From: Acidimicrobiales bacterium
Lineage (GTDB): Bacteria > Actinomycetota > Acidimicrobiia > Acidimicrobiales > Acidimicrobilacustridaceae
Reading direction: 5' to 3'
Assembly: GCA_018401565.1 (NCBI GenBank)
Contig: JAGYKS010000029.1
Location: 1 to 64,000, forward strand
Length of the DNA stretch: 64,000 nucleotides
This document shows, in pieces, positions 1 through 64,000 of the stretch; the stretch's first letter is position 1, and the number at the start of each line of letters is the position of its first letter. Made by a program: the position numbers and the translations under genes. The notes beneath the pieces were generated by a model. The model had not been told where the DNA came from. It worked only from the letters and a program-made list of their open reading frames with translations, and did no database searches.

Positions 1-33
1 CCCGCCGAGCTTCTCGACGGGTTGGGCGCCTGA
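1..33 (+). CDS. C-terminal tail of an upstream gene, possibly dop
   Basis: An open frame enters from the window edge and ends with [10 protein letters not shown] followed by TGA at 31-33. In actinobacteria the gene directly upstream of pup is usually dop, the depupylase/Pup deamidase. The call rests on that gene order; ten residues are too few to show homology. It could be the end of any other gene. Confidence 0.35.
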
Positions 34-84
34 AACCACCCGGGTTGGACCAGTACGGTCCCTCCACTACAGGGAGGTCAAGAC

Positions 85-281
85 ATGGGGTTGAACGTGA
101 ACAGATCAAACGAACCGGCACCGATCGCGTCGAAGACGAGATTGTCGAGGTGCCCGTCGCCTCAGACAAGGGCGACAAGCTCAAGGCCGAGCTCGACGAC
201 CTCCTCGACGAGATTGATGGTGTGCTCGAGACCAACGCCGAGGACTTCGTGAAGTCCTACGTGCAAAAGGGCGGCCAGTAG
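85..281 (+). CDS. pup: Prokaryotic ubiquitin-like protein Pup (one-base frame break near the start)
   Basis: Pup is an intrinsically disordered tag. PafA ligates it to substrate lysines and the tagged proteins go to the proteasome through the ARC/Mpa ATPase. The diagnostic C-terminus is present: [22 protein letters not shown], ending in GGQ, so Dop would have to deamidate the Gln before conjugation. The expected start is ATG at 85, because AGGGAGG lies at 71-77. That ATG is one frame off the Pup body; adding one G to the GGGG run at 87-90 gives [10 protein letters not shown] and restores a normal ~65-residue Pup. A TTG at 45 is in frame with the body but has no ribosome-binding site. Followed by prcB after about 75 nt. 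Confidence 0.93.
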
Positions 282-343
282 CCGACACCTCGCTGCGGTC
301 TGGTTGGCTCACGCCGGCCTGCCGCCGGTGGGTGACGAGCCGC

Positions 344-349
344 TAGCTT
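344..349 (+). promoter_or_regulatory. -10 element of prcB (leaderless type)
   Basis: TAGCTT lies 8 nt before the prcB ATG at 358, placing transcription start at or next to the start codon. It suggests the proteasome genes can be transcribed separately from pup. Confidence 0.5.
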
Positions 350-357
350 GATGCCCG

Positions 358-1186
358 ATGAACGTTCCACTCTTTCAGCACCGCCATGATCCCGGTCCCG
401 ACTTTTCCGCCCTGATGCGAGTGATGGGGTTGGGACCCGACCTCGGTGCCGGCGCGACCGGTGAGCTTTCGATTCCCACGACGACGCCACGGTCGTCGCC
501 GTTCGCCGCGTGGTGGTGTGGTGATGGCCGGAGACCGTCGAGCCACCATGGGCCACATCATTTCGCACCGGTCCATCGAAAAGGTGTTTCCCGCCGACCG
601 TCATTCCGGCGTGGCCATCGCCGGGGCGGCGGGGCCTGCGATGGAGATGGTCAAGCTGTTCCAGCTGCAACTCGAGCACTACGAAAAGGTTGAGGGGTCG
701 ACCCTCAGTCTTGACGGCAAGGCCAACCAGCTCAGTCAGATGGTGCGCGGCCATCTGCCCATAGCCATGCAGGGGATGGCAGTGGTGCCGCTGTTCGCCG
801 GGTTCGACCTGGCACGCAAGGCCGGACGGATCTTCCAGTACGACGTCACCGGCGGCCGCTACGAAGAGACCAACTTCGCCACCACAGGCTCAGGCGGGAT
901 GCTGGCATCCACGGTCATCAAGGTGGGATTCAGCGAGGACATGACGTCTGGTGCGGCGATCGACCTGGCCATCGACGCCCTGTTCAGGGCCGCCGACGAC
1001 GACTCAGCCACTGGTGGCCCTGACCTTGTGCGCGGCATCTATCCCACCGTCGCCACCATTACCGCCGAAGGATTCGAGCGAGTGGCCGACAGCGACGTGG
1101 CCAGTCGGTTCGCCTCGCTGGCCGAGCGTCTGACGACCCAGGCGCCGGTTGGCGCAGAGACCACCGACGACCGGGGAGACATCTGA
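358..1186 (+). CDS. prcB: 20S proteasome beta subunit PrcB (two frame breaks around the active site)
   Basis: Catalytic subunit of the 20S proteasome core. It is an N-terminal nucleophile hydrolase made with a propeptide (about residues 1-42, beginning [20 protein letters not shown]). The body [22 protein letters not shown] and the block [16 protein letters not shown] is classic PrcB. The sequence around the mature N-terminus is read in a third frame (ATVVAVRR, about 486-509). Two single-base losses, near 476-480 (CCC run) and near 509, would join the three parts into a normal subunit of about 275 residues. Because of these breaks the catalytic Thr cannot be placed with certainty; the Thr codon at 489-491 is the best candidate. 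The stop (1184-1186) is one base before prcA. Confidence 0.93.
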
Positions 1187-1187
1187 C

Positions 1188-1868
1188 ATGAGCATGCCGA
1201 TGTACGTCTCGCCCGAACAGGTGATGAAGGATCGTGCCGACTACGCCCGCAAGGGCATCGCCCGGGGACGCAGCGCTGCGGCCGTGTCGTACGCCGACGG
1301 CATCGTGCTGTGCGCCGAGAACCCCTCGTCCACCCTGCGCAAGGTGAGTGAAATCTACGACCGTATGGCCTTCGCCGGGGTTGGGAAGTACAACGAGTTC
1401 GACTCGTTGCGCATTGCCGGGGTCCGTCAGGCAGACCTGCGTGGCTACAACTACAGCCGTGAAGACGTCGACGCCCGCTCGCTTGCCAACTGGTACGCCC
1501 AGATCCTGGGGCAGACCTTCACCCATGAGATGAAGCCCATGGAAGTGGAGATCCTGGTGGCCGAAATCGGCCCAGAGCGTGATCAAAGCCAGATGTTCCA
1601 CATTCTCTACGACGGCACGGTGGTCGACGAGCACGACTTCACCGTCCTCGGTGGGGAGGCGGAGTCCATCGCCGAACGGTTGGGGGCGTCGTGGAGTGCC
1701 GGCCAGGACCTCGGTCCGGCGCTTCGTTCGGTGGTCGACGCCCTGGCCGGGCCAGACCGGACCCTGGCCTCAGGCGACCTCGAGGTGGCGGTGCTTGCCT
1801 ACGGCAACGGCCGACGGGCCTTCCGGCGACTCGCCGATGCTGACGTCGACGCCCTGCTCGCCGACTGA
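1188..1868 (+). CDS. prcA: 20S proteasome alpha subunit PrcA
   Basis: Structural alpha subunit forming the outer rings and gate of the 20S proteasome; no catalytic Thr or propeptide. It starts MSMPMYVSPEQVMKDRADYA and has RKGIARGRS and LRIAGVRQAD, as in actinobacterial alpha subunits. The length, 226 residues, is slightly below the usual 230-260. The chosen ATG at 1188 sits one base after the prcB stop and has GGGGAG at 1173-1178; an upstream in-frame TTG at 1149 would lie inside prcB and is less likely. Intact frame. prcB-prcA are translationally coupled. The C-terminus ends DALLAD. Confidence 0.95.
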   Translation: MSMPMYVSPEQVMKDRADYARKGIARGRSAAAVSYADGIVLCAENPSSTLRKVSEIYDRMAFAGVGKYNEFDSLRIAGVRQADLRGYNYSREDVDARSLANWYAQILGQTFTHEMKPMEVEILVAEIGPERDQSQMFHILYDGTVVDEHDFTVLGGEAESIAERLGASWSAGQDLGPALRSVVDALAGPDRTLASGDLEVAVLAYGNGRRAFRRLADADVDALLAD

Positions 1869-1906
1869 CGGCTACGGGTTGCTCACCGACTGACGGCTCC
1901 GGGTTG
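1861..1906 (+). repeat. 25-bp tandem duplication at the prcA stop
   Basis: CCGACTGACGGCTMCGGGTTG occurs at 1861-1881 and again at 1886-1906, differing at one base and separated by CTCA. The first copy contains the prcA stop codon. Confidence 0.8.
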
Positions 1907-1927
1907 GCACGGTCGACCCGCCCGGGT

Positions 1928-2287
1928 TCAGCTCGGGAGCCCGCCCAGAAAGCTCCGGGCCGCCACGACCACAAGGGCGACGAGGCCGGCGAATGCCGCC
2001 GCTTTCCACACCGGGCCCGATGTCCACGACCGACCAGCGGGATCGTCATCGTCGGGGAAGTCCATGTCGGCGAAGGCGGCCTCGACGTCGTCGACCATCA
2101 GCACGTCACGGGCTGCGTCGAGTTCGTCAGCAGGGACAAGGATCACGACGTTGCCCAGCGGGTAGACCGAGTCGAGACTGCCACGCACCTCGAACAGGAT
2201 GCCTTCGCTTCCCAGCCGGGCCGCCACCACCTTGGCCTCAAACGATGAGGTGGCGGTGAGTAGCGGCACCATGTGAAGCCCAGCCAT
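1928..2287 (-). CDS. DUF2007-like small protein with C-terminal membrane anchor
   Basis: A protein of 119 residues. The N-terminal part (MAGLHMVPLLTATSSFEAKVV, then GILFEVRGSLDSVYPLGNVVILVPADELDAARDVL) resembles the DUF2007 'putative signal transducing protein' fold. An acidic linker (DDVEAAFADMDFPDDDD) leads to one membrane helix at the C-terminus (AAAFAGLVALVVVAARSF). It converges on prcA. The start at 2287 is supported by a leaderless-type TACCCT 7 nt upstream. Function unknown; the family assignment is from pattern memory. Confidence 0.7.
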   Translation of the reverse strand: MAGLHMVPLLTATSSFEAKVVAARLGSEGILFEVRGSLDSVYPLGNVVILVPADELDAARDVLMVDDVEAAFADMDFPDDDDPAGRSWTSGPVWKAAAFAGLVALVVVAARSFLGGLPS

Positions 2288-2294
2288 GTGGCGA

Positions 2295-2300
2295 AGGGTA
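2295..2300 (-). promoter_or_regulatory. -10 element of the DUF2007-like gene
   Basis: Reverse-strand TACCCT, 7 nt before the ATG at 2287; it supports this start over the downstream ATG at 2272. Confidence 0.5.
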
Positions 2301-2346
2301 GCGGCCACTGCCGACGCCCGGCAGGGTGACGAAGATGGTGAGCCGG

Positions 2347-2352
2347 TAGCGT
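2347..2352 (+). promoter_or_regulatory. -10 element of pafA (leaderless type)
   Basis: CGGTAGCGT context; TAGCGT ends exactly 6 nt before the pafA ATG, so the transcript probably begins at the start codon. Confidence 0.6.
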
Positions 2353-2358
2353 GGCCCC

Positions 2359-3716
2359 ATGGAACGGCGGATTTACGGGCTTGAGAGTGAGTACGGGGTG
2401 ACGTGCACGCTCAAGGGTCAGCGCCGGCTGAGTCCCGACGAAGTAGCCCGCTATCTGTTTCGTCGGGTGGTGTCGTGGGGTCGCTCATCCAACGTGTTTC
2501 TCGCCAACGGCGCCCGTCTGTACCTCGATGTGGGTTCCCACCCCGAGTACGCCACCCCCGAGTGTGACTCATTGGCCGACGTGGTCGCCCACGACAAGGC
2601 GGGGGAGCGCATTCTCGAGCAACTGGTCACCAGTGCCGAGGAGCGGATGGCCGAAGAAGGCGTGCGCGGCACCATCCACTTGTTCAAAAACAACACCGAT
2701 TCGGCGGGCAACTCCTACGGATGCCACGAGAACTACCTCGGGTCACGCCGCCACGAATTCAGTGACTACGCCGCCGTGTTGATTCCCTTTCTTGTCAGTC
2801 GGCAGATCTATGCCGGCGCCGGCAAGGTGCTGCAGACCGCCCGGGGTGCCACCTACTGCGTGAGCCAGCGGGCTGAACACATCTGGGAGGGCGTGTCGTC
2901 GGCCACCACCCGATCCCGACCCATCATCAACACCCGAGATGAGCCCCATGCCGACGCCGAGCGGTACCGGCGCCTCCACGTGATCGTGGGTGACTCCAAC
3001 ATGAGCGAGTACACCACCTTCCTCAAGATGGGTTCGGCAGCTTTGGTGATGCGCATGTTCGAGGAGCCGTCGGTGGTGTTTCGCGACCTCACGCTGGAAA
3101 ACCCCATCCGGGCCATTCGGGAGATCAGTCACGACACCACCTGCAAACGTCCGGTGCGGCTGGCCAATGGGCGTGAGGCATCGGCGCTGCAGATCCAGAC
3201 CGAGTACCTCGAACGTGCCCTGCGGTACGCCGAGCGACGCGACCTGAATCCAGAGGAAAAGCAGGCGCTGATGATGTGGGAGCACTGCCTCACCCAGCTC
3301 GACGCTGACCCGTCGGGACTGGACCAACAGGTGGACTGGATCATCAAGCGTCGGCTCATCGAGGCCTACCAGGACCGGCACGGCTACGGACTTGAGGCAC
3401 CCGAGGTGGCCATGATGGACCTCCAATACCACGACATCCATCAGGATCGATCGTTGTTTCACCGGCTCCAGCGCCGGGGACTGGTGGAGCGCATGGTGAC
3501 CGACGACGCCATCAACACCGCAGTTGATCAGCCACCGCAGACCACCAGGGCCCGGTTGCGGGCGAGTTCATCCGCAAGGCCAAGGCTGCCAACCGGGATT
3601 TCACTGTGGATTGGGTGCACCTCAAGCTCAACGACCAGGCCCAGCGAACGGTGTTGTGCAAGGACCCGTTCCGTCACACCGACGAGCGGGTGGAGAGACT
3701 CATCGCCTCACTGTGA
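2359..3716 (+). CDS. pafA: Proteasome accessory factor A, Pup-protein ligase (C-terminal frame break)
   Basis: Ligates the C-terminal Glu of deamidated Pup to substrate lysines using ATP; a member of the carboxylate-amine ligase/glutamine synthetase-like fold. [29 protein letters not shown] and [16 protein letters not shown] are the conserved Pup-ligase blocks with the metal/ATP-binding Glu and Asn residues. The frame breaks at GGG 3560-3562. One added G gives the canonical ending [15 protein letters not shown] then [17 protein letters not shown] and RLIASL, stopping at 3714-3716. Without correction the frame would run into unrelated residues to 3741. Length about 453 residues, as expected. 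pafB follows after 21 nt. Confidence 0.95.
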
Positions 3717-3725
3717 CCAGAGGCC

Positions 3726-3731
3726 TAGGAT
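3726..3731 (+). promoter_or_regulatory. -10 element of pafB (leaderless type)
   Basis: TAGGAT lies 6 nt before the GTG at 3738, suggesting pafBC has its own promoter as well as readthrough from pafA. Confidence 0.55.
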
Positions 3732-3737
3732 GCCGAT

Positions 3738-4685
3738 GTGAGCGCTGAGAGCCCGGTTGATGCCCGTGAACGCGTGATGTCGCTGATACTGGCATTGCTG
3801 CACACAGAGACCGCACTCACTGCCGATGAGCTGTGGGAACGGATTCCGGGCTACGCCCGCATCACCGAAAAGCCAGCGTTCCTGCGGGCGTTCGCCCGTG
3901 ACAAAAACGATGTGCGAAAGCACACTGGGGCGCTGGTGGTGGAGACGGTGCAAACCAGCGACGTGCCCGTCGATGGCTACCGGATTGACCGCAACAAGTA
4001 CTACCTGGACATGCCGCCGATGAGCGCCGACGAGTTGGCAGCCCTGCGACTGGCGTCGATGTTGGTGCGTATCGGCGACAACAGCGCCACCGACGGGTTG
4101 TTGCGGCTCGGTGGCCTCGAACCCACCGGGGTGGACCCCGAGGGGGCCGTGCCCCTGGTGAACGTTGAAACCGCGGGTGGTACCGGAGACCTCTTCGCTG
4201 CGATTACCGACCGGGCCACGGTCCATTTCAGCTACTCCGATGTCGAACGAACGGTGAATCCGTATCTCCTGGAGTTGAAGGGTGGGCGCTGGTACCTGTC
4301 GGGGCACGACCACGGCCACAACGAAGTACGCATCTTCCGGGTGGACAGGATCTCCGGTGCGATCACTACCGATGCTGCCGGTACCTTCGTGCGAGATCCC
4401 GACCTGGTGGTGCGTGGTCTGACGCCACCATGGATGTATTCCGGTGGCGAACCGGTCACCGCCCGCATTCTCGTTGATGCCGACCACGTCGACTGGGTCA
4501 TCCAGCAGACTGGTGGTCGTGCCGAGATGGAGCGCCTTGATGACGGTTCGGCCATTTTGTCCATGACGGCAACCCATTACGACAATCTGCGGTGGTTCGT
4601 GCTGGAGTTGCTTGACCACGGCGAGTTGCTCGAACCGGTGGAACTGCGTGATGAACTTGTGTCGTGGCTTGAGGCACTGGTGTGA
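3738..4685 (+). CDS. pafB: WYL-domain transcriptional regulator PafB
   Basis: PafB pairs with PafC to form the PafBC transcription activator of the mycobacterial DNA-damage response; this role is known from family members. The protein has an N-terminal winged helix (residues about 15-65, [14 protein letters not shown]), a central WYL domain ([20 protein letters not shown], then [10 protein letters not shown]) and a C-terminal WCX-like part. 315 residues, intact. GTG start at 3738. Its stop overlaps the pafC GTG start (4682) by four bases, so the pair is translationally coupled. Confidence 0.92.
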
Positions 4686-5633
4686 CCAGGGAATCAACCG
4701 CCGACAAGGTGGCCCGGTTGCTGGTCATGGCGCCGTGGATCGCCTCCCAGCCGGGCGGGGTGTCGATCGCTGAGGTGTGTGAACGCTTCGTCACCACGCC
4801 GACACAGCTCACGGCCGATCTGGGAGCACTGGGAATGGTGGGGATCGCGCCCCACAGTCCCGACATGTACGTCGAGGTCACATTGAGCGATGACTGGGTG
4901 GTGATCAAACCCCAATGGTTCGATCGTCCACCAGCGTTGTTGGCCGCCCAGGGGCTTGCCCTGCTGGCTGCAGCCGAGGGACTGGCCGAAATCGATGGTG
5001 TCGACCCTGAGGGGCCACTGGCACGTGCGCTGGCCAAGGTGGAGAAGTCGCTCGGGGTGGAGGTGGGCCGCCTGAAGGTGGACCTCGGCCACGCTGATGA
5101 CGCAGTGATGGAGGCGGTGAGGCGGGGCGGTCGCCGATCAGACCAGCCTCGACATCTCGTATTACAGCCATGGGGTCAACAAGATCTCCGAGCGCACCAT
5201 TGAACCCTGGCGTCTGTTTTCAGCTGATGGTTACTGGTACACCGACGCCTGGTGCCACACGGCCGGTGACGTTCGACTGTTCCGCCTCGACCGCATCAGC
5301 AGCGCATCGTCAACATCGACGGCTGCCACCGTGGAACGCCAGGACCTCCCTGATCACGGCCCGGACCTCTACAAGCCCGGAGCTGACGACGTGGCAGTCA
5401 GTCTGTTGATCAGTCCCGAGATGGCTTGGGCGACCGAACGGTGGAACACCGAGTCGGTCGTCACACGGCCGGACGGGTACCTGGAAGTCGAGCTGAGCGT
5501 TGGGAGCACGGCTTGGCTTGAGCGCGTTCTTGTTCAACTCGGCGACCGGGCAACGGTCATCTCCTCTACCGATGAGGCCGCCACCGACCGTTCGGCGGTG
5601 GCGCGGCGCATCCTCGAGCGCTACCGCAGCTAG
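4682..5633 (+). CDS. pafC: WYL-domain transcriptional regulator PafC (frame break)
   Basis: Partner of PafB with the same winged helix-WYL-WCX plan. The first part ([34 protein letters not shown]) and the second part (SLDISYYSHG, RTIEPWRLFSADGYWYTDAW, GDVRLFRLDRI) are in different frames. Removing one G from the GGGG run at 5124-5127 joins them (VRRAVADQTSLDISYY) into a protein of about 317 residues ending at 5633. It overlaps pafB by four bases. The stop codon TAG forms part of the lepB -10 element. Confidence 0.92.
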
Positions 5634-5636
5634 CCT
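5631..5636 (+). promoter_or_regulatory. -10 element of lepB (leaderless type)
   Basis: TAGCCT, sharing the pafC stop codon, ends 7 nt before the GTG at 5644. Confidence 0.5.
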
Positions 5637-5643
5637 CGTCTGG

Positions 5644-6333
5644 GTGAGTATCCCCCCTTCAGTTGAGCCTGAAACGCCCGATGTCGGTGTGCGGGTTCCG
5701 CAGTCCGACGTCGGGGGACCGCAGCAGACACGGGCACGTCACCCCCGTCGGTCAGGGTTGCGGACGGTTGTGGAGTGGATCGTGGTGATTGCAGCTGCTG
5801 TGGTGGTGGCGCTGGTCATCCGTACGTTTGTGGCCCAGGCCTTCTACATTCCGTCGGAGTCCATGGAGCCGTTGCTCCAACGCAACGACAGGGTTGTGGT
5901 GGACAAGCTGACCTACGACTTCGATGACATCAGCCGAGGTGACGTCATCGTGTTCGAGAAGCCATCCTCAGCGCCTGGCAGCGATATCGCCGACTTGATC
6001 AAGCGGGTCGTCGGACTGCCCGGTGACTCGGTCGTGGTCGATGGCGGCGTGGTCTACATCAACGGGTCGCTCCTCGAGGAGCCTTACCTTCCCGAGGGCA
6101 CGTTCACTGGACAGGGGTCGGGAACCCCCCAACCGGGAAGCACCGGCTTGGCACCACGTTGCGGTGTGGCCGACCCCTGCGTGGTGCCGGACGGGTATGT
6201 GTTTGTCATGGGAGACAACCGCTCGAACTCCAAGGACAGTCGATGGACCGACCTCGGCTACGTCGGTTCGGACCAACTGGTGGGCAGGGCGTTCGTGCGT
6301 GTGTGGCCTCTGGACCGACTGGGCGGCATCTAG
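5644..6333 (+). CDS. lepB: Signal peptidase I
   Basis: Membrane serine protease that removes signal peptides from Sec and Tat exported proteins (family S26). A charged, Pro-rich cytoplasmic N-terminus (about 40 residues) precedes one membrane helix (about residues 41-62, VVEWIVVIAAAVVVALVI). The catalytic Ser is in PSESM (Ser about 73) and the catalytic Lys is in LIKRVVGLPGD. The box MGDNRSNSKDSR is also present. 229 residues, intact. The chosen GTG start is supported by the -10 element 7 nt upstream; the open frame extends further upstream only inside pafC. Its placement between pafC and the tat genes fits protein export. Confidence 0.95.
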   Translation: MSIPPSVEPETPDVGVRVPQSDVGGPQQTRARHPRRSGLRTVVEWIVVIAAAVVVALVIRTFVAQAFYIPSESMEPLLQRNDRVVVDKLTYDFDDISRGDVIVFEKPSSAPGSDIADLIKRVVGLPGDSVVVDGGVVYINGSLLEEPYLPEGTFTGQGSGTPQPGSTGLAPRCGVADPCVVPDGYVFVMGDNRSNSKDSRWTDLGYVGSDQLVGRAFVRVWPLDRLGGI

Positions 6334-6378
6334 GCGTCCAGGCGTCCAGGCTTTCGGGCCGGCTGGGTGCTGCGTACC

Positions 6379-7056
6379 TCAGCCGCCGAGGCGCTGCAGG
6401 CAGTTGACCATGCGGTCCACGTGGTCGCTGAACACGGCGTCGATTCCGGCGTCGAGCAGCCCTGCGAGCACCCGCTCGAACTGGGCGTCCCACCCCATCG
6501 TCAGTACCTCGAACCGGTGGTACAACACGATGTTCCCGCCGGTCCACTCGCTGTGATGCAGGTTGACCGCATCCACACCCCGACGTGACAGGTCAGCGGC
6601 ATGACGTTCGGGCCCGTTGGACAGTGCCGCCAACCGGGTGGAATGCACCAGGCGGGCAGACGAGGACATTGGCCGCCAGGACGCAACGGTGTCGAGGTCG
6701 GGATGACACAACCAGAGGCGCTGTTCAGCGCCAGCGTCACGGGCTGTGGCCACAACCTCGGCCGCGGCGGCCGGATCCTTCACGTCCAGCGAAAGGTCGA
6801 CCTCGGGACCGCACAACTCGTACAACTGCGCCAGCGTTGGAATGTGCTCGGGCAGGTCGGCGACGTCCACCTCAGCGATTCTGCGCCGGCGCAGACGGCT
6901 TCCAACCACACCGTCATGGTCGAGCACGGCTTTCCCGTCGGCGGTGATCCAGACGTCACTTTCGAGTGCCGTTGCCCCCAGACGCAGCGCCAGGGCGAAC
7001 GACTCCAGGGTGTTGTCGGGAGCATGGGCCCGCGCCCCCCGGTGGGCAAACCCCAC
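6379..7056 (-). CDS. Glycerophosphodiester phosphodiesterase family protein
   Basis: Hydrolyses glycerophosphodiesters, products of phospholipid breakdown, to glycerol 3-phosphate and an alcohol (GDPD TIM barrel). The catalytic His and metal ligands are visible: GFAHRGARAHAPDNTLESF (HR and NTLESF) and ESDVWITADGKAVLDHD. 225 residues, typical for the short cytoplasmic type; no signal peptide. GTG start at 7056 directly follows an in-frame stop, so it cannot be longer. It converges with lepB. The substrate within the family is not predictable. Confidence 0.9.
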   Translation of the reverse strand: MGFAHRGARAHAPDNTLESFALALRLGATALESDVWITADGKAVLDHDGVVGSRLRRRRIAEVDVADLPEHIPTLAQLYELCGPEVDLSLDVKDPAAAAEVVATARDAGAEQRLWLCHPDLDTVASWRPMSSSARLVHSTRLAALSNGPERHAADLSRRGVDAVNLHHSEWTGGNIVLYHRFEVLTMGWDAQFERVLAGLLDAGIDAVFSDHVDRMVNCLQRLGG

Positions 7057-7106
7057 AGGGGGTCAGCTCGGCAGACGGCGGCAGGCGCCACTGGAGCTAT
7101 CACCGC

Positions 7107-7168
7107 CATCTCACAGCAGGCATCTCACAAGCGAGCCATCTCACAACCCGGGCATCTCACAACCCAGG
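7107..7168 (+). repeat. Tandem CATCTCACA array between GDPD and the tat genes
   Basis: Four units start with CATCTCACA at 7107, 7121, 7137 and 7153. The first spacing is 14 bp and the others 16 bp; the later units read CATCTCACAACCCGGG or a close variant. The array lies just upstream of the small membrane protein and tat promoter region. Confidence 0.8.
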
Positions 7169-7182
7169 CACCCACCGGCGCC

Positions 7183-7188
7183 TAGATT
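7183..7188 (+). promoter_or_regulatory. -10 element of the small membrane protein gene
   Basis: TAGATT ends 6 nt before the ATG at 7195. Confidence 0.5.
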
Positions 7189-7194
7189 CGGACC

Positions 7195-7386
7195 ATGGGA
7201 GTCATGGTGGTCGTTGCCGTGCTGGTGCTGGTGATCGCCTGCGTGGTGCTGGTGGTCTGTGTGGCGTTGATCGATCAGCAGCGCAATGCCCTCGTAGCGG
7301 CCAGCGGCCGCCTGATGCGGGCCATCGACCGCGACGCCACACCCCCCGGTCAGAACGGTTCCCGCAGCGGTGCCGCCAACCGGTAG
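7195..7386 (+). CDS. Small single-pass membrane protein upstream of tatA
   Basis: 63 residues: an N-terminal membrane helix (MGVMVVVAVLVLVIACVVLVVCVAL) followed by a short polar tail (IDQQRNALVAASGRLMRAID). I do not recognise a family. Support comes from an ATG with a leaderless-type -10 six bases upstream and tight packing: its stop TAG forms part of the tatA -10 element. Position suggests it is cotranscribed with or regulated alongside the Tat genes, but no function can be given. Confidence 0.55.
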   Translation: MGVMVVVAVLVLVIACVVLVVCVALIDQQRNALVAASGRLMRAIDRDATPPGQNGSRSGAANR

Positions 7387-7389
7387 AGT
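7384..7389 (+). promoter_or_regulatory. -10 element of tatA/tatB (leaderless type)
   Basis: CGGTAGAGT context; TAGAGT ends 6 nt before the ATG at 7396. Confidence 0.55.
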
Positions 7390-7395
7390 TTGGGC

Positions 7396-7819
7396 ATGCC
7401 AAATCTCGGTGCGGGAGAAATCCTCGTCATCTTGCTGCTGGCACTTCTGGTGCTCGGCCCTGACAAGCTTCCCGGTGCTGCGCGCTCCATCGGCAAGACG
7501 ATGAGCCAGGTCCGCAAACTCTCCAGCGGGTTTGAGCAAGAGGTTCGCAGCGCCATGCACAGCGCCGATCCGTCCACCCCCGCTACTCCTGCGTCCCCTG
7601 AGATCTCCTGCGTCCCCTGCGTCGTTGTCTGGCCCGTCGGGCACCCTGCACCCGGGTCTGGGACCCGGGCCGCGTCTCGAACCGGGTTCAGTCGTGCTCG
7701 ACGGCACGTCGTCCAGCGATGCTCCGTCTGGTTCCACCGCCCCGGCATCGCCCGCTGGTGGCCGCTCGTCGGCAGATGACCGCATCACAGGTGAGGGCCC
7801 CTCGGGGTCGTTCAGCTGA
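7396..7819 (+). CDS. Twin-arginine translocase TatA/TatB family protein (frame break in the tail)
   Basis: Pore-forming or receptor component of Tat export. It has the family signature: short periplasmic start (MPNLGAGEI), one membrane helix (LVILLLALLVLGP), hinge GPDKLPGAARS and an amphipathic helix (IGKTMSQVRKLSSGFEQEVRSAM). GPDKLP leans towards TatB, but TatA and TatB cannot be separated from sequence alone. The disordered Pro/Ser/Ala tail breaks frame near 7601-7606. Removing one base there continues PASPASLSGPSG and ends ITGEGPSGSFS at 7819, 15 nt before tatC. ATG at 7396 chosen from the adjacent -10; an in-frame TTG lies at 7390. Confidence 0.88.
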
Positions 7820-7834
7820 CGTGGGGCCCTGGCA

Positions 7835-8671
7835 ATGAGCGCCACTCCCGACACCGCCACCGGGCCGGGTTCCGCCCCCGACAAGAAGTCGGGCAAGAAG
7901 GCCCGGGCGTCAGCTGCGCCGGGTCACCACATGACCATCTGGGAGCATCTGGCCGAGTTGCGGCGCCGGATTCTCATCGCCGGGGCGGCCGTGCTTGTCG
8001 GAGCCGTTGTTGCCTACATGGCGTGGCCGCTGCTGATTGACACCATCACCAACCCGTTCTGTCGCCAGGTGGAGGATTGTCAGCTTTACGCCACCGACCC
8101 ACTCGCTCCGTTCGCCACCCGCATCCAGGTCGCCGCCTATGGCGGGATCATTTTGGCCATGCCGGTGCTGTTGTGGCAGTTGTGGCGCTTTGTCACCCCC
8201 GGGCTTCATCGCAACGAACGCAAGTACGCCATTCCGTTTGTCGGTGCGGCCCTGCTGTTGTTTTCCCTGGGTGCCGTGCTGGCCTTCATCGCTGTTGGGC
8301 CTGCGCTTGAGTTCCTGTTCGCCGTGGCCGGTGACGATGTGGCCCAGATCCCGACGGTGGACAAGTACCTGTCGCTGGTGATGTGGATGATGGTCGCCTT
8401 TGGGATTGGCTTTGAATTCCCGGTGTTGTTGGTGGCGCTGCAGATGGTCGGGATCATCAAGCCCCGTCAGCTGGCGTCGGCGCGCCGCTACGCCGCCGTG
8501 GCGATCGTCATCGCCGCTGCGCTGATCACCCCCAGCGGTGACCCCATCACCCTGATGGTGCTGGCCGTTCCCATGTACCTGCTGTATGAGGTCTCCATTT
8601 TGATCGGCTGGGTGGTGGGCCGTCGCCGCCGGAGCAGTGCCGCAGCGCGTGACCTTGAACAACTTCCCTGA
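7835..8671 (+). CDS. tatC: Twin-arginine translocase subunit TatC
   Basis: Polytopic receptor that binds twin-arginine signal peptides and nucleates the Tat translocase. The first 33 residues are a basic, disordered extension; the conserved N-terminal box MTIWEHLAELRRRILI follows. Six membrane segments are visible, with FVTPGLHRNERKYAIPF in a conserved loop and FGIGFEFPVLLVAL in a later helix. Residues ITPSGDPITLMVLAVPMYLLYE are the typical C-terminal box. 278 residues, intact. Its end overlaps helY by 35 bp. Confidence 0.97.
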   Translation: MSATPDTATGPGSAPDKKSGKKARASAAPGHHMTIWEHLAELRRRILIAGAAVLVGAVVAYMAWPLLIDTITNPFCRQVEDCQLYATDPLAPFATRIQVAAYGGIILAMPVLLWQLWRFVTPGLHRNERKYAIPFVGAALLLFSLGAVLAFIAVGPALEFLFAVAGDDVAQIPTVDKYLSLVMWMMVAFGIGFEFPVLLVALQMVGIIKPRQLASARRYAAVAIVIAAALITPSGDPITLMVLAVPMYLLYEVSILIGWVVGRRRRSSAAARDLEQLP

Positions 8672-11399
8672 TGCTGCGCCGTCTGACGGCGTGACGTTCA
8701 CCCTCGATCGTTTCCAGCTCGAAGCTCTCGCCGCTGTCGATGCCGGTCAGTCCGTGCTGGTGGCAGCGCCAACGGGCTCGGGCAAGACGGTGGTGGCCGA
8801 GCACGCTGTGGATCAGGCACTGAGCACCGGTACCAAGGCGTTCTACACGACCCCGATCAAGGCCCTGTCGAACCAGAAGTTTCACGATCTGGTGCGTCGC
8901 CACGGCGTCGACAACGTTGGGTTGCTGACCGGGGACAACGCCGTCAACGCCGACGCGCCGGTGGTGGTCATGACCACCGAAGTCCTGCGCAACATGCTGT
9001 ACGCCAGGTCGCCTGCGCTCCGCGGGCTGCGGTGGGTCATTCTCGACGAGGTCCACTATCTCCAGGACGCCTACCGGGGCCCCACGTGGGAAGAAGTCAT
9101 CATCCACCTCCCGCCGGAGGTGTCACTTGTCTGCCTGTCGGCAACGGTGTCCAACGCCGAGGAGTTGGCGCAATGGCTGCGCACCGTGCGGGGTCCGACG
9201 GCGATGGTTCTTGAGACCACCCGACCCGTGGAACTGACCCACGTGTTCGCAGTGGACGATCGCTACGCCGAACGAATGACGGTGTTGCCGACCCTTGTGG
9301 ACGGTCGTCCCAACCGTGACGGAGAGCGTTTCGACCGCAATCCCAGCAAGTCGGCTGGGGGAGGAGGCCGTCCACGTCGCCGCTACGCCCCACCCTCGAG
9401 GGTCGAGGTGGTGGAGTGGATGGCGGCGTCAGACATGCTGCCGGCAATCAACTTCATTTTCAGCCGGGCAGGGTGTGACGACGCCGTGCGGTCCTGTGTC
9501 GACGCCGGGCTTCGCCTCGCCAGCTCGCAACATCGGGCCCGCATCGACGCCATTGCCGACCATCACCTGCGAGGCCTCAGTGACGCTGACCTCGCCACTC
9601 TTGGCCATGATCGATGGCGGGCGGCGCTGCACGCCGGTGTGGCCGCCCACCACGCCGGAATGGTGCCGCCGTTCAAGGAAGCGGTGGAAGCCTGTTTTTC
9701 CCAGGGGTTGATTCCGGTGGTGTTCGCCACCGAGACCCTGGCGCTGGGGATCAACATGCCGGCACGGACCGTGGTCATCGAGAAGCTGACGAAGTTCACC
9801 GGTGAACGACACGAGTTCCTCACTCCGGGACAGTTCACCCAGCTCACCGGACGGGCCGGACGCAGGGGGATCGACCCGGTCGGCAACGCCCTGGTGCTGT
9901 GGTCACCGTTCGTCTCGTTCGGCGAAGTGGCCGGGTTGGTGTCGTCTCGCAGCTTCCCCCTCACCAGCGCCTTCCGCCCCACGTACAACATGGCGGCAAA
10001 TCTGGTTCGGCGGTACCAGCCTGAGCGGGCCCATCATCTGTTGGGCCTGTCGTTCGCCCAGTACCAGGCCGATCGTGGGGTGGTGGCCCTCGAGCAGAGT
10101 CTCGCCACGCGGCGTCAGGAGCGGCAGGCGCTGCTCGACACCCTGAGCTGCGACCCCGCCCAGCTGGCGGACTACGTGGCCTTGGCCGACGCGGTCACCA
10201 CCGCCGGTACCCGGGCCCGTCGGGCCGGGGTCGACCAGGTCCGAACGGCGTTGGCGGCGCTACGGCCCGGTGACGTCATCACGATGGGCGGCACCACATC
10301 AGGCGGGCTGGCTGCGGTGTTGTCGGTGGCCCATCGCAAGGGGGGAGGGGTTCGGGTGCGGGTCATCGGAGCCACACGACGGGTGCTCCTCATCGGCGAA
10401 CAGGACCTTGACGCCCCGCCGGCGGTGGTCAACCGCATCACGCTGCCGGTGCCGTTCACTCCGCGGTCCACCGCCTTCCAGCGTGACGTTGCGGCCGCTC
10501 TTCATGCGCTGCCCGCTACTGAGCGGTCCGTGCAGCCCGATGACCCCGAGGTCGCACCTGACGCTGATGCCCTGGCGCTGGCCCAGCACGAGCTGGCCGA
10601 CTGGCCCGGGCTGGACGCTGATCTCAAGGTGTGGCGCCGGGTGCGGCGGGTTGACCAGTCCATCGCTGACCTGTCACGCCAGGTGGCATCACGAAGTGGA
10701 TCGTTGCGGCGTCGGTTCGATCTGGTGCTCGGGCTGCTCGAACGGTGGGACCATGTGCGGGACTGGTCGCTGACAGAGCGCGGCCAGCAGCTGGTGTCGG
10801 TGTTCCACGAGTGTGACCTGCTCATTGTGGAGGCACTCAGCGACGGCTTGTTCGATGGTCTCGATGCCGCTGAGGTGGCAGCGCTCACCTCCACGTTCAT
10901 CTACGAGCACCGCTCACCGGGTCCTGCGCCGGCACCATGGTTTCCCCCGGGTCCGTTGCGGTCGCGCTGGGAACGTCTCGACAAGCTGGCAAGTGCCCTG
11001 GTGGCCGATGAACGGCGCAGCGGGCTCACCCCCACCCGGCGGCCTGATCCCGGGTTTATTGCCGTGGCCCACGCCTGGGCCAGCGGTGGTGACCTCGACG
11101 AGGTGCTCGAGGACGAGAATCTCACCGCCGGCGACTTCGTTCGCACCATGAAGGTCCTGCTCGACCTGCTCGGGCAGGTGGCGCGCGTCGCCACTGATCC
11201 GACCACCTCGCTGGCAGCCGAGCAGGCCGCCGATGTGAGCCTGCGAGGACTGGTGGCGGCATCGTCGCTGGTTGATCTGTCCGATGATGCGCCCGTTGAT
11301 GATGCGCCCGTTGACGATGCGCCCGTTGATGACGGCACCGGCGTGGGTGCTGGTGTCGGCCCCCAACCCGCCGACGACCATGACGATCCGCAAGGGTGA
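8637..11399 (+). CDS. helY: HelY-type DEAD/DEAH RNA helicase (Ski2/Mtr4-like)
   Basis: Superfamily 2 helicase of the Ski2/Mtr4 class. In mycobacteria the homologue (HelY) also lies downstream of tatC. Motifs in order: Walker A APTGSGKT (44-51), TTPIKALSNQKF, DEVHYLQD, SAT, then HHAGMVPPFKEAVE and FATETLALGINMPARTVV in the second RecA domain, followed by QLTGRAGRRG. The C-terminal half holds the helical ratchet region. The last 25 residues are acidic with a threefold DDAPV repeat coded by 15-bp units. 920 residues, intact. GTG start at 8637 overlaps tatC; nearby GTG 8649 is an alternative. Confidence 0.93.
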   Translation: MPQRVTLNNFPDAAPSDGVTFTLDRFQLEALAAVDAGQSVLVAAPTGSGKTVVAEHAVDQALSTGTKAFYTTPIKALSNQKFHDLVRRHGVDNVGLLTGDNAVNADAPVVVMTTEVLRNMLYARSPALRGLRWVILDEVHYLQDAYRGPTWEEVIIHLPPEVSLVCLSATVSNAEELAQWLRTVRGPTAMVLETTRPVELTHVFAVDDRYAERMTVLPTLVDGRPNRDGERFDRNPSKSAGGGGRPRRRYAPPSRVEVVEWMAASDMLPAINFIFSRAGCDDAVRSCVDAGLRLASSQHRARIDAIADHHLRGLSDADLATLGHDRWRAALHAGVAAHHAGMVPPFKEAVEACFSQGLIPVVFATETLALGINMPARTVVIEKLTKFTGERHEFLTPGQFTQLTGRAGRRGIDPVGNALVLWSPFVSFGEVAGLVSSRSFPLTSAFRPTYNMAANLVRRYQPERAHHLLGLSFAQYQADRGVVALEQSLATRRQERQALLDTLSCDPAQLADYVALADAVTTAGTRARRAGVDQVRTALAALRPGDVITMGGTTSGGLAAVLSVAHRKGGGVRVRVIGATRRVLLIGEQDLDAPPAVVNRITLPVPFTPRSTAFQRDVAAALHALPATERSVQPDDPEVAPDADALALAQHELADWPGLDADLKVWRRVRRVDQSIADLSRQVASRSGSLRRRFDLVLGLLERWDHVRDWSLTERGQQLVSVFHECDLLIVEALSDGLFDGLDAAEVAALTSTFIYEHRSPGPAPAPWFPPGPLRSRWERLDKLASALVADERRSGLTPTRRPDPGFIAVAHAWASGGDLDEVLEDENLTAGDFVRTMKVLLDLLGQVARVATDPTTSLAAEQAADVSLRGLVAASSLVDLSDDAPVDDAPVDDAPVDDGTGVGAGVGPQPADDHDDPQG
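11279..11334 (+). repeat. 15-bp coding tandem repeat in the HelY tail
   Basis: GATGATGCGCCCGTT repeats three times with one base difference, then degenerates. It encodes DDAPV repeats at the C-terminus. Confidence 0.8.
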
Positions 11400-11991
11400 A
11401 CCGTGGGGACAACCCGGCGTATTGCCGGAGGGGTCCCCGGTTGTCGACAGCGACGCCGGTCTGCGTGCACTCGTGGAGACCGCCCGTCGCGCCGGGGCAC
11501 CGTTGCCGATGGTCGGGTTGCTCGGCGGTGACCTGTGTCGCACCGTGGGGGGTCCGGGCGATCCGGCCAGGCTTGTGGGCGGGGGAGTGGTGCTGCCCAT
11601 CGACGTTGTGCGTGCTGACATCGACGGCGTCGCTTACTGGTTCTGCGCCCATCTCGTCGCCCGCCGAAGCTGGCTGTTCGGCAGGGCGGTAGTGGTGATG
11701 AATGCCCAGTGGATGGGCTCATGGGATCTCGGCCCGCGGGCCCACCCCAACGATGGTCTGGCCGACCTCACCGACGGCACCCTTCCCGTGGGAGACCGGC
11801 TCGAAGCCCGACGGCGGGCACATTCGGGGACCCATGTTCCCCATCCTTCGTTGACCGTGGCCCGCAGGTCTCGCCACGAGCTCACCTTCGATCCGCCACT
11901 CGATATCTGGCTTGACGGTGAGCGGGTTGTTCGTCGGGCGCGTTCGGTGGTGGTGTCGGTCGAACCCGACGCCACCAGCGTGGTCGTGTGA
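11380..11991 (+). CDS. Uncharacterised protein resembling the C-terminal domain of diacylglycerol kinases
   Basis: 203 residues from ATG 11380 (MTIRKGEPWGQPGVL), which overlaps the helY end by 20 bp. It contains LVGLLGGDLCRTVGGPGDP-like segments, a VLPIDVVRADIDG stretch, NAQWMGSWDLGPRAHPNDG and a C-terminal LDGERVVRRARSVVVSVEPDA. The last two blocks recall the beta-sandwich C-terminal half of YegS/DAGK lipid kinases. No catalytic GGDGT domain is present, so it is not a full kinase. Translational coupling to helY suggests a linked role. The family assignment is tentative. Confidence 0.65.
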   Translation: MTIRKGEPWGQPGVLPEGSPVVDSDAGLRALVETARRAGAPLPMVGLLGGDLCRTVGGPGDPARLVGGGVVLPIDVVRADIDGVAYWFCAHLVARRSWLFGRAVVVMNAQWMGSWDLGPRAHPNDGLADLTDGTLPVGDRLEARRRAHSGTHVPHPSLTVARRSRHELTFDPPLDIWLDGERVVRRARSVVVSVEPDATSVVV

Positions 11992-11997
11992 GACCGG

Positions 11998-12003
11998 TAG
12001 CCT
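11998..12003 (+). promoter_or_regulatory. -10 element of the M20 gene
   Basis: CGGTAGCCT context; TAGCCT ends 7 nt before ATG 12011 and supports that start. Confidence 0.55.
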
Positions 12004-12010
12004 GACTGCC

Positions 12011-13327
12011 ATGCCCGATCTCTCCACAAGCCTGTCCAGCGGGTCCGACGCCGAGCCCAACGGCGCTGCCGAACTCGATGCCCTCAAACGCCGACTGTGC
12101 GACGAGGTCGATGCCCGGGCAGCCACGCTGGTGGAGGTGTCGCACGCCTTGCACGCCCATCCCGAACTTGGGTTCGCCGAGACCTTCGCCCACGACCTGT
12201 TGACCGGAACCATCGCCGCCGAAGGGCTGGAGGTGCAGCGCTCGGCCTACGGCCTGGCCACCGCCTTTGCCTGCGATGCCGGCGACACCGGGCCGATCGT
12301 GGCCGTGCTGTGCGAGTACGACGCCCTCCCGGGCCTGGGCCACGCCTGTGGCCACAATGTCATTGCCGCTGCCGGTCTGGGAGCGGGGCTGGCCGCAGCG
12401 GCGGTCGCTGGCGACGTTGGCGGCAGGATTCGCATCCTGGGCACGCCCGCAGAGGAGGGCGGTGGGGGCAAGGTCTACATGCTCGACGCCGGTGCCTTCG
12501 ATGGTTGTGACGCAGCGATGATGGTCCATCCGGCAGAGGCCGACCTGACCGAGATCCACGCCATCGCCGTCCAACAGGTGGTGGCCACCTACCGCGGGGT
12601 CGCAGCCCATGCCGCTGCTGCTCCCCATGAAGGCCGCAATGCCCTGGATGCCGCAGTGCTGGGATACGTGAACGTCGCTGCGCTTCGCCAGCACATACGA
12701 GATGACGAGCGCCTTCACGGGGTGTTCACCAATGGTGGCGACAAGCCCAACATCGTGCCGTCGCGGGCCTCCACCCACTGGTACGTGCGGGCTGGCGACA
12801 TGACGCGCCTGGACGCACTGCGGTCCCGGGTCGAGACCTGCCTGCGGGCCGGAGCCGACGCTGCCGGCTGCGGTGTGGAACTGGAGTGGCTGGATCCGGC
12901 GTTCGCCAATCTGGTGAGCAACGATCCGCTGGTGGACCTGTACGTCGCCAACGCCCGTCGGCTTGGGCGTCACCCCCAGGTGCCCACGGCGGCCACGGCG
13001 GTGACCGGAAGCACCGACATGGGCAACGTGAGCCATGCCGTTGCGTCCATCCACCCCATGATCGCTGTGTCGCCCCCCGGGGTGTTCATCCATACCCCGG
13101 AGTTCGCCACCCATGCCGGAGGGCCCGGCGGCGACCAGGCGGTGATCGACGGGGCCAAGGCCATGGCCATGACCGTCGCCGATCTGTGGTGCAATCCCGA
13201 AGCGCGCCACGACGTGCTGCATCACTTCGCTGCCAGGAATGAGTCCCACGCCATGAGGGTCGTATTTGACCTGCTCAGGCGCCATCCGCGGCCAACCGCA
13301 TCGCGCCACCTACGCTCCCGGCCGTGA
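12011..13327 (+). CDS. M20 family metal-dependent amidohydrolase (AbgB/aminobenzoyl-glutamate hydrolase-like)
   Basis: Zinc-dependent amidohydrolase of the M20D type. It hydrolyses an N-acyl or amide bond; homologues cleave p-aminobenzoyl-glutamate or N-acyl amino acids. Metal and catalytic blocks are present: HPELGFAE, YDALPGLGHACGHN (HACGH), GTPAEEGGGGK (EE), and later a dimerisation domain around YRGVAAHAAAAPHEGRNALDA. GSTDMGNVSH and TPEFATHAGGPGGDQAV complete the peptidase domain. 438 residues, intact. ATG chosen with the upstream -10. The last four bases overlap the next gene. Exact substrate unknown. Confidence 0.88.
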   Translation: MPDLSTSLSSGSDAEPNGAAELDALKRRLCDEVDARAATLVEVSHALHAHPELGFAETFAHDLLTGTIAAEGLEVQRSAYGLATAFACDAGDTGPIVAVLCEYDALPGLGHACGHNVIAAAGLGAGLAAAAVAGDVGGRIRILGTPAEEGGGGKVYMLDAGAFDGCDAAMMVHPAEADLTEIHAIAVQQVVATYRGVAAHAAAAPHEGRNALDAAVLGYVNVAALRQHIRDDERLHGVFTNGGDKPNIVPSRASTHWYVRAGDMTRLDALRSRVETCLRAGADAAGCGVELEWLDPAFANLVSNDPLVDLYVANARRLGRHPQVPTAATAVTGSTDMGNVSHAVASIHPMIAVSPPGVFIHTPEFATHAGGPGGDQAVIDGAKAMAMTVADLWCNPEARHDVLHHFAARNESHAMRVVFDLLRRHPRPTASRHLRSRP

Positions 13328-14967
13328 CCGTGTACGTCGCTGAAGAGTTCACGCCGACCGAGGCGGACGTTCTCAGGCGCTACTTCACCAACCTTGATTC
13401 ACCGGTGTTCGCACTGGTGAACCTGCCTGAGGTGGTGAAGGGTGCCCTGTTCGCCCGCTACTCGCGATCGTCCAAGAGTCTGCGCCGCCTGTTCCTCGAT
13501 GAGTTCGTGGCTGAACTCGACGTTTCCGGCGATGTCAGCATCGACGCAACCATCGGGTTGCGCCGGGCCGAGGAGCTCTATGACCGTGTGTTCTTCGAGT
13601 ACGGAGACGACTCGGTGGCCCAACTCGGTGGGGTCCATCTGGCCTGTGAGCAGGCGTCCAACGTCCTGACCAAGGTGCTGGAGTGGGGTCGGCTGATGTC
13701 GTACCTCGAGCAGTCCACCAGGTACATCCCCTACGACACGCGCATCGGTGGTCGGTACCGGTACTACCGGGACCCCGAGGTGCTGCAATCGTCGCTGGGT
13801 ACCCGCTACGTCGGCGACATGGACCGGCTGTTCGACAGCTACGGCCAACTGGTGCCCCAAATGAGCGACTTCTTTCGTGAGGCCTTCCCCAAGGGTCCTG
13901 GCGATTCAGACTTCGTGCATCGTCAGGCCATCCGGGCCAAGGCCTTTGACACCCTGCGTGGCATCCTTCCGGCGGCGTCGCTGTCGAACGTCGGTATTTA
14001 TGGAACGGGCCAGGGGTACGAGGCGCTGCTGCTGCGCATGCGCTCGCATTGGCTTCCTGAGGCCAGGGCCTACGCCGACTTGATGCTCACTGAGCTGCGC
14101 AAGGTGATCCCGTCGTTTCTCAAGCGGGTGGATCTGCCCGATCGGGGCGTGGCGTGGAGCGGCTATCTGGCCGATACCCGTGACGCCACCGCCGAGCTGG
14201 CCGTCGAACTGCTCGGGTCAATGGCGTCGGCAGGAGCTGGGTCAGGCCTGTCCATGGTGGCCGGTGACGACTCGGGGGCCGCTGACGTCTCCCTGGTCGA
14301 TTTCGATCCCGACGCCGAGATCAAAATGGTGGCGGCGATGCTCTACCCCCATAGCCACCTCAGCGAGACCGACATCGAACAGCAGGTTCGTGCGATGTCC
14401 ACCGACGATCGACTCCGGGTGGTCCACGCCTACGTCGGCGACCGCTCCAATCGGCGGCACAAGCCTGGCCGTGCCCTTGAGCGGTGTTCTTACCGTTTCG
14501 ATGTGCTGGCCGACTACGGGGCGTTTCGTGACCTGCAGCGCCATCGGATGCTCACCGTGGACTGGCAGCAGCTCAGTCCCCGGCACGGCTACGTACGCCC
14601 GGCAGCCATTGACGTGGCCGGATGTGCTGCGGGCTTCGACGAGGCCATGGAGCGTTCGGCGATGCTTCACGACGCCATGGTGGGGGAGTTTCCCCATCAG
14701 GCTCCCTACGCCGTGTCATTCGGCTACCGGGTGCGCTTTTCCATGCAGATGAACGCACGCGAGGCCATGCATCTCATCGAACTGCGCACCACCCCCCAGG
14801 GTCATGCCGCCTACCGGCGTGTGGCCCAGGAGATGCACCGGCTCATTGCCGACCAGGCCGGTCACCACGCCGTGGCTGAGATGATGCGTTTCGTCGACCT
14901 CAGTCCCGACCCAGGCCTCGAACGACTCGATGCAGAACGACGCGCCGAACAGCGGCGCAACCAATGA
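13324..14967 (+). CDS. Double-domain ThyX-like protein (flavin-dependent thymidylate synthase family)
   Basis: 547 residues, about twice the usual ThyX length (220-250), containing two ThyX-like halves. The signature RHRxxSxNExSxRY is split. The first half has WGRLMSYLEQSTRY (121-134), which keeps the S, E, S, R and Y positions but lacks RH and N. The second half keeps RHR (406-408, in DLQRHRMLTVDW), but the rest is altered (QQLSPRHGY). Each half therefore carries only part of the known active site. Whether it makes dTMP or does other flavin chemistry is unknown; no other thymidylate synthase is in the window. It overlaps the M20 gene by four bases (GTGA). Intact frame. Confidence 0.8.
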   Translation: MTVYVAEEFTPTEADVLRRYFTNLDSPVFALVNLPEVVKGALFARYSRSSKSLRRLFLDEFVAELDVSGDVSIDATIGLRRAEELYDRVFFEYGDDSVAQLGGVHLACEQASNVLTKVLEWGRLMSYLEQSTRYIPYDTRIGGRYRYYRDPEVLQSSLGTRYVGDMDRLFDSYGQLVPQMSDFFREAFPKGPGDSDFVHRQAIRAKAFDTLRGILPAASLSNVGIYGTGQGYEALLLRMRSHWLPEARAYADLMLTELRKVIPSFLKRVDLPDRGVAWSGYLADTRDATAELAVELLGSMASAGAGSGLSMVAGDDSGAADVSLVDFDPDAEIKMVAAMLYPHSHLSETDIEQQVRAMSTDDRLRVVHAYVGDRSNRRHKPGRALERCSYRFDVLADYGAFRDLQRHRMLTVDWQQLSPRHGYVRPAAIDVAGCAAGFDEAMERSAMLHDAMVGEFPHQAPYAVSFGYRVRFSMQMNAREAMHLIELRTTPQGHAAYRRVAQEMHRLIADQAGHHAVAEMMRFVDLSPDPGLERLDAERRAEQRRNQ

Positions 14968-14976
14968 TCTGACCCT

Positions 14977-15007
14977 ACCCACCAACCCGCTGGACTGCCG
15001 GGTGGGT
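14977..15007 (+). terminator. Possible hairpin terminator after the ThyX-like gene
   Basis: ACCCACC (14977-14983) and GGTGGGT (15001-15007) form a 7-bp stem with a 17-nt loop, ten bases after the stop. There is no T run. Confidence 0.4.
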
Positions 15008-15065
15008 GATGGCCGCCGTATGTGGCTATCCTCCGCCCCGATCGCACACCCCCTCATGAGGAACG

Positions 15066-15587
15066 ATGGCTGAAGAACCTGACATTGAAGAAGAGTTCGA
15101 CGACGAGGCCCTGGAAGTCGAAGTCGAGGTCGAACTCGACGACGAGTTGGTCGACGAACTGGACGACGAATTCGAAGACGACGTGGTTGTCGTGGTCGAA
15201 GACGACGTTGAAGACGACGCTGAGGACGACGTTGTGGCTGACGACGCCCCGGTCAAGGGTGCCCGCAAGGGCGATGACGACGACGATGACGAGGAGGTCG
15301 CCGACTCCGATGACGTCGAGGCCGACCTCAGCGCCATCCTCAAGGATCGCATCGCCGCCGCTGACGACGAGGACGAAGAAGAAGAGGTGGAGCAGGTCGA
15401 CACACGCACCACCGCCGAGGCTGTCGATGGGGTGACTCCCCGACGCGCCAACGAGTTCATGTGCACCGGGTGCTTCCTGTTGGTCAATCGGGTGCAGTTC
15501 GGACCCCTTGAGGCACTGGAATGCCCCATCGGTGAGGCTGACTGTCCTGCCATTACAAAGATCCGCAAGGAATCCCGCAAGAAGTAG
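15066..15587 (+). CDS. Acidic DUF4193-like protein with C-terminal zinc-binding Cys motif
   Basis: 173 residues. The first ~110 are almost all Asp, Glu and Val, so strongly acidic and probably disordered. The conserved part is C-terminal: PRRANEFMCTGCFLLVNRVQF, then ECPIGEADCPAI. The four Cys in CxxC...C...C order suggest a zinc ribbon. This resembles actinobacterial DUF4193 proteins, which have an acidic stretch followed by EFTC..CF. ATG at 15066 with GAGGAACG just upstream. The next gene starts inside its stop codon. Function unknown. Confidence 0.72.
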   Translation: MAEEPDIEEEFDDEALEVEVEVELDDELVDELDDEFEDDVVVVVEDDVEDDAEDDVVADDAPVKGARKGDDDDDDEEVADSDDVEADLSAILKDRIAAADDEDEEEEVEQVDTRTTAEAVDGVTPRRANEFMCTGCFLLVNRVQFGPLEALECPIGEADCPAITKIRKESRKK

Positions 15588-16246
15588 TGGCTGGTCCGGC
15601 TGTGGGCGATGATGGAGACATGGATGTGAATGACCACGCTGGCCAGGACCCCGACACAGGGTCATCCCCTGCAGAGGGAGATGCGGTGGCAGAGGAGGCA
15701 CCCAGCGGTCCTCCATCGGTGGTTGAGACGGTCCTGTACGGCCCTCTGGGGCTGGTGCTGGAGGCTCGTAACCTGATGCCCCGTCTGGTGCAGCGGGGCC
15801 GCAATGAGGTGGCCACGGCCAAGATGGTTGGTCAGTTCGCTGTGCGCAAGGGGACCGAGGAACTGGCCGCCGGTGCGCTGGTGGGTCAGGAGAAGTTGCT
15901 CGGTGTGCTTCGGGGGACCCGGCTGTTCGGTGCAGGTGGGGCCGGACCAACGGCGCCTTCGTCAACGCAAGCGACCCAGTCCGACGGTGGTGACGTTGCA
16001 GCATCGCCGCCGTCGCCCTCCCGGGTGAGCGCGCACGCCGCTGAGCAGGCTGTCGGGATCGATCCGTCTGACCTCGCCATCGTGGGGTACGACCTGCTGT
16101 CGGCGTCGCAGGTGGTGCCGCGTCTGGAGGGCCTCACCGCCTCCGAACTGGAGTTGGTCGCTCGCTACGAGGCTGGCACCCGAGGACGCAAGACGATTCT
16201 GGCCAAGGTTTCCCAGCTTCAGGCTGAGATGTCGCCCGGCCAATGA
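15587..16246 (+). CDS. Hypothetical helical protein with a DUF8129-like C-terminus
   Basis: 219 residues. GTG start overlaps the preceding stop by one base. The N-terminal ~40 residues are disordered. A helical region (ETVLYGPLGLVLEARNLMP, AKMVGQFAVRKGTEELAAGAL) follows, then a Ser/Pro/Thr linker. The C-terminal 55 residues, with YDLLSASQVVPRLEGLTASE and YEAGTRGRKTIL, look like the short helical module found at the ends of several actinobacterial proteins (DUF8129-type, from memory). No membrane helix is evident. Coupled to the GNAT gene downstream. Confidence 0.65.
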   Translation: MAGPAVGDDGDMDVNDHAGQDPDTGSSPAEGDAVAEEAPSGPPSVVETVLYGPLGLVLEARNLMPRLVQRGRNEVATAKMVGQFAVRKGTEELAAGALVGQEKLLGVLRGTRLFGAGGAGPTAPSSTQATQSDGGDVAASPPSPSRVSAHAAEQAVGIDPSDLAIVGYDLLSASQVVPRLEGLTASELELVARYEAGTRGRKTILAKVSQLQAEMSPGQ

Positions 16247-16734
16247 GCGGGGTACCTGCGGAGGTAGCCCGCCCCGCAGTCGGCACCGACCTGGCGCGTC
16301 TGGTGGCGCTGGCCGTTGAGGCGGTGGACGAGCAGCGCGACGCCCGGGGCGGCGCTGTGTGGTCCCGGACTCTGGCCCGTCGTGATCCGGCTGCATCGCT
16401 GGTCGAGGCGATGGCCGATCCGGACCAGGTGGTGGTGACCGGTCTGCTTGATGACACCATCGTGGGTTACGCAGTGCTTCGCATCGCACGGCTCGACGAC
16501 GGCGGGCTGTTGGCGGTGGTGGACGATCTCTACGTGGAGCCCGAGGCGCGCGGCGTCGGACTGGGCGAAGCGATCATGGACCTGCTGGTGGCCCATGCCA
16601 CCGAGCGGGGATGTTTCGGCATCGACGCCCTCGCCCTGCCGGGCAATCGCGCCACCAAGAACTTCTTCGAGACGTTCGGGCTGACCGCCCGGGCACTGGT
16701 GGTGCACCGTCCCCTGGGACCGGTGGGGGACTGA
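16243..16734 (+). CDS. GNAT-family N-acetyltransferase
   Basis: 163 residues. The acetyl-CoA binding motif A is visible as VVDDLYVEPEARGVGLGEAIMDLL (Q/RxxGxG/A type, RGVGLG). ALALPGNRATKNFFETFG resembles motif B, where an Asn and a Tyr/Phe contact the acyl donor. It starts at ATG 16243 and overlaps the previous gene by four bases, the last of a coupled three-gene run with the DUF4193-like protein. The acceptor substrate is unknown. Confidence 0.85.
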   Translation: MSGVPAEVARPAVGTDLARLVALAVEAVDEQRDARGGAVWSRTLARRDPAASLVEAMADPDQVVVTGLLDDTIVGYAVLRIARLDDGGLLAVVDDLYVEPEARGVGLGEAIMDLLVAHATERGCFGIDALALPGNRATKNFFETFGLTARALVVHRPLGPVGD

Positions 16735-16817
16735 CCGTCCCCAACACATGAGTGTCGGACCGCCGGATGACCGGGGATTCGGGCGTGCCGCCGTTACGGC
16801 CCGCACAGCAGCTGGGG

Positions 16818-17579
16818 TCAGCGGCCCTTCCATTGCGGTTCGCGCTTTTCGATGAAGGCGGTGAGGCCCTCGCTGAAGTCCTCACTGCCGGCCAGCGCAA
16901 TCATGGCCTCGCCGGACTTGGCGATGCCGGTGGCGTCGTCGACATCCTTGAGGTCCCGCATCAGCTCTAGGGTCTTTTGCACTGCCAGGGGCGCACTCGC
17001 ACTGATGCGGGCGGCCAGGGCAAGGGCGGCGTCCAGAGCCGAACCGGGATCGGCCAGTTCATTGACCAGGCCCAGGTCGTAGGCACGCTGGGCGCTGATG
17101 GGGTCACCGGTGATCCCCATCTCCACTGCGACGTTCTTGGGCAGCACACGCGGCAGGCGGAACACGCCACCGGCGGCGGCAACCAGGTTGCGCTTGACCT
17201 CGGGGATGCCGAAGCGGGACTCACGTGAAGCCACAACCAGATCGCACGACAGCACGATCTCGAGGCCGCCAGCCAGGGCGGGGCCTTCCACAGCCACGAT
17301 GAGGGGCTTGGAACGCTCACGGGTCACGATGCCGGCGAACCCGCCCTTGCGGGTCATCATCTCGCCAGCCTTGCCGGCGTTGATGAGCTTGAGGTCGGCG
17401 CCAGCACAGAAGAACTCAGTGGTGCCGGTGAGGACGCCCACCCACAACTCGGGGTTGGACTCGAGTTCGTCAATGCCTGCCTCGATGCCCTCGGCAACGG
17501 CGCCGTTGACGGCGTTGCGGGCCTCGGGCCGGTCGATCCTCATGACTGCGACATTTCCCTGAATTTCGTGTTCGACCAT
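16818..17579 (-). CDS. Enoyl-CoA hydratase/isomerase family protein (crotonase)
   Basis: 253 residues, the normal crotonase size. Oxyanion-hole blocks are TEFFCAGADLKLI and GPALAGGLEIVLSCDLVVAS. The residue after GIPEVKRNLVAAAGG lies where the catalytic Glu of hydratases occurs; here GIPEVK provides a Glu, but at the other usual position the sequence is AAAGG rather than GDGG, so a hydratase activity is likely but not certain. It ends in RKREPQWKGR-like residues (IEKREPQWKGR) common in this family. Divergent from the HAD gene with a 62-bp gap. Confidence 0.88.
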   Translation of the reverse strand: MVEHEIQGNVAVMRIDRPEARNAVNGAVAEGIEAGIDELESNPELWVGVLTGTTEFFCAGADLKLINAGKAGEMMTRKGGFAGIVTRERSKPLIVAVEGPALAGGLEIVLSCDLVVASRESRFGIPEVKRNLVAAAGGVFRLPRVLPKNVAVEMGITGDPISAQRAYDLGLVNELADPGSALDAALALAARISASAPLAVQKTLELMRDLKDVDDATGIAKSGEAMIALAGSEDFSEGLTAFIEKREPQWKGR

Positions 17580-17585
17580 GCCCAG

Positions 17586-17591
17586 ATCCTA
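17586..17591 (-). promoter_or_regulatory. -10 element of the crotonase gene
   Basis: Reverse-strand TAGGAT, 6 nt before ATG 17579. Confidence 0.55.
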
Positions 17592-17626
17592 GCTGTGCGA
17601 GGGCCTGTGGTCCGAAACCGGTGCGG

Positions 17627-17632
17627 TAGGGT
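17627..17632 (+). promoter_or_regulatory. -10 element of the HAD gene
   Basis: CGGTAGGGT context; TAGGGT ends 9 nt before the GTG at 17642. Confidence 0.5.
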
Positions 17633-17641
17633 CACACGCCT

Positions 17642-18247
17642 GTGGCCAGTTCGGACCGACCTCCCGTGAGCCCTGTCGCACCCTCGGTCGTGGTGTTCGA
17701 CCTCGACGGCACGTTGCTTGATTCCGACGCACCGCTACTCGACGCATTCGTGTCGCTCGGGGTGCCCGCCGAGTCGGTGACCTGGGGTCATGTGGTCGCT
17801 GATGAATGCAACCGGCTCGGCATCGATCTGCAGGACTATCTCGACGCCTACGACCTCACAGCGGCCCAGCCCTACGACGGGGCGGGAGACCTTGTGGCAA
17901 GCCTTGACCGGTGGGCGGTGGTATCAAACAAGCACCCCCGCCTGGGGCACCGCGAGCTGCAGCGTCTTGGATGGAACCCCGAAGTGGCGATGTTCTCCGA
18001 CGTGTTCGACGGACCCAAACAGCTCGGCCCTGCCCTGCTGGCGCTCGGCCTGTCCGCTGATGACGTGGTCTTCATTGGGGATACGCCCCACGACCGTGCG
18101 TGCGCTCAGGCGGTGGGGGCGAGATTCGCGTGGGCCGGATGGAATCCGAGGACCCAACCCAATACCGATGATCTGGTGCTCACCCATCCGAGTCAGGTCC
18201 TGGAGCTCGTGACTCCAGCTGAAGGGCCGGTCGCCAGCGTCGACTAG
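17642..18247 (+). CDS. HAD-superfamily phosphatase
   Basis: 201 residues. Motif I VVFDLDGTLLDSD carries the nucleophile Asp and the acid/base Asp. Motif II is VVSNKHPRLG (Ser and the following Lys in motif III position), and motif IV is FIGDTPHDRACA. The cap is a small helical insertion between motifs I and II, as in phosphoglycolate phosphatase-like enzymes, though shorter. GTG start; the next in-frame starts would remove part of a disordered N-terminus. Its TAG stop overlaps the stop of the convergent reverse-strand gene in the shared CTAG. Confidence 0.85.
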   Translation: MASSDRPPVSPVAPSVVVFDLDGTLLDSDAPLLDAFVSLGVPAESVTWGHVVADECNRLGIDLQDYLDAYDLTAAQPYDGAGDLVASLDRWAVVSNKHPRLGHRELQRLGWNPEVAMFSDVFDGPKQLGPALLALGLSADDVVFIGDTPHDRACAQAVGARFAWAGWNPRTQPNTDDLVLTHPSQVLELVTPAEGPVASVD

Positions 18248-19829
18248 CTGGTGGCAGTCTCGCCAGCGTCGGGAGTGCTGTCCGCAGGCTCAGCAGTGGC
18301 CGGCTCAGCAGTGATGGGCGATGCGACTGGGAGCGGAGGGGGAGGTGGCACCCGGGTGCCACCGGACTGGGCAGTGGAGGACTCGGGGCCTGAGGGGCGC
18401 CCTGAGGCTGGGGCTCCAGGGGAGGCCGACCTGCGGCCCGACGGCCCGCGTGTGCCTGCACCCTGACCGCCGGCACCCCGACCGCCTGCACCCTGACCGC
18501 CGGCACCCGTCCAGGTGCTCGCCGCTGGGGTGGAGCGGGCTCCACACCAAACGCAGCGGCAATCTGGGGGATCCGATCGCCGAGACGCTTGACCGCCTCG
18601 ATGAGCGCCGGAGACGGTGACGACGGCACCTCAGCGGGAACAGGCTGGGCCCGCACTGGCGAAAAGGCCAACGCATCGAGCACGGCGGCATAACGGTCCG
18701 ACGGAGTGTCGGGCAGGAGTTGTGCCACCACCAGCTCGGTGAGCTTGGCTGCAAGGGGAGGGGGCAGCGGGATGCCTGCTTTGGGAGGTCGCGAACTGAG
18801 TCGCAATGCCGCCACAGCCCGGCCCTCGTCGACCAACACGCCCAGCTCCTCGAGCCAGGTCCGGTGTTCCGCCTCCACCCGGGTGGCGAGAGCGACACGG
18901 AGCTGCTCGGCGGTCTCACGTGTCTGTTCGTGGCGTGCCACGCCCTCGGCGGCCACGACCACTGAACGCAGGTCACGCAGGTCCACATCGCCGGACTGGG
19001 CCAGGGCGGCCTCGGCACGGTCTTGCCACTCGGCCAGACGGGCGTGGGGAGCGAGCTTTTCGGCCACGTCGATCACGGGTCCTGGAGTCACCGCCGGGAT
19101 GCCCTGGGCCTGGGCCGCCTTGCGCTGGATGTCGAGGGTTTCACGAACGAGCGGAACGCCCCCACGCAACACAAGCTCCGCCAACGGACGCTGTTCGGCG
19201 GGCAACTGGTTGATGAGCGCCTGACGGTGGCTACGACCGGCCCGCAGCCGCTTGGCCCTGGGCTTGGCCGGAGGTCCGGGTCGGTCATTGCGCCGCTCGG
19301 GGCGGTCGGGACGGTCCGACGGGCGTCGGTCGGACGGGCGTCGGTCCGACGGGCCGCGGTCAGCGCCAGTGCGGCCGCCACGTCCATCTGCGCCGCGTGC
19401 ATCGCCGTCACGCCTCGGGCCTGCGCCGGTGCGTGGACCGCCGGGTCCACCCCTGCGGTCTCCACCGGGACCACGCTCACCGCGCTCACGCCGGCCACCA
19501 CGATCTTTCCCGTCGAAGTCGGCGAAGTCCTTCTTTTTCCCGCCCCGGGCGAGCTGGGCGGTGACGCCGGCTTCCTCGCTGCGGCTGCCCACAATCTCAA
19601 TGCGTTCAGGCTCGGAGCGACCCTTCTTTTTCGGGGGTGTCACCGCGATGATGACGATGCCCTCAAGTTCAGCCTCAGCCTCAGCGCGCAAGACGTCGCC
19701 AACCTTCACCTCCGACGGCAGGAGGGCGCCGTCCACGACGCCCTTGGGCTGACGGGCCCCGGCGGCACGCCACGTCCAGGTGCCGTCACCCCGTTCACTT
19801 GTGAGTTCGACGTCGATGCGGTGCGACAT
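18244..19829 (-). CDS. Hypothetical RG-rich protein (frame break near the C-terminus)
   Basis: About 528 residues. Residues 1-65 form a conserved-looking domain (MSHRIDVELTSERGDGTWTWR, EVKVGDVLRAEAEAELEG). Residues 95-195 are Arg/Gly/Asp/Pro-rich with PSDRR repeats. A helical domain follows (about 195-425, with RSHRQALINQLPAEQRPLAELV and TWLEELGVLVDEGRAVAALR). The frame breaks near 18506-18509: adding one C there continues RRAPGRGAGGQGAGGRG and ends PDAGETATS at 18244-18246. Read as is, the tail becomes an unlikely peptide overlapping the HAD gene. The RG-rich part suggests RNA binding; function unknown. Confidence 0.7.
19318..19358 (-). repeat. Coding repeat (PSDRR units)
   Basis: A 12- to 15-base unit (GACGGGCGTCGGTC on the + strand) repeats about three times and encodes PSDRRPSDRRPSDR in the RG-rich protein. 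Confidence 0.7.
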
Positions 19830-19838
19830 AGGGCTGCC

Positions 19839-19844
19839 AACCTA
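19839..19844 (-). promoter_or_regulatory. -10 element of the RG-rich protein gene
   Basis: Reverse-strand CGGTAGGTT context; TAGGTT lies 9 nt before ATG 19829. Confidence 0.5.
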
Positions 19845-19898
19845 CCGGTTCCGGTCGACGGGGGGCGAATGACCCCACGTTGACGGTGCGTGGGGCGC

Positions 19899-20060
19899 TC
19901 AGGTAGCGACGACGGCGACCACCGCAATCAGCAGTGCCACGGCCAGAATCACGAGCTCCCACCGCCGCAAGCGGGACCCGGCGCGGCGGTCTCCGAGACC
20001 GGGGCGGTCGGGCTGCTGGTGGTCGTCGGCGTGACCACGGGAACCGGAATCGTCAGCCAT
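19899..20060 (-). CDS. Small C-terminally anchored membrane protein
   Basis: 53 residues from ATG 20060: a polar, charged N-terminus (MADDSGSRGHADDHQQPD) and one hydrophobic helix at the end (WELVILAVALLIAVVAVVAT), preceded by RRAGSRLRR, so probably inserted with the N-terminus in the cytoplasm. It lies between two well-supported genes. No family recognised; coding status rests on the clear membrane segment. Confidence 0.5.
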   Translation of the reverse strand: MADDSGSRGHADDHQQPDRPGLGDRRAGSRLRRWELVILAVALLIAVVAVVAT

Positions 20061-20156
20061 GGACGAAGCGTACCGGCAGTCTGCGGTGCGCCTGGTGGTC
20101 ACCGGTCGCCACCCGCCGCCCACTAACGCACCCCACAACGGACCCGCCACAGTCCC

Positions 20157-20162
20157 TAAGGT
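20157..20162 (+). promoter_or_regulatory. -10 element upstream of 20169
   Basis: TAAGGT ends 6 nt before ATG 20169. Confidence 0.5.
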
Positions 20163-20168
20163 GGTCGC

Positions 20169-20618
20169 ATGCATGACGATGTCGCTGGTGACGATGTGGG
20201 GGCGTTTCGTCACGGGGCCGTTGAGGTCGTGTCAACCGGAATGATCATCGATCCTGACGACGCTGCCACGGTGGCGGCCATGGTGCTCGACACCACCAGC
20301 CGGCCTGATGTGGCCGACCTCACCCGGGTTCATGCCACCGAGGGAATCGGCGACGTGCGATGCGGGCTGGGCGTCTACGACATCGGTCCATCCGACGGCT
20401 GGTTGGTTCGCCTCGAGGTGTCGGTCGATCACCCCGTGCATTGTCGTTTCCACACCGTGGTGGACTGGATCGGGCACCGGGAGTGGCTGGGAACGATCGT
20501 TGACGGGGGAGCGGTGGCCATTGGCACCGGAGACGACGATGGAACCTGGTTGCGGCTGAACGTGGACCCTGAGCTGGTCAGTCCGGTTCTGGAGATGCTC
20601 GATCGAAGGGCATCGTGA
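20169..20618 (+). CDS. Hypothetical protein coupled to panE
   Basis: 149 residues, acidic, no membrane helix or signal peptide. It contains a pattern of short beta-like segments (GMIIDPDDAATVAAMVLD, GWLVRLEVSVDHPVHCRFHTVVDW, LGTIVDGGAVAIGTG). I do not recognise the family. It starts at ATG 20169 with a leaderless-type -10. Its TGA overlaps the panE GTG by three bases, so both are probably translated together. Confidence 0.62.
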   Translation: MHDDVAGDDVGAFRHGAVEVVSTGMIIDPDDAATVAAMVLDTTSRPDVADLTRVHATEGIGDVRCGLGVYDIGPSDGWLVRLEVSVDHPVHCRFHTVVDWIGHREWLGTIVDGGAVAIGTGDDDGTWLRLNVDPELVSPVLEMLDRRAS

Positions 20619-21493
20619 ACCCGAGGATCGCAACGGTCGGGGTCGGGGCCGTAGCCGGGTACTTCACCGCCCAGCTCCTTGCAGCAGGCCACGACGTGAC
20701 GTGCTGCGTGCGCACGCCGTTCACCGACTTGATGGTCCACACCGGGGGAGACGTGCTGCACACCACACCCGATGTGGTGACCGACCCCTCTGCACTTCCC
20801 GATACGAAGGCGGACTGGGTGTTGGTGGGGGTGAAGGTCCACCAGACCGCTGGAGCCGCTGCATGGTTCGACGCCCTGTGCGGCCCTGACACCGTGGTGG
20901 TGGCGCTTCAAAACGGCATCGAGGCGGTCGAGCGCCTCACACCGTTGGTTCACGGCGCGGAGGTGCTTCCCGCCGTTGTCTACTGCGGCGCCGAGCTGGT
21001 GGCTCCCGGCGAAGTTGTTCATCGCACCAACCGCACCCTGGTGATTCCCGACCAGCCCGGTGCAGCTGGGTTCGCGTCACTGTTCGGCCAGAGCGATGCT
21101 CGAGTCGATGTACGAGCCGACTGGGCAACCGCAGCATGGGAAAAGCTGTGCGGCAACGCCATGGCCAACGGGGTCACTGCGCTTACCGGCCAGCGAAGCC
21201 CGGTGTTTGGCCGCCCTGAGGCAGCCAGGGCAGCCCTGGCCATTGCCAGCGAGGTTCGGGCGGTGGCCCTGGCCCACGGCATCACCGTCTCCGCCGAGTT
21301 GCCCGGTCTGGTGGTGGATGCCCTGGCTGGAGGTCCTGCCGACGGTGGCACCTCCATGTTGTATGACCGCATGGCCGGGCGCCCGCTCGAGCACGACGCA
21401 ATCTACGGAGCCGTCGTGCGGGCAGGAGCCAAAGTGGCTGTGCCCACTCCGGTGTGCCAGCTGTTCGACGATCTGCTGGCCTGCACGGTCTGA
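20615..21493 (+). CDS. panE: Ketopantoate reductase family protein (PanE/ApbA)
   Basis: NADPH-dependent reductase that converts 2-dehydropantoate to pantoate in coenzyme A synthesis. The Rossmann motif is VGVGAVAGYFTAQLLAAGHDV (GxGAVxG). VALQNGIEAVERL and the C-terminal helical domain with AWEKLCGNAMANGVTAL (Lys and Asn where catalytic residues lie) are typical. 292 residues. GTG start overlaps the previous stop. Related family members act on other substrates, so the specific role is likely but not proven; no panB or panC nearby. Confidence 0.82.
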   Translation: MNPRIATVGVGAVAGYFTAQLLAAGHDVTCCVRTPFTDLMVHTGGDVLHTTPDVVTDPSALPDTKADWVLVGVKVHQTAGAAAWFDALCGPDTVVVALQNGIEAVERLTPLVHGAEVLPAVVYCGAELVAPGEVVHRTNRTLVIPDQPGAAGFASLFGQSDARVDVRADWATAAWEKLCGNAMANGVTALTGQRSPVFGRPEAARAALAIASEVRAVALAHGITVSAELPGLVVDALAGGPADGGTSMLYDRMAGRPLEHDAIYGAVVRAGAKVAVPTPVCQLFDDLLACTV

Positions 21494-21652
21494 CGGGGTG
21501 CACCACCCAATGGCTGGCCTTGCCCCGTGCCTTCGTTGGCGTGATCGGGTGGAACGGGCGGAAGACGTGTCTTGGTTTGCCTATCCGCCGCCGATAATCC
21601 TCGTTCTGTAAAGTAAAGGTCGGAGTTCGCCGACAACGCCGCAGCCGACGGC
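21494..21652. other. Intergenic stretch between panE and the zinc-finger gene
   Basis: 159 bp between convergent genes. It is locally AT-richer around 21570-21625. I see no gene and no clear hairpin. Confidence 0.4.
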
Positions 21653-22081
21653 TCACGACGGGATCGGGCCACCTGCAGCGCGTGGCTCCAGCCAAAGCCC
21701 GGCCAACGGACGGGCGTTGTCCATGACCCACTCCAGTGCCAGCCGGCCTTCCCGTGGGTCGTCGGCCGCACCGGCGAGATCCCGGTCGACGTCTTCAAGC
21801 GCCGCCGCAAGGCAGTACAACGCCCCGGCGAGTTCGTCCAGGCCTGCCCGGGACACCACGACGTCATCAGCAGCCAGCTCGAGTGCGCCGGACTGACGCC
21901 GGGCGACGTACGCCTGCTGGCGACACCCCTGACGGCAGTAGCTGCGTCGCCGACCTGGCCCAGAAGGCTGGGCGATCGGTCGGCGGCACCAAAGGCAACG
22001 CTCATCTGGCGCTTGATGGCCCCGGCGAGGGTCGGGGCCCACCACAGCCCCGCCACCGTCCCTATCGGGCAATTTCGTCAC
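21653..22081 (-). CDS. Hypothetical protein with a Cys-rich zinc-finger motif
   Basis: 142 residues. Near residues 29-62 it has CLWCRRPI then GRRRSYCRQGCRQQAYVARR, a CxxC...CxxxC type zinc-binding knuckle seen in many small actinobacterial proteins. The remaining part is helical (LELAADDVVVSRAGLDELAGAL, WVMDNARPLAG). Function unknown; DNA or protein binding is plausible. GTG start at 22081 is supported by a TAATAT -10 six bases upstream, so it has its own promoter although it follows the secreted protein gene by 38 bp. Confidence 0.65.
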   Translation of the reverse strand: MTKLPDRDGGGAVVGPDPRRGHQAPDERCLWCRRPIAQPSGPGRRRSYCRQGCRQQAYVARRQSGALELAADDVVVSRAGLDELAGALYCLAAALEDVDRDLAGAADDPREGRLALEWVMDNARPLAGLWLEPRAAGGPIPS

Positions 22082-22087
22082 GTGACG

Positions 22088-22093
22088 ATATTA
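22088..22093 (-). promoter_or_regulatory. -10 element of the zinc-finger gene
   Basis: Reverse-strand TAATAT, 6 nt before GTG 22081; among the closest to consensus in the window. Confidence 0.6.
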
Positions 22094-22119
22094 GCGCACG
22101 TAGCGTGCTCCCGTGGGCC

Positions 22120-23418
22120 TCAGCCCGTGAACTTCGGGGTGGCCGTCGATGCCGTGACCGGCACAGGCGTCGTTGCTGGCGCAGCGGGCGCTACTGCTGG
22201 ATCAACGGGCGTCACCGGAACCATGGGGGCTGCAACTGGCCACACGGCGCTGTGTCGGTTTCGAATGTGACCGGCTGTAGGGGGAACGACACCAGAGCCA
22301 GGCCGTACACGCCCTGACGGGTGGCGAACTGATCGGGTCCACCGTCGCTGTAGATGCTGGTGAGGGCGCCGGCATCGGCCTCGTCGCAGGGAATCTGCTG
22401 TGAGGCCAACCACGTCACCGGGTCCACGCCGTCTTGCACCCATCGCCCGGCGGTGGGGTCCTCCCCGCCGACACGATGGCGGCAACGACCAGCGACGTGG
22501 AGTTCGGGACGGCGTCGCCTCCGCCATACCAGGCAAAGCCACCACTGGGCTCCTGCCACCGGGCCAGGAAGTTGAGGCCGCCAGCTACCTCGTCTGGATA
22601 GGTCTGCAACGCTGCAAGTGCCATCACGGCCAACGACGTGGAGTCGTTGTCAGCTCCGGAGAAGTTGTTGGGGTCAGGGGCGGTACACGGGTCGGCGATG
22701 TCGCGGTAGGCCATCCAGCCGCCATCGGCGAGGGGGTCACCGGGTCCGGCAGCACAGCGCTGGTCGACAAGCCATGTCACTGCTGTCGCAGGTGGTGTCT
22801 GGCCCGCCGACACCAGTCCGAGGATTGCCAACGACTGGCGGAACACACCGTCGTAGGTTGGGTCGAGCTCGCCGAACAGGCCCGGCTCCCGGCACCCAAT
22901 GTGGACGTCAGTGCAGCCAACAAATCGACACCGCCGAAGCTGCCGGGATCGATGCCGGTTGCCCCGGCAAGCATCAGCAACACACCAATGGTGCCGGGTC
23001 CGCTGGGTCCACCGTCAGGGGCGACGATCTCGTCGACATTGGCCACAATCCAGCCCATGGCCCGGTCAAAGGCAGCCTGGTCCACACCCGTGGCAGCCAG
23101 TGACAGTGCGATGTCGAGCGTCGAGCTGACGTCGACCTGCCCTGCTGAAAAGGGGCTGGTGGCCGTGCCATCGGGCCCCACCTGGCTGGCCAGCCATAGC
23201 GCGGCGTTGCGGGCCGGAATGCTTGAGGTCGGTGTCGGTGTGGCCGATGCGATCGGGGCCACTCCAAGACCCGTGGTCACCATGGCGACCACGGCGACCA
23301 CAGCCACCACGATGCGCACGGAAACCGAACGGGCACGGGCCGAACGGGCGCGAGCTGAACGGGCACGGGCTGAACGGGCAGGGATGACCGATGAACGGTC
23401 TGGACGGGAACTTGTCAC
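22120..23418 (-). CDS. Secreted alpha/alpha-barrel protein (terpene-cyclase/transcobalamin-like fold), three frame breaks
   Basis: About 433 residues. A basic N-terminus with ARSAR repeats precedes a signal peptide (VRIVVAVVAVVAMVTTGLG, then PIASA). The mature part has repeated helical motifs typical of alpha/alpha barrels: NAALWLASQV, STLDIALSLAATG, DGGWMAYRD, NDSTSLAVMALAAL, GGFAWYGGGD, ATRQGVYGLALVSF. The C-terminus is Pro/Ala/Thr-rich (VTPVDPAVAPAAPATTP) and ends TPKFTG. Frame breaks at about 22888 (lost C), 22460 and 22225-22229 (C5 run lost one C); correction gives one continuous protein. A cobalamin riboswitch lies upstream. Vitamin B12 carriers (transcobalamin, intrinsic factor) use this barrel, so extracellular B12 binding is the main hypothesis. 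Confidence 0.75.
23320..23385 (-). repeat. Coding tandem repeat (ARSAR units) in the signal-peptide region
   Basis: About four 15- to 18-base units (GAACGGGCACGGGC on the + strand) encode repeated ARSAR before the signal-peptide hydrophobic core. Confidence 0.7.
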
Positions 23419-23421
23419 GTT

Positions 23422-23457
23422 GGGGTTCTCCTCTCGGTGGGTGGGCCGGAGAACCCC
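23422..23457 (-). promoter_or_regulatory. Ribosome-binding-site sequestering hairpin
   Basis: GGGGTTCTCC (23422-23431) and GGAGAACCCC (23448-23457) form a perfect 10-bp stem. On the reverse strand the 3' arm overlaps the GAGAGGAG ribosome-binding site of the GTG at 23418. It looks like the translational switch of the B12 riboswitch. Confidence 0.75.
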
Positions 23458-23464
23458 GTCTGCA

Positions 23465-23497
23465 CACCCTGGCAAGCCCTCAGGGGGCGACAGGGTG
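23465..23497 (-). promoter_or_regulatory. Hairpin in the riboswitch expression platform
   Basis: CACCCTG (23465-23471) pairs with CAGGGTG (23491-23497), between the aptamer and the ribosome-binding-site hairpin. An alternative or antiterminator stem in the platform. Confidence 0.45.
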
Positions 23498-23515
23498 GGC
23501 GTGACGACATTCGCT

Positions 23516-23666
23516 GGCTCATCCCGCTTTCCACGACGGGTGTGATTGAGCCATGCCTCCGAACAGGCATTCCGACTCGCCGGATTCCAGGGCATGCCCT
23601 GGCTCCGGCCTACGGCTGCGGGACAGCGCCGGACTTTGACCGGCTTCCCCCGCACGGAGGCAATGG
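23516..23666 (-). ncRNA. Cobalamin (B12) riboswitch
   Basis: On the reverse strand the conserved core GGGGAAGCCGGUCAAAGUCCGG, then GCUGUCCCGCAGCCGUAGG, then GAGCCAGGGC and the B12-box-like GAGUCGGAAUGCCUG appear in order. The ends are closed by CCAUUGCCUCCG (from 23666) pairing with CGGAGGCAUGG (to 23551). A further stem GGCUCA/UGAGCC spans 23516-23552. It controls the downstream secreted protein, probably by hiding its ribosome-binding site when B12 is bound. Confidence 0.88.
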
Positions 23667-23805
23667 AATTTCCTAGCTCGCTAACCCAACCACAGTTCGG
23701 TGGATGGCGCAACAACCCTGCTGCGCCCCTGTGATCTGATCCATTGCGCCCACCCTGCGTGCGGGTTCAGGGCCCCAGAACCACCCCTCACCGATGCTGA
23801 GCAGG

Positions 23806-23811
23806 TAGGGT
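23806..23811 (+). promoter_or_regulatory. -10 element of gcvP
   Basis: CAGGTAGGGT context; TAGGGT puts transcription start about 20 nt before the glycine riboswitch. Confidence 0.5.
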
Positions 23812-23836
23812 CACAGTCACAACCAAAGCCAGCCAC

Positions 23837-24042
23837 CACCTGCGGGAGAGTCCGACACAGTCGTCGGGCGCCGAAGGAGCAACCGCCCCGGAATCTCTCA
23901 GGCTTCCGTACCGCAGGTGCAGGCAACGCTGGAGAGTGGTGTCGGCAACAGTCATGTTGCCGGTACCCACCGACGGGGAAACCCGCCCGAACCGCCCCCC
24001 GGGGTGGCCAGGGCGGCGAAGCTCTCAGGTCCAACGACAGCG
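23837..24042 (+). ncRNA. Tandem glycine riboswitch
   Basis: Two glycine aptamers in series. Aptamer 1 (23837-23919) is closed by CACCTGCGG/CCGCAGGTG and has GGGAGAGUCC, GCCGAAGGAGCAA and CUCUCAGGC. Aptamer 2 (about 23926-24042) has GCUGGAGAG, CCCGCCCGA, GGCGAAGCUCUCAGG and CAACGACAGC. It sits about 77 nt before gcvP. Known examples turn on glycine cleavage genes when glycine is abundant. Confidence 0.92.
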
Positions 24043-24118
24043 GGGGGCAGCACACTCGACGATCGCGCCGCGGTCAACGTTCGTGTCACCTGTGCGCCCG
24101 ACCCCGAAAAGGACCACC

Positions 24119-27048
24119 ATGAGCACCAGCCCCACTCCCCTCCCGGCTATGTCGTCATCACTGGCGGATCTCGGAGACGACGACGCTTTCATCGGTCGTC
24201 ACATCGGACCCGGCGCCGCCGATGTGGCCCACATGCTGTCGGTTGTGGGCGAGGAGTCGCTCGCCTCGCTGGTGGACCGCATCGTGCCGTCGTCGATCCG
24301 CTGGGACAAGCCACTGGAGTTGGAACCCCCGACATCGGAAACCGCAGCCCTGGCCAGGCTGCGACAGCATGCTGACCGCAACAAGGTGCTCACCTCGCTG
24401 ATCGGCCTCGGCTATCACGACAACATCACCCCTGCGGTGGTCGCCCGCAATGTGCTCGAAAACCCCGCCTGGTACACCGCCTACACCCCTACCAACCCGA
24501 GATCGCCCAGGGTCGGCTTGGAGGCGCTGGTGAACTTCCAGACCATGGTGAGCGACCTCACCGGCATGGATCTGGCCAATGCCTCGCTGCTCGACGAACC
24601 GACCGCCGCCGCCGAGGCGATGGCCATGTGCCTGCGTCTGGTCAGTGGCGACCGGCAGGTGTTCGTGGTCGACAGCGCATGCCATCCCCAGACCATTGCC
24701 GTGGTGGCCACCAGGGCGGCGTCCATCGGCATCGACCTCCGCATCGGTGACCCCGGCGAATTGCTGAACGATCCAGCCGACGGTGGCATCGCCGATGGCA
24801 CCCTCATCGGGGTGCTGGTGCAGTACCCCGATACCACCGGGGCCATCATCGACCATCGCCACCTGGCCGACACCGTGCACGCCGCCGGTGGTCTGCTGGT
24901 GGTGGCTGCCGACCTGCTGGCGCTCACCGTGCTCACCCCACCCGGCGAGTTCGGAGCCGACGTGGTCGTTGGTTCAGCGCAGCGGTTCGGGGTCCCCATG
25001 TGGTTCGGCGGACCCCACGCCGGATTCCTCGCCACCCACGAGGACAACAAGCGCACCCTGCCGGGTCGTCTGGTCGGAGTGTCGGTGGATGCCGCCGGTC
25101 GGCCCGCCTACCGTCTGGCTCTGCAGACCCGGGAGCAGCACATCCGCCGGGAGCGGGCCACGTCCAACATCTGCACTGCCCAGGTTCTGCTGGCCGTGGT
25201 GGCCGGCCTGTACGCCTGCTGGCACGGTCCTGAGGGCCTGCGCGCGTATCGCCACCCGCACCCAGCGCCTCACCGCACTGTGCGCCGAGGGACTGCGTCG
25301 TTCCGGACTGGGCATGGTCAACGACAGCCACTTCGACACCTCACGGTGTCGTTGCCTGGAGAAGCCGACGCTGCGCTGGATGCGGCAGTGGGCCTGGGGC
25401 TGAACCTGCGCCAGGTGGGTGCCGATGCTGTGGGCGTCTCGTTTGACGAGACCAGTACCCGCGCCACGGTGGCATTGGTGTGGGAGGCGCTCGGGGTCCC
25501 GGCGCTGGACATCGATGATCTCGACATCAGCGTGGATGTGGGTGCGGGGATCCCAGCCCACGCCGTTCGCACGTCGGACTACCTCACCCATCCGGTGTTC
25601 TCCAGCTATCACGCTGAGACCGACATGCTGCGGTACCTGCGTCGTTTGTCGGACAAGGACGTGGCCCTGGACCGGGCCATGATTCCGTTGGGGTCATGCA
25701 CCATGAAGCTGAATGCAACCTCGGAGATGACCCCCATCTCGTGGCCGGAGTTTGCCGGCATGCACCCATTCGCCCCACTGGATCAGGCCGAGGGCTACCT
25801 GGCCATGATCCGTGAGCTCGAAAACGCCCTGACCGAAATCACCGGCTACGACTCGGTGTCGCTGCAGCCCAACGCCGGAAGTCAGGGTGAGTACGCCGGG
25901 CTGCTGGCAATCGCGGCGTGGCATCAGCATCGGGGTGAACCCCAGCGCACGGTCTGTCTCATCCCGTCGTCGGCCCACGGCACCAACGCAGCGTCGGCGG
26001 CCATGGCCGGCATGCGGGTGGTGGTCGTGGATTGCGACGACAACGGCAACGTGGACGTCGACGACCTGGCCACCAAAGCTGAGCTCCACGCCGACAACCT
26101 GTCGTGCCTCATGGTCACCTACCCGTCGACTCACGGCGTGTTTGAGGAGCGCATCGCTGAAATTTGTGATCTGGTGCACGGCCACGGCGGCCAGGTGTAC
26201 CTCGACGGTGCCAACCTGAACGCCCTGGTGGGCATCGCAAAGCCGGGATTGTTCGGCGCCGATGTCGGCCACCTCAACTTGCACAAGACGTTCTGCATCC
26301 CCACGGTGGCGGTGGTCCGGGGGTTGGTCCGGTGGGAGTCAAGGCCCACCTTGCACCGTTCCTGCCGTCGTCTCCTCTGGTGGACGCCGCCGGCCCCACA
26401 CCCGGTGTGGGTGCGATCTCTGGCGCCCCGTGGGGTTCGGCAGGCATCCTGCCCATCCCGTGGATGTACGTCACCATGATGGGTGCACACGGTTTGCAGT
26501 CGGCCACTGCCCACGCGTTGCTGTCGGCCAACTACATGGCCAGGCGATTGGGCGACCACTACCCGGTGCTGTACTCGGGCCGCAACGACCTGGTGGCCCA
26601 CGAGTGCATCCTCGACCTGCGACCCATCACCAAGGCCACCGGTGTGACGGTTGACGATGTGGCCAAGCGGCTCATCGATTTCGGGTTCCACGCCCCCACC
26701 ATGTCGTTTCCGGTGGCCGGGACCCTCATGATCGAGCCCACCGAGTCCGAGCCGTTGGCAGAAATCGATCGATTCTGCGACGCCATGATCGCCATTCGCG
26801 GTGAGATCGATCAGGTTGCAGCCGGAGTCTGGCCGGCTGACGACAACCCGCTGCACAACGCCCCCCACACCGCCGAGGACGTCACTGCCGACGCCTGGGA
26901 TCACCCCTACCCCCGATCGCTGGCAGCTTGGCCGGCAGCCAGCCTGCGTCTGGCCAAGTACTGGCCGCCGGTCAGCCGCATCGACGGCGCCTACGGCGAC
27001 CGCAACCTGATGTGTTCGTGTCCCCCGGTTGAGGCGTTCGCAGACTGA
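24119..27048 (+). CDS. gcvP: Glycine dehydrogenase (decarboxylating), P-protein (three frame breaks)
   Basis: PLP enzyme of the glycine cleavage system. It decarboxylates glycine and passes the aminomethyl group to the lipoyl arm of GcvH. Single-chain form, about 976 residues with two related halves. The N-terminus is [13 protein letters not shown]; the PLP lysine is in [17 protein letters not shown]. Frame breaks: about 25252 (extra G) and about 25341 (lost C) compensate each other around [20 protein letters not shown], and a third lies in CCCC at 26299-26302 (one C lost). Corrected, the protein ends [14 protein letters not shown] 24119 has AAAAGGA upstream. Controlled by the glycine riboswitch; converges on gcvT. 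Confidence 0.95.
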
Positions 27049-27088
27049 ACAGCGGGACTGCGCCCAGCCCGGTCCTGGGTCGCGGGTC

Positions 27089-28169
27089 CTACACGAACGG
27101 CAGGGTGACCACTTTGAGCGTCCGCACGCCGCCTCGGGATTCAACCTCGAGCGACTCACCGATGGCGGCTCCGTCGGCCACCAGGGCCATGGCGATGCCC
27201 ACGCCCAACCCAGGTGAGAAGTTCCCGGAGGTGACGGCGCCAACAACAGCGCCGTTGCGGAGAACCTCGTCGCCCTCACGCGGCGGTCGCCGATCACTTG
27301 CGCGCAACGCCACCAACGTGCGTCGTGCCCCGGCGTCGCGCTCGGCGGCCAGGGCGTCGCGGCCGCGGAACGGTCCCTTGTCCCAGGCCACCACCCAGCC
27401 CAGCCCCGCCTGCAGCGGTGTGATGCCGGCTCCCAACTCATGGCCGTGCAGCGGGAGTCCGGCTTCGAGTCGAAGGGTGTCTCGTGCTCCCAGTCCGGCC
27501 GGGGTGATCCGGCGGCGATGATCGCTGCGAACAGCTCCGTGCCGCCCTGTCGGCCGGCACGGCGATTTCCACGCCGTCCTCACCGGTGTACCCGGTGCCC
27601 GCCACGGTGCAGTGCACGTCGCCGATCACAACGTCAGCAACCCGGAACCTTCCCACCGCTGCGGCCTCCGGACTCACCGGGGCGAGCAGCGTCCGGGCGT
27701 TGGGACCCTGAACGGCAAGCACTGCCCTGGTTGCGGTGACGTCGCTGACCGCCACACCTTCGCCGGCTTCGACCAATGCCCCGACCACCCGATCGGTATT
27801 GGATGCGTTTGGCATGACGTCGAACACGTCGTCGGCGATCCACCACACGATGATGTCGTCGGTCACCGAGGCGTCGTCGGGGTCGAGCAGGTGGGTGTAC
27901 TGGGCCCGACCCGGACCGATGCGGCCCAGGTCATTGGTGAGGACGGCCTGCAACGTGGCCAGCGCACCTGCTCCCGACACGCGAACGGTTCCCAGATGGC
28001 TGACGTCGAACACCACGGCTGCGTCCCGACATGCCCGATGCTCGGCCAGAGTTCCTTCGGGATAGGACAGCGGCATGTCCCAACCACCGAAGGGGACCAT
28101 GCGGGCACCCAGAGCCCGGTGCTCAGAATCCAGTGGTGAGGTCCGGATGCTGTCGTGTGAGGCGTCCAT
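27089..28169 (-). CDS. gcvT: Aminomethyltransferase, T-protein of glycine cleavage (two frame breaks)
   Basis: Transfers the one-carbon unit from the aminomethylated lipoyl arm of GcvH to tetrahydrofolate and releases ammonia. Conserved blocks: MVPFGGWDMPLSYPEGTLAEH, VFDVSHLGTVRVSG, TNDLGRIGPGRAQYTHLLD, GTGYTGEDGVEIAVP and LRLEAGLPLHGHEL. Around 27507-27546 the frame is broken twice (each a lost base): RAGTELFAAIIAAGITPAGLGARD is read only by joining three frames. About 359 residues when corrected. ATG at 28169. It faces gcvP tail to tail, so it lies outside the glycine riboswitch; its own leaderless-type -10 is at 28178-28183. Confidence 0.95.
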
Positions 28170-28177
28170 GACCCCGA

Positions 28178-28183
28178 ACACTA
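28178..28183 (-). promoter_or_regulatory. -10 element of gcvT
   Basis: Reverse-strand TAGTGT, 8 nt before ATG 28169. Confidence 0.5.
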
Positions 28184-28213
28184 CCCGTGCCCCAACCGGT
28201 CGCCCCGACCCGG

Positions 28214-28978
28214 TCAGCCCCCTGCAGGAGGCAATGGGGCCATTGGCCCGCTGGCGGCAAGACGCTCGACGTGCCCATCGGCCACTTCGCACTGATCGGG
28301 GTCGGCGCCCCAGCCCACCATCAGGCTGCGCGTCAGAAGTCTCGACAGGTTGGTGACCCGGAACAGGTGACGGTCGACCGCCGCCAGTCCGTCGAGATCA
28401 AGCACGGCGTTGATCCCCGACAGCCACACCAGTGCCCGGGCCTGGTCGTCGCCGGGGGTGAGCACGCCAGCGACGACGGCGTCGGTCAGTAGCGATGCTG
28501 GCCTGAACAGCAGATCGTCGACCACTGCGGCCACGTCGCTTCGCTCCCGTCCAGCGCCGTCGGACGCCCCCACCCGTGTTGCAAGAAGTTGTCGGGCCAG
28601 TGCGCATTCATCGGCGAGAACCACCGAGGCCGCCGTCCAGAACGAACCGAAGGCCGTGAGACGTACCAACGCCACCAGCGATTCGGGCAGGTCGTCGCCA
28701 GCCAACTCGGCGTCCCAGCGCCCAACGGCGGCAAGCAGCGATGCACCCAGCGCCGACACCGCCTCCGCCTGCAGCCCGGCTTCGAGCTCAGCCTTGGACG
28801 TGAAGTAGGTGTAGAGGGTTCCCACCGCACAGTCGAGTTCATCAGCAACAGCCTGCATCGTGAGCCCACCGAGGCCCTCCCGATCGATCACGATCTGCGC
28901 TGCGGCGAGAACCCGGGCCCGACGCTGGTCACGTGACCGACGCCGTCGATCATTGGGCACTGCACGTAGATGAACCAC
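28214..28978 (-). CDS. TetR-family transcriptional regulator
   Basis: 254 residues. The N-terminal helix-turn-helix domain (about 15-65) reads RRARVLAAAQIVIDREGLGG, then LTMQAVADELDCAVGTLYTYFTSKAELEAGL, a clear TetR recognition helix. The C-terminal ligand domain is helical (SLVALVRLTAFGSFWTAASVVLADECALARQ). GTG start at 28978, with TAATCT four bases upstream inside a perfect inverted repeat, so self-repression is likely. The ligand is unknown; it is 44 bp upstream of gcvT on the same strand, but that gene has its own promoter. Confidence 0.88.
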   Translation of the reverse strand: MVHLRAVPNDRRRRSRDQRRARVLAAAQIVIDREGLGGLTMQAVADELDCAVGTLYTYFTSKAELEAGLQAEAVSALGASLLAAVGRWDAELAGDDLPESLVALVRLTAFGSFWTAASVVLADECALARQLLATRVGASDGAGRERSDVAAVVDDLLFRPASLLTDAVVAGVLTPGDDQARALVWLSGINAVLDLDGLAAVDRHLFRVTNLSRLLTRSLMVGWGADPDQCEVADGHVERLAASGPMAPLPPAGG

Positions 28979-28993
28979 GTTCAGATTATGAAC
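28979..28993. promoter_or_regulatory. Inverted repeat, candidate TetR operator
   Basis: GTTCA (28979-28983), 5-bp spacer, TGAAC (28989-28993): perfect symmetry immediately before the TetR GTG and overlapping its -10 element TAATCT (28983-28988, reverse strand). Nearby AGATTCAGAT at about 28995 is a further partial match. Confidence 0.6.
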
Positions 28994-29097
28994 CAGATTC
29001 AGATACAGGGCGCGGATAGGCCCGGAACAGGGGTGTTGCTACTCGCGGAAGACGACCCGGAGATCAAGGCGCGGGATCAGCGCCCCAACGGGTTCCC

Positions 29098-29608
29098 TCA
29101 GTGGTTGACGGCAGCGGCGGCAGCAGTCGATGCGACTGCTCCCCCGCCGGGGGTGAACTCAAGGATGCGGGCATCCACCTGGCTCTTGACCGATCCCAAC
29201 GGGAGGATGTTCAACACGCCCTGTCCCTGACGAAGCAGGTCCACCAGCTCACCGTCACTTTGCACCAGCACCGAGCGGTTTCCCTGAATGACCAGACTGG
29301 CGCTGGCCACGTCACCATCCGAGGTTGTCCCGCAGATACCCGAACACCTTGCGCACCGACTCAAGCTTGATGCCGGCGTCGAGGAGCGTCTTGATGGTGC
29401 GCAACTCGAGGAGGTCCCGATAGGTGTACTGGCGGCGGGTACCGCTTCCACTGGCGTCGCGCATCGACGGGCGCACCAGATCGGTGCGGGCCCAGCAGTC
29501 GAGCTGCCGGTAGGTGATCCCCACGATCTCGGCGGCACGGTGGCCGGAATACCCATCGGACTGTTCAACGGTCCTGCGTGCTGACACCACTGCCTCCAAC
29601 CCCCGCAT
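29098..29608 (-). CDS. MerR-family regulator, FtsR/HspR-like arrangement (frame break)
   Basis: About 170 residues. The MerR winged helix-turn-helix is at the N-terminus: GYSGHRAAEIVGITYRQLDCWARTDLVRPS, then RRQYTYRDLLELRTIKTLLDAGI and LESVRKVFGYLRDNLG. The frame breaks at about 29318-29321 (lost base), after which DVASASLVIQGNRSVLVQSD and LVDLLRQGQGVLNILPLGSV continue the protein. It ends in a Gly/Ala-rich tail. The C-terminal half resembles the effector part of the actinobacterial MerR gene found beside DUF151 and FtsR, a conserved cluster. ATG at 29608. Confidence 0.85.
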
Positions 29609-29736
29609 GCGTCTGCACCGGGCACATTGCCGTCACCGGCCTGAAACCCGGGGGACGACCGCGACGTGTAATTACGTCTTTGTCACTGGATGCAAGACGC
29701 TACCGGTCGGCGCGCGCGCCGTCAACGGTTGGAAGC

Positions 29737-30229
29737 TCAGGAACCGAAATCTTCCGGGTTCACCTGATCGATGAACTCCTTGAACTGCTCCACCACCTCG
29801 TCGCTGGCCTCGTCGTCTTCATCGTCCATGACCGGCGCTGCAGGCCTCGTCGAGCACGGCATCCTCGACATGGATCGCAGCACCCACGCGCACCGCCAAG
29901 GCCACTCCGTCGGACGGACGCGCTGACACCACCTGGACTCCTGAGGGTCCGCTGATGTGAAGCTCGGCGTAGAAGGTGCCCTCGTCGAGATCAGTGATGA
30001 CCACCTTGTCCAGCCGGGCACCAAGCTCAGTGAGGGTGTTGATCATCAGGTCGTGGGTCAGTGGACGCGCCGGGGTTCGACCCTCGAGGGCGAGGTGGAT
30101 TGCGTTGGCCTCAGGCAGCCCTATGAAAATCGGCAGGACCCTGCGGTCCCCTTGAAGCTCCCGCAACATCACAATGGGGATGTTGCTGGGAAGTTCGAGT
30201 TTGATGCCAAGCAGTTCCATCTCACTCAC
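29737..30229 (-). CDS. DUF151 bifunctional nuclease-family protein (frame break)
   Basis: About 164 residues. The DUF151 core is clear: MELLGIKLELPSNIPIVMLREL, RVLPIFIGLPEANAIHLALEG, RPLTHDLMINTLTELGARL and SARPSDGVALAVRVGAAI. Members of this family have been described as bifunctional nucleases; activity here is unproven. The frame breaks near 29838-29845, after VEDAVLDEA, and continues APVMDDEDDEASDEVVEQF with an acidic end. GTG at 30229 is chosen because a CGGTAGGGT -10 lies 7 nt upstream; ATG at 30220 is an alternative. Confidence 0.88.
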
Positions 30230-30236
30230 ACGGAGA

Positions 30237-30242
30237 ACCCTA
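30237..30242 (-). promoter_or_regulatory. -10 element of the DUF151 gene
   Basis: Reverse-strand CGGTAGGGT context; TAGGGT lies 7 nt before GTG 30229. Confidence 0.55.
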
Positions 30243-30295
30243 CCGGCTCGCTACAGGGACCACGCCCGTTCCGCAGACGGCGTGCGCAATGAGGC

Positions 30296-31357
30296 TCAGC
30301 GGGGGCCGAGCGTGTTCTTCAAGGCATCGCGCAGTAGGGCGCGATGCAGTTGCTCGGCCAGCCCGGCCACCCGGGCCACGTCGTCGACCGCCTGGCGACG
30401 CACCTCAGGACGGTTGGTGCGCATCCGGGGAAGGGCCATCTGCTCGTACATTCCGGCCTCGCGCTCGGCGGCCACCTTGAACATCCGCAGATGCCGGGGG
30501 TTGAGACCAAACGCCCCCATGGCCGCTGCCAGGTTGGCGACCACCAGGGCGTCCTCGTCGTACACCACATCATGACCGAGGGTCCTGGCCGTGACCAGAC
30601 CGTACTGCTCCAGCTCGGCCAACTGACGGGGGGTGAGTCCGGACGCAGCGCAGAGCTCCCGGCCGGTCATGGACACCGATGACATCGCCACCCCAAGGTC
30701 CATGGATCGGGGTTCGTCGACGGCGGCAGGCGCAGTGGATCTCGCAGGCTGGCGATTCGGTCTCGGATTGGCAGTGTTGGCAGGGTTCGCAGCGGCGTCT
30801 GCCTGTGCGTCGTCCCTGTCCGGAGCCGACCCAATGCGGTCGTCGTTGTGTCCACTGTCGGTCGCAGCGACCGGTGTGTCGGTGTTGGGGCCAGTGGTCA
30901 GATCGCGCCGCAACAGCGGGGCCACAACGGCGACTGCGGGTCGCACGTGGGCCGGCTCGCTCGGCGAATCGGGCTCGTCGGAGGAAATGGGGCCTACCCC
31001 GGCATTGAGGTCCAACAGGCCCGAGTCGCTGGCCGGGGCATCAAGGCGGCCAGCAGCCAGCCGATCCTTGATGACCTTGAGGGGCAGGAAGTTCTCCTTT
31101 TGCTGACGGAGCACCCAGCGCAATTGCTCAACGTCCTGGTCGTAGAACTTGCGATAGCCAGACGGAGTCCGCTCGGGGTTGAGCAGCCCCTGGCTCTCGA
31201 GGAATCGAATCTTCGAGATGGTGATGTCGGGGTAGTCGTGCTGCAGCAGCGCCAACACCTCCCCGATCGAGAGGTGCGAGCGAACGCGGCTGGGCACGGG
31301 TGCAGGCCTCAGCGACGACAGTGGCGGAACATCAGCGCCTTCCAACTCGGCGCTCAC
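30296..31357 (-). CDS. FtsR-like MerR-family transcriptional regulator
   Basis: 353 residues, longer than usual because of a Pro/Ala/Asp-rich insertion (about 125-215). The N-terminal MerR domain reads HLSIGEVLALLQHDYPDITIS, then KIRFLESQGLLNPERTPSGYR and FYDQDVEQLRWVLRQQKENF. The C-terminal half is a second helical module (GRELCAASGLTPRQLAELEQ, LVTARTLGHDVVYDEDALVV). In corynebacteria and mycobacteria this protein (FtsR, Rv1828) lies next to the FHA protein gene, as here, and regulates cell-division genes. It overlaps the FHA gene by four bases. Confidence 0.87.
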   Translation of the reverse strand: MSAELEGADVPPLSSLRPAPVPSRVRSHLSIGEVLALLQHDYPDITISKIRFLESQGLLNPERTPSGYRKFYDQDVEQLRWVLRQQKENFLPLKVIKDRLAAGRLDAPASDSGLLDLNAGVGPISSDEPDSPSEPAHVRPAVAVVAPLLRRDLTTGPNTDTPVAATDSGHNDDRIGSAPDRDDAQADAAANPANTANPRPNRQPARSTAPAAVDEPRSMDLGVAMSSVSMTGRELCAASGLTPRQLAELEQYGLVTARTLGHDVVYDEDALVVANLAAAMGAFGLNPRHLRMFKVAAEREAGMYEQMALPRMRTNRPEVRRQAVDDVARVAGLAEQLHRALLRDALKNTLGPR

Positions 31358-31845
31358 TTTCCCTGACCGTCGACTGGACCGAAGAAGGAAAGCTTGAACG
31401 TGCCGATCTGAAGCTCGTCACCATTGGCCAGTGCCGACTCCTCGACACGGGTCCGGTTGATGTAGGTGCCGTTCAGTGAGCCCACGTCTCGCACCACATA
31501 GCCATCGCCATCCATCAGGATCTCGGCATGCCGCCGGGACACCGTCACGTCGTCGAGGAAGATTGAGCTGCCGGGGTCCCGACCGATGGTCGTCACCGGG
31601 TCGTCGAGCAGATAGCGCGACCCTGCATTCGGACCCCTTCGCACCACGAGTGACCCGGCGCCACTGGTCAGTTCGATCGACTCGATGACGACATCATCGT
31701 CGACAGGGTCGGTTGGCTGAGCGGGGAAAAAGGTGATGGTTACCGGTTCCGACGGTGACGACTCCAGCACGGCGCCGCACGACGAACAGAAGTTGGCTCC
31801 CTCGGGATTCTTGTGCCCGCAGTTGTTGCAGTAGGTGTCACTCAC
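31354..31845 (-). CDS. FHA-domain protein with N-terminal zinc ribbon (GarA-like)
   Basis: 163 residues. A zinc ribbon (CNNCGHKNPEGANFCSSCG, residues about 6-24) precedes a linker and a C-terminal FHA domain (about 75-155): RGPNAGSRYLLDDPVTTIGR, then DDVTVSRRHAEILMD, GSLNGTYINRTRV and DELQIGTFKLSFFG. FHA domains bind phosphothreonine. The position between gcvH and the FtsR-like gene matches GarA/OdhI, which controls 2-oxoglutarate metabolism. Here the usual N-terminal ETTS phosphorylation motif is not seen and a zinc ribbon is present, so the role may differ. Confidence 0.85.
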   Translation of the reverse strand: MSDTYCNNCGHKNPEGANFCSSCGAVLESSPSEPVTITFFPAQPTDPVDDDVVIESIELTSGAGSLVVRRGPNAGSRYLLDDPVTTIGRDPGSSIFLDDVTVSRRHAEILMDGDGYVVRDVGSLNGTYINRTRVEESALANGDELQIGTFKLSFFGPVDGQGK

Positions 31846-31896
31846 CGTCGATCCCCCGTCGGGCCGTCATGGGTCCGAGTTCGTGGTGGCCGGCAA

Positions 31897-32278
31897 TCAC
31901 TCTGATGTCAGGGCCTGGTAGGCAGCGGCGTCCATGAGGGCGTCGAAAGCCGAGTCGTCCTGCATCTCGATCACGCAAATCCATCCATCGCCGTAGGGAT
32001 CTGCGTTCAATGCTTCAGGTCCGTCGCCAAGCGCCTCATTGACCTCCACCACCGTGCCCGACACCGGAGCGAAGATGTCCGAGACGGACTTTGTGGACTC
32101 CACCTCGCTGATGCGCTCGCCCGAAACCACCTCGGCACCCTTGGTGGGGACCTCCAAAAACACCACATCACCCAGAGCGTCCTGGGCGTAGTCGGTGATC
32201 CCGATGGTCACCTGGTCCTCCGTTACGGCGAACCCATTCGTGATCGGTGGAGTAGCGCAGGTCGTCGGGAACGAGCAT
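31897..32278 (-). CDS. gcvH: Glycine cleavage system H protein (frame break)
   Basis: Lipoyl carrier shuttling the aminomethyl group between P, T and L proteins. The lipoyl Lys is in ISEVESTKSVSDIFAPVSG; GITDYAQDALGDVVFLEVP is characteristic. From ATG 32278 the N-terminus MLVPDDLRYSTDHEWV is in one frame and AVTEDQVTIGITDYAQ in another; one extra base near 32238-32241 explains the break. About 126 residues when corrected, the usual size. The start is supported by TAGCGT (32285-32290) six bases upstream. It precedes the FHA/FtsR-like cluster by about 50 bp. Confidence 0.93.
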
Positions 32279-32284
32279 GCCTTT

Positions 32285-32290
32285 ACGCTA
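32285..32290 (-). promoter_or_regulatory. -10 element of gcvH
   Basis: Reverse-strand TAGCGT, 6 nt before ATG 32278. Confidence 0.55.
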
Positions 32291-32371
32291 GCGCGCGTCT
32301 GCGACCGTTACCGCAGCCCACCGGGTAGCCCCGGCGTACCTGCTGGGCAGCCAGCCCAAGGCGCGATCTGC

Positions 32372-34858
32372 CTAACGCACCATCTGCCTGATGCGACGGA
32401 CGTACTCGTCGACCAGGTGCTGCGCCTCGGCGTCACTCCCCGCTTCGGCCCAGACGTGGCTGACCGGCTCTTCGGTATCAGGCAGGGCCAGGGCCCAGCC
32501 TCCGTCATGACGTACCTTCACGCCATCAACCATCTCCACGTCCCGGCCCTTGGATTGCTCCACCAGGCTTCGCATGACCTGGCCCTTGAGATCCCAGGGG
32601 GTCACCACCGTCTGGTGGGCCATGTGGACCGCAGGCAGGTCCTGCACGACCTCAGAAAGCCGCACACCTGATCGGGCCAGCAGACCGAGCAGCGTGGCGA
32701 AGGCAGCGGTGGCGTCAAACGATGGCAGGAAACCGGGCAGGATAAACCCGCCAGCGTCGTCGGCGGCGAACCCCACGCCGGGGGCGAGACCGGCGGCCAT
32801 GAGGGCCTGGGGGCCCATCTTGGCCATCTCCACAGAGAGCCCCGCCTTGCGGACCAGGGCGTAGGCGTGGTCGGTGGTGGCCACAGACAGCGCAACGGCG
32901 TCGCCATCAACGTTCTCGCCCAGCAGCGTCAGCATGGCCAGCAGGGCTTCGTTGCCGTTCAGGATCGTTCCGCGGTCATCGATCAGCCGCAGCCGTTCGC
33001 CACCCGGCTCGAACACCACGCCCAGATCCGATCCCGAGGCCCGCACCAGATCCCCAACGGTGCGGGCGTGCTCGTCAAAGTTGACCGACAGCATTCCAGC
33101 GGTGGACATGAACGGATTCACCGCCAACGCCTCCAGGCCGAGCTTGGCCATGACGTCGGGCATGGAAAACGACGTCGAACCGTAGGCGTGATCCACCACC
33201 ACCTTGAACCGGGCGTCGGCGATGGCGTTGGCGTCAACGGCGGCGGTCACGGCAGTGGCATAGTGCTCCAGCGCCCGCGGGGCGAACCCGATCTCGCCGA
33301 TTTCGGCGGGGAACACCCGACGGAAGTCCTCCCGGCTGAACAGCCTCTCCATCTTGCGGCGGGCGTCGTCGCCCAGGTCAAGGCCGTCGGCGTCGAAAAA
33401 CCTGATGATCACCGACTGGGGATCGTCCGGGTCCAGTCGGACGGTGAAACCGCCGGAGATGGCGGGACGGCGGATGATCCAGCGGGTCAGTGGCACTGAA
33501 GCCACCTCGAGGTCCTCCACGCTCACACCGGCGGCGTTGAGCGCAGCCATCATGGAACGCTTCAGCATCCGGCCGGTCCTGCTGGAGTCACGGGACGTCA
33601 CGACGGTGACCCCGGGCTTGAGCATGGTTCCGTACGCCATGGCTACCCGGGTGGCGAACTCGGGGGTGACGTCCACATTGGCAAGCCCCGACACTCCGTC
33701 GGCTCCGAACAGGCTTCGTGCCGCCCTGGACTCCCAGATGATGGAGCTGTTGACGACTGCACCGGCTTCGACGGTCTTGAACGGATAGATCTTGACGTCG
33801 CTGGTGACGTGGGCGTCCTCGCCGACGAAGCACTCATCGCCCAGCACCGACCCTTCGTCGGCCCGGGCCCCGGACCGCAGATCACACGAGCGGCCCACGA
33901 GGGCACCGCGCAAACTCACTCCACCACCGAGGTAGCTGTTGTCACCCACGACGCTGCGCTCAACCGATGCCTCTGAGCGCACCCGAATGTTGGCCCCCAG
34001 CACGGTGTAGGCGCCCAGGGTGGCTCCAGCTTCGACCCGGCAGTTGTCGCCGATCAGGACCGGACCGACCACAGTGGCGTCAGGGTGGAGCACGGCGTTC
34101 TCGCCCAGCCGCACTCCCCCACCCAGATCGAACCCGGCCAGGTCAGCGCGCACCCGGCCGTCGAGGAGGTCCCGATGGGCGCTCAGGTAGGCCTCGAGTG
34201 TGCCCACGTCCTCCCAGTAGCCCTCGACGACAGCTCCGAAGACCGGCAACCCGGCCTCCAGCAACGCCGGAAAGACCTCACCGGAGAAGTCCACCGGACG
34301 GTCGGCCTCGATGTGGTCAAAGATCTCTGGCTCCATCACGAACACGCCGGAGTTGATGGTGTCGGAAAACACCTGCCCCCACGACGGCTTTTCCAGGAAC
34401 CGCTCGATGGACCCGTCCTCGCGGGTGATGACAATTCCGAACTCCAGCGGGTCGGGAACCCGCACCAGCCCAATGGTGGCCAGAGCGCCAGCCCGTTCGT
34501 GGGCTGCCACCACCTCGTCGAGGTCAATGTCGGTGAGGACATCGCCCGAGATCACGATGAAGCGTTCGTCGAGGTGCTCCATGGCGTTGCGCACCGAGCC
34601 CGCAGTCCCAAGGGGGACCTGCTCGGCGGCGTACACCATGTGGACCCCGAACTCCGACCCGTCACCGAAGTACGCCTGAATGGTGTCGGCCATGTACGCC
34701 ACGGTGACCACGATTTCGGTGATGCCGTGATGCCGCAGCAGATCAACCACGTACTCCATCATCGGCCTGTTGGCCAGAGGCACCATTGGCTTGGGCAGAT
34801 TGGTGGTCAGGGGCCGCAACCGGCTCCCCTCACCCCCGGCCATGATCACTGCCTTCAT
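32372..34858 (-). CDS. Fusion of sugar nucleotidyltransferase and phosphomannomutase-like domain
   Basis: 828 residues, intact. Residues 1-230 are a nucleotidyltransferase ([49 protein letters not shown]), probably mannose-1-phosphate guanylyltransferase or similar. Residues about 240-375 are hexapeptide repeats forming a left-handed beta helix. Residues about 380-828 resemble a phosphohexomutase, but the catalytic phosphoserine loop (TASHNP) is absent; the equivalent stretch reads [20 protein letters not shown]. Similar three-part proteins exist in other actinobacteria. The mutase half is therefore probably regulatory or altered. Its ATG overlaps the pgsA stop. Confidence 0.85.
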
Positions 34859-35554
34859 GCGGACTCGCCTCCCGACGCCGCCCGAAGCACACGACCCTCA
34901 CGCCATGATTCACGCCACAGCGGCACGTAACGCACCCAGGCGATGAACGACAGCACCAGTCCGGGCACTGCGGCCATCCAACCCAGGGCGTTGAACACCG
35001 GCGCCCACGCATACCCGGGCGCCGATCCGGCGAGCAGGAGCGGGAAAGCGAACATGAGCCCGAAGGTTCCGGCCTTACCCCACCAGGTGACATCAACGGG
35101 TGGTGCCCCAAGCACCAGCAGCGTGACCGTGATGGACGACACGATCAACTCGCGGGCCAGCACCACCACCACCAGCCACTGGGCCACCCCGCCGTCGATG
35201 AAGATGGCCGTCAGCGCCACAACGAACAGGATTCTGTCGGCAGTGGGGTCGAACAGCCGTCCGAACCGACTGGCCTGGTTGAACCTGCGGGCGATGAAGC
35301 CGTCGACCCAGTCGGTGGCCCCAAGCACGGCCAGCAAGACGGCGGCACCAACCTGGTCGTCATTACCCAACAAAAGCCACACGAACCACGGCAAGGGCGC
35401 ACAAACGCAACAGGGTGATGAGGTTGGGAATGGTGGCCAGTCGGTCCTCACCCGGAGCCACCGGCCCAAGGGGAGCCGGACCTGGCTCGACCAGTGGACC
35501 CGGCGCTGCGGAGGTGACGCGTTCGCTTCGGCGGCGATGGCGCGGTGATGTCAT
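34855..35554 (-). CDS. pgsA: CDP-alcohol phosphatidyltransferase, PgsA-like (frame break)
   Basis: Membrane enzyme that transfers a phosphatidyl group from CDP-diacylglycerol to an alcohol, here probably glycerol 3-phosphate. The complete signature DGx2ARx8Gx3Dx3D is present ([19 protein letters not shown], then PTAD). About five membrane helices. The N-terminus [18 protein letters not shown], then [14 protein letters not shown], is in another frame; one base is missing or added near 35400-35411. About 233 residues when corrected. The ATG at 35554 is supported by TAGGCT seven bases upstream. The substrate alcohol cannot be fixed from sequence. Confidence 0.87.
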
Positions 35555-35561
35555 CGGCCCA

Positions 35562-35567
35562 AGCCTA
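35562..35567 (-). promoter_or_regulatory. -10 element of pgsA
   Basis: Reverse-strand TAGGCT, 7 nt before ATG 35554. Confidence 0.5.
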
Positions 35568-35658
35568 CGATCTCCACCACGAAGTGGCGTGATGCCCGTG
35601 ACCCCGTTGGTGGTCAGCTGGCTTGCCGCTGTATCCACAAGCGACCATGAGGTGCACC

Positions 35659-36070
35659 ATGAGCAGTGTTTTTTCGATGATCATCGCCGGCGAACTTCCG
35701 GCCAACTTCGTGTACCGCGACGACCGCTGTGTTGCCTTCATGTCCATAAATCCCCTTCAGCATGGACATGCGCTCGTGGTGCCCATCGCTGAGATCGACC
35801 ACTGGCTGGACCTCACTCCGGATCTCGCCGCCCACCTGATGGTGGTGGCCCAGCGCGTCGGCCGAGCCCAGCAGGAGGCGTTTTCTCCGGTTCGGGTCGG
35901 CCTCATGATTGCCGGGCTGGAGGTTCCCCACGTTCACCTCCATGTGGTTCCCATCGCAGAATGTGGGTGACCTCAACTTCGCCAACGCCCAGATGAACCC
36001 TGATCCGGCTTCACTGGCGGACGCCGCAGCGGCGATCACAGCGGCGATGGGGACCAGCGAAACACAGTGA
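35659..36070 (+). CDS. HIT-family hydrolase (frame break)
   Basis: Histidine-triad nucleotide-binding protein, usually a nucleoside phosphoramidase or diadenosine polyphosphate hydrolase. The triad HxHxH is present (PHVHLHVVPI), with FSMIIAGELPANFVYRDDRC and PLQHGHALVVPIAEIDHW before it. The frame breaks at about 35959 (extra G). Corrected, it continues NVGDLNFANAQMNPDPASL and ends at 36068-36070. About 137 residues. ATG 35659 is preceded by GAGGTG; two earlier in-frame starts are less likely. Divergent from pgsA. Confidence 0.9.
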
Positions 36071-36085
36071 CCTGAGATCGCCCGG

Positions 36086-37566
36086 TCACCGAAGGCGTTG
36101 CCACACCAGCACGCCTGCCAATGAAGACACGCGGTCGTCGCGCCCGGTGGGTTGGACGAACCCCAGGGCGTCGAGTCCATCGGCGAACACCCGACGCCGC
36201 ACCGGGTCCCAGCGGTCGAACTCCGAGGCGTCCACGACGATGAGGTCCACGTCACGTGCCGCCGACACGGCATCGGGCCGACTCCCGAGTTCCAAGCGGT
36301 AGAGCTCAGGTCGATCGGCCAGCAGATCGAGGACCGACGGTGACGCCCGAACCGCTTGATCCTCCGGGATCCCCGAGAGGGCGTTACGGCGCGCCTCGAT
36401 CGCTGCGGTCGGGCCCCAGGTCCATGGCTGTCGGTAGGGGCTCGACGGGAATCGGTGACGAAGAACACTGCCGATGCGAGCAGCAGCGCGGCCAGAAGCC
36501 GCGGGTCGACCAGTTACCCGGTCGATACCCCGACGGCCCAGACGGGACAGGGCAAAGGCAGTGGACAGGAACACGAAGGCAGTAATGGGTGCGGCGTCTG
36601 GGCAAGCAGCGCCCCGTCAGGACTGTCAGCTGCCACGTACAACAGCTGGATCGGCAACACCCCCACCAGCAGACGTGGTGCGAGGAGCGGCAAAAACAGC
36701 ACCGGTCCGAACACGATCACGAACAACCCCATGGTGGATTCCTGACCAAGTGCGGCAAGCACGTCACCGGGTTGGGTCACCAGACCGGTCACCACCGACC
36801 ACGGGGTGTCACCGAATGTTGTGAAGTCGTCGGGTCCGGTGCCGTCACCTAGCGCCGGCTGGATCACCAGGCCAGTCACGACCGACCAGCCCAGCCCAGC
36901 CACGAGCGCCTGGCGGCCCAGCCCTGCCCGTCCCACCAGCCACAGGGCGAGACCCAACCCGGCCACGGCCAGACCCAGATCAGAGCGGGAGGCCAGAATC
37001 ACCGCAACGGCAACCCAGAACCATCCCTTGCGACCCACGAGGCCGCAATAGGCGGCCCACAGCAATCCGGGCACCGCAAACGATTCGGTGTGGAAACCGG
37101 CCAGGTTCATGCCGTGCACGGCTGGGTACAGGCTGTACGCCACCACCAGCGCCGTGCTTGCTCCGATGCGGAGGCTTGCGGCCCGACGGGCGAGAAGCCA
37201 GACCGGAACCACAGCCACCGAAAGAGCTGCCGACTGCAACACCACCAGCAGGCCAACGGTGGGCAACCACCGGGCGATGAGCGCGATCGGGTAAATGAGC
37301 ACGGCGAAGTGCTCAGCCAGAACGGTGGTGCCACCATCGACGGTCACGACCGGATCGGCGCCGGACCCAATCAGCCACACTGCCTGCAGCGCCGGCGCCA
37401 GCAGCCCGTTGGCCTCGGGGCCCGCAGCCCGGGCAAGGGCCGTTGACACGAGCACGGTGAACAATCCGCACGCCACAACTGCCGGGACGAGGCGATCGCC
37501 CAGAGGCCCTTCGAGACGGCCCTGCACCCGAAGGACGGTGTTGTCGACCCGCCGCCGTACCGACAC
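36086..37566 (-). CDS. DUF2079 multi-spanning membrane protein (frame break)
   Basis: About 493 residues with roughly ten membrane helices (VPAVVACGLFTVLVSTALAR, HFAVLIYPIALIARWLPTVG, WFWVAVAVILASRSDLGLAV). The features of DUF2079 are present: EHFAVLIYPIALI, YPAVHGMNLAGFHTESFAVPG and, after the break, ALSRLGRRGIDRV. The frame breaks at the CCC run around 36587-36589; one added base gives TPHPITAFVFLSTAFAL. The last 150 residues form a soluble part. DUF2079 proteins resemble glycosyltransferase C-type membrane proteins; function unknown. GTG 37566 with AGGA upstream was chosen. Confidence 0.78.
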
Positions 37567-37610
37567 TGAGGTCCTGGTTGGTGTTGACGCTGGTGCTGTC
37601 GCTGGGGTCG

Positions 37611-38363
37611 TCAAAGCAGTCGCGGGTTGTCGTCGACGCCACCACTGTTCGGGTGCACGGTGGCAATCAGGTCGGGGCCGTCGTTGCGGGCATTGTTGAC
37701 CGCAACTCCCACCGCGTGGACCGACAGGGTGGGGCTGTGGGCAGATGCCACGACAGACCTCACGTCGTCGGGGTCGTTGATGGTGGGGTCCAGCCACGCA
37801 TCGATCACCTCGTCGGGAAGTACCAGCGGCATCCGGTCATGGATCGGCGCCACCACGTCGTTGGCGTCGGTGGTCACCACCGTGCAGGTGTGCAGCGTGT
37901 CGGCGTCGCCAGTGGGCTGCCACGTCTCCCACAGGCCCGCCATGGCCAACGGCTGGCCGTCGATCGACTGAAAATACCAACCCTGCTTTCGCTGCCGGCC
38001 GGACACGGCTGTCCATTCGTAAAAGCCATCGGCGGGCACGATGCACCGCCGGCGCCGCACTGGCGGCCCGGTACGCCGGCCGTTGGGCCAGGGTCTCGAC
38101 CCGGGCGTTGAACATGCGGTTGCCGATGGTGGGGTCGTCGGCCCATGACGGCACCAGACCCCAACGCATGGGCTGCAGCACCCGGGCATCCCCCGATTCC
38201 CCCGAGTCACCCGAGTCCCCGAGTCCCCCGAGTCACGAATGACCCACACGGTCGCGGTGGGGGCCACGTTCCAGCTCGGCCGAAGCTCCCCCACGATGGT
38301 CTCGACACCGAAGTGGGCGGCAAGATCGCCAGAGCCAGTCGTTGAGACGAAGCGACCGCACAT
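37611..38363 (-). CDS. SRAP-domain protein (YedK/HMCES-like), two frame breaks
   Basis: SRAP proteins protect abasic sites in single-stranded DNA by forming a thiazolidine DNA-protein cross-link through Cys2, which is present (MCGRF). Other conserved elements are SWNVAPTA, RWGLVPSWADDP, NARVETLAQRPAYR, RCIVPADGFYEW and PIHDRMPLVL. The central part is in another frame between about 38212 and 38060; one lost G and one extra G explain it. Corrected, residues about 43-58 read DSGDSGDSGDSGESGD, an unusual insertion coded by 9-bp repeats. About 250 residues. ATG 38363 with TAGGGT upstream. Confidence 0.9.
   Translation of the reverse strand: MCGRFVSTTGSGDLAAHFGVETIVGELRPSWNVAPTATVWVIRDSGDSGTRVTRGNRGMPGCCSPCVGVWCRHGPTTPPSATACSTPGSRPWPNGRRTGPPVRRRRCIVPADGFYEWTAVSGRQRKQGWYFQSIDGQPLAMAGLWETWQPTGDADTLHTCTVVTTDANDVVAPIHDRMPLVLPDEVIDAWLDPTINDPDDVRSVVASAHSPTLSVHAVGVAVNNARNDGPDLIATVHPNSGGVDDNPRLL
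38165..38236 (-). repeat. 9-bp coding repeat (DSG units) in the SRAP gene
   Basis: GACTCGGGG-type units repeat five to six times on the reverse strand and encode DSGDSGDSGDSGESGD. One unit has lost a base, which breaks the frame. Confidence 0.7.
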
Positions 38364-38371
38364 GGCCGATC

Positions 38372-38377
38372 ACCCTA
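38372..38377 (-). promoter_or_regulatory. -10 element of the SRAP gene
   Basis: Reverse-strand GGGTAGGGT context; TAGGGT lies 8 nt before ATG 38363. Confidence 0.5.
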
Positions 38378-38486
38378 CCCGTGCCGGTGCGGCGGCACCG
38401 GAGGACAGGGCGCCCGAACCCGGGAGCGGCACGATTCCACGCCATGCGAGCAGCAGCACTGACGTCGTGCGCTGACATGTTTTGGT

Positions 38487-38560
38487 CGGGCTGGCGGGAT
38501 TCGAACCCACGACCTTCGGTCCCCCAGACCGACGCGCTAACCAAGCTGCGCCACAGCCCG
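38487..38560 (-). tRNA. tRNA-Pro (anticodon GGG)
   Basis: 74 nt. Acceptor stem CGGGCTG/CAGCCCG, D arm GCGCAGCTTGGTTAGCGC, anticodon stem TCGGT/ACCGA with loop CTGGGGG (anticodon GGG), and T arm GTGGGTTCGAATCCCGC. No CCA is encoded. Confidence 0.95.
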
Positions 38561-38609
38561 TGACGGCATGACCTTACCGGGTCAGGGGCGACCTACCGAA
38601 AAGCGGTGA

Positions 38610-38816
38610 TCAAAACAGCAGTGCGGCGCCCTGAACGACTCGCCACAACAGGTAGCCACCGGTCACCGCCACGAGGACCCAGAAATGCCAGGGCACCTTT
38701 CGGTCGGAGTCGTCGAGGGGTTCGTCGGCGATTCTGGTCCCGCAACTCGGGCATGAACCGTCGGGAGCCATCGAGTTGGGGTTGAAGAAGCGGTCGCAAT
38801 CGTGGCACCAGGGCAT
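38610..38816 (-). CDS. Small zinc-ribbon membrane protein
   Basis: 68 residues. An N-terminal zinc ribbon (CHDCDRFFNPNSMAPDGSCP, then SCG) is followed by a short acidic linker and one membrane helix (WHFWVLVAVTGGYLLWRVV). AGAGGG lies shortly upstream of the ATG at 38816. It is 11 bp downstream of pccB on the same strand and probably cotranscribed with it. No function can be assigned. Confidence 0.7.
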   Translation of the reverse strand: MPWCHDCDRFFNPNSMAPDGSCPSCGTRIADEPLDDSDRKVPWHFWVLVAVTGGYLLWRVVQGAALLF

Positions 38817-38827
38817 GGTGTCGCCCT

Positions 38828-40380
38828 CTAGACCGGCGGGACGCCGTGGTGGCGTCGGCTGAAAACCCGTGAACGGCCCGCAGCCGCCCGGTAGCGGGCC
38901 ACGAGTTCATCGCGGAGCTCAGCGAAGTCCACCACCGCATCGACAACCAGTTCCGACGCCAGGCGCAAAAGGTCCACGTCGGCCTCATACACCTCCCGCT
39001 GGGTTGCGATGAACGCCTCGCGCTCGGCGGGGTCGTCGATGGCGGCGATGTGGTTGGCGAACACGGCGTTGACTGCCGCCTCGGGACCCATTACCGCAAT
39101 TTTGGCCGTGGGAAGTGCCAGCGTGGCGGCTGGCTCGAATGCGGGACCGGCCATGGCGTACAGGCCAGCGCCGTAGGCCTTGCGGAGCACGACACAGATT
39201 TTTGGCACCGTGGCTTCAGACACGGCGGTGATCATCTTGGCCCCGTGACGAATGATTCCCGCCCGCTCAACTTCGGTTCCGACCATGAATCCGGGCACGT
39301 CGGCCAAAAACAACAGCGGGATGTTGAAGGCGTCGCACAGCCAGATGAATCGTGCCGCCTTGTCGGCGGAATCGACAAACAAAACGCCGCCCTTGACGGC
39401 CGGGTTGTTGGCCACCACCCCGATCGGACGCCCCTCCAGCAGGCCCAACCCGCACACCAGCTCAGGGGCGAACAGAGGCTTGACTTCAAAGAAGCTCTCG
39501 GCATCCACGACACCGTCGATCACGTCACGCACGTCGTAACCCATGGTGTCGGTGTCGGGGATCACTCCGGCATCGAGGGGACGTGACGGCGCCACCGACT
39601 GGTAACACGGTGGGTCACTGTCGAAGTTCTGCGGGAAGTAGGTGAACCATGCCCGGGCCTGATCGATGGCGTCGGCGTCGTCAACGGCCAGGTTGTCCCC
39701 GCAGCCCGAAACCGACGCGTGCATCCGGGCCGCCACCCATCTCGTCAAGCGGTGGCCACCTCGCCGATCACCATCTCGGCCATCCGGGGTGATCCGAGGT
39801 ACATCGAGGCGTTCCCCTCGACCATGAACACCACGTCGCAAAAAGCCGGGATGTAGGCCCCGCCGGCCGCCGACGGTCCGAACAGGCAGCAGATCTGCGG
39901 CACGCGGCCTGACAGGCGAACCTGGTTGTAGAAGATCCGTCCCGCACCGCGACGACCGGGGAACAGTTCCACCTGGTCGGTAATCCTTGCCCCTGCGGAG
40001 TCGACCAGCCAGAACACCGGAAGTTCTTCGGCCAGGGCCCGGTCGGTGAGGCGCACGATCTTTTCGACGGTTCGGGCGCCCCACGACCCCGCCTTGACCG
40101 TGGGGTCATTGGCCATGACGCACACCGGGCGCCCGTCCACCGTGCCGATGCCGGTGACCACACCGTCGGCTGGGAGGTTCCCGGCCGAGGCGTTGGCCAG
40201 CAAGCCGTCTTCGACGAACGACCCCTCGTCGAGCAGCAGGGCGACGCGGTCACGGACGAACAGCTTGTTCTGGCTGGCGAGCTTCGCACCCCCGGCGGAC
40301 AGGTTTCCCTGCCGGGCGCGCGCACGCGCTCCGGTGAGACCGGGGTCAGGTTCGTCGTATGGCGAGGATGGCGACGTCAT
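38828..40380 (-). CDS. pccB: Acyl-CoA carboxylase carboxyltransferase (beta) subunit (two frame breaks)
   Basis: Transfers the carboxyl group from biotin to propionyl-, acetyl- or another acyl-CoA. Conserved blocks: NKLFVRDRVALLLDEGSFVE, GTVDGRPVCVMAND, DSAGARI, CLFGPSAAGGAYIPAF, MHASVSGCGDNLAV, LADVPGFMVGTEVERAGI and AMAGPAFEPA. Around 39733-39750 the frame is broken twice by single extra bases; correction reads GEVATLDEMGGARMH, as in the family. About 517 residues. ATG 40380 overlaps the PP2C gene end by 35 bp. The alpha (biotin) subunit is not in the window, so the substrate is open. Confidence 0.9.
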
Positions 40381-41426
40381 CGGTGATTGGTCCCGAGGAG
40401 AAGTCGGTGGCCGCCTCCAGCAGTGACTTGCACAGCACGTCGGGGGCCACCCCGGGATCTCGCCGAAGCGTAGTGGCGATGCGCTCCTCGCCAAACAACT
40501 GGTCGCCGTTTCGGGCCTCGGTGAGCCCATCGGTGTAGACGACCAGCACGTCACCGCGGTCCATCGCCACTTCCCGACTGGCAAACGACGAAGCTGGGTC
40601 GATCATCAACAGCGGAGCCGGTGGCTTCGAGCGGGGCCACCTCACGTCCGTGCCACATCCAGGCCGGGGGTGACCTGCTGAGGCATGGCGCAGGGTCCCG
40701 GCCTCGGAGTCGTGGACGGCCACGAACAGTGACACAAACTCGTCGGGTCGCCCGATGGCGGCCATCTGATGGTTGAGCTCCTCGAGGGCTTGCGCCGGGT
40801 CGCGAAACTGCCGCAGGAACACCCGAAGCAGGTACTTGGCCTGAAAGGCGGTGATGGCCGGCTCGATGCCGTGACCCGACACGTCCGCCGATGACGACCG
40901 CCGTGCGGTTGGGTCCCACTGACACCACGTCGTAAAAGTCACCCGCCATCATCCCGGCACCCGGCTGGTACGCCCTGCCCACCTCGAGTCCCTCGACGGC
41001 GGGAAGGTCCTCGGGGGCAAGTCGCTGCGACCAGCGACGGGGAGCCAGTTGGTCCTGCACCAGCACTTCTTGCGCCCGGCGTTCCAGTTGGCTTCGTCCC
41101 ATCTCGAGCCTGGCGTCGGACACGAAGCTGCGACCCAGGGCCATGGTGAAAGCCACCGGGATGCCAACCATGGCCAGCACGACGGCCATCCATCCCGGGG
41201 CCCCGGTGAGCGCACCAACGACAGCTGCGACCGTGACCACGGCGTACAGCAGCGAGGTGTGCAGGTCCTTGCGCAGCCCCGACCGGGCCAGTCGCTTCAC
41301 GTCGTTGTCGCCCGAGGTCCCATCGAGCTGGCGAACCAGACGGACGCGGTAGCGGGCCGACCGGGCCCACACCAGACCGGCAGCCGCAGCCGCTGCTGCC
41401 ACAAGCACCCACAACACCGAAGTCAT
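40346..41426 (-). CDS. Membrane-anchored PP2C/SpoIIE-type phosphatase (three frame breaks)
   Basis: About 360 residues. Two membrane segments at the N-terminus (SVLWVLVAAAAAAAGLVW and LLYAVVTVAAVVGALTGAP through VGIPVAFTMAL) are followed by a SpoIIE/RsbU-type Ser/Thr phosphatase domain. AGDFYDVVSVG, VIGDVSGHGIEPAI, HASAGHPPAW, VYTDGLTEARN and ITDDVAILAI give the metal-binding Asp residues. Three frame breaks, at about 40890 (extra G), about 40666 (C run) and about 40625, are needed to link these. It probably dephosphorylates an anti-sigma antagonist. ATG at 41426; the -10 spacing (TACGCT, 10 nt) is less regular than elsewhere. Confidence 0.85.
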
Positions 41427-41506
41427 CAGAATTGGGAGCGTAGTGGCCCCAGCCCGATTGCCCCATGGCAAATGCGTTACGAATAGCTGCCGGGGTGGGC
41501 ACCGGG

Positions 41507-42893
41507 TCAGTCAGAACGCCTGCGGACCCTCATTTTGATGGGGGTTGCGCCCAGATCGAAGGCCTCGCGCAACATTCGTTCGAGGTACCTCACGTAGCTG
41601 GCGTGCAGCTCGCGATTGGCAAACAGCGTGAATGTGGGCGGATCGGTGGCGCCCTGGGTGGCGTACAGCACTCTGGCGCCGTGGGGTGCGGGCTGCGCCT
41701 GCTGGGCCCGTCGAATGACCTCATTGACCTTCCGGGTCGGGACCCGGGTCTGATAGGCGTCAATGGCGGCCGACAACGCCGGGGATGAGCCGGTGAACTC
41801 CCTTGCCGGTGAGGGCGCTGACCGGCAGGACCGGCGACTCACCCAGAAAATGCAGCTGGCGTCCGACCTGGGCGTTGAGGAGGTGTCTGGCCTCAGCGTC
41901 CAGCAACTCCCACTTGTTGATGAGGATCACCACCGGGCAACCGGCGGCATCGATGCGCTCGGCCAGTCGCTGGTCCTGGTTGGTCACACCCTCTTCACCG
42001 TCGATCACCAGCACGGCGGTGTCGGCCTTGTCAACGGCCTGCAGAGCGCGCACCAGCGAATAGAACTCGGTGTTCTCGTCGATGCGGGCCCGACGCCGCA
42101 TGCCGGCGGTGTCGATGAACCGCAGCGGACCCGCTTCGGTCTGCACCACGGTGTCAACGGTGTCGCGCGTTGTGCCCGGCATGTCGTGGACCACCGACCG
42201 GTCGTCGCCGATGAGCCGGTTGAACAGAGTCGACTTGCCCACGTTTGGCCGACCCACGATGGCCACCGAGAACACACGCTGACCGGGAATGGCACCCTCG
42301 ACATCGGCGTTGTCGGCCCCGGCGGTACGACCGGGAACCTCATCGGACTCGTCCACCTCGGGCGGCTCGGGCAACAGTGCGATGAGCACGTCGAGAAAGT
42401 CGCCGGTCCCGCGCCCGTGCAGGGCACTCACGGGGAACGGCTCACCGAGTCCCAGGGTCAGGAACTCCCAGACCGCCATCTCACGGTTGGTGTCATCGAC
42501 CTTGTTGACCACCACCAGGGTGGGCCCCGATCGGCGTCGCAGGAGGTCGGCGACACGGTCGTCGTCCTCGGTGAGTCCGGTGGCGGCGTCCACCACCAGC
42601 AAGACCACGTCGGCGTCGGCCACAGCCCGCTCACTTTGCTTGCTGACCTTGGCATCGAGCTCGGTGCCACCGGGCATCCACCCGCCAGTGTCGACCAGCA
42701 CGAACCGCCGACCCAGCCAGTCGGCCTCCACTTCCTTGCGGTCCCGGGTCACCCCGGGGCGCTCCTCCACGATGGCCTCGCGGCGACCCAGAATGCGGTT
42801 CATGAGGGTGGACTTGCCCACGTTGGGTCGACCGGCGATCACCACCACTGGCAGTGCGACGGCGTCGGGGGATGGAACGGTTTCGTGCTTCAT
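41507..42893 (-). CDS. der: Ribosome assembly GTPase Der (frame break)
   Basis: Essential double GTPase in 50S ribosome assembly. First G domain: AGRPNVGKSTLMNR, PGVTRD, DTGGW and NKVDD. Second G domain: VGRPNVGKSTLFNRLIG, PGTTRDTVDT, DTAGMRRRARI and NKWELLD. The C-terminal KH-like domain continues in another frame: ALSAAIDAYQTRVPTRKVNE to the end RVRRRSD. One extra G at about 41786 explains the break. About 462 residues, as in the family. ATG 42893 overlaps the DUF512 stop by four bases. Confidence 0.95.
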
Positions 42894-44275
42894 GTCGTGC
42901 CCTTCCGGGCATCGAGCAGGGCCCGGAGGCTGGCACCGTCAGTGGGGACGACCTCCACGGGGATGGGCAGGTCGTCGGGCGACGTGTCATCGAGGAATCG
43001 TCCCTGAGACAGGCACACGTCGGGCAGCAGGTAGCGGCGGTCGGGCGACCGGTCAGCGAGCACTGCTGCGATGTCAGATCCGGTGAGCAGGCCGGTCACT
43101 GCAGTGGTGCCGCCAAAGAAGGTGTTGGGCACGGCGAGAACCTCGACGTCGTGATAGCCGGCGTCGGCCAACACCGGTCCAAGCACCGCAGCCCCGTACC
43201 CACCGGTGAGCACCGTGATCGGGGCGTCACGCCGAGGGGCCATGCGCACGGCGACCGATCCGTCGGAGGACTCGCCCGCCCCCGGGGCGGTGCGCGGGGC
43301 CCGGTAGCCCTGAGCGGGGGCGCCGTCGACAGCAGCGAAGAATCCCGGGGTGGCGCCCCGTGCCGCTGCCGCACCGGTGAACTCGAGAGCGAAACTCGAC
43401 GCCATGCCGACGCCGTCTTCGTGCATGGGGAAGCCCTCGTAGGCTTCGGCGTCGGGAAATGGCACACCGGCGAGCAGGTAGTACTCATCGGCGGCAAACA
43501 CCACCCTGCGTCCAAGCGTGTCCATGAAGTCGGCCTGGGCGGCGTGAACGACGTCGACAACAGCCGCCGCTTCGTCAGCACGATGCGGGCGCATGCGCTC
43601 TTCCTTGTTGTACCGGCTCACGCCGAGGGGGACGACGCACAACGAGGCAAGATCGCTGTATTCGTCGAGGACCCCGGTGAGGGTGTCGGCGAGAACCTGC
43701 CCGTCGTTCACGCCCGGACACACCACCACCTGTCCGTGCACCGTCACACCGGCGTCGAGTAACGCTCGCAACCAGCGCAGGCTGACCGCCCCGCGTCGAT
43801 TTCGCAGCATCTCAGACCGCTTGGTTCCATCAGTGGTGTGGATGCTCACGTGCAGCGGTGACAGTCCCTCAGTGAGCACCCGCTCAAGGTCCATCTCGGT
43901 GAATCGGGTGAGGGTGGTGAAGTTGCCATACAGGAACGACAACCGGTAGTCGTCATCCTTGAGGTGCAGGCTGCGACGCGTGTCGGGCGGGAGTTGGTGG
44001 ATGAAACAGAATTCGCAGTGATTGTCGCACGTCATCACGCGATCGAACACCGCTGAGTGAACCTCGACGCCCAGTGCCTCACCGTCGCGCTTGGCCACCA
44101 CGACGGTGCGCTGGACTCCACCGCTCACGATCTCCAGCTCGGGGTCGGCCTCATCGGCGAGCCACCGGTACTCGAGAACGTCTGCGGGCGTCTTGCCGTT
44201 CAACGAGACAATTTCATCGCCCACGACCACACCCGCAACATCTGCGGGTGAGCCGGGGGTCACGGAAATCACCAT
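42890..44275 (-). CDS. DUF512 protein with PDZ-like and radical-SAM-like regions
   Basis: 461 residues, intact. The N-terminus (MVISVTPGSPADVAGVVVGD, EIVSLNGKTPADV) is a PDZ-like domain. A Cys motif MTCDNHCEFCFIHQLP (CxxxCxxC) follows, the arrangement of radical SAM proteins, and GNFTTLTRFTEMDLERV, then HVSIHTTDGTKRSEMLRN continues the domain. The C-terminal part carries DUF512 with ITVLTGGYGAAVLGPVL. This family sits beside der in many bacteria; its reaction is unknown. ATG 44275 was chosen; the open frame extends further upstream but only into the region overlapping ispH. Confidence 0.85.
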   Translation of the reverse strand: MVISVTPGSPADVAGVVVGDEIVSLNGKTPADVLEYRWLADEADPELEIVSGGVQRTVVVAKRDGEALGVEVHSAVFDRVMTCDNHCEFCFIHQLPPDTRRSLHLKDDDYRLSFLYGNFTTLTRFTEMDLERVLTEGLSPLHVSIHTTDGTKRSEMLRNRRGAVSLRWLRALLDAGVTVHGQVVVCPGVNDGQVLADTLTGVLDEYSDLASLCVVPLGVSRYNKEERMRPHRADEAAAVVDVVHAAQADFMDTLGRRVVFAADEYYLLAGVPFPDAEAYEGFPMHEDGVGMASSFALEFTGAAAARGATPGFFAAVDGAPAQGYRAPRTAPGAGESSDGSVAVRMAPRRDAPITVLTGGYGAAVLGPVLADAGYHDVEVLAVPNTFFGGTTAVTGLLTGSDIAAVLADRSPDRRYLLPDVCLSQGRFLDDTSPDDLPIPVEVVPTDGASLRALLDARKGTT

Positions 44276-44374
44276 CGGAGCGGACACGACTGACCACGCT
44301 ACCGGCCCGGGGTCCCCCACCTGCAGTCGGTGGGAGCTGCAGGCGTCAGCCACCGAGGCGGCTCCGCTCACCGG

Positions 44375-44380
44375 TAACGT
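44375..44380 (+). promoter_or_regulatory. -10 element of ispH
   Basis: CCGGTAACGT context; TAACGT lies 7 nt before GTG 44388. Confidence 0.5.
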
Positions 44381-44387
44381 GGCACTC

Positions 44388-45488
44388 GTGGACTCCACCG
44401 ACCGCCCATCTGACAACAATGGCCTGTCTGGTCCCGGCTCCAGCGCCGTGGATCTGGTGCTTTTGGCTGCGCCAAGAGGCTTCTGCGCCGGTGTCGAAAT
44501 GGCCATCAAGGCTCTGGCGTGGATGCTTCGGGCCTTTGAACCGCCGGTGTACTGCTATCACGAGATCGTCCACAACCAGAGGGTGGTCGCACGGTTCGAG
44601 GATCAAGGCGTCATATTCGTTGACGACATTTCTGAGGTGCCCGAGGGAATGCCGATCATGCTCTCGGCGCACGGTTCAGCACCCGAAGTCGCAGCACAGG
44701 CCCGACAGCGGGCCAGCTACGTGGTGGATGCCGTGTGTCCGCTGGTGACAAAGGTGCATCACGAGGTGAAGGTTCGTGCCGGCAAGGGGTACCGGATCGT
44801 GTACGTCGGCCACGAGGGGCACGAGGAGGCGGTTGGCACCATGGCCGTGGCACCTGACTCCATCGACCGCGTCGAAAGCGTCAGCGAGGTCGAAGCTCTG
44901 GTCGACCCAGGTGTGCCGGTTGCCCTTTTGGCCCAGACGACGTTGTCCCACCGTGACTGGGAAGACGTTGCCGATGCGGTCAAGGCCCGTTTCGACGACG
45001 TGTGGACACCGGGACGCTCCGACCTGTGTTTTGCCACCACCAACCGCCAGGCAGCACTCACCCTCATCGCCCCTCGCTGTGATGCTGTGGTGGTGATCGG
45101 TTCGGAAAACTCGTCGAACACCCGGGCACTGGAGCGTCTGGCCGTCGGTGCCGGCAGCGGGCGTGTTGTGAGAGTCAACGGGCCCGATGAGCTCCCCAAT
45201 GATCTGCGCGGAGTCGTTGGCGTCACTGCTGGGGCATCAGCGCCAGAGGAGCTGGTGGAGTCGGTGATTTCCCGGCTGGCACCGACCGGCGGCGTCGAGG
45301 AGGTCCGCTACACCGATGAAGACGAGTACTTCCCGCCGCCACGCAACCTGCGTGACCTGCTCAACGGAGTTGGGGCCATGGCAGCGTTCGCCCTCGGCGG
45401 CCCGGCAGCGGCAGCATCAAGCGCCGACGACCGGAGTCTCACCGCCAGCGAGGTACTCGACCAGTTTCAGTCGTCAACGGTCGACTGA
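44388..45488 (+). CDS. ispH: 4-hydroxy-3-methylbut-2-enyl diphosphate reductase
   Basis: Last enzyme of the non-mevalonate isoprenoid pathway; an iron-sulfur enzyme giving IPP and DMAPP. The cluster Cys residues lie in PRGFCAGVEMAI, AVCPLVTKVHHE and DLCFATTNRQAAL; YHEIVHNQRVVARFEDQGV and SAHGSAPEV are also conserved. 366 residues, with an unusual polar tail after residue 330 (NLRDLLNGVGAMAAFALGG, SADDRSLTASEVLDQF). GTG 44388 is favoured by the upstream -10. It provides precursors for the carotenoid genes that follow. Divergent from the DUF512 gene. Confidence 0.95.
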   Translation: MDSTDRPSDNNGLSGPGSSAVDLVLLAAPRGFCAGVEMAIKALAWMLRAFEPPVYCYHEIVHNQRVVARFEDQGVIFVDDISEVPEGMPIMLSAHGSAPEVAAQARQRASYVVDAVCPLVTKVHHEVKVRAGKGYRIVYVGHEGHEEAVGTMAVAPDSIDRVESVSEVEALVDPGVPVALLAQTTLSHRDWEDVADAVKARFDDVWTPGRSDLCFATTNRQAALTLIAPRCDAVVVIGSENSSNTRALERLAVGAGSGRVVRVNGPDELPNDLRGVVGVTAGASAPEELVESVISRLAPTGGVEEVRYTDEDEYFPPPRNLRDLLNGVGAMAAFALGGPAAAASSADDRSLTASEVLDQFQSSTVD

Positions 45489-45503
45489 GTTGGTCCTGTC
45501 CGT

Positions 45504-45824
45504 TCAGGGGCCGTCGGCGACTTCGACCGGGTCGCTCGCCTTCCAGCGAGCCAGCACGGCGGTCATCAGCGAAAACCCGAACAGGTAGTCCTCAAACGGA
45601 ATATCCCACGGGATGCGAAAGCCAGTGTGTTGCGACGGGTTGTACAACACGATCGGGGCCGACAGCTTGGTGAGCCAGCCGTCCACCGGAATCATGAACA
45701 GCAGGCAGATGGCCATGGCGATCCAGAATCGTGAGTCAGACAGCACACCGCTGCGCACCCACAACAACTCGTAGGCCACCACCAGCACAACCGACGCCAC
45801 GGCCAGCACGGTGTACTCAGGCAT
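45504..45824 (-). CDS. Lycopene cyclase subunit, CrtYd type
   Basis: 106 residues with three to four membrane helices (LAVASVVLVVAYELLWV, FWIAMAICLLFMIPVDGWL). It has the lycopene cyclase domain motif PxExxxF (PWDIPFEDYLFGF). Actinobacterial cyclases are often two small membrane proteins that act as a heterodimer, forming beta- or epsilon-type end groups on lycopene or its C50 derivatives. Its ATG (45824) lies inside the crtYc-like gene, 8-bp overlap. Reverse strand, converging with ispH. Confidence 0.85.
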   Translation of the reverse strand: MPEYTVLAVASVVLVVAYELLWVRSGVLSDSRFWIAMAICLLFMIPVDGWLTKLSAPIVLYNPSQHTGFRIPWDIPFEDYLFGFSLMTAVLARWKASDPVEVADGP

Positions 45825-46212
45825 CGGACGCTCCCTTTGTGGGCCCAGTTGCCATCGCCCTGGCTCGAAGCGACTCAAACCAAACCACCCGCCCACCCAG
45901 CAGGTTTCGGACGCTCTCATACGACAGCAGGGCACACAGCGGAATGACGACGAAGAACACCAACTCCTCGAGCGGAACCCCAAGCGGAAGAACCACACCG
46001 GTCACGTACGACTCGGCAAAAAACCAGTGATCCCGTGAAATGGCGACCACGTCCCACAGGTAGAAAACCACGATGACCGGGACCAGCGTCCGGGCAGTTC
46101 GCATCGGACGTCGATAGACCCGGGCGTCGAAGGCCCACTCCAACGGCAGGGTCACGGCCACGCAAGCCGCCATGACCACTAGGTAGGATGCGTTCTCCAC
46201 CAACTGCCCCAA
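45817..46212 (-). CDS. Lycopene cyclase subunit, CrtYc type
   Basis: 131 residues, three to four membrane helices (YLVVMAACVAVTLPLEWAF, TLVPVIVVFYLWDVVAI, FFVVIPLCALLSYESV). Cyclase motif PLEELVFF is present (PxExxxF). It pairs with the downstream CrtYd-like subunit, sharing 8 bp. The start is uncertain: TTG 46212 keeps the full length; GTG 46200 is the alternative. Divergent from the prenyl synthase gene, so the two transcripts share the 46213-46300 region. Confidence 0.84.
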   Translation of the reverse strand: MGQLVENASYLVVMAACVAVTLPLEWAFDARVYRRPMRTARTLVPVIVVFYLWDVVAISRDHWFFAESYVTGVVLPLGVPLEELVFFVVIPLCALLSYESVRNLLGGRVVWFESLRARAMATGPTKGASDA

Positions 46213-46300
46213 TCATTTCTGGCCCAGTGCCACAGGCGATGCAACCACAGCGCCGATCAAACGTCGGGAAGCCCCAGCTTGCCCGAACAGGAGTCCAACC

Positions 46301-47398
46301 ATGGCTGGCACCCCCTTCATTGTACGGCGCGACCACAGTCCATCGTTAACTCAACTCGCCCAGATTGCCGAGCGTACCGATGCGGAGCTCGGTGCGCTGT
46401 TTGGGGTTGAGATCAACAAATGGAGTGCTGTCGATGTCGCCCTTATCCCGCCGCTGGAGGCCCTTCGGGGCCTCGTGCTCAATGGTGGCAAGCGCTTGCG
46501 GCCAGCGTTTTGCCAATGGGGGTTTGACGCCGTTGGGGGCGACAACTCTGAGGGGCCAACGGCAGCGTCGCTTGCTGACGTGCGATGTGCCCTTGAACTT
46601 CTGCACGCGTTCGCGCTCGCCCACGACGATGTCATGGACGATTCTGCAAGTCGACGGGGAATTCCCACCACCCACGTTGAATGGACCCAACGGCACCGCG
46701 ATGAAGGATGGAGCGGTGAATCCCGACGCTTTGGCGAGAGCGTCGCCATCCTGGTCGGAGACCTCGGACACACCCTCGCCAACAGACTCGTGGCCGGAAA
46801 ACCCCCCGAGGTCCTGGCCGTGTGGGGTGAGCTGGAGACCGAACTCATGCTGGGGCAATACCTCGACATTGTCGGCACGGCGGCCGGGGCGGTGTCGGAG
46901 GCAACAGCCCGGCGTGTGGCACAGCTCAAGTCGGGTCGCTACACCGTTGCCCGACCGCTCGAGCTTGGAGTTGCACTGGCAGGAGCGAACGTCATGTCCC
47001 CGGCGCTGGCGGACTACGGCGAGTCGGTTGGGCTTGCCTTCCAGCTGCGCGACGACATCCTTGGTGTGTTCGGCAGCGAGGACATGACGGGCAAGCCTGT
47101 GGGGGACGACCTTCGGGAGGGCAAACCGACCGCCCTTGTGGCCATCGCCCGACAGCGGGCGACCCCAAAACAAATGACCGTCCTTGATAGGGTCGGCGAC
47201 ATCCGTGACGACGATGATGTAGCCATGATCCAACAAGTACTTGAGGCGACAGGTGCCCGAGACGAGACCGAACAGTTGATTGGCTCGCTGACAGACACAG
47301 GAGTCGATGCCCTGACCGCATCAGGCGTGAACCTGGACCCTGACACGACAGCCGTGTTGGCCGAATTCGCTGCCATCCTGGCCACGAGGTCCAGCTGA
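46301..47398 (+). CDS. crtE: Geranylgeranyl diphosphate synthase-type polyprenyl synthetase
   Basis: Condenses IPP units onto an allylic diphosphate; in this setting probably makes GGPP for carotenoids. The first aspartate-rich motif is HDDVMDDS with GGKRLRPAF before it; the second is FQLRDDILGVFG. Further blocks are LAVWGELETELMLGQYLDI and KSGRYTVARPLELG. 365 residues, intact. ATG 46301, with CAGGAG about nine bases upstream. The stop overlaps the crtI ATG, so it is coupled to crtI and crtB. Chain length is an inference from neighbours. Confidence 0.92.
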   Translation: MAGTPFIVRRDHSPSLTQLAQIAERTDAELGALFGVEINKWSAVDVALIPPLEALRGLVLNGGKRLRPAFCQWGFDAVGGDNSEGPTAASLADVRCALELLHAFALAHDDVMDDSASRRGIPTTHVEWTQRHRDEGWSGESRRFGESVAILVGDLGHTLANRLVAGKPPEVLAVWGELETELMLGQYLDIVGTAAGAVSEATARRVAQLKSGRYTVARPLELGVALAGANVMSPALADYGESVGLAFQLRDDILGVFGSEDMTGKPVGDDLREGKPTALVAIARQRATPKQMTVLDRVGDIRDDDDVAMIQQVLEATGARDETEQLIGSLTDTGVDALTASGVNLDPDTTAVLAEFAAILATRSS

Positions 47399-48866
47399 TG
47401 CGGGTCATCGTGGTTGGAGCCGGCCTGGCCGGGTTGTCGGCGGCGTGTCACCTGCGGGGAGCCGGGCACGACGTCCTGGTCCTCGAGCGGGATCCCGGAC
47501 CCGGCGGTCGCGCCCACGACCTGCATCTCGACGGTTTCGCTTTGACGCCGGACCAACCGTGTTCACCATGCCCGAACTGGTTGATGACTGTTTCCGGGCT
47601 CTGGGAGCCGATCCCCGCCAGTACCTGCAGGTCACCGCTGTTGACCCGCTTTACCGCACCACCTTTGCCGACGGCAGCGTGTTGCATGTGCGCCGGGGAC
47701 GCGAAGCCATGGCCGCCGAGATCTCTGCGGTATGCGGGCCCGGCGAGGCTGCCGCCTTCCACCGCTTCGCCGACTGGCTGGGCGAGCTGTATGCCCTTGA
47801 GATGCCAACGTTCATCGACCGGAACTTCGACTCGCCGCTTGATCTGGCCCGTCCTTTGGGGCCCGCCCTGAAGCTGTTGCGTCTGGGTGGCCTTCGCCGA
47901 CTGGCAGCCAAGATCTCCGACTATTTCACCGACGAACGGCTACAGCGAGTGTTCGGGTTTCAGAGCCTGTACGCCGGCGTGGCGCCATACGAAGCACTGG
48001 CGGTGTACTGCATCATCACCTACATGGATTCCATCGCCGGGGTCTATCACCCCGTCGGCGGCATGCAGGCGGTGCCAAGATCGCTGGCGGCCGCCCTGGT
48101 CGACAACGGTGTGGAATTCCGTTACGACACCCCGGTGGAGAGAATCATGCTGGCCGGCGGAACCAGCGGCCGGGTGACCGGGCTGCGCACCACTGACGGT
48201 GAGGTAATCAACGCCGACGCCGTGGTGTGCAACCCCGACCTCCCTGTTGCCTACCGCACATTGCTGCCTGGCACTCCCATGCCGTTGCAAGCCCGGCGGG
48301 GGGCCTACTCCCCGTCGTGCGTGTTGTGGCACGTGGGGGTGCGCGGACTGCCGCAAAACGACGCCGCCCACCACAACATCCATTTCGGAGCCGACTGGGA
48401 CGGTGCCTTCAAGGCCCTGCTCGACGATGGGGTGCGCATGCCCGACCCGTCACTGCTGGTGAGTGTGCCCACCATCGATGAGCCCACCATGGCGCCCGAG
48501 GGCAACAGTGTGCTGTACGTACTTGAGCCCTGCCCCAACCTCGATGGTCGCATCGACTGGACCACCGAGCTCCCCCGGGCCCGTGAGGAACTTGGCCAGC
48601 GCATCGCCGCTCTGGGGTACCCCACCGACATCATCACCGAGACCATCATCGACCCGCTGGAATGGGAGCGACGGGGCATGGAGCGCGGCACACCGTTTGC
48701 CCTGGCACACAAGTTCTTCCAGAGCGGTCCGTTCCGGCCAAACAACATCACCAAGCACGCTCCCGGGCTGGTGTTCACCGGGTCGGGAACGGTTCCGGGT
48801 GTTGGGGTACCCATGGTGCTGATCAGCGGTCGTCTGGCCGCAGAACGCGTGGCACGCCTGTCATGA
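47398..48866 (+). CDS. crtI: Phytoene desaturase CrtI (frame break)
   Basis: FAD-dependent desaturase that converts phytoene to lycopene in steps. The FAD-binding motif is VIVVGAGLAGLSAACHLRGAG, and later HPVGGMQAVPRSLAAAL and the C-terminal GLVFTGSGTVPGVGVPMVL are typical. The frame breaks at about 47537-47540; one added C gives GFRFDAGPTVFTMPELVDD. About 490 residues when corrected. It starts on the crtE stop (TGATG) and overlaps crtB by four bases (ATGA). Confidence 0.95.
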
Positions 48867-49749
48867 GGCGACCACAGGGTCCAGTCACCCTCGAACAGAG
48901 CTACGCCGAATGTCGCAGGCTGAACCGTGAGTTTGGCACCACGTATTACTGGGCCACCTATGCGCTACCCCGCATCAAGCGTCACCATGTTCATGCCCTC
49001 TACGGGTTCTGTCGGTTCGCCGACGAGATCGTGGACGATCCAGCGTTTGGAACCACCGACGAACGGGCCCGGGCACTGAGCGCATTCGGCGACCGGTTTT
49101 TCGCCGATCTGGATGAGGGTCGTTCTGAGGACCTGGTGCTCAAGGCCGTCATCCACACCATCAGGGCGTTTGACCTGGACCCGGACCTGTTCGTGCGTTT
49201 CATGCGCTCGATGACGATGGATCTCACCGTTGGTTCCTACGAGACCTACGACGACCTCATGACCTACGTCGGATGGCTCCGGCAGCCGTCATCGGGGAGA
49301 TGATGCTGCCCATCCTCGAGCCGCCCGACGAACTGGCCCGATCCGGGGCCCGCGCACTCGGTGTTGCCTTCCAGCTCACCAATTTCCTGCGTGATGTCGG
49401 CGAGGACCTCGACCGTGGTCGTGTCTACATCCCTCAGGAGGATCTTCGGCGTTTCGGTGCCGACCCCCACCGCCGGGTGGTTGACGATGCCTGGATTGAT
49501 CTCATGCGCTTCGAGATGCGTCGTTGCCAGGACCTGTACGCCGAGGCCGACGCCGGCATCTGGCGTCTGCCGGTGTCATCTGCCCGGGGTATCCGGGCCG
49601 CACGCAAACTCTACGCCGGCATCCTCGACCAGATCGAAGGCAACCAATTTGACGTATTCACCACCCGGGCCACAGTGCCCATGGTGCGCAAGCTGACCGT
49701 TGTTGCTGGTGCCGCCGCTGGAAGGCCCCGCGCGTCCACTCCCGGCTGA
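48863..49749 (+). CDS. crtB: Phytoene synthase CrtB (frame break)
   Basis: Joins two GGPP molecules head to head to form phytoene. Squalene/phytoene synthase blocks: FCRFADEIVDD (first DxxxD), YWATYALPRIKRHHVHALYG, FQLTNFLRDVGEDLDRGR (second DxxxD) and YIPQEDLRRFG. The frame breaks near 49270; one missing base links TYV to GMAPAAVIGEMML. About 296 residues when corrected. It ends three bases before the convergent plsC stop. Last gene of the coupled crtE-crtI-crtB run. Confidence 0.94.
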
Positions 49750-49752
49750 CGC

Positions 49753-50574
49753 CTAGTCGGATTGGCCGTCGGGCTGCGGTTCTTGTGCAGTTTCCTCCGG
49801 ACGGGCGGGCAGCGGGGCGGACGGCAGATTTGGGGTGCCGGCCAACTCCTGGGCCTGATCGAACAACACCTGAATCGCAGCCGACAATTGCTCGGTCAGG
49901 GTATTGACGGCCTGACGTGGAACCCGCCCCTTGGGGCCAAGCGCCGGTGGGTGGATCGGCTCACCGACCACCATCGTAAGCTTGCGGGGGTACACCATCT
50001 TGGAACCCTTGGGCATGGCGGCTTCGGAGCCACCAATCCCCACCGGCACGATGGGAGCACCGGTTCGGCACGACAAATAGGCGGCACCATGAAACAACGG
50101 CTGCACCACCGGACCGAACTGTCTGGTGCCCTCGGGGAACAGCACCAGTGGCTCTCCCCTGTCGAGCACCTCGCGGCCCGCCCGCAGCGCATCACGATCT
50201 GCGCTGCCACGCTGCACCGGGAACCCACCAGCGGTGGTGAGGAACCAGCCGCCAAAGCGTGACTTCCACAGCGACTCCTTGCCCATGTACCGCAGTCGGC
50301 GGCGTGACACCGCAGCGATCACCGGTGTGTCCAGGTTGGACCGGTGAACTGGCGACAAGATGAACGGGCCCGTCGACGGGATGTGCTCACCACCGGTCAC
50401 CCGAACTCGGAAGTAGGCATGGGCGATGAACACCACCACCGCCCGCACCAGCCGATAGAACAGCCGCTGGGCCAGTGACATCTCCTCGCCACGCTCGTGT
50501 GAGCCGGGGATGTACACCTCCACACGGGCGGCATCCACACTGGGACGGGGTGCACCTGACGACATGTCACTCAT
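49753..50574 (-). CDS. plsC: 1-acyl-sn-glycerol-3-phosphate acyltransferase family protein (PlsC)
   Basis: Acyltransferase that makes phosphatidic acid from lysophosphatidic acid. The catalytic motif HxxxxD is in SPVHRSNLDTPV, and the second motif is LVLFPEGTRQF. Other blocks are MGKESLWKSRFGGWFL and PIVPVGIGGSE. One N-terminal membrane segment (LVRAVVVFIAHAYFRV). 273 residues. Its ATG overlaps the cmk stop by four bases, so it belongs to the aro/cmk operon. The C-terminal 35 residues are Pro-rich and disordered. Confidence 0.9.
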   Translation of the reverse strand: MSDMSSGAPRPSVDAARVEVYIPGSHERGEEMSLAQRLFYRLVRAVVVFIAHAYFRVRVTGGEHIPSTGPFILSPVHRSNLDTPVIAAVSRRRLRYMGKESLWKSRFGGWFLTTAGGFPVQRGSADRDALRAGREVLDRGEPLVLFPEGTRQFGPVVQPLFHGAAYLSCRTGAPIVPVGIGGSEAAMPKGSKMVYPRKLTMVVGEPIHPPALGPKGRVPRQAVNTLTEQLSAAIQVLFDQAQELAGTPNLPSAPLPARPEETAQEPQPDGQSD

Positions 50575-51221
50575 GGCAGCGACGCCACGATCAGGTCCAC
50601 GATCTCGTCCACGCTCAGGGCCGTGGTGTCCACCACCAGGGCATCGTCGGCGGTGGCCAGTGGATCGTGGGTACGTCCCTGGTCCAGGGCGTCACGGCGG
50701 GCCAGGTCGGCCGCCACCGTTTCGTACGAAAGATCGGTCACTTCACGCGACCTTCGGGCTGCGCGCACCTCGGGGCTGGCGTCGAGGTACACCTTGGCGT
50801 CAGCGTCGGGGAAAACCACCGTCCCGATATCACGACCTTCAAGCACTCCCCCGCCGGCCTGCTCGACCCACCGTCGCTGACGGTCGCGCAGTTCGGCCCG
50901 AACCTCAGGGTGGGCGGCCACGATGCTGACCGCCCTGGTCACCTCGGGTCCGCGGATCTCGATGGTGGCGTCAAAGCCGTCCACACTCACCGAACCATCG
51001 CCGTCCATCTCGAGGCGTATCTGGCGGGCGATGCGGGCCACGGGCTCAGCGTCGGCGGGGTCAATGCCATGACGAAGGGCAGCAAAGGCGACGGCGCGGT
51101 ACATGGCCCCGGTGTCGAGGTACCCCAGCCCCAGTCGGGCCGCCAGCGCCCGACCCACCGTGGACTTGCCCGACCCTGCCGGTCCATCAATAGCGATCAC
51201 CGTCATGTGCTCGACCCCCAT
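50571..51221 (-). CDS. cmk: Cytidylate kinase
   Basis: Phosphorylates CMP and dCMP. The P-loop is IAIDGPAGSGKSTVGRALAA, and the substrate-binding region includes YLDTGAMYRAVAFAALRHG and EGRDIGTVVFPDADAKVYL, as in bacterial CMP kinase. RARRSREVTDLSYETVAADL-like residues form the lid. 216 residues. The longer ATG start at 51221 is favoured because a TAGGGT -10 lies seven bases upstream; ATG 51206 (MTVIAIDG) is the alternative. Downstream of aroA, as in many bacteria. Confidence 0.93.
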   Translation of the reverse strand: MGVEHMTVIAIDGPAGSGKSTVGRALAARLGLGYLDTGAMYRAVAFAALRHGIDPADAEPVARIARQIRLEMDGDGSVSVDGFDATIEIRGPEVTRAVSIVAAHPEVRAELRDRQRRWVEQAGGGVLEGRDIGTVVFPDADAKVYLDASPEVRAARRSREVTDLSYETVAADLARRDALDQGRTHDPLATADDALVVDTTALSVDEIVDLIVASLP

Positions 51222-51228
51222 GGTGGCG

Positions 51229-51234
51229 ACCCTA
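51229..51234 (-). promoter_or_regulatory. -10 element of cmk (internal)
   Basis: Reverse-strand GGGTAGGGT context; TAGGGT lies 7 nt before ATG 51221 and includes the aroA TAG stop. Confidence 0.45.
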
Positions 51235-52591
51235 CCCGTCTGAGCGGGACTGACGGCGCAGTCCGTCGAGATCGCGGAAGAACCCGGGATAGGTCTTGTT
51301 CACACACTCAGGGTCCACGATCTGGATGCCGTCGGCGGCAAGTCCCACCACAGAAAAGGCCATGGCCATGCGGTGGTCGTCGTAGGTCCGCACCGCAGAC
51401 GGGCTCGGGGTACCGGGCTGCACGATGAACCCATCGGGGGTCTCTGTGGCGGCGATACCCATGCGGTGCAGTTCGGTGACCACCGCAGCGATGCGATCGG
51501 TCTCTTTGTGCCGGATGAACCCCACTCCGGTCACCTCGGTGGGGCCGTCGGCGAAGATCGCCACCGCCGCCATGGTGGGGGCGGTGTCGGAGATCTCGCC
51601 CATGTCCACAGTGACCCCGCGCAGTCCACCAGAGTCCGGGCCTGTCAGTTCAACCCAGTCGGAGCCCCAGCGCACGATGGCGCCCATGGACTCGAGGACG
51701 CTTGCAAACCTGATGTCACCCTGCAGGCTGTCACGGCCAACTCCCTCCACCCGCACCGTCCCGCCGCACACTGCCGCTGCGGCCAGAAAGTAGGAGGCCG
51801 CCGAGGCATCGGACTCAATGTCGAAGCGGCGGGCGCAGGCACCCACCGTGCGCCACCCGCAGTGACCACCCACCGACATCGTCACTGATGGCCTCCATCA
51901 CCGTGCTGGCACCGAAGGCCTCCATCACGGCCATGGTCATGGTGACGTAGGGCAGCGACACGAGGTCACCGGGAACCGTCAGCGTGAGCCCATCAGGCAT
52001 GCACGCACCTGCCATGGCCAACCCCGACAAGAACTGGCTTGATGCATCGCCACTGATGGTCACAGCGCCACCTCGCACCGGACCTCCCGACACCTCAGCG
52101 GGCAGTCCCTCGCCAGTGGCAACAACCGTGGCTCCGAGCTGTCTCAGCGCAGTGATGGATCCACCCATGGGACGAGCCCGCAGCGGTTCGAGGCCATCGA
52201 CGACGTAGGGGCCTGGGCCGAGGGCACACGCCGCAAGCACGAACCGGGCGGTAGTCCCCGACAACCTGGCCGGGAGTTCCACCGGACTGGAGGCATCCGG
52301 CCCCGCAGTGCGTCCGTTGACCCCCTGCACTGTCGCCAACCCGCTGGACGGGTCAAGCTTGACGTCTGCTCCCAACGCCGCAATGCACTCCGCCATGGCG
52401 GCGGTGTCGTCGGATTCCAGCACTCCGTGCAAGGTGCTGGTTCCCGAGGCCAGCGCAGCGATCATCAGGGCCCGGTTGGTGATGCTCTTGGATCCGGGCG
52501 GACGCACGACGGCGTCGACACGGTGTCCGAGGGGCGGCACGTCGTGCACCGATGCGCCGGGGGGCGCAGCGGGGTCGGGCCGGCCACTCAT
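51232..52591 (-). CDS. aroA: 3-phosphoshikimate 1-carboxyvinyltransferase (EPSP synthase; frame break)
   Basis: Shikimate-pathway enzyme joining phosphoenolpyruvate to shikimate 3-phosphate. Conserved blocks: RPPGSKSITNRALMIAALA, LSGTTARFVLAACALGPG, TISGDASSQFLSGLAMAGA, then after the break RRFDIESDASAASYFLAAAA, GVGFIRHKETDRIAAVVTEL and TYDDHRMAMAFSVVGL. The frame breaks around 51848 (one extra base) near RVAHGG/ACARRFD. About 453 residues when corrected. Its ATG overlaps the tyrA stop by four bases. Confidence 0.94.
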
Positions 52592-53690
52592 GCCAGCGGA
52601 GCCGTGAGCGGGTGCGACCCGGACGCCTCGAGAGCAGCCACAAGCTGGCGGGCCGGTTCGGCCTCCACCACCAGCACCAGCACGCCACCGTCGCCTTCAA
52701 CCGAATGGGCGATCTCGACGTCGGCCACCGACACGCCCATCTCAGCGGCCAGCAGCAGTACCCGGGCCAATGCACCAGCCTCGTCGGCGATGGGCATCCG
52801 GATCTCCACGAGGTCGTCGACAGAAGCCAGACGGGTGGGCAGGTTGCGTCGTGCAGCACGGGCCTGTTCGAGCCGCTGCACCAGCGCGCTGCGGTCGCCG
52901 GTGGCCACGATGTCGCGCACCACCGACAGCTCGGTGATGAATCGACCAAGTTCGTCGACGATGGCGTCGCGGTTTTCAGCGCAGATGTCGGGCCAGATGG
53001 CGGGATGCCCCGAGGCCACACGGGTCATGTCACGAAACCCTCCGGCGGCGAGACGCAGGAGGGCCCGATGCTGGTCGGCACGCTCATCGGCCAGCGACAT
53101 CAAGGTGGCGGCGGCGAGGTGAGGCACGTGTGACACCACTGCCACCATGCGATCGTGTTGGTCGGGGGCCAACGCCACCACCTCGGCGCCAAACGACGAC
53201 ACCACCGAACGCACGGCGGCGAAGGCATCGTCGTCGGTCCCGGGTAATGGGGTGAGCACCCAGGTCGCACCGACGAACAGGTCGGCACGGGCGCCGGCGG
53301 GCCCTCCTGCTCGGAACCAGCCATTGGATGCCCACCCACAAAGCGGGGGTCACCCATAAGCGCAACAAGTGGCGACTTCACACTCGCCACGTCGGTGACC
53401 AGCCCGTTGGTGGTGTCGAGGGCGTGCCGAACCTCACTGGCAACTGCCGACACCGGAGTGGCCACGAAGGTCAACTCGGCAGCAGGGTCGTCACCGGTGG
53501 CGTTGACGGCACCGACAGCGACCGCCGCTGCCAGCCGGTCAGCATCGGTGTCCCGACCGGTCACATGCCAGCCGGCGGCCTGCAGGGCGAGCCCGATGGA
53601 TGCCCCTATGAGTCCGGTGCCGACCACCACCGCCCGGCGACGCGATGCAGCCTCACCGGAGGAAGCAAATCCACCGCCGTCAAGCGACAT
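52588..53690 (-). CDS. tyrA: Prephenate dehydrogenase with C-terminal ACT domain (frame break)
   Basis: NAD-dependent oxidative decarboxylation of prephenate to 4-hydroxyphenylpyruvate in tyrosine synthesis. Rossmann motif VVVGTGLIGASIGLALQAAG at the N-terminus; HPMAGSE is the conserved catalytic loop; VSHVPHLAAATLM follows. The frame breaks near 53300 in GGGCCC (one G lost), restoring GARADLFVGATWVLTPLPG. The C-terminal ACT domain (about 290-365, EIRMPIADEAGALARVLLLA) suggests feedback by tyrosine. About 367 residues. The start overlaps the aroH stop (TGATG). Confidence 0.9.
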
Positions 53691-54052
53691 CAGTGGGGAA
53701 GGTCGTCGCGCAGGCCTACGGCATCGTGGAGGTACACGTGACGCAGTTCGCTGCGGGGTCGGGAGGTTTCGAGATGCATGAGCAGCCTGATACAGCGCGC
53801 CGTGGCACCGGTGATGTCCAGCTCCCGGGCGCACAGCAGTGGCACGTCCCCCAGACCAAACTCCCGGGCGCCAGCGGCGGGAAATGCCGAATGCAGGTCG
53901 TCGGTGGCGGTGAACAGGACGCTGACGATGTCGTCGTGGTCCACGTCGTTGCGCTCCAGCAGCACACCCAACAACTCCACCACTGCGGCATGGATGGACT
54001 CACGGGTGTCGCTGGAAACGGTGGTTGCTCCACGAAGGGCTCGTATCGGCAC
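53690..54052 (-). CDS. aroH: Chorismate mutase, AroH type
   Basis: Converts chorismate to prephenate, the substrate of the TyrA gene immediately downstream. 120 residues of the trimeric AroH fold: IRALRGATTVSSDTRESIHA, then LLGVLLERNDVDHDDIVSVLFTATDDL and HVYLHDAVGLRDDL. The active-site Arg (RGATTV) is retained. GTG start at 54052 with TAGCAT six bases upstream. It overlaps tyrA by one base and lies 25 bp after the rluB-like gene. Confidence 0.9.
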   Translation of the reverse strand: MPIRALRGATTVSSDTRESIHAAVVELLGVLLERNDVDHDDIVSVLFTATDDLHSAFPAAGAREFGLGDVPLLCARELDITGATARCIRLLMHLETSRPRSELRHVYLHDAVGLRDDLPH

Positions 54053-54058
54053 GTTCCG

Positions 54059-54064
54059 ATGCTA
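54059..54064 (-). promoter_or_regulatory. -10 element of aroH (internal)
   Basis: Reverse-strand GGTAGCAT context; TAGCAT lies 6 nt before GTG 54052. Confidence 0.45.
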
Positions 54065-54077
54065 CCTATCGCCGGCG

Positions 54078-54956
54078 TCAGGATCGGCACGCATTGCCGC
54101 CCGCCGCTGTGATCGGTTCATGGGGCGGCCAGCGCCCGACGCCCGTCCTCCGGCGGCAGCAGAGCCCCGCAGCCGCAGCCTGCTCCAGTTCGCGCACCTC
54201 TGCAACGGTGAGCTCGCGCCATTGGCCTGGCTTCAGTTTGCGGTCGCTGAGCGGTCCAATGCGAATGCGTACCAGCCGGCGCACCGGATGCCCCACCGCT
54301 TCGCACATGCGCCGAACCTGGCGGTTGCGGCCCTCGTGGATCACCAGCCGCAGCAGGTCCGGGGCCACCAGTGCGACCCGGGCCGGAGCGGTGACGCCAT
54401 CGTCAAGCTCCACCCCCTGACGCAGGATGCGTAGCGTCCCGCGAGCCGGGGATCCCTCCACCCACACCATGTATTCCTTTTCCACCCCGTGGGAAGGATG
54501 GGTGAGCTGGTGGGTCAGGGGCCCGTTATTGGTGAGCAGCAGCAACCCTTCGGTATCGAGATCAAGGCGTCCAACGGGAAAGACCCTCTGATCCGATGGG
54601 ACAAGGGACACCACGGTTGGGCGGCCCTGCGGGTCATCGGCCGTGGACACCACACCGGTTGGTTTGTGAAGCAGGTAATAGCGCAGACTCGGGGCCACAC
54701 CGATTCCAACCCCGTCCACGTCGACGGTGTCTGAATCTGGCTCGGCCCGGGCACCGAGGCGGGCGACCTGACCGTTCACTCTCACCCTGCCCTGCTCAAT
54801 GAGTTCCTCGCAGTGACGTCGGCTTCCCAGACCGGCCCGGGCCAGCAGCTTTTGCAACCGCTCCCCGTTGCGTTCGATGTAGTCGTCTTCGGCATCGCCC
54901 GAAGAACCAGCGTCGGTTTCTCGCCCATCTGGATCGTTGGCAGCGTCGGGGCTCAT
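54078..54956 (-). CDS. RsuA/RluB-family rRNA pseudouridine synthase
   Basis: 292 residues. N-terminal S4 RNA-binding domain (ERLQKLLARAGLGSRRHCEE) after an acidic extension of about 25 residues; then the synthase domain with the catalytic Asp in VFPVGRLDLDTEGLLLLTNNG. LHKPTGVVSTADDPQGRPTV and IHEGRNRQVRRMCEAVGHPV are typical. The C-terminus has an extra CCRRRTGVGRWPPHEPI-type tail that may be shorter in reality. Located between scpB and aroH, a common order. The exact target uridine in rRNA cannot be inferred. Confidence 0.9.
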   Translation of the reverse strand: MSPDAANDPDGRETDAGSSGDAEDDYIERNGERLQKLLARAGLGSRRHCEELIEQGRVRVNGQVARLGARAEPDSDTVDVDGVGIGVAPSLRYYLLHKPTGVVSTADDPQGRPTVVSLVPSDQRVFPVGRLDLDTEGLLLLTNNGPLTHQLTHPSHGVEKEYMVWVEGSPARGTLRILRQGVELDDGVTAPARVALVAPDLLRLVIHEGRNRQVRRMCEAVGHPVRRLVRIRIGPLSDRKLKPGQWRELTVAEVRELEQAAAAGLCCRRRTGVGRWPPHEPITAAGGNACRS

Positions 54957-55608
54957 TCCCGCTGCTCGATCGGACGGGCGTCATCGTCGGGGTCTGGCCG
55001 TCAGGCGTCGGCATGGTGACCGGAGCTCTGGGCGCGACCGGGCGCAGGCCCTGCTCGAGCTGCTCCACCACTGACGCATCAGGGACGAACTCTGCCACCG
55101 GGGGCAGGTCAGCGAGCGACGCCAGCCCCAGCTTCTCAAGAAACAACGCCGTGGTGCCGAACAACACCGCCTGGCCGGGCCCGGGATCGCGGGCCACCTC
55201 GACGATGTAGCGGCGTTGCTCAAGCGTCCTGATCACACCATCAACACTCACCCCGCGGATGGCCCCGACCTGGGCGCGAGATGGGCTGCTTGTAGGCGAT
55301 GATGGCCAGCGTCTCCAGAGCCGCTGCTGACAGCCGGCCCCCTGCCCTTCCAGCACGTACCGTTCGATGAACGGGGCCAGATCAGGATGGGACTGAAAAC
55401 GCCATCCACCGGCCACCTCCACCAGTACGAATCCCCGTTCCTGTGATGCGTAAGTTTCAGCCAGCTCAGCGCACAGCTCCGCCACCCGCTCGGCGGATTG
55501 CTCGACGAGCTGGGCCAGCATGGCAACGGGCACCGGCTCGGTGGCCACCATGAGTACTGCCTCAATGGCCCGCGCCGGCTTGTGCACCACGTCCACGGGC
55601 ACGGTCAT
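54953..55608 (-). CDS. scpB: Segregation and condensation protein ScpB (three frame breaks)
   Basis: Kleisin-associated winged-helix protein that works with ScpA and SMC in chromosome condensation. ARAIEAVLMVATEPVPVAML and ISRAQVGAIRGVSVDGVIRTL identify it. The frame breaks at about 55340 (GGGGG short by one G) and about 55270; between them LSAAALETLAIIAYKQP appears in the third frame. A third break at GGGG 54989-54992 gives the ending DDDARPIEQRE, whose TGA overlaps the next ATG. Without it the frame runs on through unrelated Arg-rich residues. About 218 residues. AGGAG seven bases before ATG 55608. Confidence 0.87.
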
Positions 55609-55673
55609 GTCACGCTCCTACACACTGCGATCTCCCATTGTTGCCAGGCCCGAAAGGCTGTTGTCGGGTGCTG

Positions 55674-56456
55674 TCATCCGTCGTAGGCGTCAACGAGGTC
55701 AAGGTCGGCGCTGCCACCACCGTCGCTGTCGCCGAGCCAGGTGATGTGAATGTCGGCGTAGGCGGTGGTCTGAACCAGGTCGACCAGGCCCTGCTTGAAC
55801 AACTCCAACAACGCCAGGAATCGCACGACGACCTCAAGCCTCTCCACCAATGGTGCCGTCAAAGCAAGGAACCCGATGGATCCCACTCTCGGGAGTTCGT
55901 CGGCCAGTTCGATCACGGCATCGGACACGCTGGCTCGCACCATGTGGAGGTGACTGATGTCCACGGTGGGGACCGGCCGCGGAGTCATGGCACGGGCCAT
56001 GGCGGCGGCGAGGTCAGCGGCGGTCACCCCTTCGAGAAGGTCGGGCACCAGACCCACGAACCGGTCTTCGAGACCGCTGCGGCGGGGCACCGAACGCGAC
56101 GCTGCGTCGGACAGACCCTGGAAGGCGGCGGCTGCGTCCTTGAAGGTCTTGCACTCCAGCAGACGGGCCAGCAGCAGGTCACGCTCCTCCCACCGCCCAA
56201 GCTCGTCATCAAGGTCGGGATCGGGATCCCCGGGAAGCAGGCGGCGGGCCTTCAGTTCGACGAGGGTGGCGGCGATGAGGAGAAATTCGGTGGCCGATTC
56301 CAGGTCCAGCTCGCTCATGCGGTCCAGTTCGGCCAAAAACGCGTCCACGATTCCGGTCAGCGACACCTGGTAGAGGTCAACCTGATCGCGCAGGATGAGA
56401 TGCAAAAGCATGTCGAATGGACCCTGGTAGACGGAAGTCTGCACGTCGTAGCCCAC
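55674..56456 (-). CDS. scpA: Segregation and condensation protein ScpA
   Basis: Kleisin subunit of the SMC-ScpAB complex. VQTSVYQGPFDMLLHLILRD is the family N-terminal block, followed by LTGIVDAFLAEL, ATEFLLIAATLVELKARRLL and a C-terminal winged helix with VVRFLALLELFKQGLVDLVQ. 260 residues from GTG 56456, which has GGTGG just upstream; the open frame continues further upstream without a good start. Intact. scpB follows after about 65 bp. Divergent from trpS. Confidence 0.9.
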   Translation of the reverse strand: MGYDVQTSVYQGPFDMLLHLILRDQVDLYQVSLTGIVDAFLAELDRMSELDLESATEFLLIAATLVELKARRLLPGDPDPDLDDELGRWEERDLLLARLLECKTFKDAAAAFQGLSDAASRSVPRRSGLEDRFVGLVPDLLEGVTAADLAAAMARAMTPRPVPTVDISHLHMVRASVSDAVIELADELPRVGSIGFLALTAPLVERLEVVVRFLALLELFKQGLVDLVQTTAYADIHITWLGDSDGGGSADLDLVDAYDG

Positions 56457-56540
56457 GGGTCCACCATAGAGGGCTGCGAGACCTTCGCCGTGCACCGGTC
56501 GCGAACCGGGGTGGGTTCGGGACCGTCGTGGGCAGTGGCC

Positions 56541-56546
56541 TAGCAT
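56541..56546 (+). promoter_or_regulatory. -10 element of trpS
   Basis: CCTAGCAT context; TAGCAT lies 8 nt before GTG 56555. Confidence 0.45.
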
Positions 56547-56554
56547 CCTTGGTT

Positions 56555-57535
56555 GTGACAAGGGTCTTTTCCGGCATCAAACCAACGGGTCCAGTGCAAC
56601 TTGGCAATCTGCTCGGAGCGCTTCGCACTTGGGTGGATGACCAACACCGGGCCGACTCGACGTTCTGCGTCGTCGACTTGCACGCCCTGACCGTGCCGCA
56701 GGATCCCGCCGTTCTGCGGGCCGCCACGACCGAACTCGCCCAGCTGCTGTTGGCCGTCGGTATCGACCCGACGGTGTCCACGCTGTTTGTCCAGAGCGAC
56801 GTGCGTGAACACACCGAGCTTTCATGGATTCTCGAGTGCACGGCGGCATTTGGCGAGTTGCGGCGGATGACCCAATTCAAGGACAAGTCAACCGATGCCA
56901 CCTTCGTGTCGGCCGGGTTGTTTACCTACCCGGCTCTCATGGCCGCTGACATCTTGTTGTACGACACCGACGAAGTTCCCGTCGGCGACGACCAGCGCCA
57001 GCACCTCGAACTCACCCGTGATCTTGCCGAGCGCTTCAACAGCCGTTACGGCCCCACCTTTGTGGTCCCCAAGGCCACCGTACCGACGGTGGCGGCTCGG
57101 GTCATGGACCTTGCCGACCCCACCCGCAAGATGTCCAAGTCTGAAGACTCGCCCCAGGGAACCGTGCTTGTTCTCGACGATCTCGACGACGTCACCCGCA
57201 AGATCCGCCGTGCGGTGACCGACACCGACAATGAGGTTCGGTTCGATCCCTCGGCAAAACCGGGGGTTTCCAACCTTCTGGCGATTCTGTCGGCTTGCAC
57301 CGGCGATGCTCCCGAGACCCTTGCCGACCGTTACACGCAGTACGGGCCGCTCAAGGCCGACACCGCCGACGCCGTCGTTGAGTACCTGCGCCCGATCCAG
57401 CAGCGCTATGCCGAGTTTGCCGAGGACCCATCGGGCACCCGGTCAATCCTGTTGGCCGGCGCCGACAAGGCCCGGGCGTTGGCTGAACCCAAGATGCATC
57501 AGGTCCGCAGCCGTCTCGGACTGCCCACAGACTGA
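56555..57535 (+). CDS. trpS: Tryptophanyl-tRNA synthetase
   Basis: Charges tRNA-Trp. Class I catalytic motifs: SGIKPTGPVQLGNLLGAL (HIGH region, here QLGN) and KMSKSEDSP (KMSKS). VLYDTDEVPVGDDQRQHLEL-type residues (DEVPVGDDQRQHLELTRD) bind the amino acid and ATP. 326 residues, normal length, intact. GTG 56555 with the upstream -10; the open frame extends further upstream only as shadow of the divergent gene. Confidence 0.95.
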   Translation: MTRVFSGIKPTGPVQLGNLLGALRTWVDDQHRADSTFCVVDLHALTVPQDPAVLRAATTELAQLLLAVGIDPTVSTLFVQSDVREHTELSWILECTAAFGELRRMTQFKDKSTDATFVSAGLFTYPALMAADILLYDTDEVPVGDDQRQHLELTRDLAERFNSRYGPTFVVPKATVPTVAARVMDLADPTRKMSKSEDSPQGTVLVLDDLDDVTRKIRRAVTDTDNEVRFDPSAKPGVSNLLAILSACTGDAPETLADRYTQYGPLKADTADAVVEYLRPIQQRYAEFAEDPSGTRSILLAGADKARALAEPKMHQVRSRLGLPTD

Positions 57536-57629
57536 GCGCTGTGTCGTCGGGTTCCGGCAGATTGCTGCTTCGGCCGGGCCGACGGTGATGCGGGCCTACG
57601 ATGATGATGACGCCGCGGACCGAAAGCGG

Positions 57630-57986
57630 TCAGCCACCGGCGTGCGCAATGCACCATCGGGTTGCCGGCATGGCCTCGAGGCGAGCGGCGCCGATGGGTT
57701 CGCCGCACATCTGGCACGACCCGTACGTGCCCTCGGCCAGTCGGGCGATGGCGGCTTCGACGTCGTCAAGTTGCTCACGCAGCTGCGAGGCCAGAACTCT
57801 CGACTCGCCCTGCTCAGCGGCCACCTGGGCGCTGTCGGCGAACCCCTCGTCGAACCCCGGGCTGATCCCGGTCTCGCCCAACTCAGCCAGCTGGGACACC
57901 AGTTGCTGGTGCTCGTTGGCGAGCTCGTCGCCCGCCTGTGCCAGCACGTCATCCCGGTTTGCGTCGATTTCGCTGCTGTCAGTCAC
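57630..57986 (-). CDS. TraR/DksA-type zinc-finger protein
   Basis: 118 residues. An N-terminal coiled region (EHQQLVSQLAELGETG, EQLDDVEAAIARLAEGTYG) and a C-terminal zinc finger CQMCGEPIGAARLEAMPATRWCIAH. The fourth ligand of the usual C4 finger is His instead of Cys. DksA-like proteins bind in the RNA polymerase secondary channel; the actinobacterial relatives are poorly studied. GTG 57986 with CGGTAGGGT six bases upstream. Confidence 0.82.
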   Translation of the reverse strand: MTDSSEIDANRDDVLAQAGDELANEHQQLVSQLAELGETGISPGFDEGFADSAQVAAEQGESRVLASQLREQLDDVEAAIARLAEGTYGSCQMCGEPIGAARLEAMPATRWCIAHAGG

Positions 57987-57992
57987 TCTTTC

Positions 57993-57998
57993 ACCCTA
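57993..57998 (-). promoter_or_regulatory. -10 element of the TraR/DksA-like gene
   Basis: Reverse-strand CCGGTAGGGT context; TAGGGT lies 6 nt before GTG 57986. Confidence 0.6.
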
Positions 57999-58045
57999 CC
58001 GGCTCAAACCTCCGACCACCGGGGTGCATGGCCAGCCACCGAAAG

Positions 58046-59004
58046 CTACATCGACCGCCGGGCGCGAGGGTGTGCCCGGTCGTAGGCGGCGCGCAGGTGA
58101 GCGGCTGACACCTGGGTATACACCTGGGTGGTGCCGTTGAGGCATGCCCAAGGAGTTCCTGGACCGCCCTGACGTCGGCGCCATGATCGAGCATGTGCGT
58201 GGCACAGGAATGCCGCAGCACATGGGGGCTCAGGTGCTCAGTGATGCCGCACTGCTCGGCCCGGGACCGCACGATGCCCCACGCCCCCTGTCGACTGAGG
58301 CGCCCACCGCGCCGATTGATGAACACCGCCTCGGCGTCACCACGCCGGGCCCACATCTGCGGTTCCATCAGCGCACGACCCCCCGGTGAGAGCCACCGAC
58401 CCAGGGCATCCAGGGCCTGCGACCCCAGGGGCACCACCCGCTCACGTGACCCCTTTCCGAACAGCCGCAGTGTTCCGGTGGTGAGGTCAACGTCGGATAC
58501 CGACAGGCCTACGGCCTCGGAGATTCTCGCCCCGGTGCCATACAGCACTTCCAGCAACGCCCGGTCACGGAGGTCGACGGGATCATCACCCCCCGGCGAT
58601 TCCACCAGGGCCACAACGATGGCCTCGTCTAGGGCCTTGGGGAGTCCGGCGGGAACCCGTGGCTGGTCGACCTCGGTGGTGGGATCAACGTCGCTCAGAC
58701 CCTCCACGGCACAAAACCGGTGCAGCGACCGTGCCGCCACGATTCGGCGCGCCACGGTGGACGGGGCCAACCCGGCGTCACGCAGGTGGGCCACGTAATC
58801 CGACACCTGTGCGGTGGACACGTCACGAACCGATGCACAACCGATCGATCCCAGGTACGTCCAGTAGGCCACCAGATCACGGCGGTAGGCCTCCACCGTG
58901 GAACGGGCCCGACCCCGCTCGACCAACAGCCAGGTCAGAAAGTCCTCGGCCTCAACCGGCAGGACTGGCGGTTCGCCGGTGGTGTCAGCCGGTGAGGCGG
59001 TCAC
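58046..59004 (-). CDS. xerD: Tyrosine recombinase XerC/XerD (C-terminal frame break)
   Basis: Site-specific recombinase resolving chromosome dimers at dif. The N-terminal SAM-like domain (LLVERGRARSTVEAYRRDLVAY) precedes the catalytic domain. The Arg is in TGARISEAVGLSVSD, the His-x-x-Arg is HVLRHSCATHML, and after a break at about 58135-58141 GTTQVYTQVSAAHLR gives the nucleophilic Tyr. Without correction the Tyr is lost. About 320 residues when corrected, ending DRAHPRARRSM. XerC and XerD cannot be told apart from sequence alone. No mobile-element context, so a housekeeping role is likely. Confidence 0.9.
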
Positions 59005-59527
59005 GAGCAAGCAGCAGACCGATGATGGACTTGGCGTCGCGAATCACACCACGGGTGATCAGATCCGGCACGTCGTCAAGGGGAATCTCGACGGTCTCCA
59101 TGTGCAACTCCTCGACCCCGTGGCGATCAGTCACACCGGCGCTCAGGTCCTCGGCCAGGTACACGATGGAGTGCTCATTGCTGAAGCCTGGCGAGTTGTT
59201 GAACTCGGCCAGCCGCACGAGCGTTCCCGCCACAAGACCCACCTCTTCGAGCAGCTCGCGCCGGGCGGTGTCGGCCGGATCCTCGCCGACCATGTCCCGC
59301 TTGCCGGCGGGAATCTCCAGCAGTTCGGTGTCGAGCGCCGCCCTGAACTGTCGAATCATCACCACAGTGCGCTGAGCGGTGACGGCAACCACCGAGACTG
59401 CCCCGGGGTGGCCCACCACCTGTCGATCGTGACGGGTGCCGTCAGGAGCGACCATGACCACGTCGTCGACCGTCACCACCGGGCCGGTGAGCACCCGCTT
59501 TCGGTCGGTGATGCGGAATCCAGTCAA
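58985..59527 (-). CDS. NUDIX hydrolase (ADP-ribose pyrophosphatase-like)
   Basis: About 180 residues. The NUDIX box is AGKRDMVGEDPADTARRELL, then EEVGLVAGT (GxxxxxExxxxxxxREUxEExGU). VSVVAVTAQRTVVMIRQFRAAL precedes it and NSPGFSNEHSIVYLAEDLSAG follows, close to bacterial ADP-ribose pyrophosphatases. The start is uncertain: TTG 59527, eight bases after the pyrG stop, keeps FRITDRKRVLTGPVVTVDD; GTG 59494 is shorter. Its end overlaps the xerD start by 20 bp. Confidence 0.85.
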   Translation of the reverse strand: MTGFRITDRKRVLTGPVVTVDDVVMVAPDGTRHDRQVVGHPGAVSVVAVTAQRTVVMIRQFRAALDTELLEIPAGKRDMVGEDPADTARRELLEEVGLVAGTLVRLAEFNNSPGFSNEHSIVYLAEDLSAGVTDRHGVEELHMETVEIPLDDVPDLITRGVIRDAKSIIGLLLARDRLTG

Positions 59528-59534
59528 CGCCGCC

Positions 59535-63039
<3,505 letters not shown>

Positions 63040-63079
63040 CGCCCGATACCCCCACTTCCCGAGTCGAAGACGGGCCCGG

Positions 63080-63943
63080 TCACCGGTCGCTCAGCTTGAA
63101 CTTTGCCTTGAGCAGACCGGGAAAATCCCGGGGACCGAACACCACAAGATGGGCTTGTTCGTCAGCGGCAGTGCAGCGAACCGACTCCCCGGGAGCCAGC
63201 TCCCGCACCAGTCGTCCATCAATGATCAGGGCTCCGGGCCGATGTCCGGCCATGGTCACCTGCACGGTCGACGAGGCCTCCAGCACCAGCGTCCGGTCGA
63301 ACAGCATGTGAGGGCTGACCGGGGTGAGCACGATAAGCCGGTGGGTGGGAGCGACGATGGGTCCACCTGCGCTGTAGCCGTATGCGGTTGACCCCGTGGG
63401 TGTGCCCACGATCAGCGCATCGACCTCGTAGGGCGTGAAGACCCTGCCGTCTATGGCGACGTCCATGCGAACCGTGTGGCCGCTCAGGGTGCGGTCCACC
63501 AGCGCCTCGTTGAGGGCAAGAAAGCGCTGTTGTGAGTCGGGTGGTCCAACCACCACCTCCAGCAGCATCCGGTGCTCGATCTCATGATCACCATCCAGCA
63601 CCCGCGTAATGGCGTTGTGAACCTCGTGTGGCTCAACCTCCGTGAGGTAGCCGAGCTGCCCGAGGTTCACTCCCAAAATGGGCACTGGGGTGCCACCAAG
63701 CAGTTCGACGGTCCGAAGGACGGTTCCGTCGCCACCAAGCGCAACCACAAGGTCCGCTCCGCCAAGGGTGGCTCGGCTTTCGTGGCCAACAATGTCGATA
63801 CCCGCCTCGGAACCGAAAAGTTCGGCGTCCTCAGCACAGGCCAGCACACGATGCCCCTGACCCGACAGCCAACTGGCAAGATCCCGCGCCAACACCATGG
63901 CCTCAGATCTTGTGTGGTGGACGGTGATCGCTATGACTGCCAT
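63080..63943 (-). CDS. nadK: NAD kinase
   Basis: Phosphorylates NAD to NADP. The nucleotide-binding motif is LVVALGGDGTVLRTVELLGG (GGDGT), and NLGQLGYLTEVEP, NEALVDR and GTPTGSTAYGYSAGGPIVAP are the conserved NadK blocks. 287 residues from ATG 63943, preceded by AGAGGTGG; an in-frame ATG at 63964 is possible but lacks a ribosome-binding site. Intact. On the reverse strand upstream of recN, 40 bp apart. Confidence 0.96.
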   Translation of the reverse strand: MAVIAITVHHTRSEAMVLARDLASWLSGQGHRVLACAEDAELFGSEAGIDIVGHESRATLGGADLVVALGGDGTVLRTVELLGGTPVPILGVNLGQLGYLTEVEPHEVHNAITRVLDGDHEIEHRMLLEVVVGPPDSQQRFLALNEALVDRTLSGHTVRMDVAIDGRVFTPYEVDALIVGTPTGSTAYGYSAGGPIVAPTHRLIVLTPVSPHMLFDRTLVLEASSTVQVTMAGHRPGALIIDGRLVRELAPGESVRCTAADEQAHLVVFGPRDFPGLLKAKFKLSDR

Positions 63944-64000
63944 GGGTCCACCTCTGCTGCACATCGGGTGGTATCGGCGCTGGGGTCGGCACCGACTCGG

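Follow-up and report, generated by a model that had tools for sequence, protein, structure and literature searches.

Flavin-dependent thymidylate synthase (ThyX), a target for antibacterials, forms its active site between chains, and the reaction it catalyzes returns tetrahydrofolate. The RHR motif and Arg199 (Arg174 in Thermotoga maritima, Tm) of the enzymes from Mycobacterium tuberculosis (Mtb) and Helicobacter pylori are contributed by subunit A, the lid residues Ser105, Arg107 and Tyr108 by subunit C, and Ser71 and Arg190, which reach FAD, by subunit B (PMC6514825). A comparable division has been reported for PolB, where Phe79, Arg82, His83, Arg86 and Arg193 belong to one monomer and Glu94', Ser96', Ala97', Arg98' and Arg166' to the other (PMC5003785), and for the ThyX of PBCV-1, where one monomer provides Gln75 and Arg182 and another provides Ser88 and Gln89 (PMC3498832). 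The passages found in Valas and Bourne (2009, PMC3224940) further describe a domain duplication in the ThyX of most Chloroflexi and of a few other species, and call it uncharacterized.

A double ThyX protein in Acidimicrobiales

The 64,000-nucleotide stretch of an Acidimicrobiales genome analyzed here (the window) contains an open reading frame on the plus strand that begins with GTG at 13324, stops at 14967 and encodes a protein of 547 amino acids—hereafter, double ThyX. The features discussed below are as follows.

11912..13327, plus strand: M20-family peptidase ORF, the 5' neighbor, overlapping the ThyX start by 4 bases (PF01546)
13324..14967, plus strand: two-domain ThyX ORF, 547 aa (translation; PF02511 twice; model pLDDT 90.5, pTM 0.88)
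13363..14148, plus strand: N-terminal ThyX domain, about residues 14-275, with a degenerate RHR (W121-G122-R123) (VIA-align to 3gwc; conservation)
13684..13725, plus strand: residues 121-134, W-G-R-x-x-S-x-x-E-x-S-x-R-Y, active-site loop equivalent (Tm E86, S88, R90, Y91) (151/151; joint alignment)
13957..13959, plus strand: R212, equivalent of the dUMP residue Tm Arg147 / Mtb Arg172 (joint alignment; 151/151)
14275..14913, plus strand: C-terminal ThyX domain, about residues 318-530, active-site loop deleted (VIA-align to T. maritima ThyX)
14539..14547, plus strand: R406-H407-R408, equivalent of the RHR motif (Tm 78-80) (151/151; joint alignment)
14752..14760, plus strand: N477-A478-R479, equivalent of the FAD-phosphate residues Tm N163-A-R165 (R479 151/151, N477 145/151; aligned to the Tm and H. 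pylori enzymes)
14785..14787, plus strand: R488, equivalent of the dUMP-uracil residue Tm Arg174 (151/151; kept in phage homologs)

Two stretches of the protein match the Pfam family Thy1 (PF02511; E 8.8e-34, 117.4 bits, above the gathering cut-off of 24.8), and the NCBIfam ThyX equivalog TIGR02170 gives it 46.8 bits, below the curated cut-off of 87.9. Each half is partial with respect to the complete RHRxxSx(N/S)xxSxRY signature that a canonical single-domain ThyX holds in one domain, and RefSeq labels such double proteins FAD-dependent thymidylate synthase. In sequence searches against PDB entries, phmmer with the single protein returned chance matches only, a profile of the C-terminal half found ThyX weakly (E 4e-4), and a profile of the N-terminal half found it at chance level (E 0.66). 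Since a direct profile–profile comparison of the two halves gave no reliable alignment, their homology rests on Pfam, on a joint alignment with canonical ThyX and on the fold.

The fold was examined in an AlphaFold2 model built with 88 relatives, which reached a mean pLDDT of 90.5 and a pTM of 0.88; an earlier run with 41 close relatives had left the core of the N-terminal half poor (pLDDT below 50 at residues 94-136), which the 88 diverse relatives resolved. Foldseek and VIA-align paired residues 317-528 of the model with T. maritima ThyX TM0449 (Z 16.8, rmsd 2.3, 193 residues aligned) and residues 19-278 with M. tuberculosis ThyX 3gwc (Z 13.1, 208 aligned), so that the predicted structural match extends across most of the ThyX domain in both halves. 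The nearest viral models, a 461-residue entry and the protein of Microcystis phage Ma-LMM01, matched across both halves as well. A sequence-only reading of this DNA had described two ThyX-like domains in one protein, and the double Pfam match together with the fold predicted for each half bears this out. By domain and fold the protein is a ThyX without being a canonical single-domain one, and it probably functions as a thymidylate synthase.

Reciprocal division of the active-site residues

A scan of GTDB genomes recovered 80 loci with identities from 84% downwards, mostly in records labeled Acidimicrobiia or Acidimicrobiales. Together with further genomes of the phylum, these yielded an alignment of 151 double proteins, no two of them identical, whose identity to the query reached as low as 39%. 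A joint alignment set the double form against canonical ThyX of the same phylum and the M. tuberculosis and T. maritima sequences.

Both motifs named in the sequence-only reading, WGRxxSxxExSxRY at residues 121-134 and RHR at 406-408, lie exactly there in the translation. The loop of the N-terminal half reads W121-G-R-L-M-S-Y-L-E129-Q-S131-T-R133-Y134; in the joint alignment, W121-G122-R123 occupies the RHR columns, E129, S131, R133 and Y134 fall on Tm Glu(Gln)86, Ser88, Arg90 and Tyr91, R212 on Arg147 and R238 on Arg174. Twelve positions of this half are invariant in 151/151 proteins (S47, D95, S97, R123, Y127, E129, S131, R133, Y134, R212, Q230 and E233). Position 121 is Trp in 131 of the 151 and Arg in the remaining 20, and position 122 is Gly in 147. 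The C-terminal half has a deletion where the E/S/R/Y loop would fall, and an Arg at the Arg147 column is absent except in the most divergent member (L193). Its invariant residues (151/151) are R374, R377, R378, R383, E386, Y390, R402, D403, R406, H407, R408, R471, R479, E486, R488 and H494. The earlier reading, which gave this half RHR without the rest of the motif, can be refined: N477-R479 and R488 are also kept here, as R212 is in the N-terminal half.

Counted against the residue sets of the known enzymes, the C-terminal half holds four of four residues of one chain's set (RHR and R488) and none of the five of the other chain's set, and the N-terminal half holds five of five of that second set (E129, S131, R133, Y134 and R212) and lacks the first two RHR residues. 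Were five of these nine residues to drop from the C-terminal half at random, exactly this set would be lost with a chance of 1/126. None of the 151 relatives, down to 39% identity, departs from E129, S131, R133, Y134, R406, H407 or R408, so the motif split, as read from the alignment, is not due to chance. The counts imply that the conserved residues make up one complete predicted site between the N- and C-terminal halves, the reciprocal site being broken—in agreement with the earlier suggestion that the halves jointly supply roughly one complete set. Because the motif parts of a single site come from different chains in the solved enzymes (PMC6514825, PMC5003785, PMC3498832), such a split is what a fused hetero-pair would show, and no sign of a broken enzyme. 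The residue division between the fused halves, on this comparison, is that between chains of the solved ThyX tetramers. We thus regard the C-terminal half as the putative FAD-binding half, and the N-terminal half as the one that would bind dUMP and provide the lid.

Equivalents of the FAD- and dUMP-contacting residues are present as RHR, E/S/R/Y, Arg147, Arg174 and Asn-Ala-Arg, and the two third-chain residues sit in opposite halves: S97, which resembles Mtb Ser71, in the N-terminal half, and R479, which resembles Mtb Arg190, in the C-terminal half, where the invariant R383, close to the Ser71 position, could act as a substitute third-chain contact. At the position of Tm His53, the N-terminal half of all 151 doubles carries Asp (D95) and most phage forms carry His; no His counterpart was found in the C-terminal half in the alignment. 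This replacement and the spread of the third-chain residues over both halves count against the reading as a working synthase, as do the score below the TIGR02170 cut-off and the lack of a Thy1 match in three of 61 relatives.

That each half might be an ordinary ThyX with relaxed site requirements, or that one half is catalytic and the other structural or regulatory, could be argued from the N-terminal half, which has R123 and R238 besides E/S/R/Y and lacks only the first two RHR residues, and from the Arg found at the W121 position in 20 of 151 relatives. We judge this distinctly improbable: a merely structural C-terminal half would not need an RHR and an R488 conserved in 151/151, the entire active-site loop is missing from that half, and several phage homologs lack an R238 equivalent in the N-terminal half too, while their C-terminal half retains RHR or RHN and Leu-Arg. 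Still less weight, close to none, is given to a degenerate, non-catalytic ThyX paralog with dTMP made by some unrecognized enzyme; the full motif is indeed found in neither half alone, yet the complementary residue set is perfectly conserved in 151 sequences and the double gene stands alone across an order, which argues against a relic.

Phage and plasmid homologs and gene neighborhood

A search of phage and plasmid records recovered fused homologs in Tunturiibacter phage Tunturi_5, Microcystis phage Ma-LMM01 and its relatives, Vibrio phages Yong and BONAISHI and a Microcoleus phage, and likewise in Bacillus and Paenibacillus plasmid records, Euzebya, Miltoncostaea and a Parabacteroides distasonis record. 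The proteins of Tunturi_5, Ma-LMM01, Vibrio, Microcoleus, Bacillus licheniformis, Paenibacillus and Parabacteroides were aligned, and all of them retain, in the N-terminal half, E-x-S-x-R-(Y/F) together with the Arg147 equivalent and, in the C-terminal half, R-H-(R/N) together with Leu-Arg. The Tunturi_5 gene directly follows a dCMP deaminase gene and has a dUTPase gene close by, a context for dTMP production. Two apparent exceptions were discarded: the Vibrio phages do not divide the protein over two genes, as the overlap with the second feature is a single base, and B. licheniformis does not carry the N-terminal half alone, its gene being full length. As a separate observation, the P. distasonis double ThyX (NZ_OY725790.1, L207:5983-7602; 44% identity) lies close to a gene for DHFR, on a sequence of 278 kb labeled a plasmid, and looks like a case of horizontal transfer.

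Around the gene, positions 8637-17579 of the window hold a DSHCT helicase, the M20 peptidase, ThyX, a DUF4193-like acidic protein, an unknown protein, a GNAT protein and an enoyl-CoA hydratase, a neighborhood partly conserved across Acidimicrobiia. An M20 peptidase homolog occurs near the double-ThyX gene, on the same strand, in 42 of the 80 loci. The neighbors (helicase, M20 peptidase, GNAT and enoyl-CoA hydratase) are uninformative on ThyX function, and we assign the peptidase no role in it.

Distribution of thymidylate enzymes

The source genome (91% complete) yielded no other Thy1, thyA, thymidine kinase or DHFR. The sequence-only reading had proposed looking for a canonical thyA or thyX elsewhere in the genome; neither was found, nor was thyA in any of the 61 genomes of the order (0/61), where DHFR was equally absent (0/61) and thymidine kinase was detected in seven. 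The double gene is present in 58 of these 61 genomes; the three without a Thy1 match are G002 (91% complete), G003 (72%) and G034 (71%). Since the ThyX-type reaction returns tetrahydrofolate, the absence of DHFR is consistent with it. We treat this genomic need—no other synthase, no DHFR—as supporting rather than defining evidence. With the residue split matching the published chain contributions of ThyX and neither thyA nor another thyX in the genome, the earlier suggestion of a fused, heterodimer-like thymidylate synthase is well supported.

Among 197 sampled genomes of the phylum, 53 had the double form, 92 canonical ThyX and 5 permuted ThyX, with no overlap (the p-value of 4e-22 for this sample overstates independence because the genomes are related). 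Two of the 53 double-bearing genomes have thyA (split into two pieces in G244 and present as a short piece in G182); the other 51 lack any other known synthase, 35 of them also lacking thymidine kinase. In family f40, three genomes carry a permuted ThyX in place of the double, and one genome of the source's class (G224) carries thyA in its place; such swaps support functional equivalence of double ThyX with the known synthases.

These distributions also bear on another reading, in which double ThyX is not the cell's thymidylate synthase but a flavoenzyme of ThyX descent whose methylation or hydroxymethylation substrate is a different pyrimidine nucleotide, such as the UMP used by PolB. PolB shows that an enzyme of the ThyX fold is able to turn over UMP (PMC5003785), double ThyX scores below the equivalog cut-off, and Corynebacterium glutamicum can make thymidylate without its ThyX (title of 3ge9). 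C. glutamicum, however, relies on ThyA (title of 3fnn), and thyA is absent here; the source genome and 51 of the 53 double-bearing genomes have no synthase of either known family besides the double, and in f40 and the source's class some genomes without it have permuted ThyX or thyA, as if swapped. Altogether, we consider this alternative improbable.

Several further observations were made in the same genomes. Loci L197-L201 (in G109, G098, G069, G131 and G211) are lone ThyX-like ORFs of ~300 aa in which the core motif, NTHRAFSRNSASSRAIP, lies close to the N-terminus and PHWSPLEHVATP close to the C-terminus; they are permuted, divergent ThyX proteins that replace the double in part of f40 and in f55. 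Sampled genomes of the phylum that belong to f46, f48, f52 and further families show no Thy1 match, and their thyA-like matches are weak (E values of about 1e-9 to 1e-11, model positions 110-227), some of the alignments containing a stop codon; a divergent or unrecognized thymidylate synthase is possible in these families. G099 has two full double-ThyX genes and G043 a third Thy1 piece on contig C60, reflecting second copies or mixed bins. Finally, metagenome bins titled 'Bifidobacterium breve' (L032, L042 and L079) contain close homologs, 69-84% identical to this protein, and their record titles look wrong.

Proposed mechanism and significance

Taken together, we hold it likely that double ThyX functions as a flavin-dependent thymidylate synthase, derived from ThyX by duplication (or fusion), whose halves then divided the labor, and that it acts as a pseudo-tetramer of two fused chains. 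In the proposed scheme, ThyX would have been duplicated or fused before its halves specialized, and two fused chains would assemble into a pseudo-tetramer resembling the ThyX homotetramer, probably carrying two composite active sites. Four sites are possible: the two in which a C-terminal half faces an N-terminal half in the right order would keep the full residue set, and the other two would have degenerated. The C-terminal half would hold FAD (through R406-H407-R408 and N477/R479) and the uracil (R488), and the N-terminal half would bind dUMP and cover the flavin with its lid (E129, S131, R133, Y134 and R212). Methylene would pass from methylene-tetrahydrofolate via FAD to dUMP and, because tetrahydrofolate would be released, no DHFR would be needed. 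We infer the oligomeric state, the two sites per dimer, FAD binding and the reaction itself from these comparisons.

If this scheme is true, double ThyX is an evolved half-of-sites enzyme. The ThyX site is hard to dissect because a mutation in a homotetramer affects every chain; a natural fusion with each contribution fixed in its own half would permit separate mutation and a direct test of chain roles. Double ThyX is moreover the probable thymidylate route for a large, mostly uncultured group of Actinomycetota without thyA, standard thyX or DHFR—one that thyX motif and equivalog rules overlook or under-score.

Comparison with known systems

Duplication of ThyX as such is already known from the 2009 passages on Chloroflexi (PMC3224940), and the reciprocal active-site division seems to have gone undescribed in the literature searched: neither a split active site nor a double enzyme in Acidimicrobiia was found in it, subscription papers lying mostly outside its range. 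What we think likely, with somewhat less assurance than the catalytic role itself, is that double ThyX represents a thymidylate synthase family, occurring also in large phages and detected as the sole one in most Acidimicrobiia as well as in other actinobacterial lineages, which is a fused pseudo-heterotetramer that has given up half of its active sites, one half being specialized for FAD and the other for dUMP together with the lid.

Both halves share the fold of the canonical ThyX (FDTS) homotetramer, as known from T. maritima TM0449, M. tuberculosis, H. pylori and PBCV-1, and the RHR, E/S/R/Y, Arg147, Arg174 and Asn-Ala-Arg equivalents of the canonical site, which is made between chains, all occur in the fused protein. 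In contrast to canonical ThyX, the double form has two domains per chain, each without part of the site, carries Asp in place of His53 and scores under the TIGR02170 cut-off. The duplicated ThyX of Chloroflexi (PMC3224940) probably belongs to the same family, likened here by its description, as the passages found contain no active-site analysis. PolB (4p5b), the UMP/dUMP methylase of polyoxin biosynthesis, has the ThyX fold, and its published assignment of residues to two monomers matches the split in the double; it differs in being a single-domain homotetramer with intact sites that turns over UMP besides dUMP. Finally, gp20 of Microcystis phage Ma-LMM01 and its counterpart in Vibrio phage Yong are about 25-29% identical to the Tunturi_5 form and have His at the His53 position of the N-terminal half, and in each of them a single gene encodes two ThyX-like halves with the same residue split as double ThyX.

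Follow-up and report, generated by a model that had tools for sequence, protein, structure and literature searches.

The gene at 22120-23418 (-) of the window (the whole stretch of 64,000 nucleotides of Acidimicrobiales DNA that was analysed) very probably specifies one half, the alpha half, of a surface catcher of corrinoids that resembles transcobalamin but consists of two chains and would feed an ECF importer. A preliminary description had tentatively read the product as a secreted transcobalamin-like barrel protein, and this interpretation gains support from the fold, the riboswitch, the linkage of its homologues to ECF genes and the loss of the DXDD motif of terpene cyclases. The features of the window are listed in Table 1.

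Table 1. Features of the barrel gene and its surroundings in the window.
Feature	Position	Strand	Basis
Cobalamin riboswitch aptamer	23544..23673	-	RF00174 39.4 bits, gathering threshold 31.5, E 1.8e-6
Hairpin GGGGTTCTCC (16 nt loop) GGAGAACCCC	23422..23457	-	MFE fold and centroid
Secreted alpha/alpha-barrel protein, SCO2321-like, transcobalamin alpha-domain-like; three frame breaks	22120..23418	-	NF053823, homologues, AF2 model of L208
Signal peptide (basic stretch, hydrophobic core, ASA cleavage site)	23242..23418	-	Read from the translation; equivalent in relatives
P-x-F-T-G-stop tail after Pro/Ala/Thr linker	22120..22137	-	Conserved in nearly all family homologues
Downstream gene, 142 aa, CxxC...RRYCRQGCRQ zinc-ribbon-like protein	21653..22081	-	Directly downstream, same strand, 24 family loci

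The cobalamin aptamer that had been placed ahead of the gene at 23551-23666 (-) is recovered by RF00174 above the gathering threshold, with slightly wider borders. A model of our own built from relatives (R1; 14 training sequences, the aptamer of the window among them, all 14 above Rfam's own threshold) locates the riboswitch core at 23563-23652 with 81 bits. Only two cobalamin riboswitches are present in the whole genome. A perfect 10 bp hairpin with arms at 23457-23448 and 23431-23422 lies between aptamer and start codon, and the ribosome-binding site just 5' of GTG 23418 is paired within it in the MFE fold and in the centroid. Similar ribosome-binding-site hairpins occur in the relatives L033, L034, L035 and L038, and in L033 and L038 the arms differ yet remain paired, which fits the expectation for a translational switch; a simple search of the other relatives found no clear hairpin at the corresponding place. 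Judged from these sequences, the hairpin is likely a translational off-switch, for which ligand-dependent control is predicted. Linkage of the homologues to cobalamin riboswitches is near-universal. In the window's family, a riboswitch adjoins the barrel in every one of the 24 loci with upstream sequence; among 80 loci of GTDB genomes, 75 have it, and of the remaining five, three are cut by a contig end. About 15 loci are common to the two counts. Some of the counted loci were used to train model R1, but Rfam detects many of the loci independently.

Across Actinomycetota, barrel relatives are followed directly 3' by the gene of a small secreted (beta) protein and then by an ECF importer, in the order barrel, small secreted protein, ECF T component (CbiQ family), double ATPase (A) and ECF S component. 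Profiles of the L122 operon detect the complete beta-T-A-S set with the barrel in 38 of the 80 GTDB loci and a partial set in 12 more, a linkage of barrel homologues to an ECF importer; 14 loci have too little downstream sequence, and 16 are truly without a nearby beta-T-A-S set, 11 of these possessing the window-type tail. For some lone-barrel loci outside the window's family, the nearest 7 kb or so contain no importer. Within that family, the barrel gene lies next to gcvP without beta or importer, which are encoded elsewhere, under a riboswitch of their own in every examined locus with upstream sequence. The beta-T-A-S genes of the window genome lie on another contig (C5, locus L061) behind the only other cobalamin riboswitch of the genome (L061:8578-8676), and match the L122 profiles with E-values of 1e-46 (beta), 4e-99 (T), 3e-236 (A) and 7e-102 (S), the L061 loci having belonged to the set used to iterate these profiles. 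The S component of the window genome has no match in Pfam or NCBIfam; from riboswitch and gene context, the importer would carry cobalamin. As the two halves are on different contigs, the evidence that they are partners comes from operons and fusions in relatives. The window genome lacks the corrin-ring gene CbiC and contains five B12-binding domains, one of them in a MetH-sized frame; as CbiC is missing in 8 of 9 family genomes and the completeness of the window genome is 90.6%, the organism probably depends on B12 from outside.

The AlphaFold model of the beta protein of the relative L237 has a pLDDT of 85. Its top Foldseek match among 350,542 chains is the beta domain of human transcobalamin (5no0; TM 0.68 on the target, probability 1.00, with a weak E of 0.03), and matches 1-7 are all transcobalamin. 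The partner protein is accordingly modelled with the transcobalamin beta fold. Beta proteins have no match to any Pfam model: DUF4430 (PF14478) gives none in 61 genomes at E 1e-3 and none in 15 beta proteins at E 1, and the beta alignment profile finds only chance matches, to photosystem I subunit F, among PDB sequences. In L062 (from a genome of the window's family) and L230, each of which has a riboswitch, a single chain combines barrel and beta in the order known from animals; similar joined chains occur in L107, L113 and L114. These fusions support a joint function. In the window gene the beta domain is absent from the same chain and forms the separate gene at C5. The earlier remark that a Pro/Ala/Thr tail takes the place of a C-terminal DUF4430 domain stands as far as the tail is concerned, and has to be amended in that a beta-type domain is encoded elsewhere in the genome. 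The suggestion of a separate type of protein is therefore withdrawn, since the DUF4430-like domain exists as a separate protein under the second riboswitch, outside the Pfam DUF4430 model. Two divergent cobalamin riboswitches are also found in genome G006 (L172:2009-2339), one before beta-T-A-S and the other before a second gene with beta and barrel regions.

According to the proposed mechanism, low B12 would free the translation of both transcripts. The barrel would be exported and probably held at the cell surface by its P-x-F-T-G tail. The beta-grasp partner, membrane-anchored and encoded at the head of the ECF (T-A-S) operon on the other contig, would bind the corrinoid (B12 or related) from the side opposite the barrel, and the vitamin, clamped between the chains, would be handed over to the ECF S component and imported. 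Once B12 suffices, the riboswitch on both transcripts would hide the ribosome-binding site and synthesis would stop, the hairpin that pairs this site being the one found on the barrel transcript. Separately produced alpha and beta domains of human transcobalamin assemble only upon addition of cobalamin (PMC5599065), which makes a two-chain version mechanistically sound. That the system is a naturally split transcobalamin, whose two separately encoded, separately riboswitched and differently anchored chains join only around B12 and pass it to the ECF importer, with the barrel held by P-x-F-T-G, is put forward tentatively, as a reading that falls a little short of probable.

A variant compatible with the two-chain catcher concerns the ligand: the barrel-beta pair might catch incomplete corrinoids (cobinamide, other cobamides) for salvage and rebuilding. 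The L122 operon runs on into cobT (PF02277) and then an apparent cobS (recognised by eye), which rebuild the lower ligand, and the S component of ECF-CbrT accepts cobinamide besides cobalamin (PMC5997447). On the other hand, transcobalamin binds cobinamide less tightly (PMC5599065) and cobT/cobS are seen in a single operon; this variant is possible, if on balance unlikely. Quite improbable is a barrel that acts without beta, as a surface store or for sequestration, keeping B12 near the cell or from competitors. Such a role would suit the barrel of the window's family, which lies apart from the beta and importer genes and carries another surface tail, but the examined family genomes retain beta-T-A-S under a riboswitch of the same type, and fused barrel-beta chains exist.

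The tail on which surface retention of the barrel would depend is not confined to this protein. Of the P-x-F-T-G-type sites, 13 of 50 are located directly before a stop codon in the window genome, 24 of 69 in G004 and 0 of 41 in G038. The sites before a stop comprise the one in the window (Table 1) and 12 others across the genome, after Pro/Thr/Ala linkers and strongly above chance. Most of 30 P-x-F-T-G matches that were read out terminate long, secreted-looking frames. Within the class, the tail is common only in the window's family and in family f96. No NCBIfam sorting model matches it, and the literature searched yielded nothing relevant on C-terminal sorting signals of Acidimicrobiia. Barrel homologues elsewhere possess other anchors, i.e. 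LPxTG-like signals with a membrane helix (12 of 80), S-layer domains (L102) or membrane helices. As P-x-F-T-G replaces these anchors, it is probably a surface-retention signal, and we regard it as a candidate for a new surface-sorting signal that does without a membrane helix.

The barrel gene itself begins at GTG 23418 with a signal peptide (VVAVVAVVAMVTTGLGVAPIASA), continues into a helical-repeat protein with GGW and STSLAVMAL motifs and ends in a Pro/Ala/Thr tail. This order agrees with the preliminary description, with the frame differing between the pieces; those matching homologues are 23418-22876, 22891-22445, 22469-22215 and 22239-22123. Barrel homologues are present in 31 of 61 genomes searched, the own genome counted, and those of related genomes mostly have an open frame. 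Members of the family share two invariant cysteines as well as D-x-N-S-T and DPNSTA repeats. The three frame breaks of the barrel gene are most likely assembly errors, because homologues have unbroken genes and because two further genes of the window, gcvP and gcvT (23936-28292), are likewise split over two frames, which suggests frequent frame errors in the assembly. There is only a very slight chance that these breaks mark the window copy as a decaying pseudogene, functionless here; this reading was rejected, as the gene is open in relatives, the same kind of breaks affects the housekeeping genes gcvP and gcvT, and no damage is seen in the aptamer, the hairpin, the motifs or the tail. The 142 aa gene downstream is probably co-transcribed with the barrel gene; its product is without match in Pfam or NCBIfam.

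The sole annotated match of the barrel is the NCBIfam SCO2321 family NF053823 (E 3.3e-47, 161 bits, below the curated cutoff of 300); the read-through window protein has no match in Pfam, nor in PDB with phmmer. The structures predicted were those of relatives, the intact L208 for the barrel and L237 for beta. The AlphaFold (AF2) model of L208, based on 46 sequences, is an alpha/alpha barrel with a core pLDDT of about 97. Squalene-hopene cyclases rank first in its Foldseek search (8pak, E 3e-9), and transcobalamin is also significantly matched (7qbg, E 1.2e-4; 8ixu, E 1.4e-4), so that the fold search places transcobalamin among the matches of this relative and the barrel fold alone is not decisive. 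The DXDD motif of the cyclases aligns with the D-x-N-S of the barrel. Among 149 homologues it is intact in just 2, most having DTNS; the window shows DNDS and its nearest relatives ETDA. The catalytic motif of this enzyme class is thus lost, and a type II terpene cyclase was rejected. A secreted enzyme, terpene-cyclase-like or of another alpha/alpha-barrel kind and B12-regulated by chance, could appeal to squalene-hopene cyclases as top PDB matches by sequence and by fold, and is hardly credible for a barrel that has lost DXDD, is secreted and is tied to a beta domain and an ECF importer.

Among known systems, the two-chain catcher resembles animal transcobalamin, intrinsic factor and haptocorrin in combining an alpha/alpha barrel with a beta-grasp domain, both halves matching by fold, and the fused relatives share the alpha-beta order of animal transcobalamin in one chain. 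It differs from the animal carriers in having two chains, separate loci, riboswitches and an ECF importer rather than a receptor; identity with animal transcobalamin is low (12-21% in structural alignments). The cobalt-coordinating histidine of the alpha7/alpha8 loop is missing in most intrinsic factors and haptocorrins (PMC11107200), and is therefore not decisive for membership. Bacterial B12 scavengers resembling transcobalamin have been proposed before: for low-GC Gram-positives, planctomycetes and some archaea, Burroughs et al. (2007) predicted B12 scavenging by proteins with SLBB and alpha/alpha-toroid domains encoded next to CbiO/CbiQ genes, and they suggested a transfer to animals (PMC1796856). 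Those SLBB/DUF4430 proteins share with the present ones the two domains, the predicted role, the CbiO/CbiQ (ECF-like) operons and surface anchors, whereas the present proteins belong to Actinomycetota, have domains missed by the Pfam DUF4430 model and are split over two riboswitch loci. What is new is this division between two loci with a riboswitch each, together with actinobacterial families that Pfam does not cover and a circular permutation. The genes for T component, double ATPase and S component are shared with the cobalamin importer ECF-CbrT (PMC5997447), from which the window genome differs in an S component that lacks a Pfam or NCBIfam match and whose specificity is deduced from context.

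The NCBIfam families SCO2321 (NF053823) and SCO2322 (NF040672), for which no function is given, are significantly matched by barrel and beta, respectively, both below cutoff, and precede the same ECF genes in Streptomyces. Compared with the window's type, both families show a circular permutation. Permutation against the Acidimicrobiia type is found in Streptomyces and Nanopelagicales for the barrel in L266, L279, L249 and L261 and for beta in L266, L279, L276 and L271, and explains the low SCO2321 scores. Literature searches for SCO2321 and SCO2322 gave nothing relevant; the present results suggest a function for these two families named after Streptomyces locus tags alone. They further indicate that capture of B12 in the manner of transcobalamin is widespread among Actinomycetota, and have a bearing on the origin of animal transcobalamin. 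A two-chain form that occurs in nature and has intact relatives would permit the direct study of B12-dependent assembly of the halves, which so far has been shown with artificially separated human domains.

On the other side of the barrel gene, a tandem glycine riboswitch (RF00504, 64.1 and 39.9 bits) is located upstream of gcvP at 23833-24046 (+). The gcvP side diverges from the B12-switched gene, and the gcvP neighbourhood is kept in most relatives. Genome G015 apparently contains two barrel copies (L043 and L060); in L043 a second riboswitch (5816-5894) follows the first barrel copy at the contig end.
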